A DNA stretch of 54,669 bases from Bacteroidota bacterium (lineage in GTDB: Bacteria; Bacteroidota; Bacteroidia; B-17B0; Aurantibacillaceae): positions 1-54,669 of the forward strand of contig JAUXZS010000039.1 of NCBI GenBank assembly GCA_030692515.1. Reading direction: 5' to 3'. A model generated the notes under the pieces. It worked only from the letters and a program-made list of their open reading frames with translations, did no database searches and had not been told where the DNA came from. This document shows positions 1 through 54,669 of the stretch, in pieces. A program made the translations under genes and the position numbers. Numbering within the stretch: the stretch's first letter is position 1; each line of letters opens with the position of its first letter.

Positions 1-180
1 GTCTCAACTTTTTCTTGACAAAAAGTTGAATAAAAGTCAAGGCTTCTTAAAATTTTGCTAAAAATCTTTATTCTTCAATCTGATGATTTAAGCGCTACGC
101 GAGAGGCGAAAATCATCCTCACACAAGCTAACGCTTTTGAAGTATAAAGATTTTCTTACGCTAAATTTTAAAAGGCCCTT
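1..180. repeat. Palindromic intergenic element
   Basis: This gene-free stretch is built from nested inverted repeats. A 10-bp perfect stem (4-13 with 20-29, TCAACTTTTT/AAAAAGTTGA) is followed by a long imperfect inverted repeat of about 38-41 bp (41-77 with 137-177). Inside that lies an 8-bp stem, GATGATTT/AAATCATC (82-89 with 110-117). No open frame is supported. It could be a non-autonomous interspersed repeat, a complex terminator for the minus-strand gene ending at 193, or a structured RNA. Identity as a multicopy element is inference; only one copy is in the window. Confidence 0.6.
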
Positions 181-192
181 AAACTGTGTGTG

Positions 193-1479
193 CTAACGGC
201 TTATGACAAAACGTTTACTAAAAGCCCTTCTCTTATCTCCCCAATGGGGAGAAGATAGAACAGAGCTAATCTTTAAAACATAAACCCCATTTGCTAACTC
301 TTTAGTATTAATTGCAGTTGCGTTATTTTTAAATACTAATTCATTTTTTTGTACTAATTGCCCTAATGAATTTAATATTTCTACATGTGCGTCTCGATAC
401 GCTTCGCTACTCGAGGTGAAAGACTCAATGTTTAAAATTTCATTCGCAGGATTTGGATACAGCTTCAATTTATCATTTAACATTTCTAATTCAACATTTC
501 CTAACCCGCTTGCATGTACCACAACGGTATCCCATTTTATGTTGCCGCAAATTTCTTGCCTTACAATATAAGTATTGGTGGTTATACCAACGCTAACCGT
601 TATGCCTGCCGAAGTATCTATTGCTGTTGTTGTATTTGGTAATTTATACCACATGCAGGCTTCATCTATTCCGACGTCTTGCTGCCTGCCAATATAAACT
701 GTATTGTTTGGAATACCCCAAATATCAGGGCCTGCATATGCAGGAAGGTCTATTGGGATGCAAGAGACATCGTCAACACCAAAATCCGCAAAAATTGTTG
801 GTAAATTTGTAGGGTTAATTAATACCTTATTTGTTGAAACATCCGATTTAAAATTTCCGATAACCATATATTTTTCTGTACCATTAGCTACGAAAGTACC
901 TGTTACTGATACCCAATTTAAAGTGTCGGTTATAATGTTATTTATTGGATTCTGAACTTGGGGTACTAGGTAAGTTAAAGGAATTTCAGTTTTAGTAATA
1001 GTATCTATACTCGTATTTCCAAAGTACGCACCAACACCATCTATACCATAAGTTGCGCTGTTGCTCAAACTAACATAAAAAGTAACACAATAAACTTTTC
1101 CAGATTGCAATGTTGATTTTAGTCGATTCCTGTAATATCCCCTGTTATTAGTTGATGAGCAAAGAGGAGGTTGGCATAAGAATGATGAAAACGCAAAACT
1201 TAAACCACTTCTTGGCCACTGATAGGTTAGCCCACCAGAAGGGACATTTGGGTAACAAGTACTATAAAATAAAGAATTGCCGAAAATTGCCGAATCAAGG
1301 TTTCGCCAACCTTTAGCTATGCTTATTGCGTAATTTGAACACGAGTAATGATCCTCAAAACTACCATTACTAACATAATTAGCAATTTGCTGTGCTTTAA
1401 ACGGATTAAAGCAAACAAAAAAGCAAATACAATTTATAACTAATAGTCTTTTAATCTTCATGCTATTTAGATGGTACAT
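193..1479 (-). CDS. T9SS-sorted secreted protein
   Basis: The protein starts with a signal peptide ending near FNPFKAQ, and export through Sec and then the type IX secretion system is expected. Residues about 30-245 contain a NGSFE...W opening like the carbohydrate-binding-like modules of Bacteroidota surface proteins. The C-terminal ~85 residues form a type A sorting domain (KLYPNPANEILNIES, then NSLGQLV, then ANGVYVLKIS and a final KRFVISR). That domain carries two extra segments, SSSEAYR and LSSPHWGDKRRAF, encoded by DNA palindromes at about 392-416 and 224-270. The ATG at 1479 overlaps the stop of the regulator upstream (TAATG), which suggests coupling. An ATG at 1461 (MKIKRLL) gives a more typical signal peptide and is an equally good start. 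Ligand unknown. Confidence 0.82.
   Translation of the reverse strand: MYHLNSMKIKRLLVINCICFFVCFNPFKAQQIANYVSNGSFEDHYSCSNYAISIAKGWRNLDSAIFGNSLFYSTCYPNVPSGGLTYQWPRSGLSFAFSSFLCQPPLCSSTNNRGYYRNRLKSTLQSGKVYCVTFYVSLSNSATYGIDGVGAYFGNTSIDTITKTEIPLTYLVPQVQNPINNIITDTLNWVSVTGTFVANGTEKYMVIGNFKSDVSTNKVLINPTNLPTIFADFGVDDVSCIPIDLPAYAGPDIWGIPNNTVYIGRQQDVGIDEACMWYKLPNTTTAIDTSAGITVSVGITTNTYIVRQEICGNIKWDTVVVHASGLGNVELEMLNDKLKLYPNPANEILNIESFTSSSEAYRDAHVEILNSLGQLVQKNELVFKNNATAINTKELANGVYVLKISSVLSSPHWGDKRRAFSKRFVISR
224..270. repeat. Hairpin repeat inside sorting domain
   Basis: CTCCCC AAT GGGGAG (237-251) forms a 6-bp GC stem that extends imperfectly outward through TCTTAT and AAGATAGA. It lies within the last 25 codons of the secreted protein gene and is translated in frame as an extra loop between the last two beta strands of the sorting domain. 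GC-rich palindromes like this are otherwise typical of intergenic repeats, so insertion is inferred. Confidence 0.5.
392..416. repeat. REP-like palindrome inside CDS
   Basis: CTCGA (393-397) and TCGAG (411-415) enclose TACGCTTCGCTA, which can pair further around a GAA loop on the minus strand. The sequence resembles REP-type elements that carry CTCGA...TCGAG ends and a GCTTCGC core. It is read in frame as SSSEAYR in the sorting domain. REP identity is inferred from resemblance only. Confidence 0.5.
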
Positions 1480-2111
1480 TAAATGTATTTATTATCCTTG
1501 GCTTCTTTAATAGCATCTTCGCGCGAGTGCACATTTAATTTTACGTAAATGTTTTTTATGTGCGATTTTACAGTTTCTAAATCTATAAACATTTGTTTGG
1601 CAATTTTACTTCTGCTTTTGCCATTGGCTACTTGTTCTAAAATTTCGGTCTCGCGTTTGGTTAGGGGAGAGTTTTGGTTTTTGTGAAAGGATTTAATAAC
1701 AATTTTTGCAATGTTGGTGCTCATTGGCGCACCGCCATCTACTACTTCTTGTATGGCATCTATTATTTTTTCGGTGTTATTGCTTTTGGTTAAGTAACCT
1801 GCGGCACCCTTTGTTAAGGCATCAAAAACGGTTTCTTCGCTATCATAAACAGTAAGCATAATTATATGCACTTTAGGAAGTATGCTTTTTATTTTTGGTA
1901 TGGCATCAATTCCTTTTATGCCGGGTAATTCTATATCCAATAAAATAACCTGCGGCACATCTTCGCTTAATTTTAGCAAAGCATCTTCGGCACTAGAGTA
2001 TGCATTAATTACTTTGTAATTTTTATTGGCATTAATTAAATAAGTATAACCAGTTCTAATGGTTTCATCATCTTCTATTATTACAACTGTAATTGGCGTT
2101 TTATTTTCCAT
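1479..2111 (-). CDS. LuxR/NarL-family response regulator
   Basis: This is a 210-residue two-domain regulator of usual length. The receiver domain (about 7-125) has the acidic pocket E13/D14/D15 and the phospho-acceptor D59 in LLDIELPG. The C-terminal LuxR-type helix-turn-helix (about 148-208) contains LTKRETEILEQVANGKS and ETVKSHIKNIYVKL. The start lies 5 nt after the stop of the sensor kinase gene, and the kinase is HisKA_3 type, the class that partners NarL/LuxR regulators. They therefore form one phosphorelay. Target genes are unknown; the secreted protein gene that overlaps its stop is a candidate operon member. Confidence 0.95.
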   Translation of the reverse strand: MENKTPITVVIIEDDETIRTGYTYLINANKNYKVINAYSSAEDALLKLSEDVPQVILLDIELPGIKGIDAIPKIKSILPKVHIIMLTVYDSEETVFDALTKGAAGYLTKSNNTEKIIDAIQEVVDGGAPMSTNIAKIVIKSFHKNQNSPLTKRETEILEQVANGKSRSKIAKQMFIDLETVKSHIKNIYVKLNVHSREDAIKEAKDNKYI

Positions 2112-2116
2112 AGCAA

Positions 2117-5077
2117 TTAAATAAAAATGTTTTTTAATGAGATGCTTATTTCTGTACCTTTCTGTAATGTTGAATTTACAAAAATTTCTCCATTCATTCT
2201 AGCAGAGCGGTTTTTCATGTTCTTTATGCCATTTCCTTTTTGTAGAATGTTAGAATCAAAACCTAAACCGTTATCTTTTATTTTAATCTCTAAATCTTTA
2301 TTGTTTTTTAATTCAATGCTAACTCTTACTTCAGTGGCTTTTGAATGTTTTAAAATATTACTGTAAGCTTCTTTAAAAATCATAATTAAGTTTCTACTAT
2401 AATCTAATTTTAATTTTAATGGGTTGTTTGCTTTAATAGTATGCGTGCATTCAAAATCAATTTTACTATCTAAATATAATTCGTCTCCAATTTCTTTTAT
2501 ATGCTCTGCTATTTGGTAAATGCCATCATTTTCAGAGTTTAACGACCAAATAATATCTCTTGAACCATTATATAACGCAGCGGTGTTTTCTTTTATCTGC
2601 CCAACTAATTTTGTAACATCACTTTCTTTTGCTTCTAATTTTGTGTTTAAAATATCGGTAAGCACAGAAATGCGTGTAAGTCTGTTTCCCATCTCATCAT
2701 GAAAATCTTCGGCGGTACGATGTCTTAATTTCATAAATTCTTCTTCACGAATTTTTTCTAATACTTCTTTACGTTTTTGTTTTCTTCTGGTAGACGCATA
2801 AGTAATTAAAGCACCGGTAGAAATTAATAATAAAACCACTAATAATTGAAAATAACGTGTTTGATAAAAAGCTTTTTCTATCTCGAAAGAATAATTAATG
2901 TTGTTAGAAGAGATAACGCCACTTTTTGTAATTGCCTGCACGTTTAAAGTGTATTTACCTGGGGGAATAGCAGAATATATAATGTATGGATTATTGGTGA
3001 TGGTAAAATCCTTATCAATGCCTTCTAATTTGCATTTAAATAACACATCTTCAGGATTGGTAAAATAGATGGCTCCAAACTCAAAAGTAAGGTGATTTTG
3101 AGTTGAATGCAGTTTTAAGCCATTAGGGACTTTAAACCATGTTTCTGAATTATCAAACAAAGTGCTATCCGTTATATCTGACGAAAACAATTTTACAGAT
3201 TTTAAGAGCACTATTGGCTGTGTTTTTTCTTCGATATTGGCATAAGGATTAAAATGAAATAACCCTTTAGTTGTTCCAAACCATAAGCTAGAGTCTTTTG
3301 CTTTTAATAAACAGTTGTGGCTACATTCCATGCCCAACAAACCATCTGAGCGACCGTAATTTTTAATAGCAGAAATATTATCGTCAGCATCTAATTGTAA
3401 ATTACTAATTCCAAAACCAGAACCTATCCATGCTTTGCGTTTTTCAGATACATAAATGCTATAAATAAAATTACTTGGTAAACCTTTATTTGTATTGTAA
3501 TTAACTATTTTATCGGTTTTTAAATTCCAGTTTAAAACTCCCTTATCCGTTGTTCCAATAAAAATATTTGATTTTTGTATAGCTAAACATAACACAGATG
3601 AATTGTTGAACTCTGCTTTATTTAATCTTGTTAATTGATAATTCCCATCCAAAACAAACACGCCTTTTGATGTGCCCACAATAACACTATCGTTATTAAA
3701 TTGTTTTAATGCGCTAATAAATAAATTTTCGGTTTTTAATTTTTTAATGGTTTCGTTTTTATCTCTTACATACAAACCTTGTTGTGTTCCAATTAAAAGG
3801 TTGCCTTGCGCATCTTTTAAAAAACAAATAGCGCCTCTTAGTGCGATGGAAGGATTGTTTTTGTCTTCAATTTTTTTAAGCCCTGTTTTTTCGTTATAAG
3901 CCCAAGTGCCTTTGCTGCTTGTTCCAATTATAATGTTGTTTTCATCATCGGCATACAGACTACTGATTTTACTATCGGCTAATTCACTTTTTAAATTGTT
4001 TAAAGGCTCAATATCATTTTTGTCATTTAGTTTATATAATCCTCCAACATAGCCAGCTGCGTATATTTTGCCATCGCTTGTTTGCGCAACACCCATAACG
4101 ATGGTGTTAGATAGTCCTGATGATTTATCATAATACGTAAAGGTGTTTTCGCGAAATTTATAAATGCCATCGGCATCTGTTGCAAACCAAAGATTATTTT
4201 CTAAATCATTATAAATATAATAGACTGTATTATCTGACAAACCACTTTTACTATTAAAGTGAATAATTGTGTTGCCATCAAATTTATAAGCCCCGTTATC
4301 TGCGCCTATCCAAATATTTTTTTTAGCATCTTCGGTAATGCAAAAAACATTTAAATTATTTATAACGGTTTCTCCAAGATTATAAAGTTTAATTTCTCCA
4401 AATTTTAATTGGTAAAGACCGTCATTCGTAGCTAATAAAGTATCATTTTTAGAAGTGATAAATATTTTACGAACATTTTTTGTTTTTAAATTATCATTTA
4501 AGGATGCAATTTTTGTCCAAGTACTTTGTTGCAATTGGTATAAGCCTTTTCCGATAACAAAGGCAAGGAGGTTATTGTTTTTTGTTTTAAAGAGAGAGCT
4601 TATTATTTCGTTGGTGTCTTTTGAAACGCTTATTTTTTCACCAATAAAATTATTTATTTTAAAAAGTTTTAAATTATTGGTTACAAAAACATTTTCATCT
4701 GGCATTTGAACCATGTTGGTAACATTATTAAATGCATCGTTAGTAAGTTTAATAGATTTAAAAGCTTTGCCATTAAAAATTGAAATGCCATAATTGGTGC
4801 CCGCCCAAATATTTCCTTTACTGTCGCACAATAAACTGGTTACTTTGTTTGAGGTTAAGCCATCTTGAGAAGTGTAACCGGTAAATCTTCTACCATCAAA
4901 TTTACTAATACCTCCTTCGGTTGCAATCCAAAGTTGACGATAATTATCTTGACATATATAGGCGGCTTGCGATTGAATTAGACCATCTTCAACTGTCCAG
5001 TTTACAAAATTATATTTTTGAGCAACACAATTTATAGATAAAAAGAATAGGATGTATGTAATTAAACGCGTTATCAT
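2117..5077 (-). CDS. Beta-propeller sensor histidine kinase
   Basis: An N-terminal signal peptide precedes a large periplasmic sensor (about 25-650) made of repeated two-component-regulator propeller blades, such as WIATEGGISKFDG and IWAGTNYGISIFNG. A Y_Y_Y-like domain follows (about 660-735, ending PPGKYTLNVQA). A single membrane helix lies near 738-760 (FQLLVVLLLISTGALITY). The cytoplasmic kinase has a HisKA_3 H-box with H793 (EDFHDEMGNRLTRIS) and a HATPase_c domain with an N box (FKEAYSNILKH), DNGLGFD and GNGIKNM. It lacks the fused receiver and AraC domains of Bacteroides-type hybrid sensors and signals instead to the separate LuxR-type regulator downstream. The propeller class often senses envelope or polysaccharide cues, but the ligand here is unknown. 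Confidence 0.95.
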   Translation of the reverse strand: MITRLITYILFFLSINCVAQKYNFVNWTVEDGLIQSQAAYICQDNYRQLWIATEGGISKFDGRRFTGYTSQDGLTSNKVTSLLCDSKGNIWAGTNYGISIFNGKAFKSIKLTNDAFNNVTNMVQMPDENVFVTNNLKLFKINNFIGEKISVSKDTNEIISSLFKTKNNNLLAFVIGKGLYQLQQSTWTKIASLNDNLKTKNVRKIFITSKNDTLLATNDGLYQLKFGEIKLYNLGETVINNLNVFCITEDAKKNIWIGADNGAYKFDGNTIIHFNSKSGLSDNTVYYIYNDLENNLWFATDADGIYKFRENTFTYYDKSSGLSNTIVMGVAQTSDGKIYAAGYVGGLYKLNDKNDIEPLNNLKSELADSKISSLYADDENNIIIGTSSKGTWAYNEKTGLKKIEDKNNPSIALRGAICFLKDAQGNLLIGTQQGLYVRDKNETIKKLKTENLFISALKQFNNDSVIVGTSKGVFVLDGNYQLTRLNKAEFNNSSVLCLAIQKSNIFIGTTDKGVLNWNLKTDKIVNYNTNKGLPSNFIYSIYVSEKRKAWIGSGFGISNLQLDADDNISAIKNYGRSDGLLGMECSHNCLLKAKDSSLWFGTTKGLFHFNPYANIEEKTQPIVLLKSVKLFSSDITDSTLFDNSETWFKVPNGLKLHSTQNHLTFEFGAIYFTNPEDVLFKCKLEGIDKDFTITNNPYIIYSAIPPGKYTLNVQAITKSGVISSNNINYSFEIEKAFYQTRYFQLLVVLLLISTGALITYASTRRKQKRKEVLEKIREEEFMKLRHRTAEDFHDEMGNRLTRISVLTDILNTKLEAKESDVTKLVGQIKENTAALYNGSRDIIWSLNSENDGIYQIAEHIKEIGDELYLDSKIDFECTHTIKANNPLKLKLDYSRNLIMIFKEAYSNILKHSKATEVRVSIELKNNKDLEIKIKDNGLGFDSNILQKGNGIKNMKNRSARMNGEIFVNSTLQKGTEISISLKNIFI

Positions 5078-5120
5078 TTTTTTGAGCGGATTTAAGAAAT
5101 CTAATTTAAGGCTTATATAT

Positions 5121-5150
5121 CAAATGTATTAAATGAAAAGTAAAAGTCAA
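5121..5150 (-). promoter_or_regulatory. Promoter of sensor kinase operon
   Basis: Read on the minus strand, TTG (5148-5150) is followed after exactly 19 nt by TACATTTG (5121-5128). This matches the Bacteroidota primary-sigma consensus TTTG/TAnnTTTG. It sits about 45 nt upstream of the kinase ATG. The same spacing is seen before rpsL and rpsH. Confidence 0.65.
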
Positions 5151-5168
5151 TCACTCCAAATGGGGGAT

Positions 5169-5930
5169 TTATTTATTTAATCCACAAAGCATAAAACCTA
5201 GGAGCGGTTCGCATTTATCTTTGCAAGAAGAGTAAAACTCACCTTCTTTTCTCAGGCCAGATAAAGATTCTTTACCCCAATAAAACTCTGCTATACTTAT
5301 TGGTTTTAAATTATGAATTGCGGCGTAATTTAACAGCTTAGGTGCACAACAATCTCCAGTGCCATTTGGAATGCCTTTTTTAATATTAAACGCATTTGAA
5401 ATGTTACGTTTTTGATTTTTAAAATTGCTTATTTCGTAGAGTTCTAATAATTGAGATAATATTTTTTGAGAGATTTTTTTTCTTTCAATTATTTTTGCAT
5501 TCCATTCTTCTGAAGTTTTAGTTAATGTTTGAATGTAACTTGTCAACGGATGTATTTCTGTATTGCCTTCATTAACAATAGCCATAAATTTAGTTTCATC
5601 AGCTAAATGAGCAACCCATCCTTCAACACTCCAAACACCATTATGAGTAGATGAAAAAGCTTTTAAAATAATTTGGTTGCCATTTACATCCTCACAAACT
5701 AAAACGCCAAACATTTGGCCTCCGCTAACAGAATATAAATGTTGTGTAGTTAATTTAGGGTTGGCATTGTCAATAGAAATATCAAAATCAATGCGACAAT
5801 GTGCTTGCAGTCGTTTCATTAATTCAACACAATGTGGAATTGCTTTATCTGGAGGTAAAGAATGTGTTTTATTGCACTCATTACAATAACCAGAATAAGA
5901 TAAATGATTTAAATGGAGATTTTTAGTCAT
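5169..5930 (-). CDS. Stand-alone RluA-associated N-terminal domain
   Basis: The 253-residue protein resembles the long accessory N-terminal region found on some RluA-family pseudouridine synthases. It has an N-terminal CxxC pair (C16, C19), a GQMFGVLVCEDVNG core with AFS and VWSVEGWV, a GTGDCCAPKLLNYAAIHNLKP segment and a terminal FYSSCKDKCEPLLGFMLCGL. The catalytic pseudouridine synthase domain (the HRLDxxTSG motif) is absent and does not follow downstream. The start overlaps the glycosyltransferase stop by 8 nt, so it is translated as the third gene of the miaE operon. Pairing with MiaE hints at a role in tRNA or rRNA modification, but this is inference. The cysteines could bind metal. Confidence 0.6.
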   Translation of the reverse strand: MTKNLHLNHLSYSGYCNECNKTHSLPPDKAIPHCVELMKRLQAHCRIDFDISIDNANPKLTTQHLYSVSGGQMFGVLVCEDVNGNQIILKAFSSTHNGVWSVEGWVAHLADETKFMAIVNEGNTEIHPLTSYIQTLTKTSEEWNAKIIERKKISQKILSQLLELYEISNFKNQKRNISNAFNIKKGIPNGTGDCCAPKLLNYAAIHNLKPISIAEFYWGKESLSGLRKEGEFYSSCKDKCEPLLGFMLCGLNK

Positions 5931-6909
5931 TTTTAATAGATGATAAATCCATTAAATAGCCACATTTAAAATGACCTTGCGGACAAGCCTTATAACCATG
6001 AATGCCGCATGGTTTACATGATAAACCTTCCACTTCAATTATATTAGAATTATCAGCAAGTGGACCAAAACCAAAAGCAGGAACCGTTGAAGTAAAAAAA
6101 GCAGTCACCGGCGCATTAATTGCCGAAGCTAAATGTAGAGGAGCGCTATCGTTTACAAAATTCATTTTAGCATCCTTCATAAGCGCGCAGGATTGTAACA
6201 AACTTAATTTGCCTGCAAGTATTTTTATGTTTGTGTGTTTAGATTCTTTTTGAATTTGTTGGCAAAGTTCTAAATCATTTGGAGCACCTAAAACATAAAT
6301 GTTTGTATTAGCGTTGGTGTTATTACAAAGTTCAATCCATTTTTCTTTTGGTAATTGTTTTGTAAACCAAACAGATGCAGGAGCAATACAAATGTAACTT
6401 GAAGTTTGAAATTGTTTTACCGTTTCAAAGTCCGACACAGAAAGATAAAGTTTAGGTTTAAAAACTGTTTTGTCTGTAAAATCTTCAATTAATTGATTGT
6501 AACGCTCAGTTTCATGCAAGCCGTTTCCAATAAGATGTTTAATATTAAAATTAAATAAAAACGAAAAAGGATTTTCTTTGTAACCCGCTGTATGATGCGC
6601 GCCCGAAAAGGCTGTTAAAAAACCAGAGCTTGCATAACGATGACAATTTATAACACAATCGTATTTATTTTTACGTATTTGAAAAAGTAGTTTAAATAAA
6701 TTTGAAATTTTATTTTCCTTTTTATTCCAAACTAAAACCTCTTTTAAAAAGGGATGCTTTTCGTAAATACTTTCATTTCCTTTTCTCACTAAAATGGTAA
6801 TATTTGCCTTAGGGAAATAGCGGTGCAGTTTTTCAACTAAGCTCGAAGCCAAAATAGCATCGCCAATAAAAGCGGTTTGAATAATTAATATGTTATTATA
6901 ATCTATCAA
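5923..6909 (-). CDS. Glycosyltransferase family 9 (heptosyltransferase-like)
   Basis: The 328-residue protein has the GT-B architecture of ADP-heptose:LPS heptosyltransferases. The N-terminal strand ILIIQTAFIGDAILAS carries the conserved acceptor-side motif. The donor domain has APASVWFTKQLPKEKW and the FVNDSAPLHLASA signature near 250-262, followed by a Cys-rich tail (CKPCGIHGYKACPQGHFKCG) common in Bacteroidota members. It probably adds sugar to the lipopolysaccharide core at the inner face of the inner membrane. The only usable start is TTG at 6909, directly after the miaE TAA (TAATTG), because the first beta strand begins within six codons. The exact sugar is unknown. Confidence 0.88.
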   Translation of the reverse strand: MIDYNNILIIQTAFIGDAILASSLVEKLHRYFPKANITILVRKGNESIYEKHPFLKEVLVWNKKENKISNLFKLLFQIRKNKYDCVINCHRYASSGFLTAFSGAHHTAGYKENPFSFLFNFNIKHLIGNGLHETERYNQLIEDFTDKTVFKPKLYLSVSDFETVKQFQTSSYICIAPASVWFTKQLPKEKWIELCNNTNANTNIYVLGAPNDLELCQQIQKESKHTNIKILAGKLSLLQSCALMKDAKMNFVNDSAPLHLASAINAPVTAFFTSTVPAFGFGPLADNSNIIEVEGLSCKPCGIHGYKACPQGHFKCGYLMDLSSIKND

Positions 6910-7494
6910 TTAGCCGTGTATCGTTTCTTGTTTACCGTAACTTTTCAAGATGGTTGCTTCATGCTCTAACCATTGTTGCCAACGCGCGTTAACATCTTCT
7001 ACACCATTTCCATATTTTCTTGCAAATGCTAAATACATGGTGTAATGATTAGCTTCACTTACCATTAAATCGTGATAAAATTGGCGAAGGTCGGCATCAT
7101 TTATTTTTTCAGATAATATTTTAAAACGCTCGCAACTTCTTGCCTCAACCATTGCTGAAAACAATAAACGGTCAATTAAAGCAATTTCTTTTACATGGCC
7201 TTTGCGCATAAATTTATAAAGTTCAAGCACGTATTCATCTTTTCTTTCAAAGCCCAATTTATAGCCACGGTCTTTTATTTTTTGATGCACCATTTCAAAA
7301 TGCGTTAGCTCCTCTTTAGCTAAACTCAGCATTTCATCTACTAACTCAGGGTGGTAAGAATAGCTGATTAAAATAGAAATGGCATTTGTTGCGGCCTTTT
7401 GCTCACAATAAGCATGATCGGTTAGGATTTCCTCAATGTTTTTTTCAACTATATTCACCCAACGAGGGTCTGTTTCGAGTTTAAGGCCTAACAT
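6910..7494 (-). CDS. miaE: tRNA-(ms2io6A)-hydroxylase
   Basis: This is a ferritin-like di-iron monooxygenase that hydroxylates the isopentenyl group of ms2i6A at tRNA position 37. The start LGLKLETDPRW matches the family N terminus. The four-helix ligands are visible as E31 (CEQKAATNA), EELTH, EARSCERF and EANHYTMY. Starting at the ATG at 7494 gives about 194 residues; a TTG 24 nt upstream (7518) is possible but adds residues outside the family pattern. It is the first gene of a three-gene operon. A TACCTTGC box on the minus strand at about 7517-7524 could be part of its promoter. Confidence 0.92.
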   Translation of the reverse strand: MLGLKLETDPRWVNIVEKNIEEILTDHAYCEQKAATNAISILISYSYHPELVDEMLSLAKEELTHFEMVHQKIKDRGYKLGFERKDEYVLELYKFMRKGHVKEIALIDRLLFSAMVEARSCERFKILSEKINDADLRQFYHDLMVSEANHYTMYLAFARKYGNGVEDVNARWQQWLEHEATILKSYGKQETIHG

Positions 7495-7552
7495 GTTATT
7501 AAATTTTGAATGACGCAAGGTAACAATAAAAAATTTTATTTAATATTACAAT

Positions 7553-8263
7553 GTGAGTGAGTACGGAAAATTATATCTATTGCCAGTTCCAATTAGCGAT
7601 GATGGAGTAAATAATTTTATTCCTGAATTTAATTTAACGATTGTAAGAGGTCTAACTAATTTTATTGCAGAAGATGCAAAAACTGCACGTAAATTTTTAA
7701 AATGGTTTGCTTATCCTAAAATTGAATTAGCCGAAATTCTTTTATTAAACGAACATACTAAAAACAATAATGTTTTAGAATTAATACAGCCACTTTTAGA
7801 AGGTAAAGATGTTGGTTTAATGAGTGATGCTGGTTGTCCTGGCATTGCCGACCCAGGAGCAGAAGTAGTAAAGTTAGCCCATCAAAAAAATATTGAGGTT
7901 ATTCCATTAACCGGACCAAGTTCAATAGTATTAAGTATAATGGCTAGTGGTTTTAATGGTCAAAACTTTGCATTTGTAGGCTATTTGCCAATCGATAAGC
8001 CCTCAAGATTAAAGCGAATTAAAGAGTTAGAGCTGCTTGCTATAAAGCACCATCAGGCGCAGTTTTTTATTGAAACTCCTTATAGAAACGAACAATTATT
8101 TGAAGCTCTGCTTTCGAGCTTAGCGCCAGAAACACAAGTTTTTGTTGGGAAAGATATAACTGGTCCAATGCAATTTCTCAAGGCTAAAAGCGTATTTGAA
8201 TGGAATAAATCTGCAAAGCCCGCCATTAATAAAGTGCCCGTTGTTTTTGGGATTTATAAATAG
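7553..8263 (+). CDS. RsmI-type SAM-dependent methyltransferase
   Basis: This 236-residue tetrapyrrole-methylase-fold protein belongs to COG0313, the family of RsmI, which 2'-O-methylates 16S rRNA C1402. Visible motifs are GKLYLLPVPI at the N terminus, TARKFLKWF, GLMSDAGCPGIADPGAEVV and PLTGPSSIVLSIMASG, the last contributing to the SAM pocket. It is closer to the shorter Bacteroidota paralogue of RsmI than to canonical RsmI (about 280 residues), so the rRNA target is not certain. The start is GTG; the ATG two bases earlier is followed at once by TGA. It is divergent from miaE with 58 nt between the starts. Confidence 0.85.
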   Translation: MSEYGKLYLLPVPISDDGVNNFIPEFNLTIVRGLTNFIAEDAKTARKFLKWFAYPKIELAEILLLNEHTKNNNVLELIQPLLEGKDVGLMSDAGCPGIADPGAEVVKLAHQKNIEVIPLTGPSSIVLSIMASGFNGQNFAFVGYLPIDKPSRLKRIKELELLAIKHHQAQFFIETPYRNEQLFEALLSSLAPETQVFVGKDITGPMQFLKAKSVFEWNKSAKPAINKVPVVFGIYK

Positions 8264-8343
8264 TTAAGCTATTAAAAACCAGTTGTTAAAAACACCTTCT
8301 TGTTTTACCATAAACTACTAGCAATTAGACTTTCTTTGTAGAG

Positions 8344-10338
8344 ATGAATATTTTGGCCTATTTGCAATCTAAACACAACCTGATTTTTAAATTGGTAATT
8401 GTGCTTTTTTGTTCGATTATAATTACTGCATTACTTCCGAGTAAAGAAGTTAAAGGACACAGCGTTGGTTCATTTGATGCTATTTGGGCTAGCGCAGACC
8501 TTATTGCCGACCAAGATTTTTTCTTAAAGAAATCAGATGAAGAAATTGAAAACGAAAAAAAAATAATTACTAAAGAAGCACCTCTCTTTTTTGTGAAGAA
8601 GATAGATGAAATGAATAGTAAGTTAAGTGAATTAGAACTTTTAAAAAGTAGTAATCAAAAAGGATATTTAATTTTAAAACCCATTTTTGATAGTATTTAT
8701 AAATGCGGTGTAATCGAAAGTATTGATACATTACTTTATAGTAAGCCCTTGTTTTTAGCAGAAGGTAATTTTGCAGAATCAGGCATTTATTTTGATTTTT
8801 TTACAATAAAAACAGCAGTTGATTTTATTAAAGGAGAACTAATAAAGAATAATATTAAAGATTTAAATTTTGTAGATTATTTAAGTATCAATTATTTTTT
8901 AGATAAGGAAAAAACAAGCTTTTATCTTACTTCAAAACTTGAACAAGTTTCTATTTATAAAACAGCTATTTTAAAAGGGCAAACTATTGTAAAACATAAC
9001 GAGCCGTTAACAAATAACAAACGTTTTTTAATTAATCGTTATTTTTATTTGCAGAATAGTGGTGCTAATAATAATCTGCCAATAAAATTATTTTTTAGTT
9101 GGTTTTTGGTGTCTTTAATTCTTATTGTTTTGTTGGGTTATTTGTTGTTTTTTAGAAAGCCAATTTTTGGGCAAAACAAGCAAATTATTTTTTTATATTT
9201 AATTGTTATAGTATCCGTAATATCTACTTATGTTTTTTCTAAATATGGGTTATTAGTGTTAGCGTTGCCATTTGCTTTGGTGCCAATACTGGTAAGAGTT
9301 TTTTTTGATAGCAGAACGGCTTTATTTACACATTTGGTAGTTGTATTGTTGTGTAGTTTATTTATGGCAGATAAACTTGAATTTATTTTGTTGCAACTTT
9401 TATCGGGAATAGGTACTTTATTTGCAGTGGCAGAGATGCGTAAACGTCAACAAATTGTTAATGCAGCGGCATTAGTATTTATGTTTTATGTTTTAATATT
9501 TGTGAGTTATCAAATTGGATTTGGAACCCCTCAATTAGTTAAGAAAATGAGTGTTTATGTACAATTTGCAGCAAGTTCGGTTTTAGTTTTATTAGCCTAT
9601 CCAATTATACTTTTAACAGAAAAAATATTTGGATTTATATCTGATTTTAAATTATTAGAACTTTGCGATCTTAATCAGCCCTTATTGCGACAACTTTCTC
9701 AAGATGTGCCAGGCACTTTTCAGCATAGTTTGCAAGTAGCTAATTTGGCCGAAGAAGCTATTTTTTATATTGGGGGCAATACCTTATTGGTAAGAGCGGG
9801 GGCAATGTATCACGATATTGGGAAAATACAGAATCCTAATTTTTTTATTGAAAATCAGGCAAAAGGTTATAGTCCGCACCAAGAAATGGAACCTTTAGAA
9901 AGTGCCAAAATCATTATTAATCATGTTATTGCCGGAGTTGAGCTAGCTAAGGAAAATAAATTACCCGAACAAATAATAGATTTTATTAGAACACATCATG
10001 GTACAACATCGGTTGCGTATTTTTTTAATATAATGAAACAGCAAAGTGGTTCTAAACTCTTAAACGAGGCTGAATTTAAATATCCAGGTCCAATACCATT
10101 TAGTAAAGAAACGGCTGTTTTAATGATGGCAGATGGGGTAGAGGCAGCATCTAGAAGTTTAAAAAGTCATGATGTTTTATCGATAAATGAGTTAGTGGAT
10201 AGTGTAATAGATTTTAAAATCGCCCAAAATCAATTTATAAATTCAGACATAACTTTTAAAGATATCACAATAATAAGGAAGATTTTTAAGAAAAGACTAA
10301 TGAATATCTACCATGCAAGAATTGAATATCCAATTTAG
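8344..10338 (+). CDS. PgpH-like 7TM HD-domain phosphohydrolase
   Basis: The 664-residue protein has an extracytoplasmic 7TMR-HDED-type N-terminal region (about 40-240) after one membrane helix, then seven hydrophobic segments (about 245-430), then a cytoplasmic HD domain. The catalytic HD pair is H490-D491 in MYHDIGKIQNP, with QHSLQVANLAEEA before it and RTHHGT after it. This is the architecture of Listeria PgpH, which hydrolyses the second messenger c-di-AMP. No diadenylate cyclase gene lies nearby, so activity on c-di-AMP is inferred from the family. The ATG follows a short A/T-rich leader with no Shine-Dalgarno site. Confidence 0.9.
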   Translation: MNILAYLQSKHNLIFKLVIVLFCSIIITALLPSKEVKGHSVGSFDAIWASADLIADQDFFLKKSDEEIENEKKIITKEAPLFFVKKIDEMNSKLSELELLKSSNQKGYLILKPIFDSIYKCGVIESIDTLLYSKPLFLAEGNFAESGIYFDFFTIKTAVDFIKGELIKNNIKDLNFVDYLSINYFLDKEKTSFYLTSKLEQVSIYKTAILKGQTIVKHNEPLTNNKRFLINRYFYLQNSGANNNLPIKLFFSWFLVSLILIVLLGYLLFFRKPIFGQNKQIIFLYLIVIVSVISTYVFSKYGLLVLALPFALVPILVRVFFDSRTALFTHLVVVLLCSLFMADKLEFILLQLLSGIGTLFAVAEMRKRQQIVNAAALVFMFYVLIFVSYQIGFGTPQLVKKMSVYVQFAASSVLVLLAYPIILLTEKIFGFISDFKLLELCDLNQPLLRQLSQDVPGTFQHSLQVANLAEEAIFYIGGNTLLVRAGAMYHDIGKIQNPNFFIENQAKGYSPHQEMEPLESAKIIINHVIAGVELAKENKLPEQIIDFIRTHHGTTSVAYFFNIMKQQSGSKLLNEAEFKYPGPIPFSKETAVLMMADGVEAASRSLKSHDVLSINELVDSVIDFKIAQNQFINSDITFKDITIIRKIFKKRLMNIYHARIEYPI

Positions 10339-10369
10339 TTTTTTCTGTTAATTGTAGCCTTTAAATTAA

Positions 10370-10377
10370 TATATTTG
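10370..10377 (+). promoter_or_regulatory. Possible -7 box of polysaccharide operon
   Basis: TATATTTG matches the TAnnTTTG consensus and lies only 10 nt before the ATG at 10388, which would give a nearly leaderless transcript. The -33 element is poor: TTCTG is the best match at a distance of about 22 nt. Confidence 0.35.
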
Positions 10378-10387
10378 TATATAACTT

Positions 10388-11143
10388 ATGAGAAACCTTA
10401 TTCTATTTTTTTCATTTATCTTGATTTTTTCATCATGTAAAATTTTCAAGTCAAACTTAATGTTAAGAACGCCAAAAGATTTTAACTACGATAAATTAGC
10501 AGATTCTTTAAGCAGACTAGATTACAAAATAGCCGCCAACGATGCCGTTCAATATAGAGTATTTACTAATGATGGTTTTAAACTAATTGACCTTGCTAGC
10601 ACCGGCACTGGCATATTTAGGAATGATTTGGATGTTATTGTTGAAAGTGATGGGAATGTGAAAATGCCATTATTGGGGAGAATTAAAGTTCTTGGCTTAA
10701 GTATTAAAGAAGCTGAAAAGCTGATGGAGGAAAAGTATGCTGAGTTTTATGTTAAGCCATATGTTACACTAAAAGTAATTAATAAACGTGTTATTGTTTT
10801 TCCTGGAAACAGTGGACAAGCAAAGGTGGTAACTTTATTAAATAATAATACAACTATAATGGAGGCTATTGCTACAGCAGGTGGAATACCTGAAGATGGA
10901 AAGGCCTACAAAATAAAATTAATACGAAATAATGAGGATAATAATATAAAACCATTTGTTTATTTAATGGATTTATCAAGAATTGAAGGGGTGAATTTGG
11001 CATATACAAAGGTTCAGGCAAACGACATTATTTATGTTGAACCTAGATACAGACCATTTAGAACTCTTGCTACTGAGTTAGCGCCTATTGCAACTTTACT
11101 GACTACTTTTCTAATTCTGGTACAGTTTTATAGAATAAAATAA
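10388..11143 (+). CDS. Polysaccharide export lipoprotein (Wza-like)
   Basis: The 251-residue protein carries a lipoprotein signal peptide with the acylated cysteine at C17 (FSSC). A Poly_export domain (about 50-130; YRVFTNDGF, DVIVESDGNVKMPLLGRIKVLG) is followed by an SLBB-type repeat (about 135-220; VVTLLNNNTTIMEAIATAGG, NDIIYVEPR). A C-terminal hydrophobic helix (ATELAPIATLLTTFLILVQF) would cross the outer membrane, as the C-terminal helices of Wza do. It should form the outer-membrane exit channel for capsule or exopolysaccharide together with the BY-kinase encoded 2 nt downstream. Confidence 0.92.
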   Translation: MRNLILFFSFILIFSSCKIFKSNLMLRTPKDFNYDKLADSLSRLDYKIAANDAVQYRVFTNDGFKLIDLASTGTGIFRNDLDVIVESDGNVKMPLLGRIKVLGLSIKEAEKLMEEKYAEFYVKPYVTLKVINKRVIVFPGNSGQAKVVTLLNNNTTIMEAIATAGGIPEDGKAYKIKLIRNNEDNNIKPFVYLMDLSRIEGVNLAYTKVQANDIIYVEPRYRPFRTLATELAPIATLLTTFLILVQFYRIK

Positions 11144-11145
11144 AA

Positions 11146-13566
11146 ATGTTAGACCCACAGGTAGAAACCACCAATAATCAATTAAAAGATATAACCGAGA
11201 GGTTAAATACAAATATTGATATTGGTGTAATTGCTTTTTTGTTTGTAAAAAGTCGAATTTTTATTGTCATTTTTTTCTTGATATCATTTTCGTTAGCCTT
11301 TTTATATTTGAGATACAGTCAACCAATTTTTGAATCAAAAGCTGTATTACAAATAAACGATGCTCAAACAGGCGATATTTTAAAATTAAATAATTTTGAA
11401 AATAACAACAACCAAATAGCGGAAGCAATTGAACAAATTAAATCTAGAGTGTTTTTAAAAAGGGTAGTAGAAAAGTTAGATATAAGTGTTAATTATTTTA
11501 GCGAAGGAACATTTAAAAGCAACGAACTTTATTATAAATCTCCATATCTTATAAAGATAAACCCAAAAGAAGGAATGGTTTATGGTGAAAATATTTATGT
11601 AGAATTAGATGAAAAACAAACAGGCGGCGTATTAATAATTAGAAATAAACCCATTAAATTTAAAATTAATGAGTGGTTAAAAACGGCGGAGTTTGATATA
11701 AACGTTTATATTAATCCTAAATTAAATAAAGACGTTGTAAAAACAATTACAGATGAAAATAAATCGCTTTATTTTACAATTTCTGAAGTGAATTCTGTAA
11801 CAGCTCTTTTGCAAAGTAAGCTAGATGTTAGAATGATTAATGAGTTAGCAAAAACCATTCAAATTAAAGTTACCGATGTTAATGAATATAAATCTTCTGA
11901 TATTATTAATGCTATTACTGAAGAGTATTTAACTTACGATGTTGAGAGAAAAAGCGAAAGCTCACGTAATATTTTATCATTTATTGATACTCAACTTGGT
12001 GTTGTTTTTAATGATTTAAAAAACACTGAGGGAAACCTTCAAAAGTTTAAACAAGAAAAAAAATTCGGGGAGAAAGATTTATTAATTAATTCTGAACTTT
12101 TACGTTATTCTTCGGTAGAAGAACAATTATTAAAAGTTGAAATGGAAGAAAAACTCATTACTGAAATTCAAAATAATATTGGGAAAAATAAGGGTGTAGA
12201 TATCTATCAACTTATTTCACTCATATCAGGAACCGAATATGAAAACCTTATAAAAGATATTACGCAAACAATTCAAAAACTTTTAATTGATAAGGAAAAT
12301 CTATTGTATGCTGTTACTCCAAATTCAGAAAACATTAAACAAATAAATTATCAATTAGAGAATCAGCGCAAATTATTGTTAGAAAGTTTAGACGCTGTTA
12401 AACTTAGGTATAAAACAAAATATAAAAACCTACTTGAAAAATCAAGTCAGTTTAGATCACAAATTGGTCAAAATCCAGAAGATGAAGTAGAGTTTTCGCG
12501 ATTAACGCGGTTGTATTCAATTAGCGAAAAATACTATACAATGTTGCTTGAAAAGAAAACAGAATTTTCGATTTCCAAAGCAGGTTATGTATCAAAAAAT
12601 ATTATTCTAGAAAAAGCTTTAGGGTCAGGGGCAAAAGTCTCACCAAACAAAAAAAACGCATTACTTATAGCGGTTTTAATTTCGGTAATGCTTTCGTTAG
12701 CATTGGTATTTGTTAGATATCTTTTTCATGATAAAATTTATTCGTTAAAAGATATAACAAGGTATTCCAAGGGTAATGTTGCGTTATTAGGGTTAATACC
12801 AAAGTATCAAAGTGATATTCCGGTATCCCAATTAATTGTCGACAAAAATCCAAAGGCAATTATTAGCGAAGCATTTAGAGCTATTAGATCTAACCTAACA
12901 TTTATTGATAGCTCTGTTGGACCAAAAATTGTGTCGATAACCTCTACTATTAGCGGAGAAGGTAAAACTTTTGTGGCCATTAACATTGCAGGTATTTTAG
13001 CATTTACCGGTAAAAAAGTTGTTATTATAGATTTAGATATGCGTAAACCAAAAATTCATAAAGGCTTTGGTGTTACAAATAATATTGGAATGAGTACTAT
13101 ATTAACTGGCACAAGTACTCTTGAAGAATGTTATACTGATAGTCCAATGCCTAATTTAAAATTTATTACCGCAGGCCCATCCCCACCTAATCCGTCAGAA
13201 TTAATATTAAGTAATAAATTAAAAGAAGTTGTGGCAGAATTAAAAAAGAAATTTGATTTTATTGTGATCGATAATGCTCCTGTAGGTTTAGTAACCGATG
13301 GGATTGAGACTATTAAAATGGCCGATTATCCTATTTATGTTTTTAGAGCAGGATACTCTAAAAAAATGTTCACACAGATTTTAGATAGATTAAAAAACGA
13401 ATCAAAAATTCATAATTTATCTGTTGTATTAAACGATGTAGATGTTAGCAAGAAAATTTACAGTTATAATTATGGTTATGGCTATGGCTACGGTTATGGC
13501 TATGGAAATGGGTATTATAGTGATGATGAGAAGTTTTTAAAAAGATCTAAAAAGAATATGAATTAA
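11146..13566 (+). CDS. Wzz/BY-kinase polysaccharide co-polymerase
   Basis: This is an 806-residue fused chain-length regulator and bacterial tyrosine kinase. A membrane helix lies near 36-57, followed by a Wzz domain and a periplasmic coiled-coil stretch (about 270-450). A second helix near 505-525 precedes the cytoplasmic CapB/CpsD-type kinase. Walker A is SGEGKT with K607 and Walker A' is VVIIDLDMRKP. The tail is tyrosine-rich: Y772, Y774, then six YG units (776-787), then YY at 790-791, the cluster normally autophosphorylated in this family. It controls polymer length and couples export to the Wza-like channel. Its stop overlaps the rfbC start by 1 nt (TAATG). Confidence 0.94.
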   Translation: MLDPQVETTNNQLKDITERLNTNIDIGVIAFLFVKSRIFIVIFFLISFSLAFLYLRYSQPIFESKAVLQINDAQTGDILKLNNFENNNNQIAEAIEQIKSRVFLKRVVEKLDISVNYFSEGTFKSNELYYKSPYLIKINPKEGMVYGENIYVELDEKQTGGVLIIRNKPIKFKINEWLKTAEFDINVYINPKLNKDVVKTITDENKSLYFTISEVNSVTALLQSKLDVRMINELAKTIQIKVTDVNEYKSSDIINAITEEYLTYDVERKSESSRNILSFIDTQLGVVFNDLKNTEGNLQKFKQEKKFGEKDLLINSELLRYSSVEEQLLKVEMEEKLITEIQNNIGKNKGVDIYQLISLISGTEYENLIKDITQTIQKLLIDKENLLYAVTPNSENIKQINYQLENQRKLLLESLDAVKLRYKTKYKNLLEKSSQFRSQIGQNPEDEVEFSRLTRLYSISEKYYTMLLEKKTEFSISKAGYVSKNIILEKALGSGAKVSPNKKNALLIAVLISVMLSLALVFVRYLFHDKIYSLKDITRYSKGNVALLGLIPKYQSDIPVSQLIVDKNPKAIISEAFRAIRSNLTFIDSSVGPKIVSITSTISGEGKTFVAINIAGILAFTGKKVVIIDLDMRKPKIHKGFGVTNNIGMSTILTGTSTLEECYTDSPMPNLKFITAGPSPPNPSELILSNKLKEVVAELKKKFDFIVIDNAPVGLVTDGIETIKMADYPIYVFRAGYSKKMFTQILDRLKNESKIHNLSVVLNDVDVSKKIYSYNYGYGYGYGYGYGNGYYSDDEKFLKRSKKNMN

Positions 13567-14108
13567 TGGAAGTTATTGAAACAAATTTGAAAGGATTAAT
13601 GGTTCTTAAGCCCAAAGTTTTTGAGGATGACAGAGGATATTTTTTTGAAAGCTATAATAAAAATTTGTTTATTCAGGCGGGTTTAAATTTAGAATTCGTT
13701 CAAGACAATCAATCACTCTCGCAGAAGGGAGTTTTAAGAGGATTACATTTTCAAAATCCACCTCACGCTCAAGGGAAATTAGTGAGAGTTATTACGGGCA
13801 GTGTATTAGATGTTGTTGTAGATATAAGAAAAGATTCTAAAACTTATGGCGAATGGTATTCTTTAGAACTTACCGAAAAAAATAAATGGATGATGTATGT
13901 ACCACCGGGTTTTGCGCATGGCTTTTTAACTTTAGAAAACAATACAATTTTCTCATATAAGTGCACTAATTTTTATAATAAAGCCGCCGAAGATTGTTTG
14001 CTTTGGAATGATAAAGACTTAAATATTATTTGGAATTTCGAAAAACCGGTACTCTCTCCCAAAGATATGGAAGGGAAAACTTTCAAAAGTTTCGTAAGTA
14101 ATTTTTAA
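13566..14108 (+). CDS. rfbC: dTDP-4-dehydrorhamnose 3,5-epimerase
   Basis: The 180-residue cupin enzyme epimerises dTDP-4-keto-6-deoxyglucose at C3 and C5, the third step of dTDP-L-rhamnose synthesis. The catalytic base H61 lies in VLRGLHFQNPP. Other family motifs are FFESYN, DVVVDIRKDS, YVPPGFAHGF and LWNDKDL. Length is typical. The other pathway genes (rfbA, rfbB, rfbD) are not in the window, so they must lie elsewhere, or the product may feed a different deoxysugar route. It sits inside the polysaccharide block and is probably co-transcribed with it. Confidence 0.94.
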   Translation: MEVIETNLKGLMVLKPKVFEDDRGYFFESYNKNLFIQAGLNLEFVQDNQSLSQKGVLRGLHFQNPPHAQGKLVRVITGSVLDVVVDIRKDSKTYGEWYSLELTEKNKWMMYVPPGFAHGFLTLENNTIFSYKCTNFYNKAAEDCLLWNDKDLNIIWNFEKPVLSPKDMEGKTFKSFVSNF

Positions 14109-14109
14109 C

Positions 14110-15165
14110 ATGGTATTTAATTATCCGATTATATTTACTTCACTTTTTTTTCTTTGTTTTATTTTTTCGTTGCTAATTAATTATATTCTTTTACGATTTG
14201 CTCAAACGCTTGGTATTAGAAATAAAGATGATTTTCAAACCAGATGGAATACTAATGCTAAACCTGCATTAGGGGGAATTTCTTTTTATCTCGTTTTTTT
14301 ATTCTCTTTTATTTTTACGCTTCTGTTACCACACAGTAATTTTGGATTTAACTTGCAAATTGTTGGGATTTTGCTTGCTGCAACCTTAGCTTTTTTGATG
14401 GGCTTAGCAGATGACGCCTTTAATACGCAACCTTTACTTAAATTTTTAACTCAGGTTTTTTGCGCCTTTATAGTTATTTTTTCAGGGCATAGTGTTGTCA
14501 TTTTTCAAAATCAATTTGTAAATTATTTAATCACCATTTTTTGGGTTGTAGGCATTATGAATTCCATTAATATGTTAGATAATATGGATGGAATTACAAC
14601 TATAATTTGCATAGTTATTGGTTCCTTTATTGTTTCATTAAACATCGCTTTATATAATTCTGATAGTTACTCTACAATTTTAAATTTGGGCGTCTTAGGT
14701 TCTTTGTTTGGCTTTCTGGTTTATAATTTTCACCCATCAAAAATGTTTATGGGCGATACAGGCAGTCAGTTTTTAGGACTATTTTTTGCTATTATGGGAA
14801 TAGATAATTGTTGGAATAACCCAAATTCACATTTAATCGGTGGTTTGCCAATAATAAATATTTTATTAGTGCTTTTAGTTTTTTTAATTCCGCTAACGGA
14901 CACATTTACTGTTGTATTTAACCGTATACGAAAAGGAAAATCTCCATTTATTGGAGGAAAAGATCATACAACGCATCATTTATTTTTTAAAGGAATAACA
15001 GAAAAAAGAATTGCTATTTTATTTTTTATTATTAGTACAATTGGGGCTATTCTTGCTTACTTATTGGTATTTCAATTTAGTTACGCACTTTTTTACACTT
15101 CCATTTTTTACATTCTTTTGGTATTTGTATCTTTATATGCGAATACCGTTATTAAGAAAAAGTGA
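14110..15165 (+). CDS. WecA/MraY-family sugar-1-P transferase
   Basis: This is a polytopic 351-residue enzyme with about ten membrane helices. It transfers a HexNAc-1-phosphate from UDP-sugar to undecaprenyl phosphate, starting a lipid-linked glycan. Family motifs are GLADDAFN (Mg site), NMLDNMDG, FMGDTGSQF and the GGKDHTTHHL loop, whose basic cluster is WecA-like. The context (export lipoprotein, BY-kinase, rfbC) favours initiation of O-antigen or exopolysaccharide rather than peptidoglycan. The stop overlaps the next gene by 4 nt (GTGA), implying coupled translation. Confidence 0.9.
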   Translation: MVFNYPIIFTSLFFLCFIFSLLINYILLRFAQTLGIRNKDDFQTRWNTNAKPALGGISFYLVFLFSFIFTLLLPHSNFGFNLQIVGILLAATLAFLMGLADDAFNTQPLLKFLTQVFCAFIVIFSGHSVVIFQNQFVNYLITIFWVVGIMNSINMLDNMDGITTIICIVIGSFIVSLNIALYNSDSYSTILNLGVLGSLFGFLVYNFHPSKMFMGDTGSQFLGLFFAIMGIDNCWNNPNSHLIGGLPIINILLVLLVFLIPLTDTFTVVFNRIRKGKSPFIGGKDHTTHHLFFKGITEKRIAILFFIISTIGAILAYLLVFQFSYALFYTSIFYILLVFVSLYANTVIKKK

Positions 15166-16226
15166 TTTCAAAAAAGATACTATTAAAATTTTTCTCACAA
15201 CTCAATTTAGCTTCGTTAACCGTTGTTTTTTTTGTGAGTTTAGTTTTGCTTTTTAGTTTTTTTAAAATATTTATAATTCCGCCATCAACCAATTTAGTTT
15301 CTTACACTAATAATAATCAAATAGTTTTGGGATTAAATATACCGTCAAACCTAGAGTTTTGCGGCGAAAAAATCCCATTAAATAGTTTATCGATTAAAGA
15401 AGATCTTGAAAAAGAATTTTTTAATAATAATTATTGGAAACACAATTCTGCGGTTTTATTTGCGAAAGCTCAAAAATGGTTTCCTTACATCGAACCAATT
15501 TTAAAACAACAGGGAGTGCCAGACGATTTTAAGTATGTTGCTGTAATAGAAAGCCATTTATCTAACATTGTTTCACCAGCGGGAGCAGCTGGTTTTTGGC
15601 AATTAATGCCATCGTCAGCCAGAAATTATGATTTAGAAGTAAATGAGATGGTTGACGAGCGTTTAGATGTTGAAAAAGCTACCCGTGCAGCTTGCCGTCA
15701 CTTGAAGGATGCTTACGCTGTTTTTAATAATTGGACGCTTTCGGCTGCCGCGTATAATCTCGGTATTGGCGGCATTCAGGCCGCTTTAAAAAAACAAAAA
15801 AGTAATAATTATTACGATTTATTGTTAAATAGCGAAACTGGAAGCTTTGTATACCGAATTTTGGCTTACAAAACCCTTTTTTCAAACCCAACGCATTTTG
15901 GAATAAAAAAGAAAAAATGGAATTATTTTGCTAAAATCCCGCTAAAAACATACAAAGTTGATTCTTCAATAACTAATATTTCATATTTAGCCAAACAAAT
16001 TGGGTGTAGTAAAACCATAATTAAATTATATAATCCTTGGTTATTGGGTGAAACATTAAATAATCCTGAAAATAAAATTTACGAATTTAAAATTCCTAAA
16101 AATTTAAAAAAGGATTATTCTACATACATTCTTGATTTGATAGGCGAAAACGGAGCTCCATTTGAAGAAAATGGGAAAGAAACGCAGGTTAAAAGTCAAA
16201 TTTCCGACTCGGTCAAAACCCAATAA
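15162..16226 (+). CDS. Membrane lytic transglycosylase (MltD-like)
   Basis: The 354-residue protein has one N-terminal membrane anchor (about 16-36) and an SLT goose-lysozyme-like domain (about 105-245). Its catalytic glutamate is E130 in VAVIESHLSN, followed by GAAGFWQLMPSSARNY and AAYNLGIGGI, the three SLT signatures. A LysM-like segment follows (about 268-315; ISYLAKQIGCSKTIIKLYNPWL). It cleaves peptidoglycan glycan strands to anhydromuropeptides. It begins with GTG overlapping the preceding stop (GTGA), so it is translationally tied to the sugar-1-P transferase. It could open the wall for assembly of the export complex. Confidence 0.9.
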   Translation: MISKKILLKFFSQLNLASLTVVFFVSLVLLFSFFKIFIIPPSTNLVSYTNNNQIVLGLNIPSNLEFCGEKIPLNSLSIKEDLEKEFFNNNYWKHNSAVLFAKAQKWFPYIEPILKQQGVPDDFKYVAVIESHLSNIVSPAGAAGFWQLMPSSARNYDLEVNEMVDERLDVEKATRAACRHLKDAYAVFNNWTLSAAAYNLGIGGIQAALKKQKSNNYYDLLLNSETGSFVYRILAYKTLFSNPTHFGIKKKKWNYFAKIPLKTYKVDSSITNISYLAKQIGCSKTIIKLYNPWLLGETLNNPENKIYEFKIPKNLKKDYSTYILDLIGENGAPFEENGKETQVKSQISDSVKTQ

Positions 16227-16335
16227 TTTCTTGAATTTTTTTCGTGTAAAATTTTTATTTTCATCAAAATTTTGAAATTTTCGACGTAAAGTAAAAAATA
16301 ATTGTTCAAAACCAAAAAATAAATGAACAAAATTG

Positions 16336-16365
16336 TTGCGAGTTGAAATTAATTTTATATCTTTG
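16336..16365 (+). promoter_or_regulatory. Main promoter of ribosomal protein cluster
   Basis: TTG (16336-16338) followed after 19 nt by TATCTTTG (16358-16365) matches the Bacteroidota primary promoter consensus. It lies 62 nt before rpsL. The -33 region reads TTGCGAGT, as it does at the second promoter before rpsH. A small hairpin, TCCCT-AAAAA-AGGGA (16369-16383), would sit at the 5' end of the transcript. Confidence 0.75.
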
Positions 16366-16427
16366 CCCTCCCTAAAAAAGGGAAACAGCTGAAAACCAAT
16401 AATACCAAGTAACACAAAGGATATAAA

Positions 16428-16832
16428 ATGCCTACAATACAGCAATTAGTAAGAAAAGGTCGCACAAAACCGACCAACAAAAGTAAATCGGCCGCTTTGG
16501 ATTCATGTCCACAACGCCGTGGCGTATGTACCAAGGTGTACACAACTACGCCTAAAAAACCAAACTCTGCAATGCGAAAGGTTGCAAAGGTTCGTTTAAC
16601 TAACAAACAAGAAATAATCGCCTATATTCCGGGTGAAGGACACAACTTACAAGAGCACTCAATTGTATTGGTGCGCGGTGGTCGTGTTAAAGATTTACCG
16701 GGTGTGCGTTATCATATTGTTCGTGGAAGCCTAGATACCGCAGGTGTTGAAGGTCGTAAACAACAAAGGTCAAAATACGGAACAAAACGTCCTAAAGCGG
16801 GTGCGGTAGCAGCTCCAGCTAAGAAAAAATAA
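16428..16832 (+). CDS. rpsL: 30S ribosomal protein S12
   Basis: S12 sits at the decoding centre and contributes to accuracy. The 134-residue sequence has [11 protein letters not shown] at the N terminus, [13 protein letters not shown], and [13 protein letters not shown]. Both lysines of the TPKKPNSA loop (K43, K44 counting Met) and the K of GGRVKDLPG are wild type, so there is no sign of a streptomycin-resistance change. It is the first gene of the fused str-S10-spc-alpha cluster, 19 nt before rpsG. Confidence 0.98.
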
Positions 16833-16851
16833 TATTTAATTAGTTTATACA

Positions 16852-17319
16852 ATGAGAAAAGCTAAAGCAAAAAAACGCGTTTTATTACCAGATCCAATTT
16901 ACAATGATACTTTGGTAACTCGTTTTTTAAATAATTTAATGTACGACGGTAAGAAAAATACCGCATCAACTATTTTTCATGATGCTATTGAAATTGTCGC
17001 AAAACGCACAAGTGAAGATGGATTAGAAGTTTGGAAAAAAGCCCTTGCAAACGTAACTCCTCAAGTAGAGGTTCGTTCACGTCGTGTTGGTGGTTCAACT
17101 TTCCAAATTCCTTCAGAAATTCGCCCTGATCGTAAAATATCAATGGCAATGAAGTGGTTAATTTCATATTCTCGTAAGCGTAACGAAAAATCAATGGCTC
17201 AAAAATTAGCTGGAGAAATTGTTGCTGCTTCTAAAGAAGAGGGTGCTTCATTTAAGAAAAAAGAAGATATTCATAAAATGGCAGAAGCTAACAAAGCGTT
17301 TTCACACTTTAGATTTTAA
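16852..17319 (+). CDS. rpsG: 30S ribosomal protein S7
   Basis: S7 nucleates assembly of the 30S head by binding the 3' domain of 16S rRNA. The 155-residue sequence has the usual MRKAKAKKR start, [27 protein letters not shown], and the C-terminal [13 protein letters not shown]. In enterobacteria S7 represses the str operon. No obvious S7 target hairpin is visible in the 19-nt gap to rpsL. Confidence 0.98.
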
Positions 17320-17325
17320 TTACAA

Positions 17326-19440
17326 ATGGATTTACGTTATACAAGAAATATTGGAATTGCTGCTCACATTGACGCTGGTAAAACAACCACGACAGAGCGT
17401 ATTCTTTACTACACAGGAGTAAATCACAAAATTGGTGAAGTACATGATGGTGCTGCAACAATGGACTGGATGGCACAAGAGCAAGAGCGTGGTATTACAA
17501 TTACTTCTGCAGCTACTACTTGTTTCTGGAAATACCGTGATAATCAATATAAAATTAATATAATAGATACTCCGGGTCACGTAGATTTTACTGTAGAGGT
17601 AAATCGTTCTTTACGTGTTTTGGATGGTTTAGTGTTTTTATTCTCAGCCGTTGATGGTGTTGAACCTCAATCTGAGACTAACTGGCGCTTAGCTGATAAT
17701 TATAATGTTACTCGTTTAGGTTTCGTTAATAAAATGGACCGCCAAGGTGCTGATTTCTTAAACGTAGTAAAACAAACAAGAGAAATATTAGGAGGTAATG
17801 CTGTTCCATTACAGTTACCAATTGGTGCTGAAGAAACATTTGTAGGGGTTGTTGATTTAATTAACTTCCGTGGAATGGTTTGGAATGAAGAAGATAAAGG
17901 AATGACTTATAAAGAAGTTCCTATTCCTGCCGATATGATGGATGAGGCATTAGAGTGGAGAGAGAAAATGTTAGAAGCTGTTTCAGAATTTGATGATAAT
18001 ATCATGCAAAAATTCTTTGACGCTCCAGAAACAATAACAGAAAGAGAAGTTTTAGACGCATTGCGTAAAGCATGTGTAGCAAATAAAATTGTACCAATGG
18101 TTTGTGGTTCATCTTTTAAAAACAAAGGTGTTCAAACAATGCTTGATTTAGTAATGGAGTTAATGCCTAGTCCTTTGGATAAACCAGAGACAATGGGAAT
18201 TAATCCTGATACTGAGGAAGAAGTTTCACGTAAGCCAGACGTAAATCAACCTTTTACAGCATTAGCATTTAAAATCGCAACTGATCCATTTGTTGGACGT
18301 TTATGTTTTATTCGTGCTTATGCCGGACGTTTAGATGCAGGTTCTTATGTACTTAATACTCGTTCAGGAAACAAAGAACGTATTTCTCGTATTTTTCAAA
18401 TGCATGCTAACAAACAAAATCCGGTTGAATTTTTAGAAGCTGGTGATATTGGAGCTGTGGTTGGATTTAAAGATATTCGTACTGGTGATACTTTATGTGA
18501 TGAGAAACATCCAATTGTATTAGAAGCAATGAATTTCCCTGAGCCCGTTATTGGTATCGCTATTGAGCCTAAAACTCAAGGTGATTTAGATAGATTAGGG
18601 GTGGGTTTAAATAAATTAGCTGAAGAAGATCCAACATTCCGTGTTAAAACGGATGAAGATTCTGGTCAAACAATTATTTCAGGAATGGGCGAGCTTCACT
18701 TAGAAATTATTGTAGATCGTTTAAAACGCGAATTTAAAGTAGAAGTTAATCAAGGTGCACCTCAGGTGTCTTATAAAGAAGCAATTACTGGAACTATAGA
18801 TCATCGTGAAGTTTACAAAAAACAATCTGGTGGTCGCGGTAAATTTGCTGATATTAAATTTACTGTTGGTCCTTTTGATGAAGATTGGGATTTTGCTAAA
18901 AATGGTCCTTTACAATTTGTTAATGAAATTACTGGTGGTAACATTCCTCGTGAATTTATTCCTGCAGTTGAAAAAGGTTTCAAAAACTCATTAAACAATG
19001 GTGTTTTAGCTGGTTACCCTTTAGTAGGTTTAAAAGTTGTTTTAAAAGACGGTTCATACCACGCGGTTGACTCGGATGCATTATCTTTTGAGATTTGTGC
19101 TCGTAACGCATTCCGTGAGGCACTACCAAAATGTAAGCCGGTTTTATTAGAGCCTATCATGAAAATGGAAGTTTTAACTCCTGAGCAAAACATGGGTGAT
19201 GTGGTAGGTGACTTAAATCGTCGTCGCGGTCAAATAGAAGGAATGGATTCTAAAGGAAATGCTCAAGTAATTAAGGCAAAAGTTCCATTATCTGAAATGT
19301 TTGGTTATGTAACTCAGTTACGTACTTTAACTTCAGGTCGTGCTACTTCAACTATGGAATTTAGTCATTACAATGAGGCTCCGGCCAACGTTGCAGCTGA
19401 TGTAATTTCAAAAGCAAAAGGTAAAGCAGAAAAAGTTTAA
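17326..19440 (+). CDS. fusA: Elongation factor G
   Basis: EF-G is the GTPase that drives tRNA-mRNA translocation. The 704-residue protein has full five-domain length. The G domain has G1 [15 protein letters not shown], the switch region [27 protein letters not shown] and NKMDRQGAD. Domain IV contains [11 protein letters not shown] and GYPLVGLKV. It is 6 nt after rpsG. In contrast to proteobacterial str operons, no tuf gene follows; rpsJ comes next after 28 nt. Confidence 0.98.
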
Positions 19441-19468
19441 CTAATATAAATATATACGTTCTTTTATT

Positions 19469-19774
19469 ATGAGCCAACGAATAAGAATAAAACTAAAATC
19501 ATACGATTTCAACTTAGTTGATAAATCTGCTGAGAAAATTGTAAAAACTGTAAAAGCTACAGGTGCAGTTGTTAACGGACCAATTCCTTTACCAACAAAC
19601 AAAAGAATTTTCACAGTTTTAAAATCACCTCACGTTAATAAAAAAGCGCGTGATCAGTTTCAATTATGTGCTTATAAGCGTCTTTTAGACATTTATAGTT
19701 CATCTTCAAAAACTGTTGATGCTTTAATGAAGCTTGAATTACCTAGCGGTGTTGAAGTAGAAATTAAAGTTTAA
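19469..19774 (+). CDS. rpsJ: 30S ribosomal protein S10
   Basis: S10 (NusE) works in the 30S head and, with NusB, in antitermination complexes. The 101-residue sequence has [40 protein letters not shown] and the terminal [11 protein letters not shown]. It joins the str-type genes to the S10 operon without a visible promoter. The 73-nt A/T-rich gap to rplC has no clear structure, so an L4-type attenuator is not evident. Confidence 0.98.
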
Positions 19775-19847
19775 CGGCAAGTAGGCTTGATAGCTCACGA
19801 ACAAATAAAAAATAAAAATAATTAAATCAATAAATAAATAAACAAAA

Positions 19848-20471
19848 ATGTCAGGATTAATTGGTAAAAAAATAGGAATGACTAGCTTCTTCGATGCCAA
19901 GGGTAAATATATACCATGCACAGTTATTGAGGCGGGTCCTTGTGTTGTTACGCAAGTAAAAACCAATGAAAAAGACGGTTACACAGCTTTACAGTTGTCT
20001 TACGATGAGAAAAAAGAAAAAAACACATCGTCTGCAATGAAAGGTCATTTTGAATTAGCAAAAACGACTCCAAAACGTAAAATTGTTGAATTTCGTCATT
20101 TCGAGGAAACTAAAAATTTAGGTGATGTATTAACAGTAGATTTATTTGCAGAAGGTGATTTTGTGGATATCGTTGGTACTAGCAAAGGTAAAGGTTTTCA
20201 AGGTGTTGTAAAACGTTATAATTTTAGTGGAGTAGGTCACGCTAACAAATCTCACGGTCAGCACGATCGCGAAAGAGCTCCTGGATCATTAGGTGCGTCT
20301 TCTGATCCTTCACGTGTAATGCCTGGTCATCGTATGGCTGGTAGAATGGGTGGAAATCGTAAGAAAATTCAAAACTTACAAGTAGTAAAAATTATGGCAG
20401 AAAAGAATGTTATCCTTATTAAGGGTTCTGTTCCAGGTGCTAAAGGGTCTTATATTTTAATTGAGAAGTAA
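19848..20471 (+). CDS. rplC: 50S ribosomal protein L3
   Basis: L3 is an early-assembly 23S rRNA binder whose extended loop reaches the peptidyl transferase centre. The 207-residue sequence has [16 protein letters not shown], then the loop [19 protein letters not shown] and [16 protein letters not shown]. It ends 2 nt before rplD. Confidence 0.98.
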
Positions 20472-20473
20472 TC

Positions 20474-21103
20474 ATGCAAGTAGAAATATTAAATATAAGT
20501 GGTAAAAAAACAACTAAAAAAGTTGATCTAATAGATTCAATTTTTGCAGTAGAGCCAAATGATCATTGTATTTATCTTGATGTTAAGCAATTTTTAGCTA
20601 ATCAACGTCAAGGTACACATAAATCAAAAGAACGTGCTGAGATATCGCGTACCACTAAGAAATTAAAGAAACAAAAAGGAACTGGTGGAGCTCGTGCCGG
20701 TTCAATGAAATCGCCATTATTTATTGGTGGAGGTCGCGCATTTGGTCCAAGACCACGTGATTATTCATTCAAATTAAATAAAAAAGTTAAAACTTTAGCT
20801 CGTTTGTCGGCTCTAGCTTACAAAGCAAAGGATAATGCAATTACTGTTTTAGAAGACTTCACCTTTGAAGCTCCAAAAACAAAAAATTACATTGATTTAA
20901 TTAAAAACTTAAACTTAACTGACAAAAAGACTTTGTTAGTATTAGGCGATACAAATAAAAATGTATATTTGTCGTCCCGTAATATACAGGGTGCAAAAGT
21001 TGTAAGTGCTTCTGATTTAAATACATATGATATTTTAAATGCAGAAACTTTAATTTTAGCAGAAGGTTCAATTAAAGTACTTGAAACAATTTTAAATAAG
21101 TAA
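20474..21103 (+). CDS. rplD: 50S ribosomal protein L4
   Basis: L4 lines the polypeptide exit tunnel through a long loop, visible as the [19 protein letters not shown] stretch and [13 protein letters not shown]. Length is 209 residues. In E. coli L4 also represses the S10 operon by attenuation; whether that holds here cannot be seen. The stop is 1 nt from rplW. Confidence 0.97.
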
Positions 21104-21104
21104 G

Positions 21105-21395
21105 ATGGAAATTTTAGTAAAGCCGATCATTACGGAAAAAATGACTGCACAAGCCGAAAAATTAAATCGCTATGGCTTTGTAGTAGCTAAAGAGGCTAAC
21201 AAAATAGAAATAAAAGCGGCCATAGAAAAAATGTATGGTGTTAAAGTTGCTTCGGTTAATACACAACAATATGTTGGTAAAGTAAAAACCCGTAACACTA
21301 CTCGTGGTGTTGCTGTTGGAAGAGTTAATCGTAACAAAAAAGCTATTATTACTCTTAAACAAGGCGAAGTAATTGATTTTTACGCAAGTATATAA
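21105..21395 (+). CDS. rplW: 50S ribosomal protein L23
   Basis: L23 lies at the tunnel exit and docks trigger factor and SRP. The 96-residue protein begins EILVKPIITEKMT, contains NKIEIKAAIEKMYGVKVASV and ends in the beta strands KKAIITLKQGEVIDF. It starts 1 nt after rplD, so translation is probably coupled. Confidence 0.97.
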   Translation: MEILVKPIITEKMTAQAEKLNRYGFVVAKEANKIEIKAAIEKMYGVKVASVNTQQYVGKVKTRNTTRGVAVGRVNRNKKAIITLKQGEVIDFYASI

Positions 21396-21413
21396 TTAGT
21401 AAAAGAATTTAAA

Positions 21414-22241
21414 ATGGGATTAAAAAAATATAGACCACTAACTCCAAGTTTAAGATACACGCTAACAGCTGATTTTAAGGAGATTACTACTGATAAACCA
21501 GAAAAAAGTTTAATTGTAAAAACAAATTATTCTTCTGGTGGTCGTAATAACACGGGTAAAATGACTATGCGCTATATTGGCGGTGGTCACAAAAAAGTTA
21601 TTCGTGCTATCGATTTTAAGCGTGATAAAGACGGAATCGAAGGAACTGTAAAAACAGTAGAATATGATCCAAATCGTTCGGCTCGTATTGCTTTAATTTT
21701 TTACAAAGATGGCGAGAAGCGTTATATTATCGCTCCGCAAGGTATTAAAGTTGATCAAAAAATAATGTCAGGTAAAGATGCGTCTCCAGAAATTGGAAAT
21801 ACATTGTTTTTATCAGATATTCCTTTAGGAACAATTATTCATAATATTGAGTTACGTCCAGGTCAAGGTGCTGTTTTAGCACGTAGCGCTGGTTCTTACG
21901 CTCAGTTATCTGCTCGTGATGGAAAATATGCGATTTTACGTATGCCTTCAGGAGAAGTTCGTATGATTTTAATTACTTGTAAAGCTACAATTGGTTCTGT
22001 ATCAAATCCTGATCATAATCAAGAGGTTTACGGTAAAGCAGGTCGTTCTCGTTGGAAAGGCGTTCGTCCTCGTACTAGACCAGTTGTGATGAATCCAGTA
22101 GATCATCCAATGGGTGGAGGTGAAGGTCGTGCATCAGGAGGTCAACCTCGTTCACGTAAGGGCTTACCATCTAAAGGGTTTAAAACTCGTTACAAGGCAA
22201 AAGCTTCTAACAAGCACATTATAGAAAGAAGAAAAAAATAA
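21414..22241 (+). CDS. rplB: 50S ribosomal protein L2
   Basis: L2 is needed for subunit joining and the peptidyl transferase centre. At 275 residues it has full length. Motifs include [38 protein letters not shown] and the conserved C-terminal [18 protein letters not shown], which includes the invariant histidine. A 57-nt gap precedes rpsS. Confidence 0.98.
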
Positions 22242-22298
22242 TTATAAACGTTTAATGGCTGACGGTTAAAAATCAGTTTCAAAACTAAAAACAAAACA

Positions 22299-22568
22299 AT
22301 GGCAAGATCATTAAAAAAAGGCCCTTTTATCGATTACAACCTTGAAGGTAAGGTTGAAAAGATGAATCAAAGCGGAAAAAAATCCGCAATCAAGACTTGG
22401 GCACGTCGTTCAACAATTCCACCAGAGTTTGTAGGGCATACATTTGCTGTACATAATGGCGCGAAATTCATTCCGGTTTATGTAACTGAGAACATGGTTG
22501 GACATAAATTAGGAGAATTTTCACCAACTCGCGTATTTAAAGGTCACGCTGGTCATAATAAAAAATAA
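22299..22568 (+). CDS. rpsS: 30S ribosomal protein S19
   Basis: S19 forms a head complex with S13 near the A-site tRNA. The 89-residue protein contains [38 protein letters not shown], and [20 protein letters not shown], all classic for the family. It is 9 nt before rplV. Confidence 0.98.
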
Positions 22569-22577
22569 TTAGAAACC

Positions 22578-22976
22578 ATGGGAAAAAGAAAAAGATTAGT
22601 AGCCGAAAAACGCAAAGAAGAGAATAAAACATCTTTTTTCGCGAAATTAAATAATTGCCCTACATCACCTCGTAAAATGCGCCAAGTTGCGGATTTAGTA
22701 AGAGGAAAAGATGCTTATTTAGCTTTAAACATATTAAAGTTTAATACACGTGAAGCTTCAGGTAGATTAGAAAAACTTTTAAAATCAGCCATCGCTAATT
22801 ATGAATTAAAAACCAACGCTCGTGCTGAGGAAGGTGTTTTATTTGTTAAGGAAGTAATGGTAGATAGCGCCTTAATGGCAAAACGTTTACGTACTGCACC
22901 TCAAGGTCGTGGATACCGTATCAGAAAACGTTCGAATCATGTTACTTTAATTTTAGACACCAAAAACGCAAAATAA
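22578..22976 (+). CDS. rplV: 50S ribosomal protein L22
   Basis: L22 sends a beta hairpin into the exit tunnel opposite L4. The 132-residue protein has a basic N-terminal extension ([16 protein letters not shown]) relative to the ~110-residue E. coli protein. The conserved [33 protein letters not shown] and [17 protein letters not shown] follow. The next start is 3 nt downstream. Confidence 0.97.
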
Positions 22977-22979
22977 GAG

Positions 22980-23729
22980 ATGGGACAAAAAGTAAATCCA
23001 ATTGGCTTCAGATTAGGAATCATCAAAGGATGGGATTCAAACTGGTTTGGTGGTAAAGACTATGCAGATAAATTAGTTGAAGATACTCAAATACGTAACT
23101 ACTTAAAAGTGCGTTTACCAAAAGGTAGTATTTCTAAAATTGTTATCGAAAGAACATTAAAATTAATTACAGTTACTATTAACACTGCTCGCCCTGGTAT
23201 TATTATCGGAAAAGGTGGTAAAGAAGTAGATAAATTAAAAGAAGAGTTAAAGAAAGTAACTAAAAAAGAAATTCAAATTAATATTTTCGAAATTAAACGT
23301 CCAGAATTAGATGCTCGTTTAGTAGCAGATAGTATCGCTCGTCAAATCGAAGGTCGTATTTCTTTTCGTCGTGCGGCAAAAATGTCAATGGCGTCAACAA
23401 TGCGTTTAGGTGCTGAAGGAATTAAAATTAAAGTAAGTGGCCGTTTAGGTGGAGCTGAAATGGCTCGTTCTGAAGGATACAAAGAAGGAAGAACTCCATT
23501 ACACACTTTACGTGCAGATATCGATTACGCTGTTGCTGAGGCACATACTTCATATGGTCGTATCGGAATTAAAGTTTGGATTTGCCGTGGAGAAATTTTT
23601 GGAAAACGCGATCTTTCACCAAATGCAGGTTTGTCTAAAGACAAAAAAACAGGAGGAAATGATAGACCAAATAGCGACCGTCCTAAATTTGCCGGTAAAA
23701 AAAGAGGAACTAAAAGAGAAGAAAAATAA
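22980..23729 (+). CDS. rpsC: 30S ribosomal protein S3
   Basis: S3 guards the mRNA entry channel and has helicase activity. The 249-residue protein shows [19 protein letters not shown], the KH-domain motif [19 protein letters not shown] and the C-terminal [21 protein letters not shown] lysine/asparagine-rich, probably disordered C-terminal tail (last ~30 residues) extends past the folded core, as is usual in Bacteroidota. Confidence 0.98.
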
Positions 23730-23759
23730 ATTTTACAATTAGATAAAATTAAATAGGTC

Positions 23760-24194
23760 ATGTTACAACCAAAAAGATCAAAATATAGAAAATCTCAAAA
23801 GATGAAGATTAAGGGTGACACTAAACGTGGTCACGAATTAGCCTTCGGTTCTTTTGGTATTAAAGCAATGGATGAGTGCCGTATGACAGGTCGTCAATTA
23901 GAAGCAGCTCGTATCGCAATTACCCGTTTCATGAAACGTGAAGGTCAGGTTTGGATTCGTGTGTTTCCAGATCGTCCGGTTACTTCAAAGCCTGCAGAGG
24001 TTCGTATGGGTAAAGGTAAAGGTGCGCCAGAATATTGGATGGCCCCAGTTAAACGTGGACGTATTATTTTTGAGGCGGAAGGTGTTCCTTTAGCTGTAGC
24101 AAAAGAAGCTTTACGTTTGGCTGCGCAAAAATTGCCAATTGTTACTAAGTTTATTGTACGTAGAGATTACGTTGAAGTAGAGGCAGTTAAATAA
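23760..24194 (+). CDS. rplP: 50S ribosomal protein L16
   Basis: L16 organises the A-site tRNA binding region of 23S rRNA. The 144-residue protein begins [16 protein letters not shown] and contains [20 protein letters not shown] and [19 protein letters not shown]. The following 101-nt gap to rpmC is unusually long for this operon; it holds only a 5-bp hairpin, CCAGA/TCTGG (24259-24275). Confidence 0.98.
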
Positions 24195-24295
24195 TTGAAT
24201 AATAACACATTAAGCAAGCGTTAATTGAACCGTTACTTTAATTAAAATTTGTTTAAAACCAGAAATAGAATCTGGAAATTAAATAAAAAAAATAA

Positions 24296-24493
24296 ATGGA
24301 AAATAAAGACATAGAAGCATTATCTACTCAAGAATTAATTGACAAGATAAAAGAAGAAAAAGCAGGATTAAATAAAATGACATTAAATCATGCTATTTCA
24401 CCGGTAGAAAGACCTTCTACAATTCGTGTAAACCGCAGAAATGTGGCACGTATGTTAACTGTATTAAATAAACGTAACAAAGCATCTAAATAA
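24296..24493 (+). CDS. rpmC: 50S ribosomal protein L29
   Basis: L29 is a small helical-hairpin protein near the tunnel exit. The 65-residue sequence has [20 protein letters not shown] and the terminal [16 protein letters not shown]. Order (after L16, before S17) supports the call. The ATG follows a run of A and T. Confidence 0.95.
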
Positions 24494-24507
24494 TATTGCT
24501 TTTAATC

Positions 24508-24765
24508 ATGGAAGAAAGAAATTTAAGAAAAGAAAAAATTGGTGTCGTAAAAAGTAACAAGATGGATAAAAGCATCGTTGTATCTGTTATACGTAAAGTA
24601 AAACACCCTAAATACGGAAAGTTCCTTAAGCTAACTAGTACATTTGTAGCTCACGATGAAAAAAATGAGTGTAGTATTGGAGACACCGTTAGAATTGCAG
24701 AAACTCGCCCGTTAAGTAAGACTAAAAACTGGCGTTTAGTTGAAGTAATGGAAAAAGTTAAATAA
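24508..24765 (+). CDS. rpsQ: 30S ribosomal protein S17
   Basis: S17 is an OB-fold protein and an early binder of the 16S 5' domain. The start is placed at ATG 24508 ([14 protein letters not shown]), giving 85 residues; a TTG 12 nt upstream extends the frame but is not needed. Motifs are [40 protein letters not shown] and [14 protein letters not shown]. Confidence 0.97.
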
Positions 24766-24796
24766 TTAACGTTAATCGTAATAAAGAAATTTAAAA

Positions 24797-25165
24797 ATGA
24801 TACAAACCGAATCGAGACTATCAGTAGCAGATAACAGCGGTGCCAAAGAGGTACTTGTTATTCGCGTACTAGGAGGAACTAAAAAACGTTACGCTTCAAT
24901 TGGCGATAAAGTTGTAGTAACTGTTAAGCATGCTTTACCTAGCGGAAACGTTAAAAAAGGTACAGTTAGTAAAGCAGTAATTGTTAGAACAAGAAAAGAA
25001 ATTAGCCGTGCAGATGGATCTTATATTCGTTTTGATGATAATGCTGTTGTTTTATTAAACACAACAGACGAAATTCGCGGAACTCGTATTTTTGGGCCAG
25101 TTGCTCGTGAGCTTCGTGATAAACAATTTATGAAAATCATTTCATTAGCACCAGAGGTGTTGTAA
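24797..25165 (+). CDS. rplN: 50S ribosomal protein L14
   Basis: L14 lies at the subunit interface and is the docking site of the silencing factor RsfS. At 122 residues it has the standard length, with [39 protein letters not shown] and [16 protein letters not shown]. It starts the part equivalent to the spc operon, although no promoter is visible in front of it. Confidence 0.98.
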
Positions 25166-25183
25166 AAAAAGAGAATAAAAGTC

Positions 25184-25501
25184 ATGTCAAAAATAAAATT
25201 AAAAAAAGGCGATACTGTAAAAGTTATTTCTGGAGAATCTAGAGGTACACAAGGGAAAATCGTTTCAATAGATATCAAAAAAGAACGTGCTATTGTTGAA
25301 GGTGTTAATATGATTAGCAAAAGCGAGAAGCCTAGCGCTAAAAACACTAACGGTGGTATCGTTAAAAAAGAAGGTTCAATCCATATTTCAAACTTAATGT
25401 TTGTTGAAGGTGGTAAAACAGTTCGTTTAGGTCGTAAATTAAATGAGAAAACTCAGAAACTTGAGCGTATCTCTAATAAAACTAAGGAGGCAGTTAAATA
25501 A
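25184..25501 (+). CDS. rplX: 50S ribosomal protein L24
   Basis: L24 is an assembly initiator with a KOW motif, seen here as [20 protein letters not shown]. The 105-residue protein continues with [14 protein letters not shown] and [20 protein letters not shown]. Its final codons contain AAGGAGG (25484-25490), a perfect anti-Shine-Dalgarno match 10 nt before the rplE ATG. The stop overlaps that ATG by 1 nt (TAATG). Confidence 0.97.
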
Positions 25502-26076
25502 TGGCAACAACAACATATCAACCTCGTTTAAAAGGTAAGTATAAAAGTGAAATTGTAGCAGCATTGCAAAAACAATTTCAGTACACATCATCTATGCAAG
25601 TTCCAAAATTGCAAAAAATTTGCCTTAACCAAGGTGTAGGTGATGCAGTTTCAGATAAAAAATTAATTGAATCAGCGGTAAAAGAAATGACTACAATTAC
25701 CGGTCAAAAAGCTGTACCAACTTATTCAACAAAAGATATTTCAAATTTTAAATTACGTAAAGGCGTGGCTATTGGTGTTCGTGTTACTTTGCGTGGAGAT
25801 AAAATGTATGAATTTTTAGATCGTTTAATTGCTTCTTCATTACCACGTATTCGTGATTTTAAGGGCGTAAATGATAAAGGTTTTGATGGACGCGGAAATT
25901 ATACTTTAGGTATTACTGAGCAAATCATTTATCCTGAAATTGATATTGATAAAGTAAGCAAGATATCTGGTATGGATATTACATTTGTAACTACCGCTAA
26001 TACAGATAAAGAAGCTCATGCTTTATTAACAGAGTTTGGTATTCCATTTAAAAATAAACAAGCACAAGATAAGTAA
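25501..26076 (+). CDS. rplE: 50S ribosomal protein L5
   Basis: L5 binds 5S rRNA in the central protuberance and contacts P-site tRNA. The 191-residue protein has [59 protein letters not shown] and a terminal [10 protein letters not shown]. It overlaps both neighbours by 1 nt (TAATG at each end), so translation of rplX, rplE and rpsN is coupled. Confidence 0.98.
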
Positions 26077-26345
26077 TGGCAAAAGAATCGATGAAGGCCC
26101 GTGAGGTCAAACGTAAAAAATTAGTTGATAAATACGCTGCTAAACGCGAAGAGTTAAAAAAAGCTGGTGATTCAGTAGGTTTACAAAAATTACCACGTAA
26201 CTCCTCAAAAGTTCGTTTGCGTAATCGTTGCAGATTAACTGGCCGTCCACGTGGTTACATGCGCACATTTGGTGTTAGTCGTGTTACTTTTCGTGAAATG
26301 GTTCTTTTCGGATTAATTCCGGGATTAACTAAATCAAGCTGGTAA
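26076..26345 (+). CDS. rpsN: 30S ribosomal protein S14 (zinc-independent)
   Basis: S14 completes the 30S head near S3 and S10. The 89-residue form has no CxxC pairs, so it is the zinc-independent long type. It ends [20 protein letters not shown] and [11 protein letters not shown] as in the family. The start is within the rplE stop. A 117-nt gap with a new promoter follows. Confidence 0.97.
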
Positions 26346-26355
26346 AAAAATAAAA

Positions 26356-26385
26356 TTGCGAGTACGGGAAATATGTGTATATTTG
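26356..26385 (+). promoter_or_regulatory. Internal promoter before rpsH
   Basis: TTG (26356-26358), a 19-nt spacer and TATATTTG (26378-26385) match the Bacteroidota consensus. The -33 region (TTGCGAGT) and the bases after -7 (GCCC) repeat those of the rpsL promoter. It is 77 nt before the rpsH ATG and divides the cluster into two transcription units. Confidence 0.72.
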
Positions 26386-26462
26386 CCCCCTCAAAAAAAA
26401 TAAAATAATTGTTTCATATAATTATTCTGTTTTTAACGGAATAACATATAAACTTAAAAAAA

Positions 26463-26861
26463 ATGACAGATACAGTATCAGATTATTTAACTCGTGTTAG
26501 AAACGCGATTAAAGCAAACCACCGCATCGTTGAAGTTCCGGCTTCAAATCTAAAAAAAGAAATCACAAAAATTCTTTTCGAAAAGGGGTACATTTTAAAT
26601 TATAAATTTGAAAGTACAGAAAACAACCAAGGCGTAATTAAAATCGCCTTAAAATACCATCCTGTAACCAAATTACCTGCAATACGCACATTAGATCGCG
26701 TTTCAAGTCCTGGTTTACGTAAGTATTCTGGTGTTGATAAAATGCCACGCGTATTAAACGGTTTAGGTATTGCCATCATTTCAACTTCTAAAGGTGTTAT
26801 CACTGATAAAGAAGCTAAGAAAATGAATGTTGGTGGTGAAGTTTTATGTTATATTTCATAA
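26463..26861 (+). CDS. rpsH: 30S ribosomal protein S8
   Basis: S8 binds helix 21 of 16S rRNA and, in E. coli, represses the spc operon. The 132-residue protein has MTDTVSDYLTRVRNAIKANH, RVSSPGLRKYSGVDKMPRVL and GLGIAIISTSKGVITDKEAK. It is first after the internal promoter. Its untranslated leader (about 26392-26462) is A/T-rich without a clear stem. Confidence 0.98.
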   Translation: MTDTVSDYLTRVRNAIKANHRIVEVPASNLKKEITKILFEKGYILNYKFESTENNQGVIKIALKYHPVTKLPAIRTLDRVSSPGLRKYSGVDKMPRVLNGLGIAIISTSKGVITDKEAKKMNVGGEVLCYIS

Positions 26862-26882
26862 TTAAAAAGGAGAAAAACTGAC

Positions 26883-27437
26883 ATGTCACGTATAGGAAAA
26901 GCCCCAATAGAATTACCAAAAGGAGTAGAGGTAACTGTAGTTAACGGTTTAGTAACTGTTAAGGGACCAAAAGGAACATTAACTCAAAAAGTAGATTTAG
27001 ATATAACTGTTGCTTTAGAAAATGGTAATGTTGTGGTAACACGCCCAACCGACCAAAAAAGACACAGATCTTTACACGGTTTATACCGTTCTCTTGTTGC
27101 CAATATGGTAAAAGGAGTTAGCGAAGGTTTTAAAACAGAGCAAGAATTAGTTGGTGTTGGTTATCGTGCCTCAACTAAAGGACAAATGTTAGAGTTATCT
27201 TTAGGATATTCTCACAACATTAGCTTTGAATTGCCAGCTGAAATAAAAGTTGTAACCACTGCTGACAAAGGACAAAATCCAAAAATAATGTTAGAAAGTG
27301 CTGACAAACAATTAATAGGTTTAGTTGCCGCTAAAATTAGAAGCTTACGTAAACCTGAGCCATATAAGGGCAAAGGTATTAAGTTTGTTGGTGAACAACT
27401 AAGAAGAAAAGCTGGTAAATCGGCTTCTAAAAAATAA
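26883..27437 (+). CDS. rplF: 50S ribosomal protein L6
   Basis: L6 lies at the base of the L7/L12 stalk near the factor-binding site. The 184-residue, two-domain protein begins MSRIGKAPIELPKGVEV and ends with LRKPEPYKGKGIKFVGEQLR and RKAGKSA. AAGGAG (26867-26872) lies 10 nt upstream of the ATG, one of the few Shine-Dalgarno-like sites in the cluster. Confidence 0.98.
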   Translation: MSRIGKAPIELPKGVEVTVVNGLVTVKGPKGTLTQKVDLDITVALENGNVVVTRPTDQKRHRSLHGLYRSLVANMVKGVSEGFKTEQELVGVGYRASTKGQMLELSLGYSHNISFELPAEIKVVTTADKGQNPKIMLESADKQLIGLVAAKIRSLRKPEPYKGKGIKFVGEQLRRKAGKSASKK

Positions 27438-27470
27438 TAAATAAAATTAATCATCTTAAAAATAGCGTAG

Positions 27471-27827
27471 ATGGCAGTAAGTAAACAAGATAGAAGAACA
27501 AAAATAAAAATGAAGCTTCGTAAAACCATAAAAGGTACTACGCAAGCTCCTCGTTTAAGTGTATATCGCAGTAATTCTGAAATATATGCACAATTAGTTG
27601 ACGATAAAGGTGGGAAAACATTATTAGCTGTTGGTTCAGTTGAAAAATCAATTTCTTCTGCTAAAGTTACTAAAATTGAAAAAGCAAAACTGGTTGGCAA
27701 ATTAATTGCTGAAAAAGCAGTTGCAAATGGAATAACATCTGTGGTTTTTGACCGTAATGGTTTTTTATATCACGGTAGAGTAAAATCGTTAGCCGATGGT
27801 GCTCGCGAAGGAGGATTAAAATTCTAA
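27471..27827 (+). CDS. rplR: 50S ribosomal protein L18
   Basis: L18 carries 5S rRNA into the central protuberance with L5. The 118-residue protein has APRLSVYRSNSEIYAQLVDD, the VFDRNGFLYHGRVKSLADGA motif and the final AREGGLKF, all typical. It is 12 nt before rpsE. Confidence 0.97.
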   Translation: MAVSKQDRRTKIKMKLRKTIKGTTQAPRLSVYRSNSEIYAQLVDDKGGKTLLAVGSVEKSISSAKVTKIEKAKLVGKLIAEKAVANGITSVVFDRNGFLYHGRVKSLADGAREGGLKF

Positions 27828-27839
27828 TATATTAAGAAG

Positions 27840-28358
27840 ATGTCAAAAGAAGTAGTAAAACGCGTTAAATCAAGCGATATAGAATTAAAAGATAAATTAG
27901 TTGCAATTCAACGTGTAACTAAAGTAACTAAGGGTGGTCGTCACTTTAGCTTTTCAGCAATCGTTGTTGTTGGAAATGAAAAAGGTATTATCGGACAGGG
28001 TTTAGGTAAGGCAAATGAAGTAACAGATGCTATTACAAAAGGAATTGAAGATGCTAAAAAAAGTCTAGTTAAAGTTGCTGTTCTTAATGGAACGGTGCCT
28101 CACGCTCAAGAAGGTAAGTTTGGAGGAGCACGTGTGTTTTTAAAGCCTGCTGCTCATGGTACTGGTGTAATTGCCGGTGGTGCGATGCGTGCTGTTTTAG
28201 AGAGTGTTGGTGTAACTGATGTATTAGCAAAGTCTAAAGGATCAAGTAACCCGCATAACGTTGTTAAAGCAACAATGGATGCTTTAATGAAAATGCGTGA
28301 TGCAATTAGCATTTCTCAGCAAAGAGGAATAAAATTAGATAGAGTGTTTAACGGATAA
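27840..28358 (+). CDS. rpsE: 30S ribosomal protein S5
   Basis: S5 supports decoding fidelity near the mRNA entry. The 172-residue protein has the double-stranded RNA-binding fold ([39 protein letters not shown]) and the C-terminal half with [19 protein letters not shown] and [15 protein letters not shown]. Spacing to rpmD is 10 nt. Confidence 0.98.
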
Positions 28359-28368
28359 TAATTTAGCA

Positions 28369-28548
28369 ATGGGAAAAGTAAAATTAACATTAGTAAAAAG
28401 TATCGCTAAACGTAGTCCTTCACAAAAAGCTACTGTTGTGGCTTTAGGTTTAGGTAAAACTCATAGTACAGTGATAAAAGAATCTGGTCCTACCATTGAT
28501 GGTATGATTAATAAGATAAAACATATTTTAAAAATTGAAAATATTTAA
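28369..28548 (+). CDS. rpmD: 50S ribosomal protein L30
   Basis: This 59-residue gene was translated directly from the sequence. It begins MGKVKLTLVKSIAKRSPSQK, continues ATVVALGLGKTHSTVIKESG and ends with the helix MINKIKHILKIENI. The order S5-L30-L15 and the conserved KLTLVKS and LGLGK motifs identify L30. The next gene starts 5 nt downstream. Confidence 0.96.
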   Translation: MGKVKLTLVKSIAKRSPSQKATVVALGLGKTHSTVIKESGPTIDGMINKIKHILKIENI

Positions 28549-28553
28549 TTAAA

Positions 28554-29003
28554 ATGAAATTAAGCGAATTAAAACCAGCAAAAGGTTCCGTAAAAACTAA
28601 CTACCGTCGTGGCCGTGGTCAAGGTTCTGGTGGTGGTGGAACTGCAACCCGTGGACATAAAGGTGCTCAGTCGCGTTCTGGTCACTCTAAAAAGGTAGGT
28701 TTTGAAGGTGGTCAAATGCCTTTACAACGTCGTGTGCCTAAGTTTGGATTTAAAAATATTAACCGCATTGATTATAACGGAATTAATTTAGATGCTATTC
28801 AAAAATTAGTTGATAACACTAAAATTTCTGAAATTAACTTTGACGTTTTAGTAGCAAATGGATTAGCTCACAAAAATGATTTAATTAAAATCATGGGACG
28901 TGGTGTTTTAACAGCAAAAATACAAATAACAGCGCATGCCTTTACAGCAACAGCTAAAAAAGCTATTGAAGAAAAAGGTGGTACTATAAATGATACAAAA
29001 TAA
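28554..29003 (+). CDS. rplO: 50S ribosomal protein L15
   Basis: L15 is a late-assembly 23S rRNA binder. The 149-residue protein has a glycine/arginine-rich N terminus (GRGQGSGGGGTATRGHKGAQ), then FEGGQMPLQRRVPKFGFKN and the C-terminal IKIMGRGVLTAKIQITAHAF. It ends 3 nt before secY, the usual order. Confidence 0.98.
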   Translation: MKLSELKPAKGSVKTNYRRGRGQGSGGGGTATRGHKGAQSRSGHSKKVGFEGGQMPLQRRVPKFGFKNINRIDYNGINLDAIQKLVDNTKISEINFDVLVANGLAHKNDLIKIMGRGVLTAKIQITAHAFTATAKKAIEEKGGTINDTK

Positions 29004-29006
29004 TAT

Positions 29007-30338
29007 ATGAAGCGTTTTATAGATACACTTCGGAACATTTGGACGATAGACGAACTTAAACAACGTATTTTATTAACGTTGGGTATGATTCTTATTTATC
29101 GTTTAGGTTCTTATGTAGTTCTTCCAGGTGTTAATGTAGATGCATTAAATGATGCCAAGTCTGCAGATGCTGGTGGAATTGTAGGTTTAATAAATATGTT
29201 TGCAGGTGGCGCGTTCTTACGTGCTTCAATTTTTGGCTTGGGAATCATGCCTTATATTACTGCATCTATTATTATCCAATTATTAGGTATGGCAGTGCCA
29301 TATTTTCAAAAAATGCAGCGTGAAGGGGAGAGTGGAAGAAAAAAAATTAACCAATACACACGCTTCTTAACGATTGCTGTTACTGCAGTTCAAGCGCCAG
29401 GTTATATTGCTTCTATTAAACAATCAGCTCCAAATGCGTTTACAGATTTATCTACTTTTTGGTGGATACAATCAATCTTTATTTTAATTACAGGTACAAT
29501 GTTTGTTATGTGGTTAGGAGAAAGAATTACTGATAAAGGTTTGGGAAATGGTATTTCATTAATTATCATGATTGGTATTATATCTCGTTTACCTTTTGCT
29601 TTTTTATCAGAGGTTAAATCTAGAACTACTGGTAATGGCGGATTAATTATATTTTTAATTGAAATTGTAATATTATTATTAGTTATTGTTGGTTCAATTT
29701 TGTTGGTGCAAGGTACTAGACGAATACCCGTGCAATTTGCCAAGAAAATTGTTGGTAATAAGCAATACGGTGGCGTTCGTCAATACATTCCATTAAAAGT
29801 TAATGCAGCTGGTGTAATGCCAATTATCTTTGCTCAAGCTATTATGTTTATTCCTTCAGCAATATCTGGTTTTTCTGGTGGTGGCGCAGGAGTTTTTCAA
29901 GATAGATATGGTTTCTGGTATAATTTAATATTCTCTGTAATGATTATTCTATTTACCTACTTTTATACTGCTATTATGGTTAATCCTAATCAATTAGCGG
30001 ATGATATGAAACGTAATGGTGGTTTTATTCCCGGTGTTAAACCTGGCAAGAAAACAGCAGAATTTATTGATCAAGTTATGAGCAGAATTACATTACCTGG
30101 TTCGATATTTTTAGCTGCCGTTGCAATTATGCCTGCTTTTGCTCAAAAAATGGGAATTACCAGTGCATTTGCTGATTTTTACGGAGGAACATCTTTATTA
30201 ATTTTAGTGGGTGTGGTATTAGATACTTTACAACAAATTGAAACGTATTTATTAAATCGTCATTATGATGGTTTAATGAAATCAGGTAGAATAAAAGGAA
30301 GAGGTGCTAACGCAATGATGGTACAGCAAGGTTCATAA
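29007..30338 (+). CDS. secY: Preprotein translocase subunit SecY
   Basis: SecY is the ten-helix channel of the Sec translocon, the first step for every signal-peptide protein in this window. The 443-residue protein starts with a cytoplasmic helix ([15 protein letters not shown]-like), then [68 protein letters not shown] and [16 protein letters not shown]-type loops. It is 1 nt from infA; there is no adk or map gene between them. Confidence 0.98.
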
Positions 30339-30339
30339 G

Positions 30340-30558
30340 ATGGCGAAACAAGCGAACATTGAAATTGACGGTACTATTGTAGAAGCATTAAGTAATGCAA
30401 TGTTTAGAGTGGAATTAGAGAATGGGCACGTCGTAACTGCTCATATTTCTGGGAAAATGAGAATGCATTACATAAAAATTTTACCCGGTGACAAAGTAAA
30501 GTTAGAGATGAGTCCATATGATTTATCAAAAGCAAGAATTACTTTTAGATATAAATAA
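30340..30558 (+). CDS. infA: Translation initiation factor IF-1
   Basis: IF-1 occupies the 30S A site during initiation. The 72-residue OB-fold protein has [40 protein letters not shown] and [20 protein letters not shown]. It is 31 nt before rpmJ in the standard secY-infA-rpmJ-rpsM order of flavobacteria. Confidence 0.98.
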
Positions 30559-30589
30559 AGTTTAGGTTTAAGAATATAAAATAACAGAA

Positions 30590-30706
30590 ATGAAAGTTAG
30601 AGCATCCATAAAAAAGAGAAGCATTGATTGCAAAATCGTTCGCCGAAAAGGTAAACTTTATGTAATATGTAAAAAGAATCCAAAATTTAAACAAAGACAG
30701 AAGTAA
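30590..30706 (+). CDS. rpmJ: 50S ribosomal protein L36
   Basis: This 38-residue gene was translated directly: [20 protein letters not shown], then [18 protein letters not shown]. The family zinc site is incomplete. The first cysteine is S11 and the usual histidine near the end is F33, while C14 and C27 remain. Zinc binding is therefore unlikely, as in other Bacteroidota L36 proteins, but keeping two cysteines is an intermediate state. L36 stabilises the 23S rRNA near the factor-binding region. Confidence 0.95.
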
Positions 30707-30710
30707 TTCT

Positions 30711-30718
30711 TATCTTTG
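30711..30718 (+). promoter_or_regulatory. Possible -7 box before rpsM
   Basis: TATCTTTG is identical to the -7 box of the rpsL promoter and lies 33 nt before the rpsM ATG. The -33 element is only a weak TTTA at 30686-30689, so this may be a minor internal promoter or chance. Confidence 0.35.
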
Positions 30719-30751
30719 CAAACCTTTTATAAAAAATATTAGTCAAAAAGA

Positions 30752-31129
30752 ATGGCACGTATAGCAGGTATTGATTTACCAAAAAACAAAAGAGGCGTAA
30801 TAGGTTTAACCTATATTTACGGTATTGGTCGCAGTAGAGCTGCACAAATATTAACTGACGCAGGAATTACTCCTGATAAAAAAGTTAGTGAGTGGAATGA
30901 CGATGAGCAAAATGCGATTCGTAATTTAATTAACAATGCTTTTAAAGTTGAAGGAGCTCTTAGATCAGAAACTCAATTAAACATTAAACGTTTAACTGAT
31001 ATTAACTGTTTCAGAGGTACTCGTCACCGTAATGGTTTACCTGTTCGCGGACAACGTTCTAAAACTAATGCACGTACTCGTAAGGGTAAACGTAAGACCA
31101 TTGCTAATAAGAAAATGGCAGCTAAATAA
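30752..31129 (+). CDS. rpsM: 30S ribosomal protein S13
   Basis: S13 bridges the subunits and contacts P-site tRNA. The 125-residue protein has [34 protein letters not shown] and the basic tail [20 protein letters not shown]. It opens the alpha-operon equivalent (rpsM-rpsK-rpsD-rpoA-rplQ). Confidence 0.98.
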
Positions 31130-31161
31130 TAATTAATTAAAGTATATAAGTTTTAAATAAA

Positions 31162-31572
31162 ATGGCAAAACAACAAACAGCCGCAGGAAATGCAAAAGCT
31201 TCAACTCGTAAACGTACTGTAAAAGTAGAGGCAACTGGAGAGGCTCATATTAGCGCTACATTCAATAATATCATCATTTCATTAACTAACATTAATGGTC
31301 AAGTAATTTCTTGGAGCAGTGCTGGTAAAATGGGATTTAGAGGTTCTAAAAAGAATACTCCATACGCTGCTCAAATGGCAGCTGCAGATTGCAGTAAAGT
31401 TGCATTTGATGCAGGTTTACGTAAAGTAAAAGTTTACGTAAAAGGACCAGGAGCTGGAAGAGAAAGTGCAATTAGAACAATTGCTGCTACTGGGATTGAA
31501 GTTGCTGAGATTATGGATATTACGCCAATGCCTCACAACGGTTGTCGTCCTCCTAAACGTCGTCGCGTATAA
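31162..31572 (+). CDS. rpsK: 30S ribosomal protein S11
   Basis: S11 lies on the platform near the Shine-Dalgarno helix. The 136-residue protein has [55 protein letters not shown] and the terminal [18 protein letters not shown] 103-nt leader with hairpins separates it from rpsD. Confidence 0.98.
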
Positions 31573-31588
31573 AATAAAATATAAACAA

Positions 31589-31660
31589 AAGCCGGTCTCA
31601 ATTATGTTGAGATTTGGAGTTGTTAGCCTATAGGGTTTTCAACTTAAATAATAAACAAAA
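31589..31660 (+). promoter_or_regulatory. Candidate rpsD (S4) RNA leader
   Basis: The 103-nt gap before rpsD contains a stem TCTCAA (31596-31601) with TTGAGA (31607-31612). A second possible stem is AGTTG (31619-31623) with CAACT (31640-31644), enclosing the palindrome CCTATAGG. S4 is an autogenous repressor in several phyla through structured leaders, so an S4-binding element is a reasonable inference. No terminator or promoter is clear. Confidence 0.42.
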
Positions 31661-31675
31661 AAACAATTATTTAAA

Positions 31676-32281
31676 ATGGCAAGGTACACAGGTCCCAAAT
31701 CAAAAATCGCGCGGAAGTTCAGAGAACCAATATTTGGTCCTGATAAAGCGCTAGAAAAAAAGAATTACCCTCCGGGGCAGCACGGTAACACAAAAAAACG
31801 TGCAAAACAATCTGAATATGCAATTCAATTGTTAGAAAAGCAAAAAGCTAAGTATACTTATGGTATTTTAGAGAAGCAATTTGCTAGAACATTTGATAAA
31901 GCTTCTCGTATGCCAGGTGTAACTGGTGAAGTTTTACTTCAGTTGGTTGAGAGCCGCTTAGACAATGTTGTTTATCGTTTAGGAATTGCTCCTACGCGTC
32001 GTGCAGCTCGTCAATTAGTTTCTCATGCTCACATTACAGTTAATGGTGGTGTTGTAAATATCGCATCATTCACTTTAAAACCGGGTGATATGATTGGTGT
32101 TCGTGAAAAATCACAATCTATGGAAGCAATTACTATCTCTCTTTCAGGAGCTGTAAACAAATTCCCTTGGTTGGATTTTGATAAAAGTTCAATGACAGGT
32201 AAATTCATTAATCGTCCTGAACGTTCTCAGATTCCTGAAAACATTAAAGAGCAATTAATAGTTGAATTGTACTCTAAATAA
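31676..32281 (+). CDS. rpsD: 30S ribosomal protein S4
   Basis: S4 is a primary 16S rRNA binder. The 201-residue protein lacks zinc-finger cysteines. Its N terminus is [20 protein letters not shown]. The S4 RNA-binding fold shows [20 protein letters not shown] and [12 protein letters not shown]. The C terminus is [20 protein letters not shown]. Autogenous control through the upstream leader is possible. Confidence 0.98.
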
Positions 32282-32316
32282 TAAAATAAATTAAATAACC
32301 TATATAAGATTATAAT

Positions 32317-33309
32317 ATGGCAATATTAAATTTCGTAAAACCTGACAAGGTTATTATGATTAATTCAACCGAAACATCAGGACAATTTGAGTTTAGACCA
32401 CTTGAGCCGGGTTTTGGTATTACAATAGGTAACTCTCTACGTCGTATTTTATTATCGTCGTTAGAAGGATATGCTGTAACAAGCTTAAGAATCGAAGGTG
32501 TTGATCACGAGTTTTCTACAATCAAGGGTGTTGTTGAAGATGTAACTGAAATAGTTTTAAATCTTAAACAAGTTAGATTTAAAAAACAGTTAGATAACCA
32601 CGATAACGAAAAAATTACAGTTCATTTTGCTGGAAGTGATAAATTTACAGCTGGTGATATTGGTAAATATGTTAACGGTTTTCAAATTTTAAACCCTGAC
32701 TTAGTGATTTTTAATTGCGATCCTTCGGTTCGTTTAAAAATGGAATTAACAGTTGAGCGTGGCCGTGGTTATGTTCCTGCTGAAGAAAACAAAACTAACA
32801 GCGCGCCAAATGGTACAATTTTTATTGACTCAATTTATACGCCAATAAAAAACGTAAAATACAATATCGAAAACTATCGTGTTGAACAAAAAACGGATTA
32901 CGAGCGTTTAATTTTAGATATCGTTACAGATGGTTCAATTCATCCTAAAGATGCATTAAAAGAAGCTGCTAAGATTTTAATATTCCATTTTATGTTATTC
33001 TCAGATGAGAAAATTACATTAGATGCAGAAGAAAAACGTAACGAAGAAGAGTTTGATGAAACAAGCCTTCATATGCGTCAATTATTAAAAACTAAGTTAG
33101 TAGATATGGATCTTTCAGTTCGCGCTTTAAATTGTTTAAAAGCGGCTGACGTTGAAACTTTAGGGGAACTTGTTTCATTTAATAAAAACGATTTATTAAA
33201 ATTCAGAAATTTCGGTAAAAAATCATTAACTGAGTTAGAAGACCTTGTTCAAACAAAAGGTTTACAATTTGGAATGAATGTAATAAAATATAAATTAGAT
33301 AAGGACTAA
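32317..33309 (+). CDS. rpoA: RNA polymerase alpha subunit
   Basis: Alpha nucleates RNA polymerase assembly and contacts upstream DNA and activators. The 330-residue protein has the dimerisation domain (about 15-230; [37 protein letters not shown]) and the alpha-CTD (about 255-325; [36 protein letters not shown]). A 79-nt repeat-bearing gap precedes rplQ. Confidence 0.98.
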
Positions 33310-33388
33310 AACTGATTGACAATTGAAAGATTTACAATAGACAAATTTTGTAAATCGTAAATTGTAAATCAAAAAATCGTAAATTGAA
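33310..33388. repeat. GTAAATTG/GATTTACAA repeat cluster
   Basis: The rpoA-rplQ gap holds a perfect 9-bp inverted repeat, GATTTACAA (33329-33337) with TTGTAAATC (33348-33356), followed by several overlapping copies of GTAAAT(C/T)G-type units up to about 33385. Low-complexity arrays of this kind occur between genes in Bacteroidota. A regulatory role is not shown. Confidence 0.5.
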
Positions 33389-33886
33389 ATGAGACACGGA
33401 GATAAAATAAATAATTTAGGTAGAAAAACCGCTCACCGCCATGCGTTATTAATGAACTTAGCATGTGCTTTGATTGATAATAAGCGCATCTTTACAACAT
33501 TAGCTAAAGCTAAAGCTTTACGTGTTTATGTTGAGCCACTTATTACAAAAAGTAAAGAAGATACTACTCACAGTCGTCGTGTTGCATTTTCTTATTTAAA
33601 AAGAAAAGAAACTGTAAGCGAATTGTTCAAAGAAGTTGCTTCTAAAGTTGCTAATCGTAATGGAGGTTATACTCGTATTATTAAAACTGGTAACAGACAA
33701 GGCGATGCAGCTGAAATGGCAATGATTGAATTAGTTGACTTTAACGAGATTTATTCTAACGCTAAATCTTCTGCTGAAGGTACTGCTAAGAAAACTACTC
33801 GTCGTAGTAAAGGTGCTAAAAAAGAAACTACTGCAAAAGCTAAAAAAGAAGATACAGCTGAAGCCTCTGAAACGGCTGAAGCTTAG
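33389..33886 (+). CDS. rplQ: 50S ribosomal protein L17
   Basis: L17 lies near the tunnel exit. The 165-residue protein has [40 protein letters not shown] and [21 protein letters not shown] Lys/Ala/Glu/Thr-rich tail of about 40 residues (last residues ASETAEA) extends past the E. coli length. It is the last gene of the cluster, followed by a strong terminator. Confidence 0.98.
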
Positions 33887-33908
33887 TAATCGATTAATAT
33901 TAAATTTT

Positions 33909-33945
33909 AAAACCCATTCACTTTTGCTGAATGGGTTTTTTCTTT
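33909..33945. terminator. Terminator after rplQ
   Basis: AAAACCCATTCA (33909-33920) pairs with TGAATGGGTTTT (33928-33939) around a 7-nt loop and is followed by a T run. The stem is perfect, so it should end the ribosomal transcript efficiently. Confidence 0.9.
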
Positions 33946-34022
33946 AAAATAGTCAGTTCCAAAAAAAAGGATTACCCACTTTTAAATAAATCTATACATT
34001 AATCATTTAATCAAAAAAAATC

Positions 34023-35654
34023 ATGAAAAAACTTTTTACTCTTTTTTTACTTATTAATTCTGCCGCCTTTTTTGGACAGTGGACTGCTAGCACTGTAATT
34101 CCTGCAAATAGAACCCAACATGGTCTTGTGGCTCACCCAAATGGGAATGTTTATCTTTTTAGTGGTTATGCTGGTACTAGTATTGAGGTAAATACAATGT
34201 TTGTATTTAATATTGCAACCAATACTTGGACTACAGGACCAAATGTACCATACACAGCAAGGGGAGTTGCTTATTGTCTTGGAACAGATAATATGGTTTA
34301 TTGTGTAGGTGGATATCCGCCAACGACAGCTTTCGCAAGATTTAATCCAGCAACAAATACATGGACAACTTTAGCTTCTTGTCCAACGGGTAACTGGGAA
34401 GGTTCTTGTGTAAGCGTTAATAATAAAATTTATTATGCTGGTGGCGAAACTGTTGAGAGCTTAATGCGTATTTATGATATAGCTACGGATACTTGGTCAA
34501 CCGGAGCAAATTTACCAACGGGATTAAAGCTTCACAAAATGGTATCTGGTAACGATGGTAATTTATATGTTTTTGGTGGACATACCTCTGCCGCTACACC
34601 AACTAATATTGTTCAGCGTTATAATATTGCCGCTAATACATGGTCAGTTGTTGGGACTATGCCAGTTCAAAAAAATCAATACGGGGCTTGTTTAGCGCCT
34701 GATGGTAGAATTTATATTGTTTGTGGTAAAAACAATGGAGGTAACAATAGCGGACCGTTTTTTAATGATGTAAATATATTTAATCCATGTAACAATTCGT
34801 GGACCGTTGGGTTTGCACATCCAACAGCTCATGGTGAATTGGCTGTTACTAGTACCAGTAATGGTATTTTTGCGATGGGGGGTACTAGTGGAACGGGTTT
34901 AAATATTAATTATTTTTTACCAGTAACTCCAAGTTCTTTAACCTATCCAAACATTGTGTTTAGCCAACCTACTGTTCAGGTATGTGCTGGTTCATCTGCA
35001 ACGATTAATGTTACAGGGGCAAGTACTTATACTTGGAGCACAGGTTCAAATAGCTCTTCTATTGTAATCACACCAACTGCAAATACAACATATTCAGTAA
35101 TTGGAACAAGTAGTGCTGGTTGCGTAAGCCAAACTACAGCGGTTAATAATGTAACTTTAAACGCGCTTCCAACACTTTCTGTTATTACTAGTAATAGTTT
35201 AATCTGTGCCGGAAATACAGCAACCTTAACCGCTAGCGGCGCAACAACATTTACCTGGAATACTGCCGCAAATGGCGCTAACATTGCTGTTACTCCATCA
35301 GTAACTACATCTTATACAGTTAATGGAACTGATGGTAATGGATGTACTAATATGACCACCATTACGCAAAGCGTTAGTTTGTGTACAGAAATTGCTGTTA
35401 ACTCACTTAAAGAAAATTTAGGGGTAAGTATATTTCCGAATCCTAATAATGGAAATCTAAATATAAATTTTGCTTCTCTTGCCGAAAATGTAACTATCGA
35501 ATTATATAACGGAATTGGTCAATTAATTATATCTAAAAAAGCAACGAGTTTAAATTCTAATTTAAATTTTGAAAGCGCAGCAAACGGTATTTATACTTTA
35601 AGAATTACCGAAAATGGTAAAAATGTGTTTAACTCCAAGGTAGTAAAAAACTAA
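34023..35654 (+). CDS. Secreted kelch-repeat T9SS protein
   Basis: After a signal peptide (cleavage near AAFFGQWTAS), residues about 20-300 hold five to six kelch-like blades (VYLFSGYAG, MVYCVGGYPP, KIYYAGGE, LYVFGGHTS, IYIVCGKNN, each followed by a NTW-type strand), which should form a beta propeller. Two Ig-like repeats follow (about 315-395 and 400-455; CAGSSATINVTGASTYTW and CAGNTATLTASGATTFTW). The end is a type A T9SS sorting domain (SIFPNPNNGNLNINF, NGIYTLRITENGK). It is probably surface-attached or released. Ligand unknown. Confidence 0.88.
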   Translation: MKKLFTLFLLINSAAFFGQWTASTVIPANRTQHGLVAHPNGNVYLFSGYAGTSIEVNTMFVFNIATNTWTTGPNVPYTARGVAYCLGTDNMVYCVGGYPPTTAFARFNPATNTWTTLASCPTGNWEGSCVSVNNKIYYAGGETVESLMRIYDIATDTWSTGANLPTGLKLHKMVSGNDGNLYVFGGHTSAATPTNIVQRYNIAANTWSVVGTMPVQKNQYGACLAPDGRIYIVCGKNNGGNNSGPFFNDVNIFNPCNNSWTVGFAHPTAHGELAVTSTSNGIFAMGGTSGTGLNINYFLPVTPSSLTYPNIVFSQPTVQVCAGSSATINVTGASTYTWSTGSNSSSIVITPTANTTYSVIGTSSAGCVSQTTAVNNVTLNALPTLSVITSNSLICAGNTATLTASGATTFTWNTAANGANIAVTPSVTTSYTVNGTDGNGCTNMTTITQSVSLCTEIAVNSLKENLGVSIFPNPNNGNLNINFASLAENVTIELYNGIGQLIISKKATSLNSNLNFESAANGIYTLRITENGKNVFNSKVVKN

Positions 35655-35673
35655 ATTTTAATTTTAATAATTT

Positions 35674-35712
35674 AAAACCCGTTTCGGATATGTTCGAAAC
35701 GGGTTTTTTGTT
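35674..35712. terminator. Bidirectional terminator
   Basis: AAAACCCGTTTCG (35674-35686) pairs with CGAAACGGGTTTT (35695-35707). A and T tracts on both sides let it end both the kelch gene (plus) and the convergent gene at 35733-36449 (minus). Confidence 0.88.
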
Positions 35713-35732
35713 TTAAAGAGGTTTGCCTTTAA

Positions 35733-36449
35733 TCAAGGAACAATTTTAATTTGCTTTGAATAAGATGCGATAAGTGAAAAGAATACCTCTTTTTCGTCGA
35801 TCGTCTTATAAAATCCTTTTTTAAAATTAATAATTAAAGTTGCCGTATTAAGTACGGCTAAATTATTTGGAGTGTAAACCATCGCAGTTGAGTTATTAAT
35901 TGGACGATATATTGCCCAACAAAGCTCGCCGTTACTTTTTTCGATTATAATCTCCACGTCACTGGCGTTGGCCCCTTCAATGTATATTAAAGATGTTTTG
36001 CTAGCACTTATTGAATCCGGTAATGTATTGTAAGATGATAGTCTTGGAATTGAATCTGAGATTGATATTGTAAATGTTGGAAATTCGCTAAGGTTAGCTG
36101 CTCTCCATATAAACGGGGGTAATGTATTTTGAGAAATAGTATCACTATTACAAATTGTATAATATGGTGATTGCGTTATTTTTAAAGGAATTGAATTAAA
36201 GTAAATTGAATCAACCATTACAAATGTTGTTGTTTTCTCATTCGACCACATTTTTCGTAATTCTACTAGAGGTTTTTGACCATTTAAAACAAGACTGTTA
36301 TTATTTATTAGGTAGCATTTTTTAATCGTAAATATTGATTGATAATCAAGCGTTGAATCAGGATCGGGTTCAGATTGTTTTTTTGGAATACAAAATGCCA
36401 TAATTGAAGCAAAGGAGAGAAAAATTAAAATTTTAAAAAGCTGCCTCAT
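35733..36449 (-). CDS. Hypothetical secreted or lipoprotein-like protein
   Basis: The product is not recognised. The 238-residue protein opens with a hydrophobic stretch (LFKILIFLSFASIMAFC) ending in a cysteine at position 20. Its flanking residues do not make a standard lipobox, so it is either an atypical lipoprotein or a signal-peptide protein. The rest is rich in Ser, Thr and Asn with alternating hydrophobics, suggesting beta structure. There is no T9SS sorting domain. It stands alone between two terminators, convergent to the kelch gene. Confidence 0.6.
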   Translation of the reverse strand: MRQLFKILIFLSFASIMAFCIPKKQSEPDPDSTLDYQSIFTIKKCYLINNNSLVLNGQKPLVELRKMWSNEKTTTFVMVDSIYFNSIPLKITQSPYYTICNSDTISQNTLPPFIWRAANLSEFPTFTISISDSIPRLSSYNTLPDSISASKTSLIYIEGANASDVEIIIEKSNGELCWAIYRPINNSTAMVYTPNNLAVLNTATLIINFKKGFYKTIDEKEVFFSLIASYSKQIKIVP

Positions 36450-36511
36450 TAGAATAAAGATACAATAAGTATTTAAAAAAATGAATAAACATTTTGATCT
36501 ATACTAATATT

Positions 36512-36548
36512 AAAAACCGTTTCGATAAACTTCGAAACGGTTTTTTTA
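36512..36548. terminator. Terminator of MBL-fold gene
   Basis: AAAAACCGTTTCG (36512-36524) pairs with CGAAACGGTTTTT (36533-36545) around an 8-nt loop, with T/A tracts on both sides. On the minus strand it lies about 65 nt past the MBL-fold hydrolase stop. Its stem closely resembles the terminator at 35674. Confidence 0.82.
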
Positions 36549-36610
36549 TTGAACTTTTGTAAGCTTTCTTTTATTACTGATTTTTTGGAAACAAAATCAC
36601 ATTTTAATCC

Positions 36611-37450
36611 TTAAATATCACTCAATAAAAAACTTTCTTTTTTACGAATTCCCCTTTCACCACGTTCTAGGTTTACACATTCTATTAAAGGGTCGTGCTC
36701 AAAAAATAAACTCCAATTGTTTTCTAAGGCTTTGTTTAAAATTAAATCTTTTTCTTTTAAAGTTTCTAAAGGTCGAGTATCATAAGCCATAACATATGGG
36801 ATGGGTAAATGACCAACACTTGGTATTAAGTCGGCCATATAGGCTACGGTTGTGTTTTTGTATTTAATTAATGGTAACATCATGGCTTCGGTATGCCCAT
36901 TAACTTCTAAAAAATTCAAGCCTGGTATCAACTCGGTAGTACTATCAATAAAATTTAACTGTCCGCTTTCTTGTATTGGTAATATGTTTTCTTTTAAAAA
37001 ACTGGCTTTCTCCCGTGGATTCGGATTTACAGCCCATTCCCAATGTTTTTTGTTGCTATAATATTTTGCGTTTTTAAAAGCGGGTTCTAGTTTTGTTCTG
37101 TCGTTATTGTATTTAATACTTCCGCCGCAATGGTCAAAGTGTAAATGCGTCAATACCATGTCCGTTATATCATCACTGCTAAAGCCATGGGCGTTTAAAG
37201 ATTTTTGTAAAGTGTCATTGCCATGTAAAAAGTAATAGCCAAAAAACTTTGCGTCTTGTTTATTGCCCATTCCGTTGTCAATCAAAACAAGTCTATTGCC
37301 ATCTTCAATTAACAAACAACGCATTGCCCAACTACACATATTATTTTCATCTGCAGGGTTTAATTTGTTCCAGATAGATTTTGGTACAACCCCAAACATG
37401 GCGCCGCCGTCTAATTTAAAATGCCCGGTATTTATAGAATATAGTTTCAT
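36611..37450 (-). CDS. MBL-fold metallo-hydrolase
   Basis: The 279-residue protein has the metallo-beta-lactamase fold. The metal motif is H102-L-H104-F-D106-H107 in VLTHLHFDHCGG, with DNGMGNKQ before it, EVNGHTEAM providing a later His, MADLIPSVGH the bridging Asp, and FEHDP near the end the last His. The order of motifs resembles the family of N-acyl-homoserine lactonase-like and other cytoplasmic hydrolases, but substrate cannot be assigned. There is no signal peptide. It is a single-gene unit with its own terminator. Confidence 0.9.
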   Translation of the reverse strand: MKLYSINTGHFKLDGGAMFGVVPKSIWNKLNPADENNMCSWAMRCLLIEDGNRLVLIDNGMGNKQDAKFFGYYFLHGNDTLQKSLNAHGFSSDDITDMVLTHLHFDHCGGSIKYNNDRTKLEPAFKNAKYYSNKKHWEWAVNPNPREKASFLKENILPIQESGQLNFIDSTTELIPGLNFLEVNGHTEAMMLPLIKYKNTTVAYMADLIPSVGHLPIPYVMAYDTRPLETLKEKDLILNKALENNWSLFFEHDPLIECVNLERGERGIRKKESFLLSDI

Positions 37451-37714
37451 ATTTTAGTTTAAAGTATGAAGTTAGTATTTTGTTTGAAATTAAAAAACCC
37501 ATTCCGTTAAAACCAAATTTAGGTATTACTCAACCGCTTTATGAATGTATTCTTAATCACGTTTGGCTTTAAATAAAAGCTCCATTTATAGAATAAAATT
37601 AACCAGTTATATAAGTGATTATTGCCTTGAAGAAAATGTTGACTACTTTCATTATTAATTAACTGATTGGATATTTGGTTAATGCCTGACGTTAACAATT
37701 TAAAAATAATAAAA

Positions 37715-39739
37715 ATGAAAAAAACATTTACCTTTTTAAGTTTAGTCTTTTTTGGATTTTCGCTATCGGCTCAAATGCCCATACGCACTTCGTTATACGA
37801 AGAGTTTACGGGCGAAAATTGTGGGCCTTGCCTGTCAACAAATTGGACACTAGATTCAATATTGTTAAATAACTCATCACTTGTTATTCCCATTAAATGG
37901 CAGGTGCCCCTTCTAACTGCTCCAACAAATACATGGTCTATTTACCAAACCAATAAAGCAGAAATTAATTGGAGATACCGCTCATCTACGGGAAGCACTT
38001 TAACAGCAGGACCAAGCACCCTTGCTTACGGTTATCCGTCACAAAATACTGCGACTAATGTTGCCACCAATGGAATTAATTTACTTGCAAGTGGCAGACT
38101 TGATGGGCAACATCAGTGGGCTTTTGGAGCAACATCAGATGACCCAGTTGACATAAATAATTTAGTTATTTTGAGTGCCCAAAGTCAAACCACTAATTTT
38201 AGGGTAGATATGACACCAAGCTGGAGCCCTACGTTTACAAATTGTGTGGTAAGCGTTACTGTTTCATCAGCGACATCTTTCACTTCAATGGGTGCTTTAA
38301 TGTTTCGCTTATGTCTTGTTGAGCGTTTAATAAGTTTCCCTACGCCCCCTGGTATTAACGGCGAAAAGGTTTTTCGCGAAGCTGTTCGACAGTCTTATCC
38401 TACTACAATTGTAAATTCTTCGGTAACATCTATGGGAACTCCATTAAATAATATTTGGATAGCAGGTCAAACTCAAACATTTACATTAAGTTGCGATATT
38501 CCGTCATCTATTCGCGACCTTAGTGAAATGGCGTTTGTGGGATTTGTTCAAGATGATGGTGACAGATTAGTTTATCAAGCAGCAAGAACGGCTCAGCCTG
38601 CCGTACCAAATGATATTAAAGCTTTAGCGTTAAATATTCCTTTAAGTTGCACTAGCGCTTTTACACCTTCTTTAATTGTTCAAAATCTTGGTCAATCTGC
38701 AATAACCACACTCACAATTGCTCCTTATATTGATGGGCTTTCACAGCCACCAATAAACTACACAGTAAATATTGTAGGCGGAGCAATCGATACAATTGCA
38801 CTACCAACTTATACCGCATTATATGGAAGCCATACTTTTTCAGCAACAATAACAAATGTGGGTGGCGGAGATTTAAATCCAATAAATAATACAAAGAGGG
38901 TTGTTTTTGGTATTAGTAGCAGCACTTTACCAGGGGTAGCCGAACCTTTTTCTTCTTTCCCTCCAGCAAAATGGTACAATCTTAATTATAATTTCACACC
39001 TGGCACATGGGTTTTTGGCGGACCGAGTGGATTTGGAGTTGGTGTTGGGAGTGCAAAATATGATTTCTGGAATAATTACGAGTGGGGCGATTATGATGAT
39101 CTTTTTATGCCGGCATTAAATTTATCTTCTGTTTCAAATGTTGTTCTTTCTTTTGATGTTGCATATGCTCAATATACTGATCAGAGCGATAAACTTGATG
39201 TATTTGTGTCCAATGATTGTGGAGCGAGCTGGACAAATGTTTTTGCAAAAAATGGCGCACTTTTAGCCACAGCGCCTTCTTATTCAGTAGGCCCTTTTGT
39301 TCCTAATGCAACTCAATGGAGAAAAGAAGTTATTAATTTACCAGCTCAAGCAAATCAACCTTTAGTTTTATTAAAGTTTAGAGCAACAGCTGATTATGGT
39401 AATAACTTATATATTGATAGTGTTAAAATTGGCAATCCTATACCTACTAATACCAACTCAATAACAGAAAATAATAAAAGTGAAATTACGTGCGAATTAT
39501 ATCCTAACCCAACTTCTGGCTTTACTAATCTTTCAATAAGTTTAATAGAGATTGAAACTGCAGATATTACAATTATTAATAGTATTGGACAACTAGTTTA
39601 TTCTTTAAAAAATAATAAACTAGATGCTGGAGTTAACATTATTAGATTAAATACTGAAAGTTTTTCCTCGGGAGTTTATTTTATAAATGTGTCAACAACC
39701 AAAGGTTTTGTTAACACTAAACTAAGTATTACAAAATAA
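37715..39739 (+). CDS. Omp28-like T9SS protein with choice-of-anchor J
   Basis: The start is placed at ATG 37715 (MKKTFTFLSLVFFGFSLSAQ), a clean signal peptide; an upstream ATG at 37667 adds 16 unlikely residues. The N-terminal region resembles Omp28-type thioredoxin-like domains, with LYEEFTGENCGPCLSTNW holding a CxxC, and EMAFVGFVQDDGDRLVYQAA. A choice-of-anchor J-like beta domain follows (about 420-600; EPFSSFPPAKW, YDFWNNYEWGDYDDL, WTNVFAKNG). It ends in a type A sorting domain (CELYPNPTSGFTNLSISL, SSGVYFINVSTTKG). A disulphide-related or adhesive surface role is possible; neither is shown. Confidence 0.85.
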   Translation: MKKTFTFLSLVFFGFSLSAQMPIRTSLYEEFTGENCGPCLSTNWTLDSILLNNSSLVIPIKWQVPLLTAPTNTWSIYQTNKAEINWRYRSSTGSTLTAGPSTLAYGYPSQNTATNVATNGINLLASGRLDGQHQWAFGATSDDPVDINNLVILSAQSQTTNFRVDMTPSWSPTFTNCVVSVTVSSATSFTSMGALMFRLCLVERLISFPTPPGINGEKVFREAVRQSYPTTIVNSSVTSMGTPLNNIWIAGQTQTFTLSCDIPSSIRDLSEMAFVGFVQDDGDRLVYQAARTAQPAVPNDIKALALNIPLSCTSAFTPSLIVQNLGQSAITTLTIAPYIDGLSQPPINYTVNIVGGAIDTIALPTYTALYGSHTFSATITNVGGGDLNPINNTKRVVFGISSSTLPGVAEPFSSFPPAKWYNLNYNFTPGTWVFGGPSGFGVGVGSAKYDFWNNYEWGDYDDLFMPALNLSSVSNVVLSFDVAYAQYTDQSDKLDVFVSNDCGASWTNVFAKNGALLATAPSYSVGPFVPNATQWRKEVINLPAQANQPLVLLKFRATADYGNNLYIDSVKIGNPIPTNTNSITENNKSEITCELYPNPTSGFTNLSISLIEIETADITIINSIGQLVYSLKNNKLDAGVNIIRLNTESFSSGVYFINVSTTKGFVNTKLSITK

Positions 39740-39854
39740 AAGCCCTTATTATTTAGTGCTAACATAAAATAATTAGTCAACCCTCAAAAAGTCAATTTAG
39801 AAAATAAATTTTATTGGCGCACAGTTTTTCAACGTAATGTTATTTTGATTTTTT

Positions 39855-40114
39855 GCAGAGATAGTTGCTGTCTAAACTCTGCGGTTAGTTGAATCGGCAT
39901 GCAGACAAGAGTTTAGACAGACAATGGTTTTATTTTGGCTGCCTCTACATCGCCAAAATAGGGCAATGCATAGCATTGAGCCAGCATGAGCGCCGCAGCC
40001 AAATGTAATCAATCCTTCCACACAATCCAGCTCAAATATTTACTAAATATTTGCCCTGAGCGCCAAAAGTGACAAAAAAATACCGAAAATTTAAGACGTT
40101 GTAAATATTTTCGG
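39855..40114. repeat. Compound inverted-repeat element
   Basis: Perfect stems are: CTGTCTAAACTCT (39868-39880) with AGAGTTTAGACAG (39908-39920); GCAGAG (39855-39860) with CTCTGC (39877-39882), which competes with the first; ATTTTGGC (39932-39939) with GCCAAAAT (39952-39959), competing with TTTGGCTGC (39934-39942) and GCAGCCAAA (39995-40003); CAATGC/GCATTG (39964-39978); GCTCA/TGAGC (40030-40061); and CCGAAAAT/ATTTTCGG (40083-40114). TGAGCGCC occurs twice, 70 bp apart. It may be a mobile repeat or a structured RNA. Confidence 0.6.
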
Positions 40115-40236
40115 CAGATATTTATCCCGTAATTTAAAGTTTAAATCAATAAAGATAAGAGTTACAGAGAATTTGATGTTCGACTAATTAGTTATATCAA
40201 AAGCGACGTGTATTTATTGAGCTATAGCACTTAAAC

Positions 40237-40274
40237 AAAAAATCCATTCAAGTTAACCTGAATGGATTTTTTAT
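40237..40274. terminator. Bidirectional terminator
   Basis: AAAAAATCCATTCA (40237-40250) pairs with TGAATGGATTTTTT (40259-40272) around an 8-nt loop. It lies 15 nt past the stop of the M43 protease gene (minus) and can also end read-through from the left. Confidence 0.88.
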
Positions 40275-40289
40275 TTAAAATTTAATTTT

Positions 40290-42575
40290 CTAATGTGTTA
40301 TTATAATTTTCTTTAAAACTTTTTCGTTTCCATTTGATACTTCTATAAAATAAATACCATCAGGTCTATTACTCATATCTATATTTATTAGATTATTAGT
40401 CACGTTTTCTAATTTATCTGATGATATTAATTGTCCAAGTGTATTAATGATTCTAACATTTACATTTTCTTGTTTAGGTAAAGTAAAAATTAAACTAAAC
40501 TGCCCATTACTTGGATTTGGCATTACAGTTACGTTAGAGTTAAATGTAGATACATTTTCTTGGATTCCAACAACAGAGCGGCAAGTAATTTGTGGTAAAA
40601 TAGCTAATTGAACTTTAGCATTTTTGTTATATCGTAAGGTTCTCCAATTATTACTAAATTGTAATACCCAGCTGCTAGAGTCATTACTGATATTAGTTTT
40701 TGTGTTGCTAAAAATTTGAATTGAATCAGATAATGAACCATAAGGAGTTTGAACTGAACAAAAGAATCCAGAACTTGGAATTTGAATTGGAACCGCAAAA
40801 TCAAATCTAAAAGGAATAATTTTTGTAGTTGTAAAGGTATAATTGGGAGTACCACAATATTTTATTGTTACAGTTTTATTGGTGCTAGCAGCAATTTTCC
40901 CTAAACTATCTCCTTTTGAAGTTATTAAAGAGTTGGGTCCTGAACCCACAGTTCCTCCATATACTTTACAGAAAATTTGTGTGCCCTGTGTTGAAGGTGT
41001 AGCTTTAGTTCCAAGACTATCAAATAAAACTATCACACTATTAACTTGTGGAATTGGGGTGTCACTATAAGTCGATGAAGGATAATACTGGGCAAACTCT
41101 TTGTCTTTATAACAATTTGTTCCCGTTAAAAAACCTGCATATCCAGATTGGCAACCTAATATTAAACTGTTGTTAGGTGCTAAATAAGTTGTTAATGTAT
41201 CAACATTTTGAATCATTTTTAAAGTATCTAAACAAACTGCAGGTTTAGGACAAGTTAAAAGAGGACCAAGTACCATTTGAGTAGTAGAAACGTTTACAGA
41301 GTTTGTTGCCGTTAAATACAAAGTATAGGTTGTTAAATTCCCAAAGGTAATAGCTGGAGCTGCAACATTTGCGTTTGGAGCAAAAGTAACAGATGTTGGT
41401 GAAGCACTCCATGCGTATGTTGGAGATGGACCGCCTGTTGAAGAATTATAAGGAGTTATAGGTTGTCCAACGCAGGGATTGTTAATATCAAATTGTGCAA
41501 CAGCGGGGCCCGGATTAGGAGGGTTTACAGAACATAAGCCATGTGTTCCTAATAAATTACGGTAGGTTCCTTGACTCATTGCCGTTAACATTCGAGTTTT
41601 TTGATCGTTTGTAAACATATACATGCAAGGATCATCAGAGTAATCCATGAAATTCATAGTCATTTCGCCATTTGGACTTGTTCCTGCACCACACTGGTTA
41701 GTACCAAATGGATGAGTTTTGCAACCAAAATTGGATGTTTTTGCAGTTGGCGTATCGTTACAGAAATCTGTTAAACAATTTCCATCGCCCCAGGTATGAC
41801 GTAAACCTAACCAATGACCAAGTTCGTGAGTTGTTGTGCGGCCATATTGATATGGTGCTGAGGCAGCTGCTGAACCAATACTTCCAAAATAATTATGTCC
41901 CATTACAACGCCATCGTTAGTGTTCGAACCTCCTCCAGTAACACCCGGTAAAGTTGTACCTAAAGGAAAAGTTGCATAACCTAATAAACCGTTTTGTAAT
42001 TTAAGTACCCACATATTGCAATATTTTGTAGGGTCCCATATAGTAGCTGGTTTAATAGTATTATTAATAGTTGCTGTTGGGAAACCGCCTGCCGGTACTG
42101 ATGTAATGCCTGTAATTGAGGTTGCTAAAACTCTGTCAATTCCAGGTTCAGGCATAGTGCCAGCCGTTGGGTCGGTAACCGCTAAGCAAAACGAAATTCC
42201 CGAATTTGCAATTACAGGTTGAAAAACCGCAGGGCAATTGGTCACAAAAGTGCCAGTACCTGCAAAGTCTGCATTTAAAATATTAATTTGATCTACAACC
42301 TGCGCTTGGGAAATATTGTCGCCAACACCTACGGCACCACCGGCATGAATAATGTGAACCACAACGGGGATTGTATAATTTGGTAGTTGCATTTTATTGG
42401 CAACGAGATAATCTTTGTATTCTGCAACTTTTTTATTAAACCATTCATCCCATTGTTGAGATGGAATTTCTGTACCGCAAGTACGTTGTGGCGGAACGCC
42501 TGTTTTTTCATTTTGTGCGATTAAACAAGTAAAACTTAAAAACGCAAAAGTTGTAATAAATAGTTTTTTAATCAT
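40290..42575 (-). CDS. Secreted M43-family zinc metalloprotease (T9SS)
   Basis: The 761-residue protein has a signal peptide (FAFLSFTCLIAQ). It carries a pappalysin-type M43 peptidase domain (about 60-345) with the zinc motif H250-E251-x-x-H254-x-x-G-x-x-H260 (THELGHWLGLRH) and a Met-turn in MNFMDYSDDP. A PKD-like domain (about 350-445; VAQFDINNPCVGQPITPYNS) is followed by a ~220-residue module (CLDTLKMIQNVDTLTTY, GFLTGTNCYKDKEFAQYYP) and a type A sorting domain (VMPNPSNGQFSLIFTLPKQE). Residues about 446-761 are closely matched by the gene at 48701-49975. It probably degrades extracellular protein or matures surface proteins. Confidence 0.92.
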   Translation of the reverse strand: MIKKLFITTFAFLSFTCLIAQNEKTGVPPQRTCGTEIPSQQWDEWFNKKVAEYKDYLVANKMQLPNYTIPVVVHIIHAGGAVGVGDNISQAQVVDQINILNADFAGTGTFVTNCPAVFQPVIANSGISFCLAVTDPTAGTMPEPGIDRVLATSITGITSVPAGGFPTATINNTIKPATIWDPTKYCNMWVLKLQNGLLGYATFPLGTTLPGVTGGGSNTNDGVVMGHNYFGSIGSAAASAPYQYGRTTTHELGHWLGLRHTWGDGNCLTDFCNDTPTAKTSNFGCKTHPFGTNQCGAGTSPNGEMTMNFMDYSDDPCMYMFTNDQKTRMLTAMSQGTYRNLLGTHGLCSVNPPNPGPAVAQFDINNPCVGQPITPYNSSTGGPSPTYAWSASPTSVTFAPNANVAAPAITFGNLTTYTLYLTATNSVNVSTTQMVLGPLLTCPKPAVCLDTLKMIQNVDTLTTYLAPNNSLILGCQSGYAGFLTGTNCYKDKEFAQYYPSSTYSDTPIPQVNSVIVLFDSLGTKATPSTQGTQIFCKVYGGTVGSGPNSLITSKGDSLGKIAASTNKTVTIKYCGTPNYTFTTTKIIPFRFDFAVPIQIPSSGFFCSVQTPYGSLSDSIQIFSNTKTNISNDSSSWVLQFSNNWRTLRYNKNAKVQLAILPQITCRSVVGIQENVSTFNSNVTVMPNPSNGQFSLIFTLPKQENVNVRIINTLGQLISSDKLENVTNNLINIDMSNRPDGIYFIEVSNGNEKVLKKIIITH

Positions 42576-42626
42576 GTGGTTTTTTTTGATGGATAAATAT
42601 ATGGAATTGCGGTTGACTAAAAAAGG

Positions 42627-42669
42627 AATTCACTCGTTTTAACTAGCAATTCACTCATTTCATTACTCA
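42627..42669. promoter_or_regulatory. AATTCACTC direct repeats upstream of protease
   Basis: AATTCACTC occurs at 42627-42635 and again at 42648-42656, 21 bp apart (two helical turns), with a degraded third copy (CATTACTCA) at 42661-42669. They lie 50-95 nt upstream of the M43 protease ATG. A regulator-binding site is a possibility. A weak -7 match (TATATTTA, minus strand) lies between the repeats and the gene. Confidence 0.35.
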
Positions 42670-42724
42670 GCTAAAAATTTAGATTGCTTTTTTTATAGCT
42701 TGCTAAAAAAATTGGCTAAACCTA

Positions 42725-42760
42725 AAAAAAAGAGCCCCTTAAAATTAAGGAGCTCTTTAA
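42725..42760 (-). terminator. Terminator of secreted-protein operon
   Basis: Read on the minus strand, AAAGAGC-TCCTT and AAGGGGCTCTTT form a GC-containing stem followed by a run of T. It lies about 16 nt past the stop of the 42776-44269 gene. Confidence 0.8.
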
Positions 42761-42775
42761 GAAAATTAAAAAGAA

Positions 42776-44269
42776 TTATTGTTTTACAACCTTAATTATC
42801 TCAGTTATATTATCGGATTGAACTTTAATATAATAAATTCCATTTGCGAAATGACTGATATTTAAATTTACCGTTTCACTATTACTTGTATTATCCATTA
42901 TTACACGACCAGTAATATCACTCACTATTATAGTCTTAGTTGCTCCGTTAGCCGTTTCAATTGTGAATAAACCATTAGTAGGATTTGGATAACTACGTAA
43001 GGAAGAAGTAGTGTTTTGATTTGACGTTAAGCCGCTACATACAGATACTGCCTGGCTTATCGTATAATTAGCAGTGCAACCTAAAGCATTAGTTCCAGTA
43101 ACAGTATAAATTGTAGTTACAGATGGAGAAACTGCAATAATGGTGGTTGTAGCTGCGGTATTCCATGTGTAAGATGAAGCACCGCTTGCTGTTAAACTTG
43201 CTGTTTGTCCAACACACAATAAACTTGTACTGCTTACCGCGCTCACAGATGGACTTGGATTAACACTTACTGTTTGCAATGCTGTACCTGTACAGCCTGT
43301 TGCGCTTGCACCAACAACTGAATAAGTTGTGTTAGTGGTTGGCGTAGGGGCAATTGTTGATGAAGTTGCAGCTGTGTTCCAAGTATAAGTTACCGCTCCG
43401 TTTGCTGTTAAACTTACCGGTGTACCCGCGCAAACTGTAGTTGTACCTCCTGTAATCGAAACAGTTGGATTTGGATTAGCATTTACTGTATAAGCAGTTA
43501 AAGCATTTATACAACCTAAAGTGGTATATAATTCTGTTCTAGAAATACTACCGCCATTTTCAGTCCAAAGATCTTGTGGAACTGTTGTTGATAAAGGAAA
43601 TTGCATCCCTAAACGATTTAAGGTTAAGGTGTTTGTTCCTAAGTTCGAGATATAAGGAGCGGGCGCGTAGGAATTAACATCATTTCTAACACCTAAAACT
43701 CCAATAATGTCGCCACTATAAACTGGTATATTAACGCTCATTGTACCTGTTCCTACAACGTTTTGAACCAAATATAATATATCGAAAGTGTTTGTAACAG
43801 TTGAATAAAGGGGGGGAACAGTTGGGAATTTTATAATGGCAACACTTGCGTTACCTGAATTTGCATCTGTTGGCACTCTTACACCCGTGATAACAAATGA
43901 AGTAGGAGCAGTAAAATAATAACCCCTTACATTGCCACTAAAAGGACTTGATTGAGAAGGTAATGTTAATGATTCTGTTGTTGTTGCTGCTAATTGGGCA
44001 GCATAATAAACTGTTGAAGCGGTTAAACTTGGTGTAGCATAGGTGCTTCCTGTACCAACAGCATTTCCGCCAAATGAATTGGCATACCAACCAGTTTGTA
44101 ATGTTGAAGCCCCGGTAGCAGTTAAAGTTGTAGTTAAGGGAAAAGAACCACAAGCACCATTACCTGTAATAGTTGGCGTTGGCGGAATAACACACTGTGC
44201 ATTAATTGAATTGATTGCTAAAATAAAAGATCCAGCAACTGTAAATAACTTGATGTAATTTTTTTTCAT
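42776..44269 (-). CDS. Secreted Ig-repeat T9SS protein
   Basis: The 497-residue protein has a signal peptide (FILAINSINAQ). An Ig-like domain with GWYANSFGGNAVGTGSTYAT (about 25-95) and a beta domain (about 95-255) follow. Two tandem Ig-like repeats come next (about 265-345 and 345-415; each with CAGTPVSLTANGAVTYTW- or CVGQTASLTASGASSYTW-type cores), close to those of the kelch protein at 34023. It ends in a type A sorting domain (RSYPNPTNGLFTIETANG, ANGIYYIKVQSDN). It is the last gene of a probable four-gene operon. Function unknown; adhesion is plausible. Confidence 0.85.
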   Translation of the reverse strand: MKKNYIKLFTVAGSFILAINSINAQCVIPPTPTITGNGACGSFPLTTTLTATGASTLQTGWYANSFGGNAVGTGSTYATPSLTASTVYYAAQLAATTTESLTLPSQSSPFSGNVRGYYFTAPTSFVITGVRVPTDANSGNASVAIIKFPTVPPLYSTVTNTFDILYLVQNVVGTGTMSVNIPVYSGDIIGVLGVRNDVNSYAPAPYISNLGTNTLTLNRLGMQFPLSTTVPQDLWTENGGSISRTELYTTLGCINALTAYTVNANPNPTVSITGGTTTVCAGTPVSLTANGAVTYTWNTAATSSTIAPTPTTNTTYSVVGASATGCTGTALQTVSVNPSPSVSAVSSTSLLCVGQTASLTASGASSYTWNTAATTTIIAVSPSVTTIYTVTGTNALGCTANYTISQAVSVCSGLTSNQNTTSSLRSYPNPTNGLFTIETANGATKTIIVSDITGRVIMDNTSNSETVNLNISHFANGIYYIKVQSDNITEIIKVVKQ

Positions 44270-44295
44270 GATTTTTTTATTGATTTATATAGTTA

Positions 44296-46578
44296 TTAAT
44301 TTAAGAGGGTAACATGTCCAATAAGCGTTTTTGCTAAGCTACGTTGACTTCCATAAAGAAATTTATATGAGATTTTATATATATAAGTATCCATTTTACA
44401 TTCTTGCCCTTTAAAGGTTCCGTTCCAACCCTGCGAAGGATCATTGGTTTCATAAATTTTTTCTCCCCATCTGTCAAAAATTAGCATAGTAAATTCATTA
44501 AAATTAATACCCTTAACTAAAAACACATCATTTAAACCGTCTCCATTTTTAGGTGTAAAAGTGTTTGGAACAAAAATAGTAGGAATGTCTTTAATTTCAA
44601 TTTGTTTGGTAATAGAATCAACGCAATTATAAACATTTGAAATAACCAGTGTTACATTAAAATAACCAATATCATAAAAAGTATGCGAGGGATGTGTTTG
44701 TGTAGTGTAATTTCCGTCGCCAAAATTCCAGTTTGAAGAGGAGTAGTTACCAGAGGAAGAGTTTTGAAATTCGATTTTAGGGTTCATAATATCCGTATCA
44801 TATATAGGCGAATAAATAAAATCGGCTTGGGGTTTAGGATAAACAGTTATATAATTATTTTTTGTAATCGTATTTACGCAGCCACTATCTGAAGTAGCAA
44901 TTAAAGAAACACTAAATACTCCTGGATTAGTATATACAACTGTAGGTGAAGCTGAATTAGAAGAATTTCCATTATTAAAATCCCATTGATTTGAAATTAT
45001 AGTTGGAATATTACCCGAAAGATTGTTGAAATTAACTAATAATGGTTGACAACCAGATGTAATATTTGCATCAAAATTTACTACCGGTAACTGGTTAACA
45101 TTAATGACTATAGTGTCTTGTACTAAACAATTATTCTTATCGGTTAACAATGTGCTGTATTGACCACTATTAGTTGGTGTAAATACAATTGCAGAAGAAC
45201 TATTAAATAAATTTGAATTTGTAGTGCCCGTGCTCCAGGTTAAAGTATATGGTTTTGTGCCTCCTCCATAATTTGCATCTAGTTGTAAGGATTGATTTCT
45301 GCAAAATGAATAATCATTAGCAGTTAAACTATGAGTTAAAATAACTGGCTCAAAAACATTTATATTATCTAATGTGTCTGAACAGCCCATAATATCCGTC
45401 GCGATAATTGTGTAGCTACCTGCAATTAAATTTGTTTTTATAGTATCGGTAGATGTTACGAAATTCCAACTGTAAGAGTTTACCCCGTAGCCTGGTGTAG
45501 CAGAAAACTGAATGGCGCCATTATTTTGTCCAAAACATTTTACACTATCTACATTTAAAATGCCAATACTTAATTGCCTGTATTCCCCCAAAGTAAACAC
45601 ACCATAATTTGTATTGGTTGTCACAGTTTGTTCGTTTAATGTTGAGTTGTTGCTGCTTGTTATTGAAGTCCAACCAGTTGTTGAATAATACCAAGTATTT
45701 AGCAATGATTCTGTTATTGAATTTGTGCTTGATGCGTTTGTATTCCACTCATCATCCACATAAGTTACCTTTTTAGTAACGGTTGGCAATGAGCTGTAAT
45801 TGTTAGCATTAATAACCCAAAAACGATCCAACATTTTTATGGCATGTTCGGTACCACAATTATTTATTAGGTCAGCTACACCAGTTGGAAGTGGTCTGTT
45901 ATTAATAGCAACACTTGTAATGGTTGGATAGGTTGAAGCACTAATACTACCTATAGTAGTTTGTGTTCCGCCAGAGGATATGTTATAATAAAAGGGAATG
46001 TAAGATGCTGTAGCGGTACCAAAAGGAAACTCATAGTTGCCAGTGTTATTTCCTAAATTCCATTGAATAATTCCGTAGCCAGGAGTAGCAGGTGTTTCGC
46101 TTAAAATATAACCGCTTGTTCTGATAATGGCAGATTGCAATGGGTTAGTTACAAATAAAGTATTACTATTTAAATCTAATATTCTTGCAGTTAAATTTAA
46201 AACACCAACTGTGCCACCAACAACCGTATTAATATTTAAACGTTTAATATTTGTGCCTAACAAAGTTAAATTGTTAAATGTAGTAGATGTTGTTCCTGTA
46301 ATTAGTTGTAAAGCCCCATTTAATTCAACTAGTCCGGTTGTGGCAGTTAAAGCAGAGGTGGTTGAATTGTTTGTCCAGTCGCCAGAAAGTGCTATTGTAC
46401 CCGAATTGCTTATCGAGCCTAAATTTGCAAGATTATCTGTATTTACTAATTCTCCTTGCACAAATACTAATCCGCCATTTTGGATGGTTATGCTAGCCCC
46501 ACCGTTATAAAATTCATTTTGCGATGAAAGATCAAACGAAATAACGCAGAGTAATAGTATTTTTAAAAAGTGTTTCAT
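44296..46578 (-). CDS. CHU_C/gliding-associated C-terminal PKD protein
   Basis: The 760-residue protein has a signal peptide (LLLCVISFDLSSQ), then an N-terminal beta-rich part (NGGASITIQNGGLVFVQGEL, DWTNNSTTS). Ig/SprB-like repeats (about 340-500; VKCFGQNNGAIQFSATPGYG) and two PKD domains (about 505-590 and 590-665; WDFNNGNSS, WNFGDGNYTTQTHPSHTF) follow. The last ~90 residues are the gliding-motility-associated type B C-terminal domain (IFVPNTFTPKNGDGLNDVF, IFDRWGEKIYETN, GWNGTFKG), another T9SS signal. It is probably a long surface fibre protein. It is 26 nt upstream of the next operon gene. Confidence 0.9.
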   Translation of the reverse strand: MKHFLKILLLCVISFDLSSQNEFYNGGASITIQNGGLVFVQGELVNTDNLANLGSISNSGTIALSGDWTNNSTTSALTATTGLVELNGALQLITGTTSTTFNNLTLLGTNIKRLNINTVVGGTVGVLNLTARILDLNSNTLFVTNPLQSAIIRTSGYILSETPATPGYGIIQWNLGNNTGNYEFPFGTATASYIPFYYNISSGGTQTTIGSISASTYPTITSVAINNRPLPTGVADLINNCGTEHAIKMLDRFWVINANNYSSLPTVTKKVTYVDDEWNTNASSTNSITESLLNTWYYSTTGWTSITSSNNSTLNEQTVTTNTNYGVFTLGEYRQLSIGILNVDSVKCFGQNNGAIQFSATPGYGVNSYSWNFVTSTDTIKTNLIAGSYTIIATDIMGCSDTLDNINVFEPVILTHSLTANDYSFCRNQSLQLDANYGGGTKPYTLTWSTGTTNSNLFNSSSAIVFTPTNSGQYSTLLTDKNNCLVQDTIVINVNQLPVVNFDANITSGCQPLLVNFNNLSGNIPTIISNQWDFNNGNSSNSASPTVVYTNPGVFSVSLIATSDSGCVNTITKNNYITVYPKPQADFIYSPIYDTDIMNPKIEFQNSSSGNYSSSNWNFGDGNYTTQTHPSHTFYDIGYFNVTLVISNVYNCVDSITKQIEIKDIPTIFVPNTFTPKNGDGLNDVFLVKGINFNEFTMLIFDRWGEKIYETNDPSQGWNGTFKGQECKMDTYIYKISYKFLYGSQRSLAKTLIGHVTLLN

Positions 46579-46601
46579 TAAAATATATAGGATATATTTT
46601 T

Positions 46602-48695
46602 TTAATATTTAATACATGGCATTAATGCAATATTTCTTGGTCTTGCTGCGCTAATCATTCCTTGCGCTGTAGGACCAGAGTATACAACCCAATTTCCAAC
46701 TGGCGATGCAGCATTACCACGTCCCCAATAAGCATTAGGTATTGAACCTACAGTAGCAGTTGGCCAAGTGTCAGATAAGGCAGTAGCAGCATTGTCCATC
46801 GAAAAATCTGTGTCCTGAGCAGCTGCTCCCCCAGTGTCATCATGAATTAATGGCGACGGGCTTTGCCAAGTTCCAATAACGCGTCCTGGATCAGAGCCTT
46901 TACCATTATCATAACCTCTAATAAATTCCCCCCTTAGATCAGGTAAATTAAATGTTGTAGTTCCATTTCCAGGTCCATAAGTAATGCCTATTGCAGCAAA
47001 TAACTCGGCATACGTAGTTCTATTTACTGCAGCGCCATTGCATTCTAAATAACCATTCGGCGCTGTGATATTTGCAAAATATTGTACGGTGCCGGCAGGA
47101 TTATTTGCGCAGTCCCATTTAGTGCCATCCCAATAATAAAACCCCAAAAGATTAGTGTCATATACTTGTACGCCAGCCACTGGGGCAACAATAGCCTTTC
47201 TTTGTGCGCTTGTCATACGCGGCATTGCAAAGCCATTAGCGGTACTTACCACATCCAAATATGCTTGTGGAGCCGTTGTACCAACGCCAACAAAACCACC
47301 ATAAGGATTAATTGCTAAAACGCCTGTAGTAGCAGGGTTTTCTAAAGCGGCCGGTGCACTACCGGCTGGTGTGTAAAATTGAATAACGCCATTTGTATTT
47401 GCATCAAATGTAATATGTGAGTTAGAGTTATTATCGTAAATTCTTAAACTATTATCAGTATAAGGTTTTAGATTATCTGCAAAAATAATTGTGGCAGAGC
47501 GTCCAACCCCAAAGTTACTGGCAGCAAAAACATTATCAGCTACATAAGCATCGCCATTTAAAACATCAAATTTTGCACGTGGAGTGTTGGTACCAACTCC
47601 CACAAATCCATTTCCTTTGGCTGTAAGCACAGGGCTGCCTGCAATTCCCTGCACACCTGTTGATGCGTCAAAAATAGTATTGCTTGTAGCAGTTGCTGCA
47701 ATTTTAACCATTAAACCGTCGGCGGTTCCTACAGCACTTTGGTTATAGAACGAGCCGACATAACCACCATTATTAAGTCTCCAAAATAATGATCCGCCAC
47801 CGCCAGCACTACTATTCCCGCCTTGTCCATCAGAACCTATTGTGTTTACAAAAGCACCTTGCATATTATGAAATAAACCAGTGTTTTCAAATCTTGCCTG
47901 CTCAATATTGTTTGTTCTAAAAACTAAGGCTACGTTATCAGTGGTACCTAAAAAATTAGTAGCCGGAACGGTTCCTGCATTGCCTAATAAATTCCAAAAA
48001 GTACCATTGGTTGGAGTCCAACTTGTACCATTAAATTGTAAAATTTGTCCGTTTGTAGGTGTAACAGCCGCCACAGGTGTTGTTTGCAAACCAACTACAG
48101 TTAATGCAGGGTATGTTCCGCTCACATCATTAGTACCTGGAGGCAAAGGTGGCGTACACATTGATTGCCAAGCGGCTAAACCTGCATTATAAAAAAACAA
48201 ACAATTAATTGTAAGGTCGTAAACCAATAATCCATTTGCTGGTGTGGCAATAGCCGTGCGTTGAGCGGTTGTCATTCTTGGAATTAATAAACCACCTGTG
48301 GTAGAAACCATTTCTACCAATGCAGAGATGTTTGGAGCCGGTGTTCCAATTCCAAATCTACTAGCAGCTGTAAAACGAGCAATTTCAATATTATTAGTTC
48401 TAAAAATTAAATCGTTAGCATTTGTAGTTCCTAAAAAATTAGCGATACCAATATTTGCATTGCCGTTAATAAGCCAATCAGCTGCTGCCGGCGCAACCAA
48501 GCTGTCATAAATTCGGCCATTTGGCGCGGAAAATAAATGCCTTACAGTTGGACCGGCGTAAATTAAAGTATCCGATCGGATGGCACCACTAACATGCAAT
48601 TTTGATTGAGGGTTATTATTACCGATACCAACGTTTTGCGAATAAATACAATACGATGAGTTGATTAAAATTATTATGAGCGCTAGTTTTTTCAT
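46602..48695 (-). CDS. Secreted phage-tail-collar domain protein
   Basis: The 697-residue protein has a signal peptide (LIIILINSSYCIYSQ) followed by GIGNNNPQSKLHVSGAIRSD, the common start of Bacteroidota tail-fibre-like proteins. There are internal repeats: NFLGTT...RTNNIE twice, and the PRMT-x-AQR...VYD-x-N...F block at about 132-180 and 490-530. The end (about 532-697) is a tail-collar domain (GTVQYFANITAPNGYLECNG, FNLPDLRGEFIRGYDNG, RPRNIALMPCIKY). It has no T9SS sorting domain, unlike its operon partners. No other phage gene is near, so a domesticated adhesin or fibre is more likely than prophage. Confidence 0.85.
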   Translation of the reverse strand: MKKLALIIILINSSYCIYSQNVGIGNNNPQSKLHVSGAIRSDTLIYAGPTVRHLFSAPNGRIYDSLVAPAAADWLINGNANIGIANFLGTTNANDLIFRTNNIEIARFTAASRFGIGTPAPNISALVEMVSTTGGLLIPRMTTAQRTAIATPANGLLVYDLTINCLFFYNAGLAAWQSMCTPPLPPGTNDVSGTYPALTVVGLQTTPVAAVTPTNGQILQFNGTSWTPTNGTFWNLLGNAGTVPATNFLGTTDNVALVFRTNNIEQARFENTGLFHNMQGAFVNTIGSDGQGGNSSAGGGGSLFWRLNNGGYVGSFYNQSAVGTADGLMVKIAATATSNTIFDASTGVQGIAGSPVLTAKGNGFVGVGTNTPRAKFDVLNGDAYVADNVFAASNFGVGRSATIIFADNLKPYTDNSLRIYDNNSNSHITFDANTNGVIQFYTPAGSAPAALENPATTGVLAINPYGGFVGVGTTAPQAYLDVVSTANGFAMPRMTSAQRKAIVAPVAGVQVYDTNLLGFYYWDGTKWDCANNPAGTVQYFANITAPNGYLECNGAAVNRTTYAELFAAIGITYGPGNGTTTFNLPDLRGEFIRGYDNGKGSDPGRVIGTWQSPSPLIHDDTGGAAAQDTDFSMDNAATALSDTWPTATVGSIPNAYWGRGNAASPVGNWVVYSGPTAQGMISAARPRNIALMPCIKY

Positions 48696-48700
48696 CTTTT

Positions 48701-49975
48701 TTAATTAGTAATAATTATTTTCTTGAGAACTTTTTCGTTGCCATTTGTAATTTCAATAAAGTAAATTCCTTGGCTACGATTTCTTAAATCAATATTAATT
48801 AAATTGTTTTTTACATTTTCTAATTTGTCTGTTGAAATTAATTGTCCAAGGGGATTAAAAATATTTACCATAACATTCTCTTGTTTGGTTAAAGTAAAAA
48901 TTAAACTAAATTCTCCATTACTTGGATTTGGCATAACCGTTATGTTCGAATTAAAGTCTGTAGTGTTTTCATGTACACCTGCTACAGGCCTACAACTAAT
49001 AATTGGTAAAATTGCTAATTGAATTTTATGATTTTTGTTATAACGAATAGTTTTCCAATTGTTACTATACTGTAAAACCCAACTACTTGAATCGTTACTT
49101 AAATTTGTTTTTGTATTACTGAAAATTTTTATAGAATCAACTGCCGAAGAAAAAGGTGTTTGTACCGAAGCAAAAAATCCTGTTGCAGGTATTATTGTTG
49201 GTGTAGAAAAAATAAATTTAAATGGAATTATTTTTGTTGTTGCAAAAGTATAAGTTGGACTTCCACAATAGGTAACAGTTGTTGTTTTATTTGTGCTAGC
49301 TGCAATTTTACCTAAACTATCTCCTTTTATAGAAATTATTGAGTTAGGACCATAACCAACAGTACCGCCATAAATCTTACAATAAATTTGAGTTGCTTGA
49401 GTTGCTCCAGTTGCCTTTGTTCCTAAACTGTCAAACAAAACAATTACACTATTAACTTGTGGTAAAGGAGTGTTACTATAACTAGATGCTGGAAAATATT
49501 GTGCAAACTCTTTATCTTTATAACAATTGGTACCAGTTAAAAAACCAGAAAAGCCAGATTGACAACCTAAAGTTAAACTGCTGTTAGATGCGGCATAGGT
49601 TGTTAGAGTATCAATATTTTTAATCATCCTAATTGTATCTAAACAGGCAGGACAAGTTTTCACACCATTTATTGCCATTGTAAAAGACGATGATCCAACG
49701 GTATTTGTGGCTACTAAAGTTATTGTGTAATTACCAGTGTTACCAAATGTAATAGTTGGACTTGCGGCAGATGAACTTGGTAGAATAGTATTTGTTGTTG
49801 GAAAAATTGACCAATTAAAAGTTAAAGTTGGCGTACCTGTTGAAGTATTTGTAGGAAAAAAATCTTGGTTTAAACAAGGTGTAGTACTTAAACTAAAACT
49901 GGCAACTGGTGCTTGTGCAATTGTGGTTAATGAAGCAGATAATGTTAAGCAAAATAAAAGTATTTTTTTTTTCAT
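48701..49975 (-). CDS. Protease-less paralogue of the M43 gene (T9SS)
   Basis: The 424-residue protein has a signal peptide (LTLSASLTTIAQAPVASFSL), then directly a PKD-like domain (about 22-110). The ~220-residue CLDTIRMIKNIDTLTTY module and a type A sorting domain (VMPNPSNGEFSLIFTLTKQE, GIYFIEITNGNEKVLKKI) follow. From residue ~112 it aligns end to end with residues ~446-761 of the M43 protease at 40290-42575, at roughly 70% identity by eye. It therefore looks like that protein with the peptidase domain missing. It is the first gene of the operon, 5 nt before the tail-collar gene. Confidence 0.88.
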   Translation of the reverse strand: MKKKILLFCLTLSASLTTIAQAPVASFSLSTTPCLNQDFFPTNTSTGTPTLTFNWSIFPTTNTILPSSSAASPTITFGNTGNYTITLVATNTVGSSSFTMAINGVKTCPACLDTIRMIKNIDTLTTYAASNSSLTLGCQSGFSGFLTGTNCYKDKEFAQYFPASSYSNTPLPQVNSVIVLFDSLGTKATGATQATQIYCKIYGGTVGYGPNSIISIKGDSLGKIAASTNKTTTVTYCGSPTYTFATTKIIPFKFIFSTPTIIPATGFFASVQTPFSSAVDSIKIFSNTKTNLSNDSSSWVLQYSNNWKTIRYNKNHKIQLAILPIISCRPVAGVHENTTDFNSNITVMPNPSNGEFSLIFTLTKQENVMVNIFNPLGQLISTDKLENVKNNLINIDLRNRSQGIYFIEITNGNEKVLKKIIITN

Positions 49976-49995
49976 GTAAATTTTTAATAATTATT

Positions 49996-50003
49996 TAAAG
50001 ATA
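49996..50003 (-). promoter_or_regulatory. Possible -7 box of secreted-protein operon
   Basis: TATCTTTA on the minus strand is one mismatch from TAnnTTTG and lies about 20 nt upstream of the ATG at 49975. A TTG is 22 nt further upstream. The position fits the first gene of the four-gene operon. Confidence 0.35.
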
Positions 50004-50022
50004 TGAAAATCTAACTAATAAA

Positions 50023-52449
50023 TTACAACTTATTTAATCTGGCAAATTTTAAAAGCAAATTTTTTGTTCCCTGATTTTCAAATTGTATGGTTGCTTTGGT
50101 TTCGGGCCAAACACCTTCTAATAATACAACTTGCCCTTTACCGAATTTTTCGTGAGTAACAATATCTCCTTGCTGTAATGATTTGTTGATCGTTAAATCT
50201 ACCGGAGTAGAGGAGGAAGTCATAAATTTAGAGTTTAAACTTATTAGCTTTTTAGCGGGAGGATTAAAATTTAAAGTTGAATTGCTAGAGGAAGTACTTA
50301 GGTTTTTATTTTTTGAATTAAAACCAATTTCTTTTTTTGCACCATCACTATAATCTTCTCTAAATTTATCAAAAGTAGTATCGTTAAATGGATTGATATT
50401 TTGCTCTTCAGGAAAATCTAAATATTTACTATCTATTTCATCTATAAAACGACTAGGTTCGCAATATAAAATATTTCCATAACGATACCGCATGGTTGCA
50501 AAACTAAGCGTAGCTTGTCTTTCTGCGCGCGTTATGGCAACATAAAATAATCTGCGTTCTTCTTCTAGATCAGTTCTGCTATTTAAAGAAAGTTGAGACG
50601 GAAATAAATTTTCTTCTAGTCCAACAACAAAAACATATTTAAACTCTAAGCCTTTTGACGCATGAATTGTCATTAAACTTACCTTGTCTTTGTTTTCATC
50701 ATCTTTGTCTTTATCAACGTCTGTGAGCAAAGTAATTTCTTGCATGAACTCATCTAATGTTTTTAATTTATTGTCTGTTTCTTCAGCAAATAAATTAGTT
50801 TCGTCTTTTGCAAGAGAGGCTTTAATAACATCATTTATTTCATCTTCTTGTGGTGTTCTAGGTTGTTCAACAAAATCTTTTATGCCGTTTAATAATTCTT
50901 GAATGTTTTCATATCTACTAACACCTTCGGGTGTTTTATCAGTATATAGCTCTTTTACTATTCCGCTACCTACCGCAATTTGATTAGCTAATTCAAAAGC
51001 ATCTTTATATGGTAATAATAAACTATAAGATTTTATTTGAGTTACAAAATCAGCTATTTTGGAAGAAATTCCTGCATTAATTCCTAAATTAAAGTCTTTC
51101 AAATTACAAATCACAGTCCACATACTAATATCATGCTCTGCCGCGGCAACATTAATTTTATCAATGGTTGTTTGTCCAATACCTCTGGCAGGATAATTAA
51201 TAATTCGTTTTAAACTTTCATCATCGTTATTGTTTATTGTAAGTCTACAATACGACAAAACATCTTTTACCTCTTTACGTTGGTAGAAACTAACACCACC
51301 AAAAATTCTATAGGGGATGTTTAATCTTCGTAACGCTTCTTCAAATGCTCTGGATTGTGCGTTAGTACGGTATAAGATTGCAAAATCGCTATTCATAGCT
51401 CGTTCCTGCATACGAATTTCAGCCAAACTAGAAGCTATTTTTTGCCCTTCTTCATTATCGGTACTTGCCTTTATTATTTTTATTTTATTTCCGTCATCGT
51501 TATCAGTAAATACAACTTTTTTGAATTGGTCTTTGTTGTTTGCAATGATATGATTGGCTGCTCCAACAATTGTTTTTGTACTACGATAATTTTGTTCGAG
51601 TTTAAATGTTTTTAAATCTGGATAATCTTTTTCGAAATTTAAAATGTTTTGAATGTTAGCACCTCTAAAAGAATAAATACTTTGAGCATCATCACCCACC
51701 ACACTAATGTTTTGAAACCTTGCGGCTAGTTGTTTAATGATAACATATTGAGAGAAATTTGTATCCTGATACTCATCTACTAAAATGTATCTAAATTTAT
51801 TTTGATATTTTAAAAGTACATCTGGAAAATCTCTTAATAAAACATTTGTTTGATAGAGTAGGTCGTCAAAATCCATTGCGCCAGCTTTGAAATTTCTTTT
51901 TTGATAATTTAAATAAATTTGGCCCAACATAGGTTTTCTGCTACTTTGATCTTCTGCTTGTGTTATAGGGTTGTTTATATAAGCGCCTGCAGAAATCAAC
52001 TTGTTTTTTGCATCGCTAATTCTATTTAAAACCATAGATGGTTTATAAATTTTATCGTCTAAATTAAGTTGTTTTAAAATTTCTTTAATTACACTTTTAC
52101 TATCATCTGTGTCGTAAATTGTAAAGTTGTTTGGGTAGCCTAATTTTTCTCCTTCAATTCGTAATATTTTTGCGAAAATGCTATGAAACGTTCCCATCCA
52201 AAGATTTTTGGCTTCTTTATCACCAACAATTTTGGCAATACGCGCTTTCATTTCTCTAGCGGCTTTATTTGTAAAAGTAAGGGCTAAAATATTAAATGCG
52301 TCAACTCCTTTCTCCATTATATGTGCAATTCTATAAGTAAGAACTCTTGTTTTTCCTGAGCCTGCTCCTGCAATTATCATAACGGGCCCTTCGGTAGAAA
52401 TTGTTGCAGCACGTTGCGCTGGATTGAGTTCGTCTAGGAAGTGATTCAT
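50023..52449 (-). CDS. UvrD/PcrA-type SF1 DNA helicase
   Basis: The 808-residue protein is a 3'-5' superfamily 1A helicase for DNA repair and replication restart. Walker A is AGAGSGKT with K33. Motif Ia LALTFTNKAAREMK, motif II VDEYQDTN, motif III VVGDDAQSIYSFRGA, motif IV LEQNYRSTK, motif V VSLMTIHASKGLEFKYVFVV and motif VI EERRLFYVAITRAER are all intact. The C-terminal HEKFGKGQVVLLEG is the PcrA/UvrD RNA-polymerase-binding Tudor-like domain. It is the only cytoplasmic DNA-repair gene among secreted proteins and is 47 nt upstream of the next gene. Confidence 0.95.
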   Translation of the reverse strand: MNHFLDELNPAQRAATISTEGPVMIIAGAGSGKTRVLTYRIAHIMEKGVDAFNILALTFTNKAAREMKARIAKIVGDKEAKNLWMGTFHSIFAKILRIEGEKLGYPNNFTIYDTDDSKSVIKEILKQLNLDDKIYKPSMVLNRISDAKNKLISAGAYINNPITQAEDQSSRKPMLGQIYLNYQKRNFKAGAMDFDDLLYQTNVLLRDFPDVLLKYQNKFRYILVDEYQDTNFSQYVIIKQLAARFQNISVVGDDAQSIYSFRGANIQNILNFEKDYPDLKTFKLEQNYRSTKTIVGAANHIIANNKDQFKKVVFTDNDDGNKIKIIKASTDNEEGQKIASSLAEIRMQERAMNSDFAILYRTNAQSRAFEEALRRLNIPYRIFGGVSFYQRKEVKDVLSYCRLTINNNDDESLKRIINYPARGIGQTTIDKINVAAAEHDISMWTVICNLKDFNLGINAGISSKIADFVTQIKSYSLLLPYKDAFELANQIAVGSGIVKELYTDKTPEGVSRYENIQELLNGIKDFVEQPRTPQEDEINDVIKASLAKDETNLFAEETDNKLKTLDEFMQEITLLTDVDKDKDDENKDKVSLMTIHASKGLEFKYVFVVGLEENLFPSQLSLNSRTDLEEERRLFYVAITRAERQATLSFATMRYRYGNILYCEPSRFIDEIDSKYLDFPEEQNINPFNDTTFDKFREDYSDGAKKEIGFNSKNKNLSTSSSNSTLNFNPPAKKLISLNSKFMTSSSTPVDLTINKSLQQGDIVTHEKFGKGQVVLLEGVWPETKATIQFENQGTKNLLLKFARLNKL

Positions 52450-52515
52450 GCTACAAAATTGATAAACTTTTTGAGTAGTTTATACTTTGATTTTTAGAAG
52501 ATTTAAACATAATTT

Positions 52516-52530
52516 GTTTACTCAGTAAAC
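52516..52530. promoter_or_regulatory. Palindrome in divergent intergenic region
   Basis: GTTTACT-C-AGTAAAC is a perfect 7-bp inverted repeat around one base. It lies between the divergent helicase and Ig-repeat genes, 66 nt upstream of the helicase ATG and 90 nt upstream of the other. It could be an operator or chance in AT-rich DNA. Confidence 0.3.
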
Positions 52531-52620
52531 TAGGGTCTTTAATAAATAAACTAGTAGGTTTATATTTTATATTTAACAAGGCTTTATATTTTATTTATAT
52601 TTATAGAAACTTTTGTACAA

Positions 52621-54669
52621 ATGAAAAAATCCTTTTTATATTTATTCTGCTTGATTCTTCTTAGCTTTATTAGTTTTAGTCAACCTCCAAGTTGCCCCAA
52701 CAACTCTATCTATATTCATAACGGAAGCTCTGTATCACAACAAGCTGTAAGCCCTCCAGGAGGGCCTGCCAGTGTAATTCTTACGGGTTTACCTGGAGGT
52801 GCATCAGGCTTAGCGGTTGGACCACCTTTTGCGTTTCCTGCACCTAATCCTACTTGGTGGGTAACATCAGGAGGAACTTATTGGTATTATAATAATGGAG
52901 GAACTTGGACAAATACAGGACATACTGCTGGTGGAGTTAATATTGGCGGCGGCGGGGGTTTCTTATTTAATATTGTAGGTGGTTCAGGTCAAATTTGGCG
53001 CTATAACGGAACAGGTAATGCTGTTTTAATACTTACAATAGCAACCTTTGGTGGTGGCGGACCATATGATCTTGTTGTAGATGCTGCCGGTAATTTTTAC
53101 GTTTTAAAATTAAATGGCCCCCAAAACTTAACGGTTTACAATTCTAACGGTGTTCAACTTTGCAGTTATAACTTAGCTAATGCGCCTATTTCTTCAGCGG
53201 GCGGTGGTTTTGCTATTGTAAACAACACAGTTTATTACTCAAGTAGTAGTTCTCAAGCAGGTAATATTATACCTGGAAATAGTACTATTACATTTACTCC
53301 TCAAGCTCTAGCTGGGGGAGGCGACTGGGCTAATTGCACCTTACCGGTTCCTACTAGTACTATTTTAGCCCCTCAAGGTGGGACATTAACTTGTACACTT
53401 CCATCTATACAATTGGTTGCTCAAATTAGTCCTAATGGCGCAGTTGGTATGGCAAGTGTAGCACCTTCATCAACATTAAATGTATGTACTTACACTTGGT
53501 CGGGTCCTGGAATTATTGCTGGTCAATTTACACCCACAATTACGGTTAATCAACCTGGTGTTTATTCGTATACAACATGTACAGGAAGTTGTCCTTCTTA
53601 TTCTTTAAATAATTCTTATACTGTTGTTGGTCAACCTTCGGTACTCAACCCAACAATTACTGCTCCAACTTGTATGTCTGGTAATGCAATTTTATCTGTT
53701 TTACCTAATACAGCAACAAATACAATTTTATGGAGCGGACCTGGAATTACATCAGGGCAAGGAACCGCAACAATTAATATAAATTCTCCTGGATTATACT
53801 CTGTTAGTATTAGCAGCCCAAGTAGTGCTTGTGCAGGTAGTGCTACTGTAAATGTAAACGCTAGCCCAACATTAGCTATCGCATACACTAGTCCAACAAT
53901 GTGTGCTCAAAATTATAATAATTCATTAAACTCAATAACACTCACTCCGTCTGGAGCAAGTAATTATACATTGTTAATGACATCAAACTACACAACTGCA
54001 ACACCAAATGGCCCAACTATGGTATTAATGCCTGTTCCGCCTTTTGCAAATGCTACCGCAGTAGCTTCCAATACATTAATTGGCTCTAACGGTGTTTGCT
54101 CTGCAACAATAACATCCGTATTTTCAATAATACCCAACCCAACTATCACTGTAACAAGTGCAAGTGTATGTGCAGGATTAGGAACAAACTTAGTAGCAAG
54201 TGGCGCAACAGATTACAATTGGTCGCCGTCGTTAGGTTTAAATACAACTAACGGAGCAACAGTAATTGCAAATCCAAACACAACCAGTGTATACAGTGTA
54301 ATAGGGACTAGTTTAGGATGTAATAGTACAACAGAAACATCTACGTTATTAGTAGTGCCCAACCCTACAATAAGTGTAACGCCATTAACTAATACAATAT
54401 GTGTTGGTGGAAACATAAATATAACAGCAGCTGGAGCAAGTACTTATGATTGGGCTCCCAATACAGGTTTAAATACAACAACCGGTGCGGTTGTAAATGC
54501 AAGTCCAAACTCAACTACAGATTATACAGTTGTTGGATCACAAAACTCATGTACAGCGCAAGCAGTCTATCAGGTATCGGTAATTATAGTACCCAATTTA
54601 TTAACTTCAGTATCAAAAGATATTATTTGTAGAGGAGGCACTTCCAACTTTAATGTTAATGGAGCAAGT
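52621..54669 (+). CDS. Large secreted Ig-repeat protein (3' end outside)
   Basis: An open frame of 683 codons runs from ATG 52621 to the window edge with no stop. The protein begins with a signal peptide (MKKSFLYLFCLILLSFISFS). A glycine-rich N-terminal region with beta-propeller-like strands follows (about 110-230; YDLVVDAAGNFYVLKLNG). After that come Ig-like repeats of about 80 residues, each with a cysteine-rich start and NxSxxxYxV end. The last two complete repeats (CAGLGTNLVASGATDYNWSP; CVGGNINITAAGASTYDWAP) are clear paralogues. A T9SS or CHU_C domain is expected beyond the edge but not seen. It is probably a surface adhesin. Confidence 0.85.
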   Translation, partial: MKKSFLYLFCLILLSFISFSQPPSCPNNSIYIHNGSSVSQQAVSPPGGPASVILTGLPGGASGLAVGPPFAFPAPNPTWWVTSGGTYWYYNNGGTWTNTGHTAGGVNIGGGGGFLFNIVGGSGQIWRYNGTGNAVLILTIATFGGGGPYDLVVDAAGNFYVLKLNGPQNLTVYNSNGVQLCSYNLANAPISSAGGGFAIVNNTVYYSSSSSQAGNIIPGNSTITFTPQALAGGGDWANCTLPVPTSTILAPQGGTLTCTLPSIQLVAQISPNGAVGMASVAPSSTLNVCTYTWSGPGIIAGQFTPTITVNQPGVYSYTTCTGSCPSYSLNNSYTVVGQPSVLNPTITAPTCMSGNAILSVLPNTATNTILWSGPGITSGQGTATININSPGLYSVSISSPSSACAGSATVNVNASPTLAIAYTSPTMCAQNYNNSLNSITLTPSGASNYTLLMTSNYTTATPNGPTMVLMPVPPFANATAVASNTLIGSNGVCSATITSVFSIIPNPTITVTSASVCAGLGTNLVASGATDYNWSPSLGLNTTNGATVIANPNTTSVYSVIGTSLGCNSTTETSTLLVVPNPTISVTPLTNTICVGGNINITAAGASTYDWAPNTGLNTTTGAVVNASPNSTTDYTVVGSQNSCTAQAVYQVSVIIVPNLLTSVSKDIICRGGTSNFNVNGAS

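Follow-up and report, generated by a model that had tools for sequence, protein, structure and literature searches.

A dispersed, probably MITE-like mosaic repeat with a covarying, RNA-like core in the intergenic DNA of a Bacteroidota bacterium

Described small repeats and the locus studied

Bacterial MITEs and other small mobile repeats are short, non-coding, intergenic and present in multiple copies, and they have terminal inverted repeats and carry diverse motifs (excerpts of PMC2229807 and PMC2759123). The repeat described in this study shares these properties, being short and non-coding, with terminal inverted repeats (TIRs) in one of its forms only; the ends of this TIR form resemble those of IS630-type elements of related genomes. 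It differs from MITEs in having a multi-helix core of 178 nt, which covaries strongly across families of the class and occurs both with and without TIRs.

REP, REPIN and BIME elements with RAYT are extragenic palindromes that are combined into mosaics and fold in a strand-dependent manner (PMC6006769, in the portion available), and these features are also shared. REP sequences are 20–40 bp in size (PMC3733652, in extract), whereas the core is several times longer and flanked no Y1 gene at the 33 loci fetched from 78 Y1 matches. The same portion of PMC6006769 reports that Y1 genes of subclass 2.6 in Bacteroidetes have "atypical secondary structures" on their flanks, with further copies at other places in the genome; these structures may or may not be related to the core.

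In the msr-msd RNA of retrons, the two ends are complementary, the 5′ strand of this pairing has TAGC on its inner side, and hairpin arms lie within (PMC6868368, partial text). Complementary ends, TAGC and hairpin arms are likewise found in the core. Unlike a retron, the core has no adjacent reverse transcriptase (none in the same cassette at 22 loci), its G of TAGC is paired in the model, an extra hairpin is present on the 3′ side, and up to 20 copies are dispersed in one genome.

The window, which is the whole stretch of 54,669 nt of DNA that was analysed, comes from a Bacteroidota bacterium and contains a gap of 550 bp between two converging ORFs, 37667–39739 on the plus strand and 40290–42575 on the minus strand. 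An earlier note, made from the sequence of the window, had pointed out a gene-free block of this size and a number of short pairing sequences in it; the gap was borne out, and the sequences lie within a few bases of where the note had put them. With a probability of about 0.7, we interpret the block as a chimeric copy of a non-autonomous, dispersed, non-coding, MITE-like mosaic repeat with a selected plus-strand fold, for which we infer a mobiliser and a function as described below. The features of the family suggest a small mobile element that has not been catalogued and whose core is structured like an RNA; they do not suggest a switch, and no description of the repeat was found among the titles and abstract openings of the literature searched.

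The repeat family, its ends and its folded core

The genome carrying the window (4.33 Mb, 68 contigs) was searched by BLAST with the gap sequence, and 34 matches were obtained. They were counted as 22 family places, 10 of which were split in two, plus 2 matches to a hairpin at 40231–40289. Positions 39770–40190 of the window, including the flanking TA, were identified from this search and from alignment as one of the 22 places of a dispersed non-coding repeat, with the core strand being the plus strand; the other copies in the same genome are 74–98% identical to it. Full copies open with ATTAGTC and close with GACTAAT as inverted repeats. In the window copy, the left TIR (ATTAGTCAACC) is at 39772–39782 on the plus strand and the right TIR (reverse complement ATTAGTCGAAC) is at 40178–40188 on the minus strand, giving a length of 417 bp from TIR to TIR. 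A mini copy from which the core is deleted retains both ends (L027/L050).

Both ends were recognised in 11 of the 20 copies scanned in the genome carrying the window. Of these 11, 8 have TA beyond the left end, 10 have it beyond the right end and 7 have it on both sides; such a TA may stem from duplication of the target or may form the final two bases of the inverted repeat itself, and the 7 of 11 is compatible with TA duplication without proving it. Among 102 copies scanned in other genomes, three had recognisable ends on both sides, one each in genomes G012, G017 and G035, and a control with reversed motifs gave 0 of 122. In G019, G021, G007 and G051, the core lies within longer mosaics without the TIRs. 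Because the TIRs are so rare in other genomes and absent from these mosaics, they are not a general property of the core. Two sites in G019 compared with relatives showed large gap differences and no clean empty site, and one copy from the genome carrying the window (L008) shares its gene neighbourhood with a G017 copy (L189) at a different position.

The core, approximately 178 nt in length, consists of a closing helix (P1-P2), two junction arms (P3 and P4) and a 3′ hairpin (P5). This P1–P5 fold was obtained by running RNAalifold on 15 intact copies from the genome carrying the window, in which 15 of the 61 pairs had changed on both sides. Covariance model R1 was built first and a second model, R2, later. 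Alignment A3 comprised 64 hits from 63 of 88 loci, with insert loci, some near-duplicates and late spurious hits excluded by eye. These 64 intact copies represent 15 genomes; pairing was seen in 92.8% of their 3760 cells, compared with 45–49% when the partners were slid by one to three columns; changes on both sides were seen in 53 of the 61 pairs, and double-change cells numbered 454 against a shuffled mean of 113. Alignment A4 had 30 rows, of which 27 came from genomes and 9 from families (f11, f36, f44 and f54) outside A3; two rows (L103) repeat copies already used in A3, and a weak hit (L211:9581, E 9e-4) probably arose by chance. The results for this second set were similar, with 92.5% of cells paired, 51 of 61 pairs changed on both sides, and 362 double-change cells versus 110 after shuffling, both alignments having been fitted to the covariance model.

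The most constant letters are found at the junction (AG..ATAG, GcGgTtT and AAAAT.tCCT). G-U cells (190) exceeded A-C cells (43), which favours the plus strand as the folded one, with the asymmetry between strands possibly inflated by a model that accepts G-U. Judging from the alignments, the fold is maintained by paired changes while the letters drift; gene conversion between copies could mimic selection. Rfam 15 returned no family at the gathering score for the window or for a set of 11 loci containing diverse copies, and a permissive Rfam search of the gap gave 18 matches, all below gathering, with a best E of 0.033. A fold of 178 nt that covaries strongly, reaches up to 20 copies in one genome, is shared by several families of the class and has no match in Rfam can now be annotated and tested.

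The window copy retains only part of this fold. On the plus strand, the 5′ strand of P1 (TTTTGATTTTTTG) is at 39843–39855 and that of P2 (GAGAT) at 39858–39862, and the 3′ partners of both, ATCTC in the case of P2, have been lost. A conserved TAG at 39862–39864 is made up of the last base of the P2 5′ strand and the next two bases. P3 is formed by plus-strand positions 39864–39880 (5′ strand) and 39908–39925 (3′ strand), and P4 by 39928–39939 (TTTTATTTTGGC) and 39952–39960, the latter strand being shortened by an insert. From 39961 to 40056, alignments with intact siblings revealed a foreign palindromic, REP-doublet-like segment; it stands where intact copies have the last part of P4, both 3′ strands of the closing helix P1-P2, and the 5′ half of P5. 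The surviving 3′ half of P5 (CAAAAGTGAC) follows at 40064–40073, and the right arm of the TIR-bounded form, common to the full copies in the same genome, occupies 40074–40177, both on the plus strand. A right arm of similar length is present in G017 copies. The replacement is identical in copy L002 and related in L003 and L012, and similar segments break the core in other genomes (L118 in G003; L137 and L138 in G019). By comparison with its siblings, the window copy is a chimeric, degenerate copy, and since the inserted palindrome has cost it both 3′ strands of the closing helix as well as half of P5, it is probably unable to form the full fold.

Other repeats were observed next to copies of the family. 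A palindrome (CCCGATAGCTATCGGG) stands directly before P5 in L006, L008, L009 and L016 and in L116 and L119 of G003. A further repeat (CACCAAATCGCC...GCAGCCGCACTCTCCAAGACG) abuts the left end in L009, L011, L013 and L027 of the genome carrying the window and in the same two G003 loci (L116 and L119).

Distribution, mosaic arrangement and gene context

The search with R1 detected the core in 17 of 100 relatives, namely, 13 of 40 genomes of the genus (including the genome carrying the window), three other members of the family, and one genome from another family. With R2, hits came from 14 of the 395 class genomes searched, spread over 6 families, and from 4 of 395 genomes of the phylum. The distribution is patchy. 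Strict filters were used in these large searches, so that the counts are lower bounds and "core-negative" means no hit under such filters. The genome carrying the window has 20 covariance-model hits. A search with one exact pattern found the genus-type core in 15 loci, all labelled as MAGs of Bacteroidetes, Bacteroidota or Bacteroidia, including UBA2475, and gave no match in viral contigs. No match was found in phages, and matches in plasmids (4 records) were only 40–43 bp long and confined to the P5-like hairpin. Tandem copies 410–610 bp apart were seen in G051 and G080 and also in G384 and G403; in G404, a single-contig genome, three core hits lie within one 13-kb stretch. A tyrosine recombinase gene 1.25 kb from the G080 tandem copies was judged coincidental, and none was seen by eye at the other listed loci.

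Comparison of copies within the same genome showed that the homology mostly ends on the right no more than about 60 nt from P5. Exceptions are the TIR form in the genome carrying the window and in G017 (+117 to +125), G080 (+216 to +322), and some copies of G051, G021 and G035. On the left, homology ends at widely differing points, some near the core and the farthest at −467. Another structured module, with a stem that has AAGCGCTTCGCGAACAGCC as its cap, is present at most 500 nt upstream of the core in 6 of 8 copies of G019, 4 of 10 of G021, 3 of 6 of G007 and 8 of 10 of G051, and no scanned copy from any other genome has it there; the cap has 8 matches elsewhere in the genome carrying the window. 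The five G019 copies viewed have an inversely oriented P5-like hairpin at the far left. The intergenic DNA of these uncultured relatives contains families of structured, apparently mobile modules.

The module capped by AAGCGCTTCGCGAACAGCC (L132, about 430–640) also seems by eye to covary, and it is present with or without the core.

One locus is common to G019 (L132), G006 (L149) and G035 (L185); there the core has kept its position while its P3 and P4 differ by paired changes, which suggests selection in place; the upstream module of G019 gave no alignment in G006 or G035. Gene conversion or repeated insertion is a possible alternative at this locus because the most similar core belongs to another genome in 26 of 63 cases. 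In G006, another structured module was noticed where G019 has the core (contig C10, around 445500 and 448100; L307 and L315). It has a similar closing stem (TTGATTTTTT...AAAAAATCAA) and is perhaps a distant relative.

Neighbouring genes were counted for 118 of 122 copies, three duplicates and L118 being left out, and 35 copies had no gene call on one side. Among the 83 copies that could be placed, the neighbours were convergent in 32, both on the core strand in 31, both on the opposite strand in 13 and divergent in 7. The difference between 31 and 13 has a p of 0.0096 if copies are taken as independent, which tandem and orthologous copies are not fully. Copies tend to sit on the 3′ side of a gene in sense orientation, where they could be transcribed. 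No recurrent protein family was seen by eye beside the copies. The clusters of shared neighbouring ORFs that were viewed seemed, again by eye, to be conserved flanking genes, secretion-tail domains or the repeat itself read as ORFs.

The in-place core at the shared locus and the bias of 31 to 13 for the same strand would also be expected if the core were a host RNA family with a regulatory or structural role, resident in the genome and acting in trans or as a 3′ element, that had spread by duplication and recombination with no transposase. We regard this as unlikely, since the number of hits among congeners ranges from 0 to 20, copies in the genome carrying the window are up to 98% identical and have inverted ends, and the most similar core lies in another genome in the 26 of 63 cases mentioned. 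Under the reading as a MITE-like mosaic repeat, the core would be kept since RNA of its plus strand folds when transcribed by read-through or as part of a 3′ untranslated region, where it might stabilise, insulate or bind a partner; alternatively, the folded strand itself might be recognised by the spreading machinery. The question raised is whether a fold in a mobile repeat is selected by the moving machinery or by an RNA function in the host.

Candidate mobilisers and the proposed switch

Genes for IS630-type transposases (DDE_3) were found in 11 of 61 relatives and not in the genome carrying the window. Three of the 12 DDE_3 loci fetched contained a two-ORF element with ends reading TA-NN-TAGTCCAA on both sides, two in G035 (L228 and L237) and one in G014 (L231), the TA having the same spacing as at the ends of the repeat; one of the six ends reads TAATCCAA. 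The ends of the repeat, TA-AT-TAGTC(G/A)A, are similar and not identical to these, and the shared stretch is short, with the shared 8-base end motif having a frequency of 0.044 per kb and strand among background loci. Similar ends were absent from the other nine of the 12 DDE_3 loci, and G014 had no core hit despite its element with similar ends. Going by the end sequences, an IS630-type transposase is a plausible mobiliser of the TIR form, which would travel as a MITE-like passenger of such an enzyme acting in trans and now gone from the genome carrying the window.

The closing stem of the core, 18 bp long, unites both of its ends, and TAGC is at the inner end of this stem in 42 of the 64 rows of A3 and 26 of the 30 rows of A4. 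These features would be accounted for by an orphan retron-like element, in which the core would be an msr-msd-type RNA copied by a reverse transcriptase in trans, P1-P2 corresponding to the complementary ends, the G of TAGC to the priming guanosine, P3 to msr and P4 to msd. Such an origin, and the mapping with it, appear doubtful to us: the candidate G is paired at the base of P3 in the model, P4, at about 36 nt, is short, nothing in a retron corresponds to P5, and no core was found near a reverse transcriptase at any of the 22 RVT_1 loci, 10 of which were in core-bearing genomes. RVT_1 matches were present in 9 of the 24 genomes that bear the core and in 8 of the 19 others, and thus have no association with the core. 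A broader version, by which the core would be a new kind of mobile RNA, that is, an orphan msr-msd module that had spread to many intergenic sites in the class as a non-autonomous retroelement with its reverse transcriptase in trans, forming mosaics with other structured modules and the ends of DNA transposons, is equally hard to favour on present analysis. In G035, one core copy lies on contig C37 at 5 kb from a reverse transcriptase gene, with other genes between. This gene (L304:791-1934) encodes a VTG motif and is next to a helix-turn-helix gene; from its motifs, we take it to be retron-like.

Strand-specific folding, mosaic arrangement and extragenic location are also what a REP/REPIN-type element would have if moved as single-stranded DNA by a Y1 transposase (RAYT/TnpA), and the remark on atypical structures at subclass 2.6 genes in the available portion of PMC6006769 lends itself to such a reading. 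Transposases of this type gave 78 matches in 43 genomes, and 33 of these were fetched as loci, 21 of them in core-bearing genomes; no core was found beside Y1 at the 33 loci, where the best E was 0.68. Y1 presence did not separate core-bearing genomes (20 of 24) from the others (14 of 19). Four core-bearing genomes, G006, G016, G384 and G404, had no Y1 match, and the single-contig G404 had no RVT_1 match either. Two Y1 genes of the genome carrying the window adjoin other palindromes. On all these results, we consider movement of the core by Y1 improbable. The palindromes beside these genes (CCCGTAGGGACG... at L031, contig C58, and CCCGTTCGCGCGG... at L033, contig C54) apparently represent REP systems that are unrelated to the core.

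The earlier note had described mutually exclusive hairpins at 39841–40120 with a perfect stem of 13 bp, and the stem is indeed rare: one of at least 13 bp occurred in 1 of 1000 dinucleotide shuffles of this region and in 5 of 389 contig windows of 280 nt. Its strands are CTGTCTAAACTCT (39868–39880) and AGAGTTTAGACAG (39908–39920). Folding energy was modest on the plus strand (z −1.9, with 6 of 200 shuffles equally good) and z was −3.1 on the minus strand (1 of 200 equally good); by itself, it would not convince us of a fold in the window. Both the long stem and the TTTTGGC/GCCAAAA stem are kept among the copies with compensatory changes. The competing pairings can be drawn in the window copy, where GCAGAG (39855–39860) is able to pair with CTCTGC (39877–39882), and TTTGGC (39934–39939) with GCCAAA at 39952–39957 or 39998–40003; GCCAAA is also present at 40062–40067. 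The repeated TGAGCGCC is present at 39987–39994, inside the insert, and at 40057–40064, at the right junction of the insert with the P5 remnant.

The alternatives, unlike the principal stems, are not conserved. Pairing of GCAGAG with CTCTGC is complete in 7 of the 64 aligned copies, 6 of which are among the 11 copies from the genome carrying the window, and 62% of its cells are paired across the 64; the second partner of TTTGGC, at 39998–40003, falls within the segment that replaces part of the core. For these reasons, the apparent switch is not a conserved feature, and the mutually exclusive layout is a product of recent descent plus an insert. A structural switch in the gap, either an attenuator or a riboswitch, can be set aside almost entirely, as the pairings drawn for it are those just described and the gap lies between converging genes. 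The note had also offered a choice between a structured RNA and a degenerate mobile repeat, and both descriptions apply at once, in the form of a repeat at 22 places with a covarying core. Homologues occur in the same genome and in relatives, so that the case of a sequence lacking any homologue does not hold, and a decayed coding sequence is not indicated, the longest stop-free stretch in the element being 55 codons and the base changes being paired.

Directly outside the right end of the element, at 40231–40289 and between the two converging genes, the window has a terminator-like inverted repeat, which matches itself when inverted.
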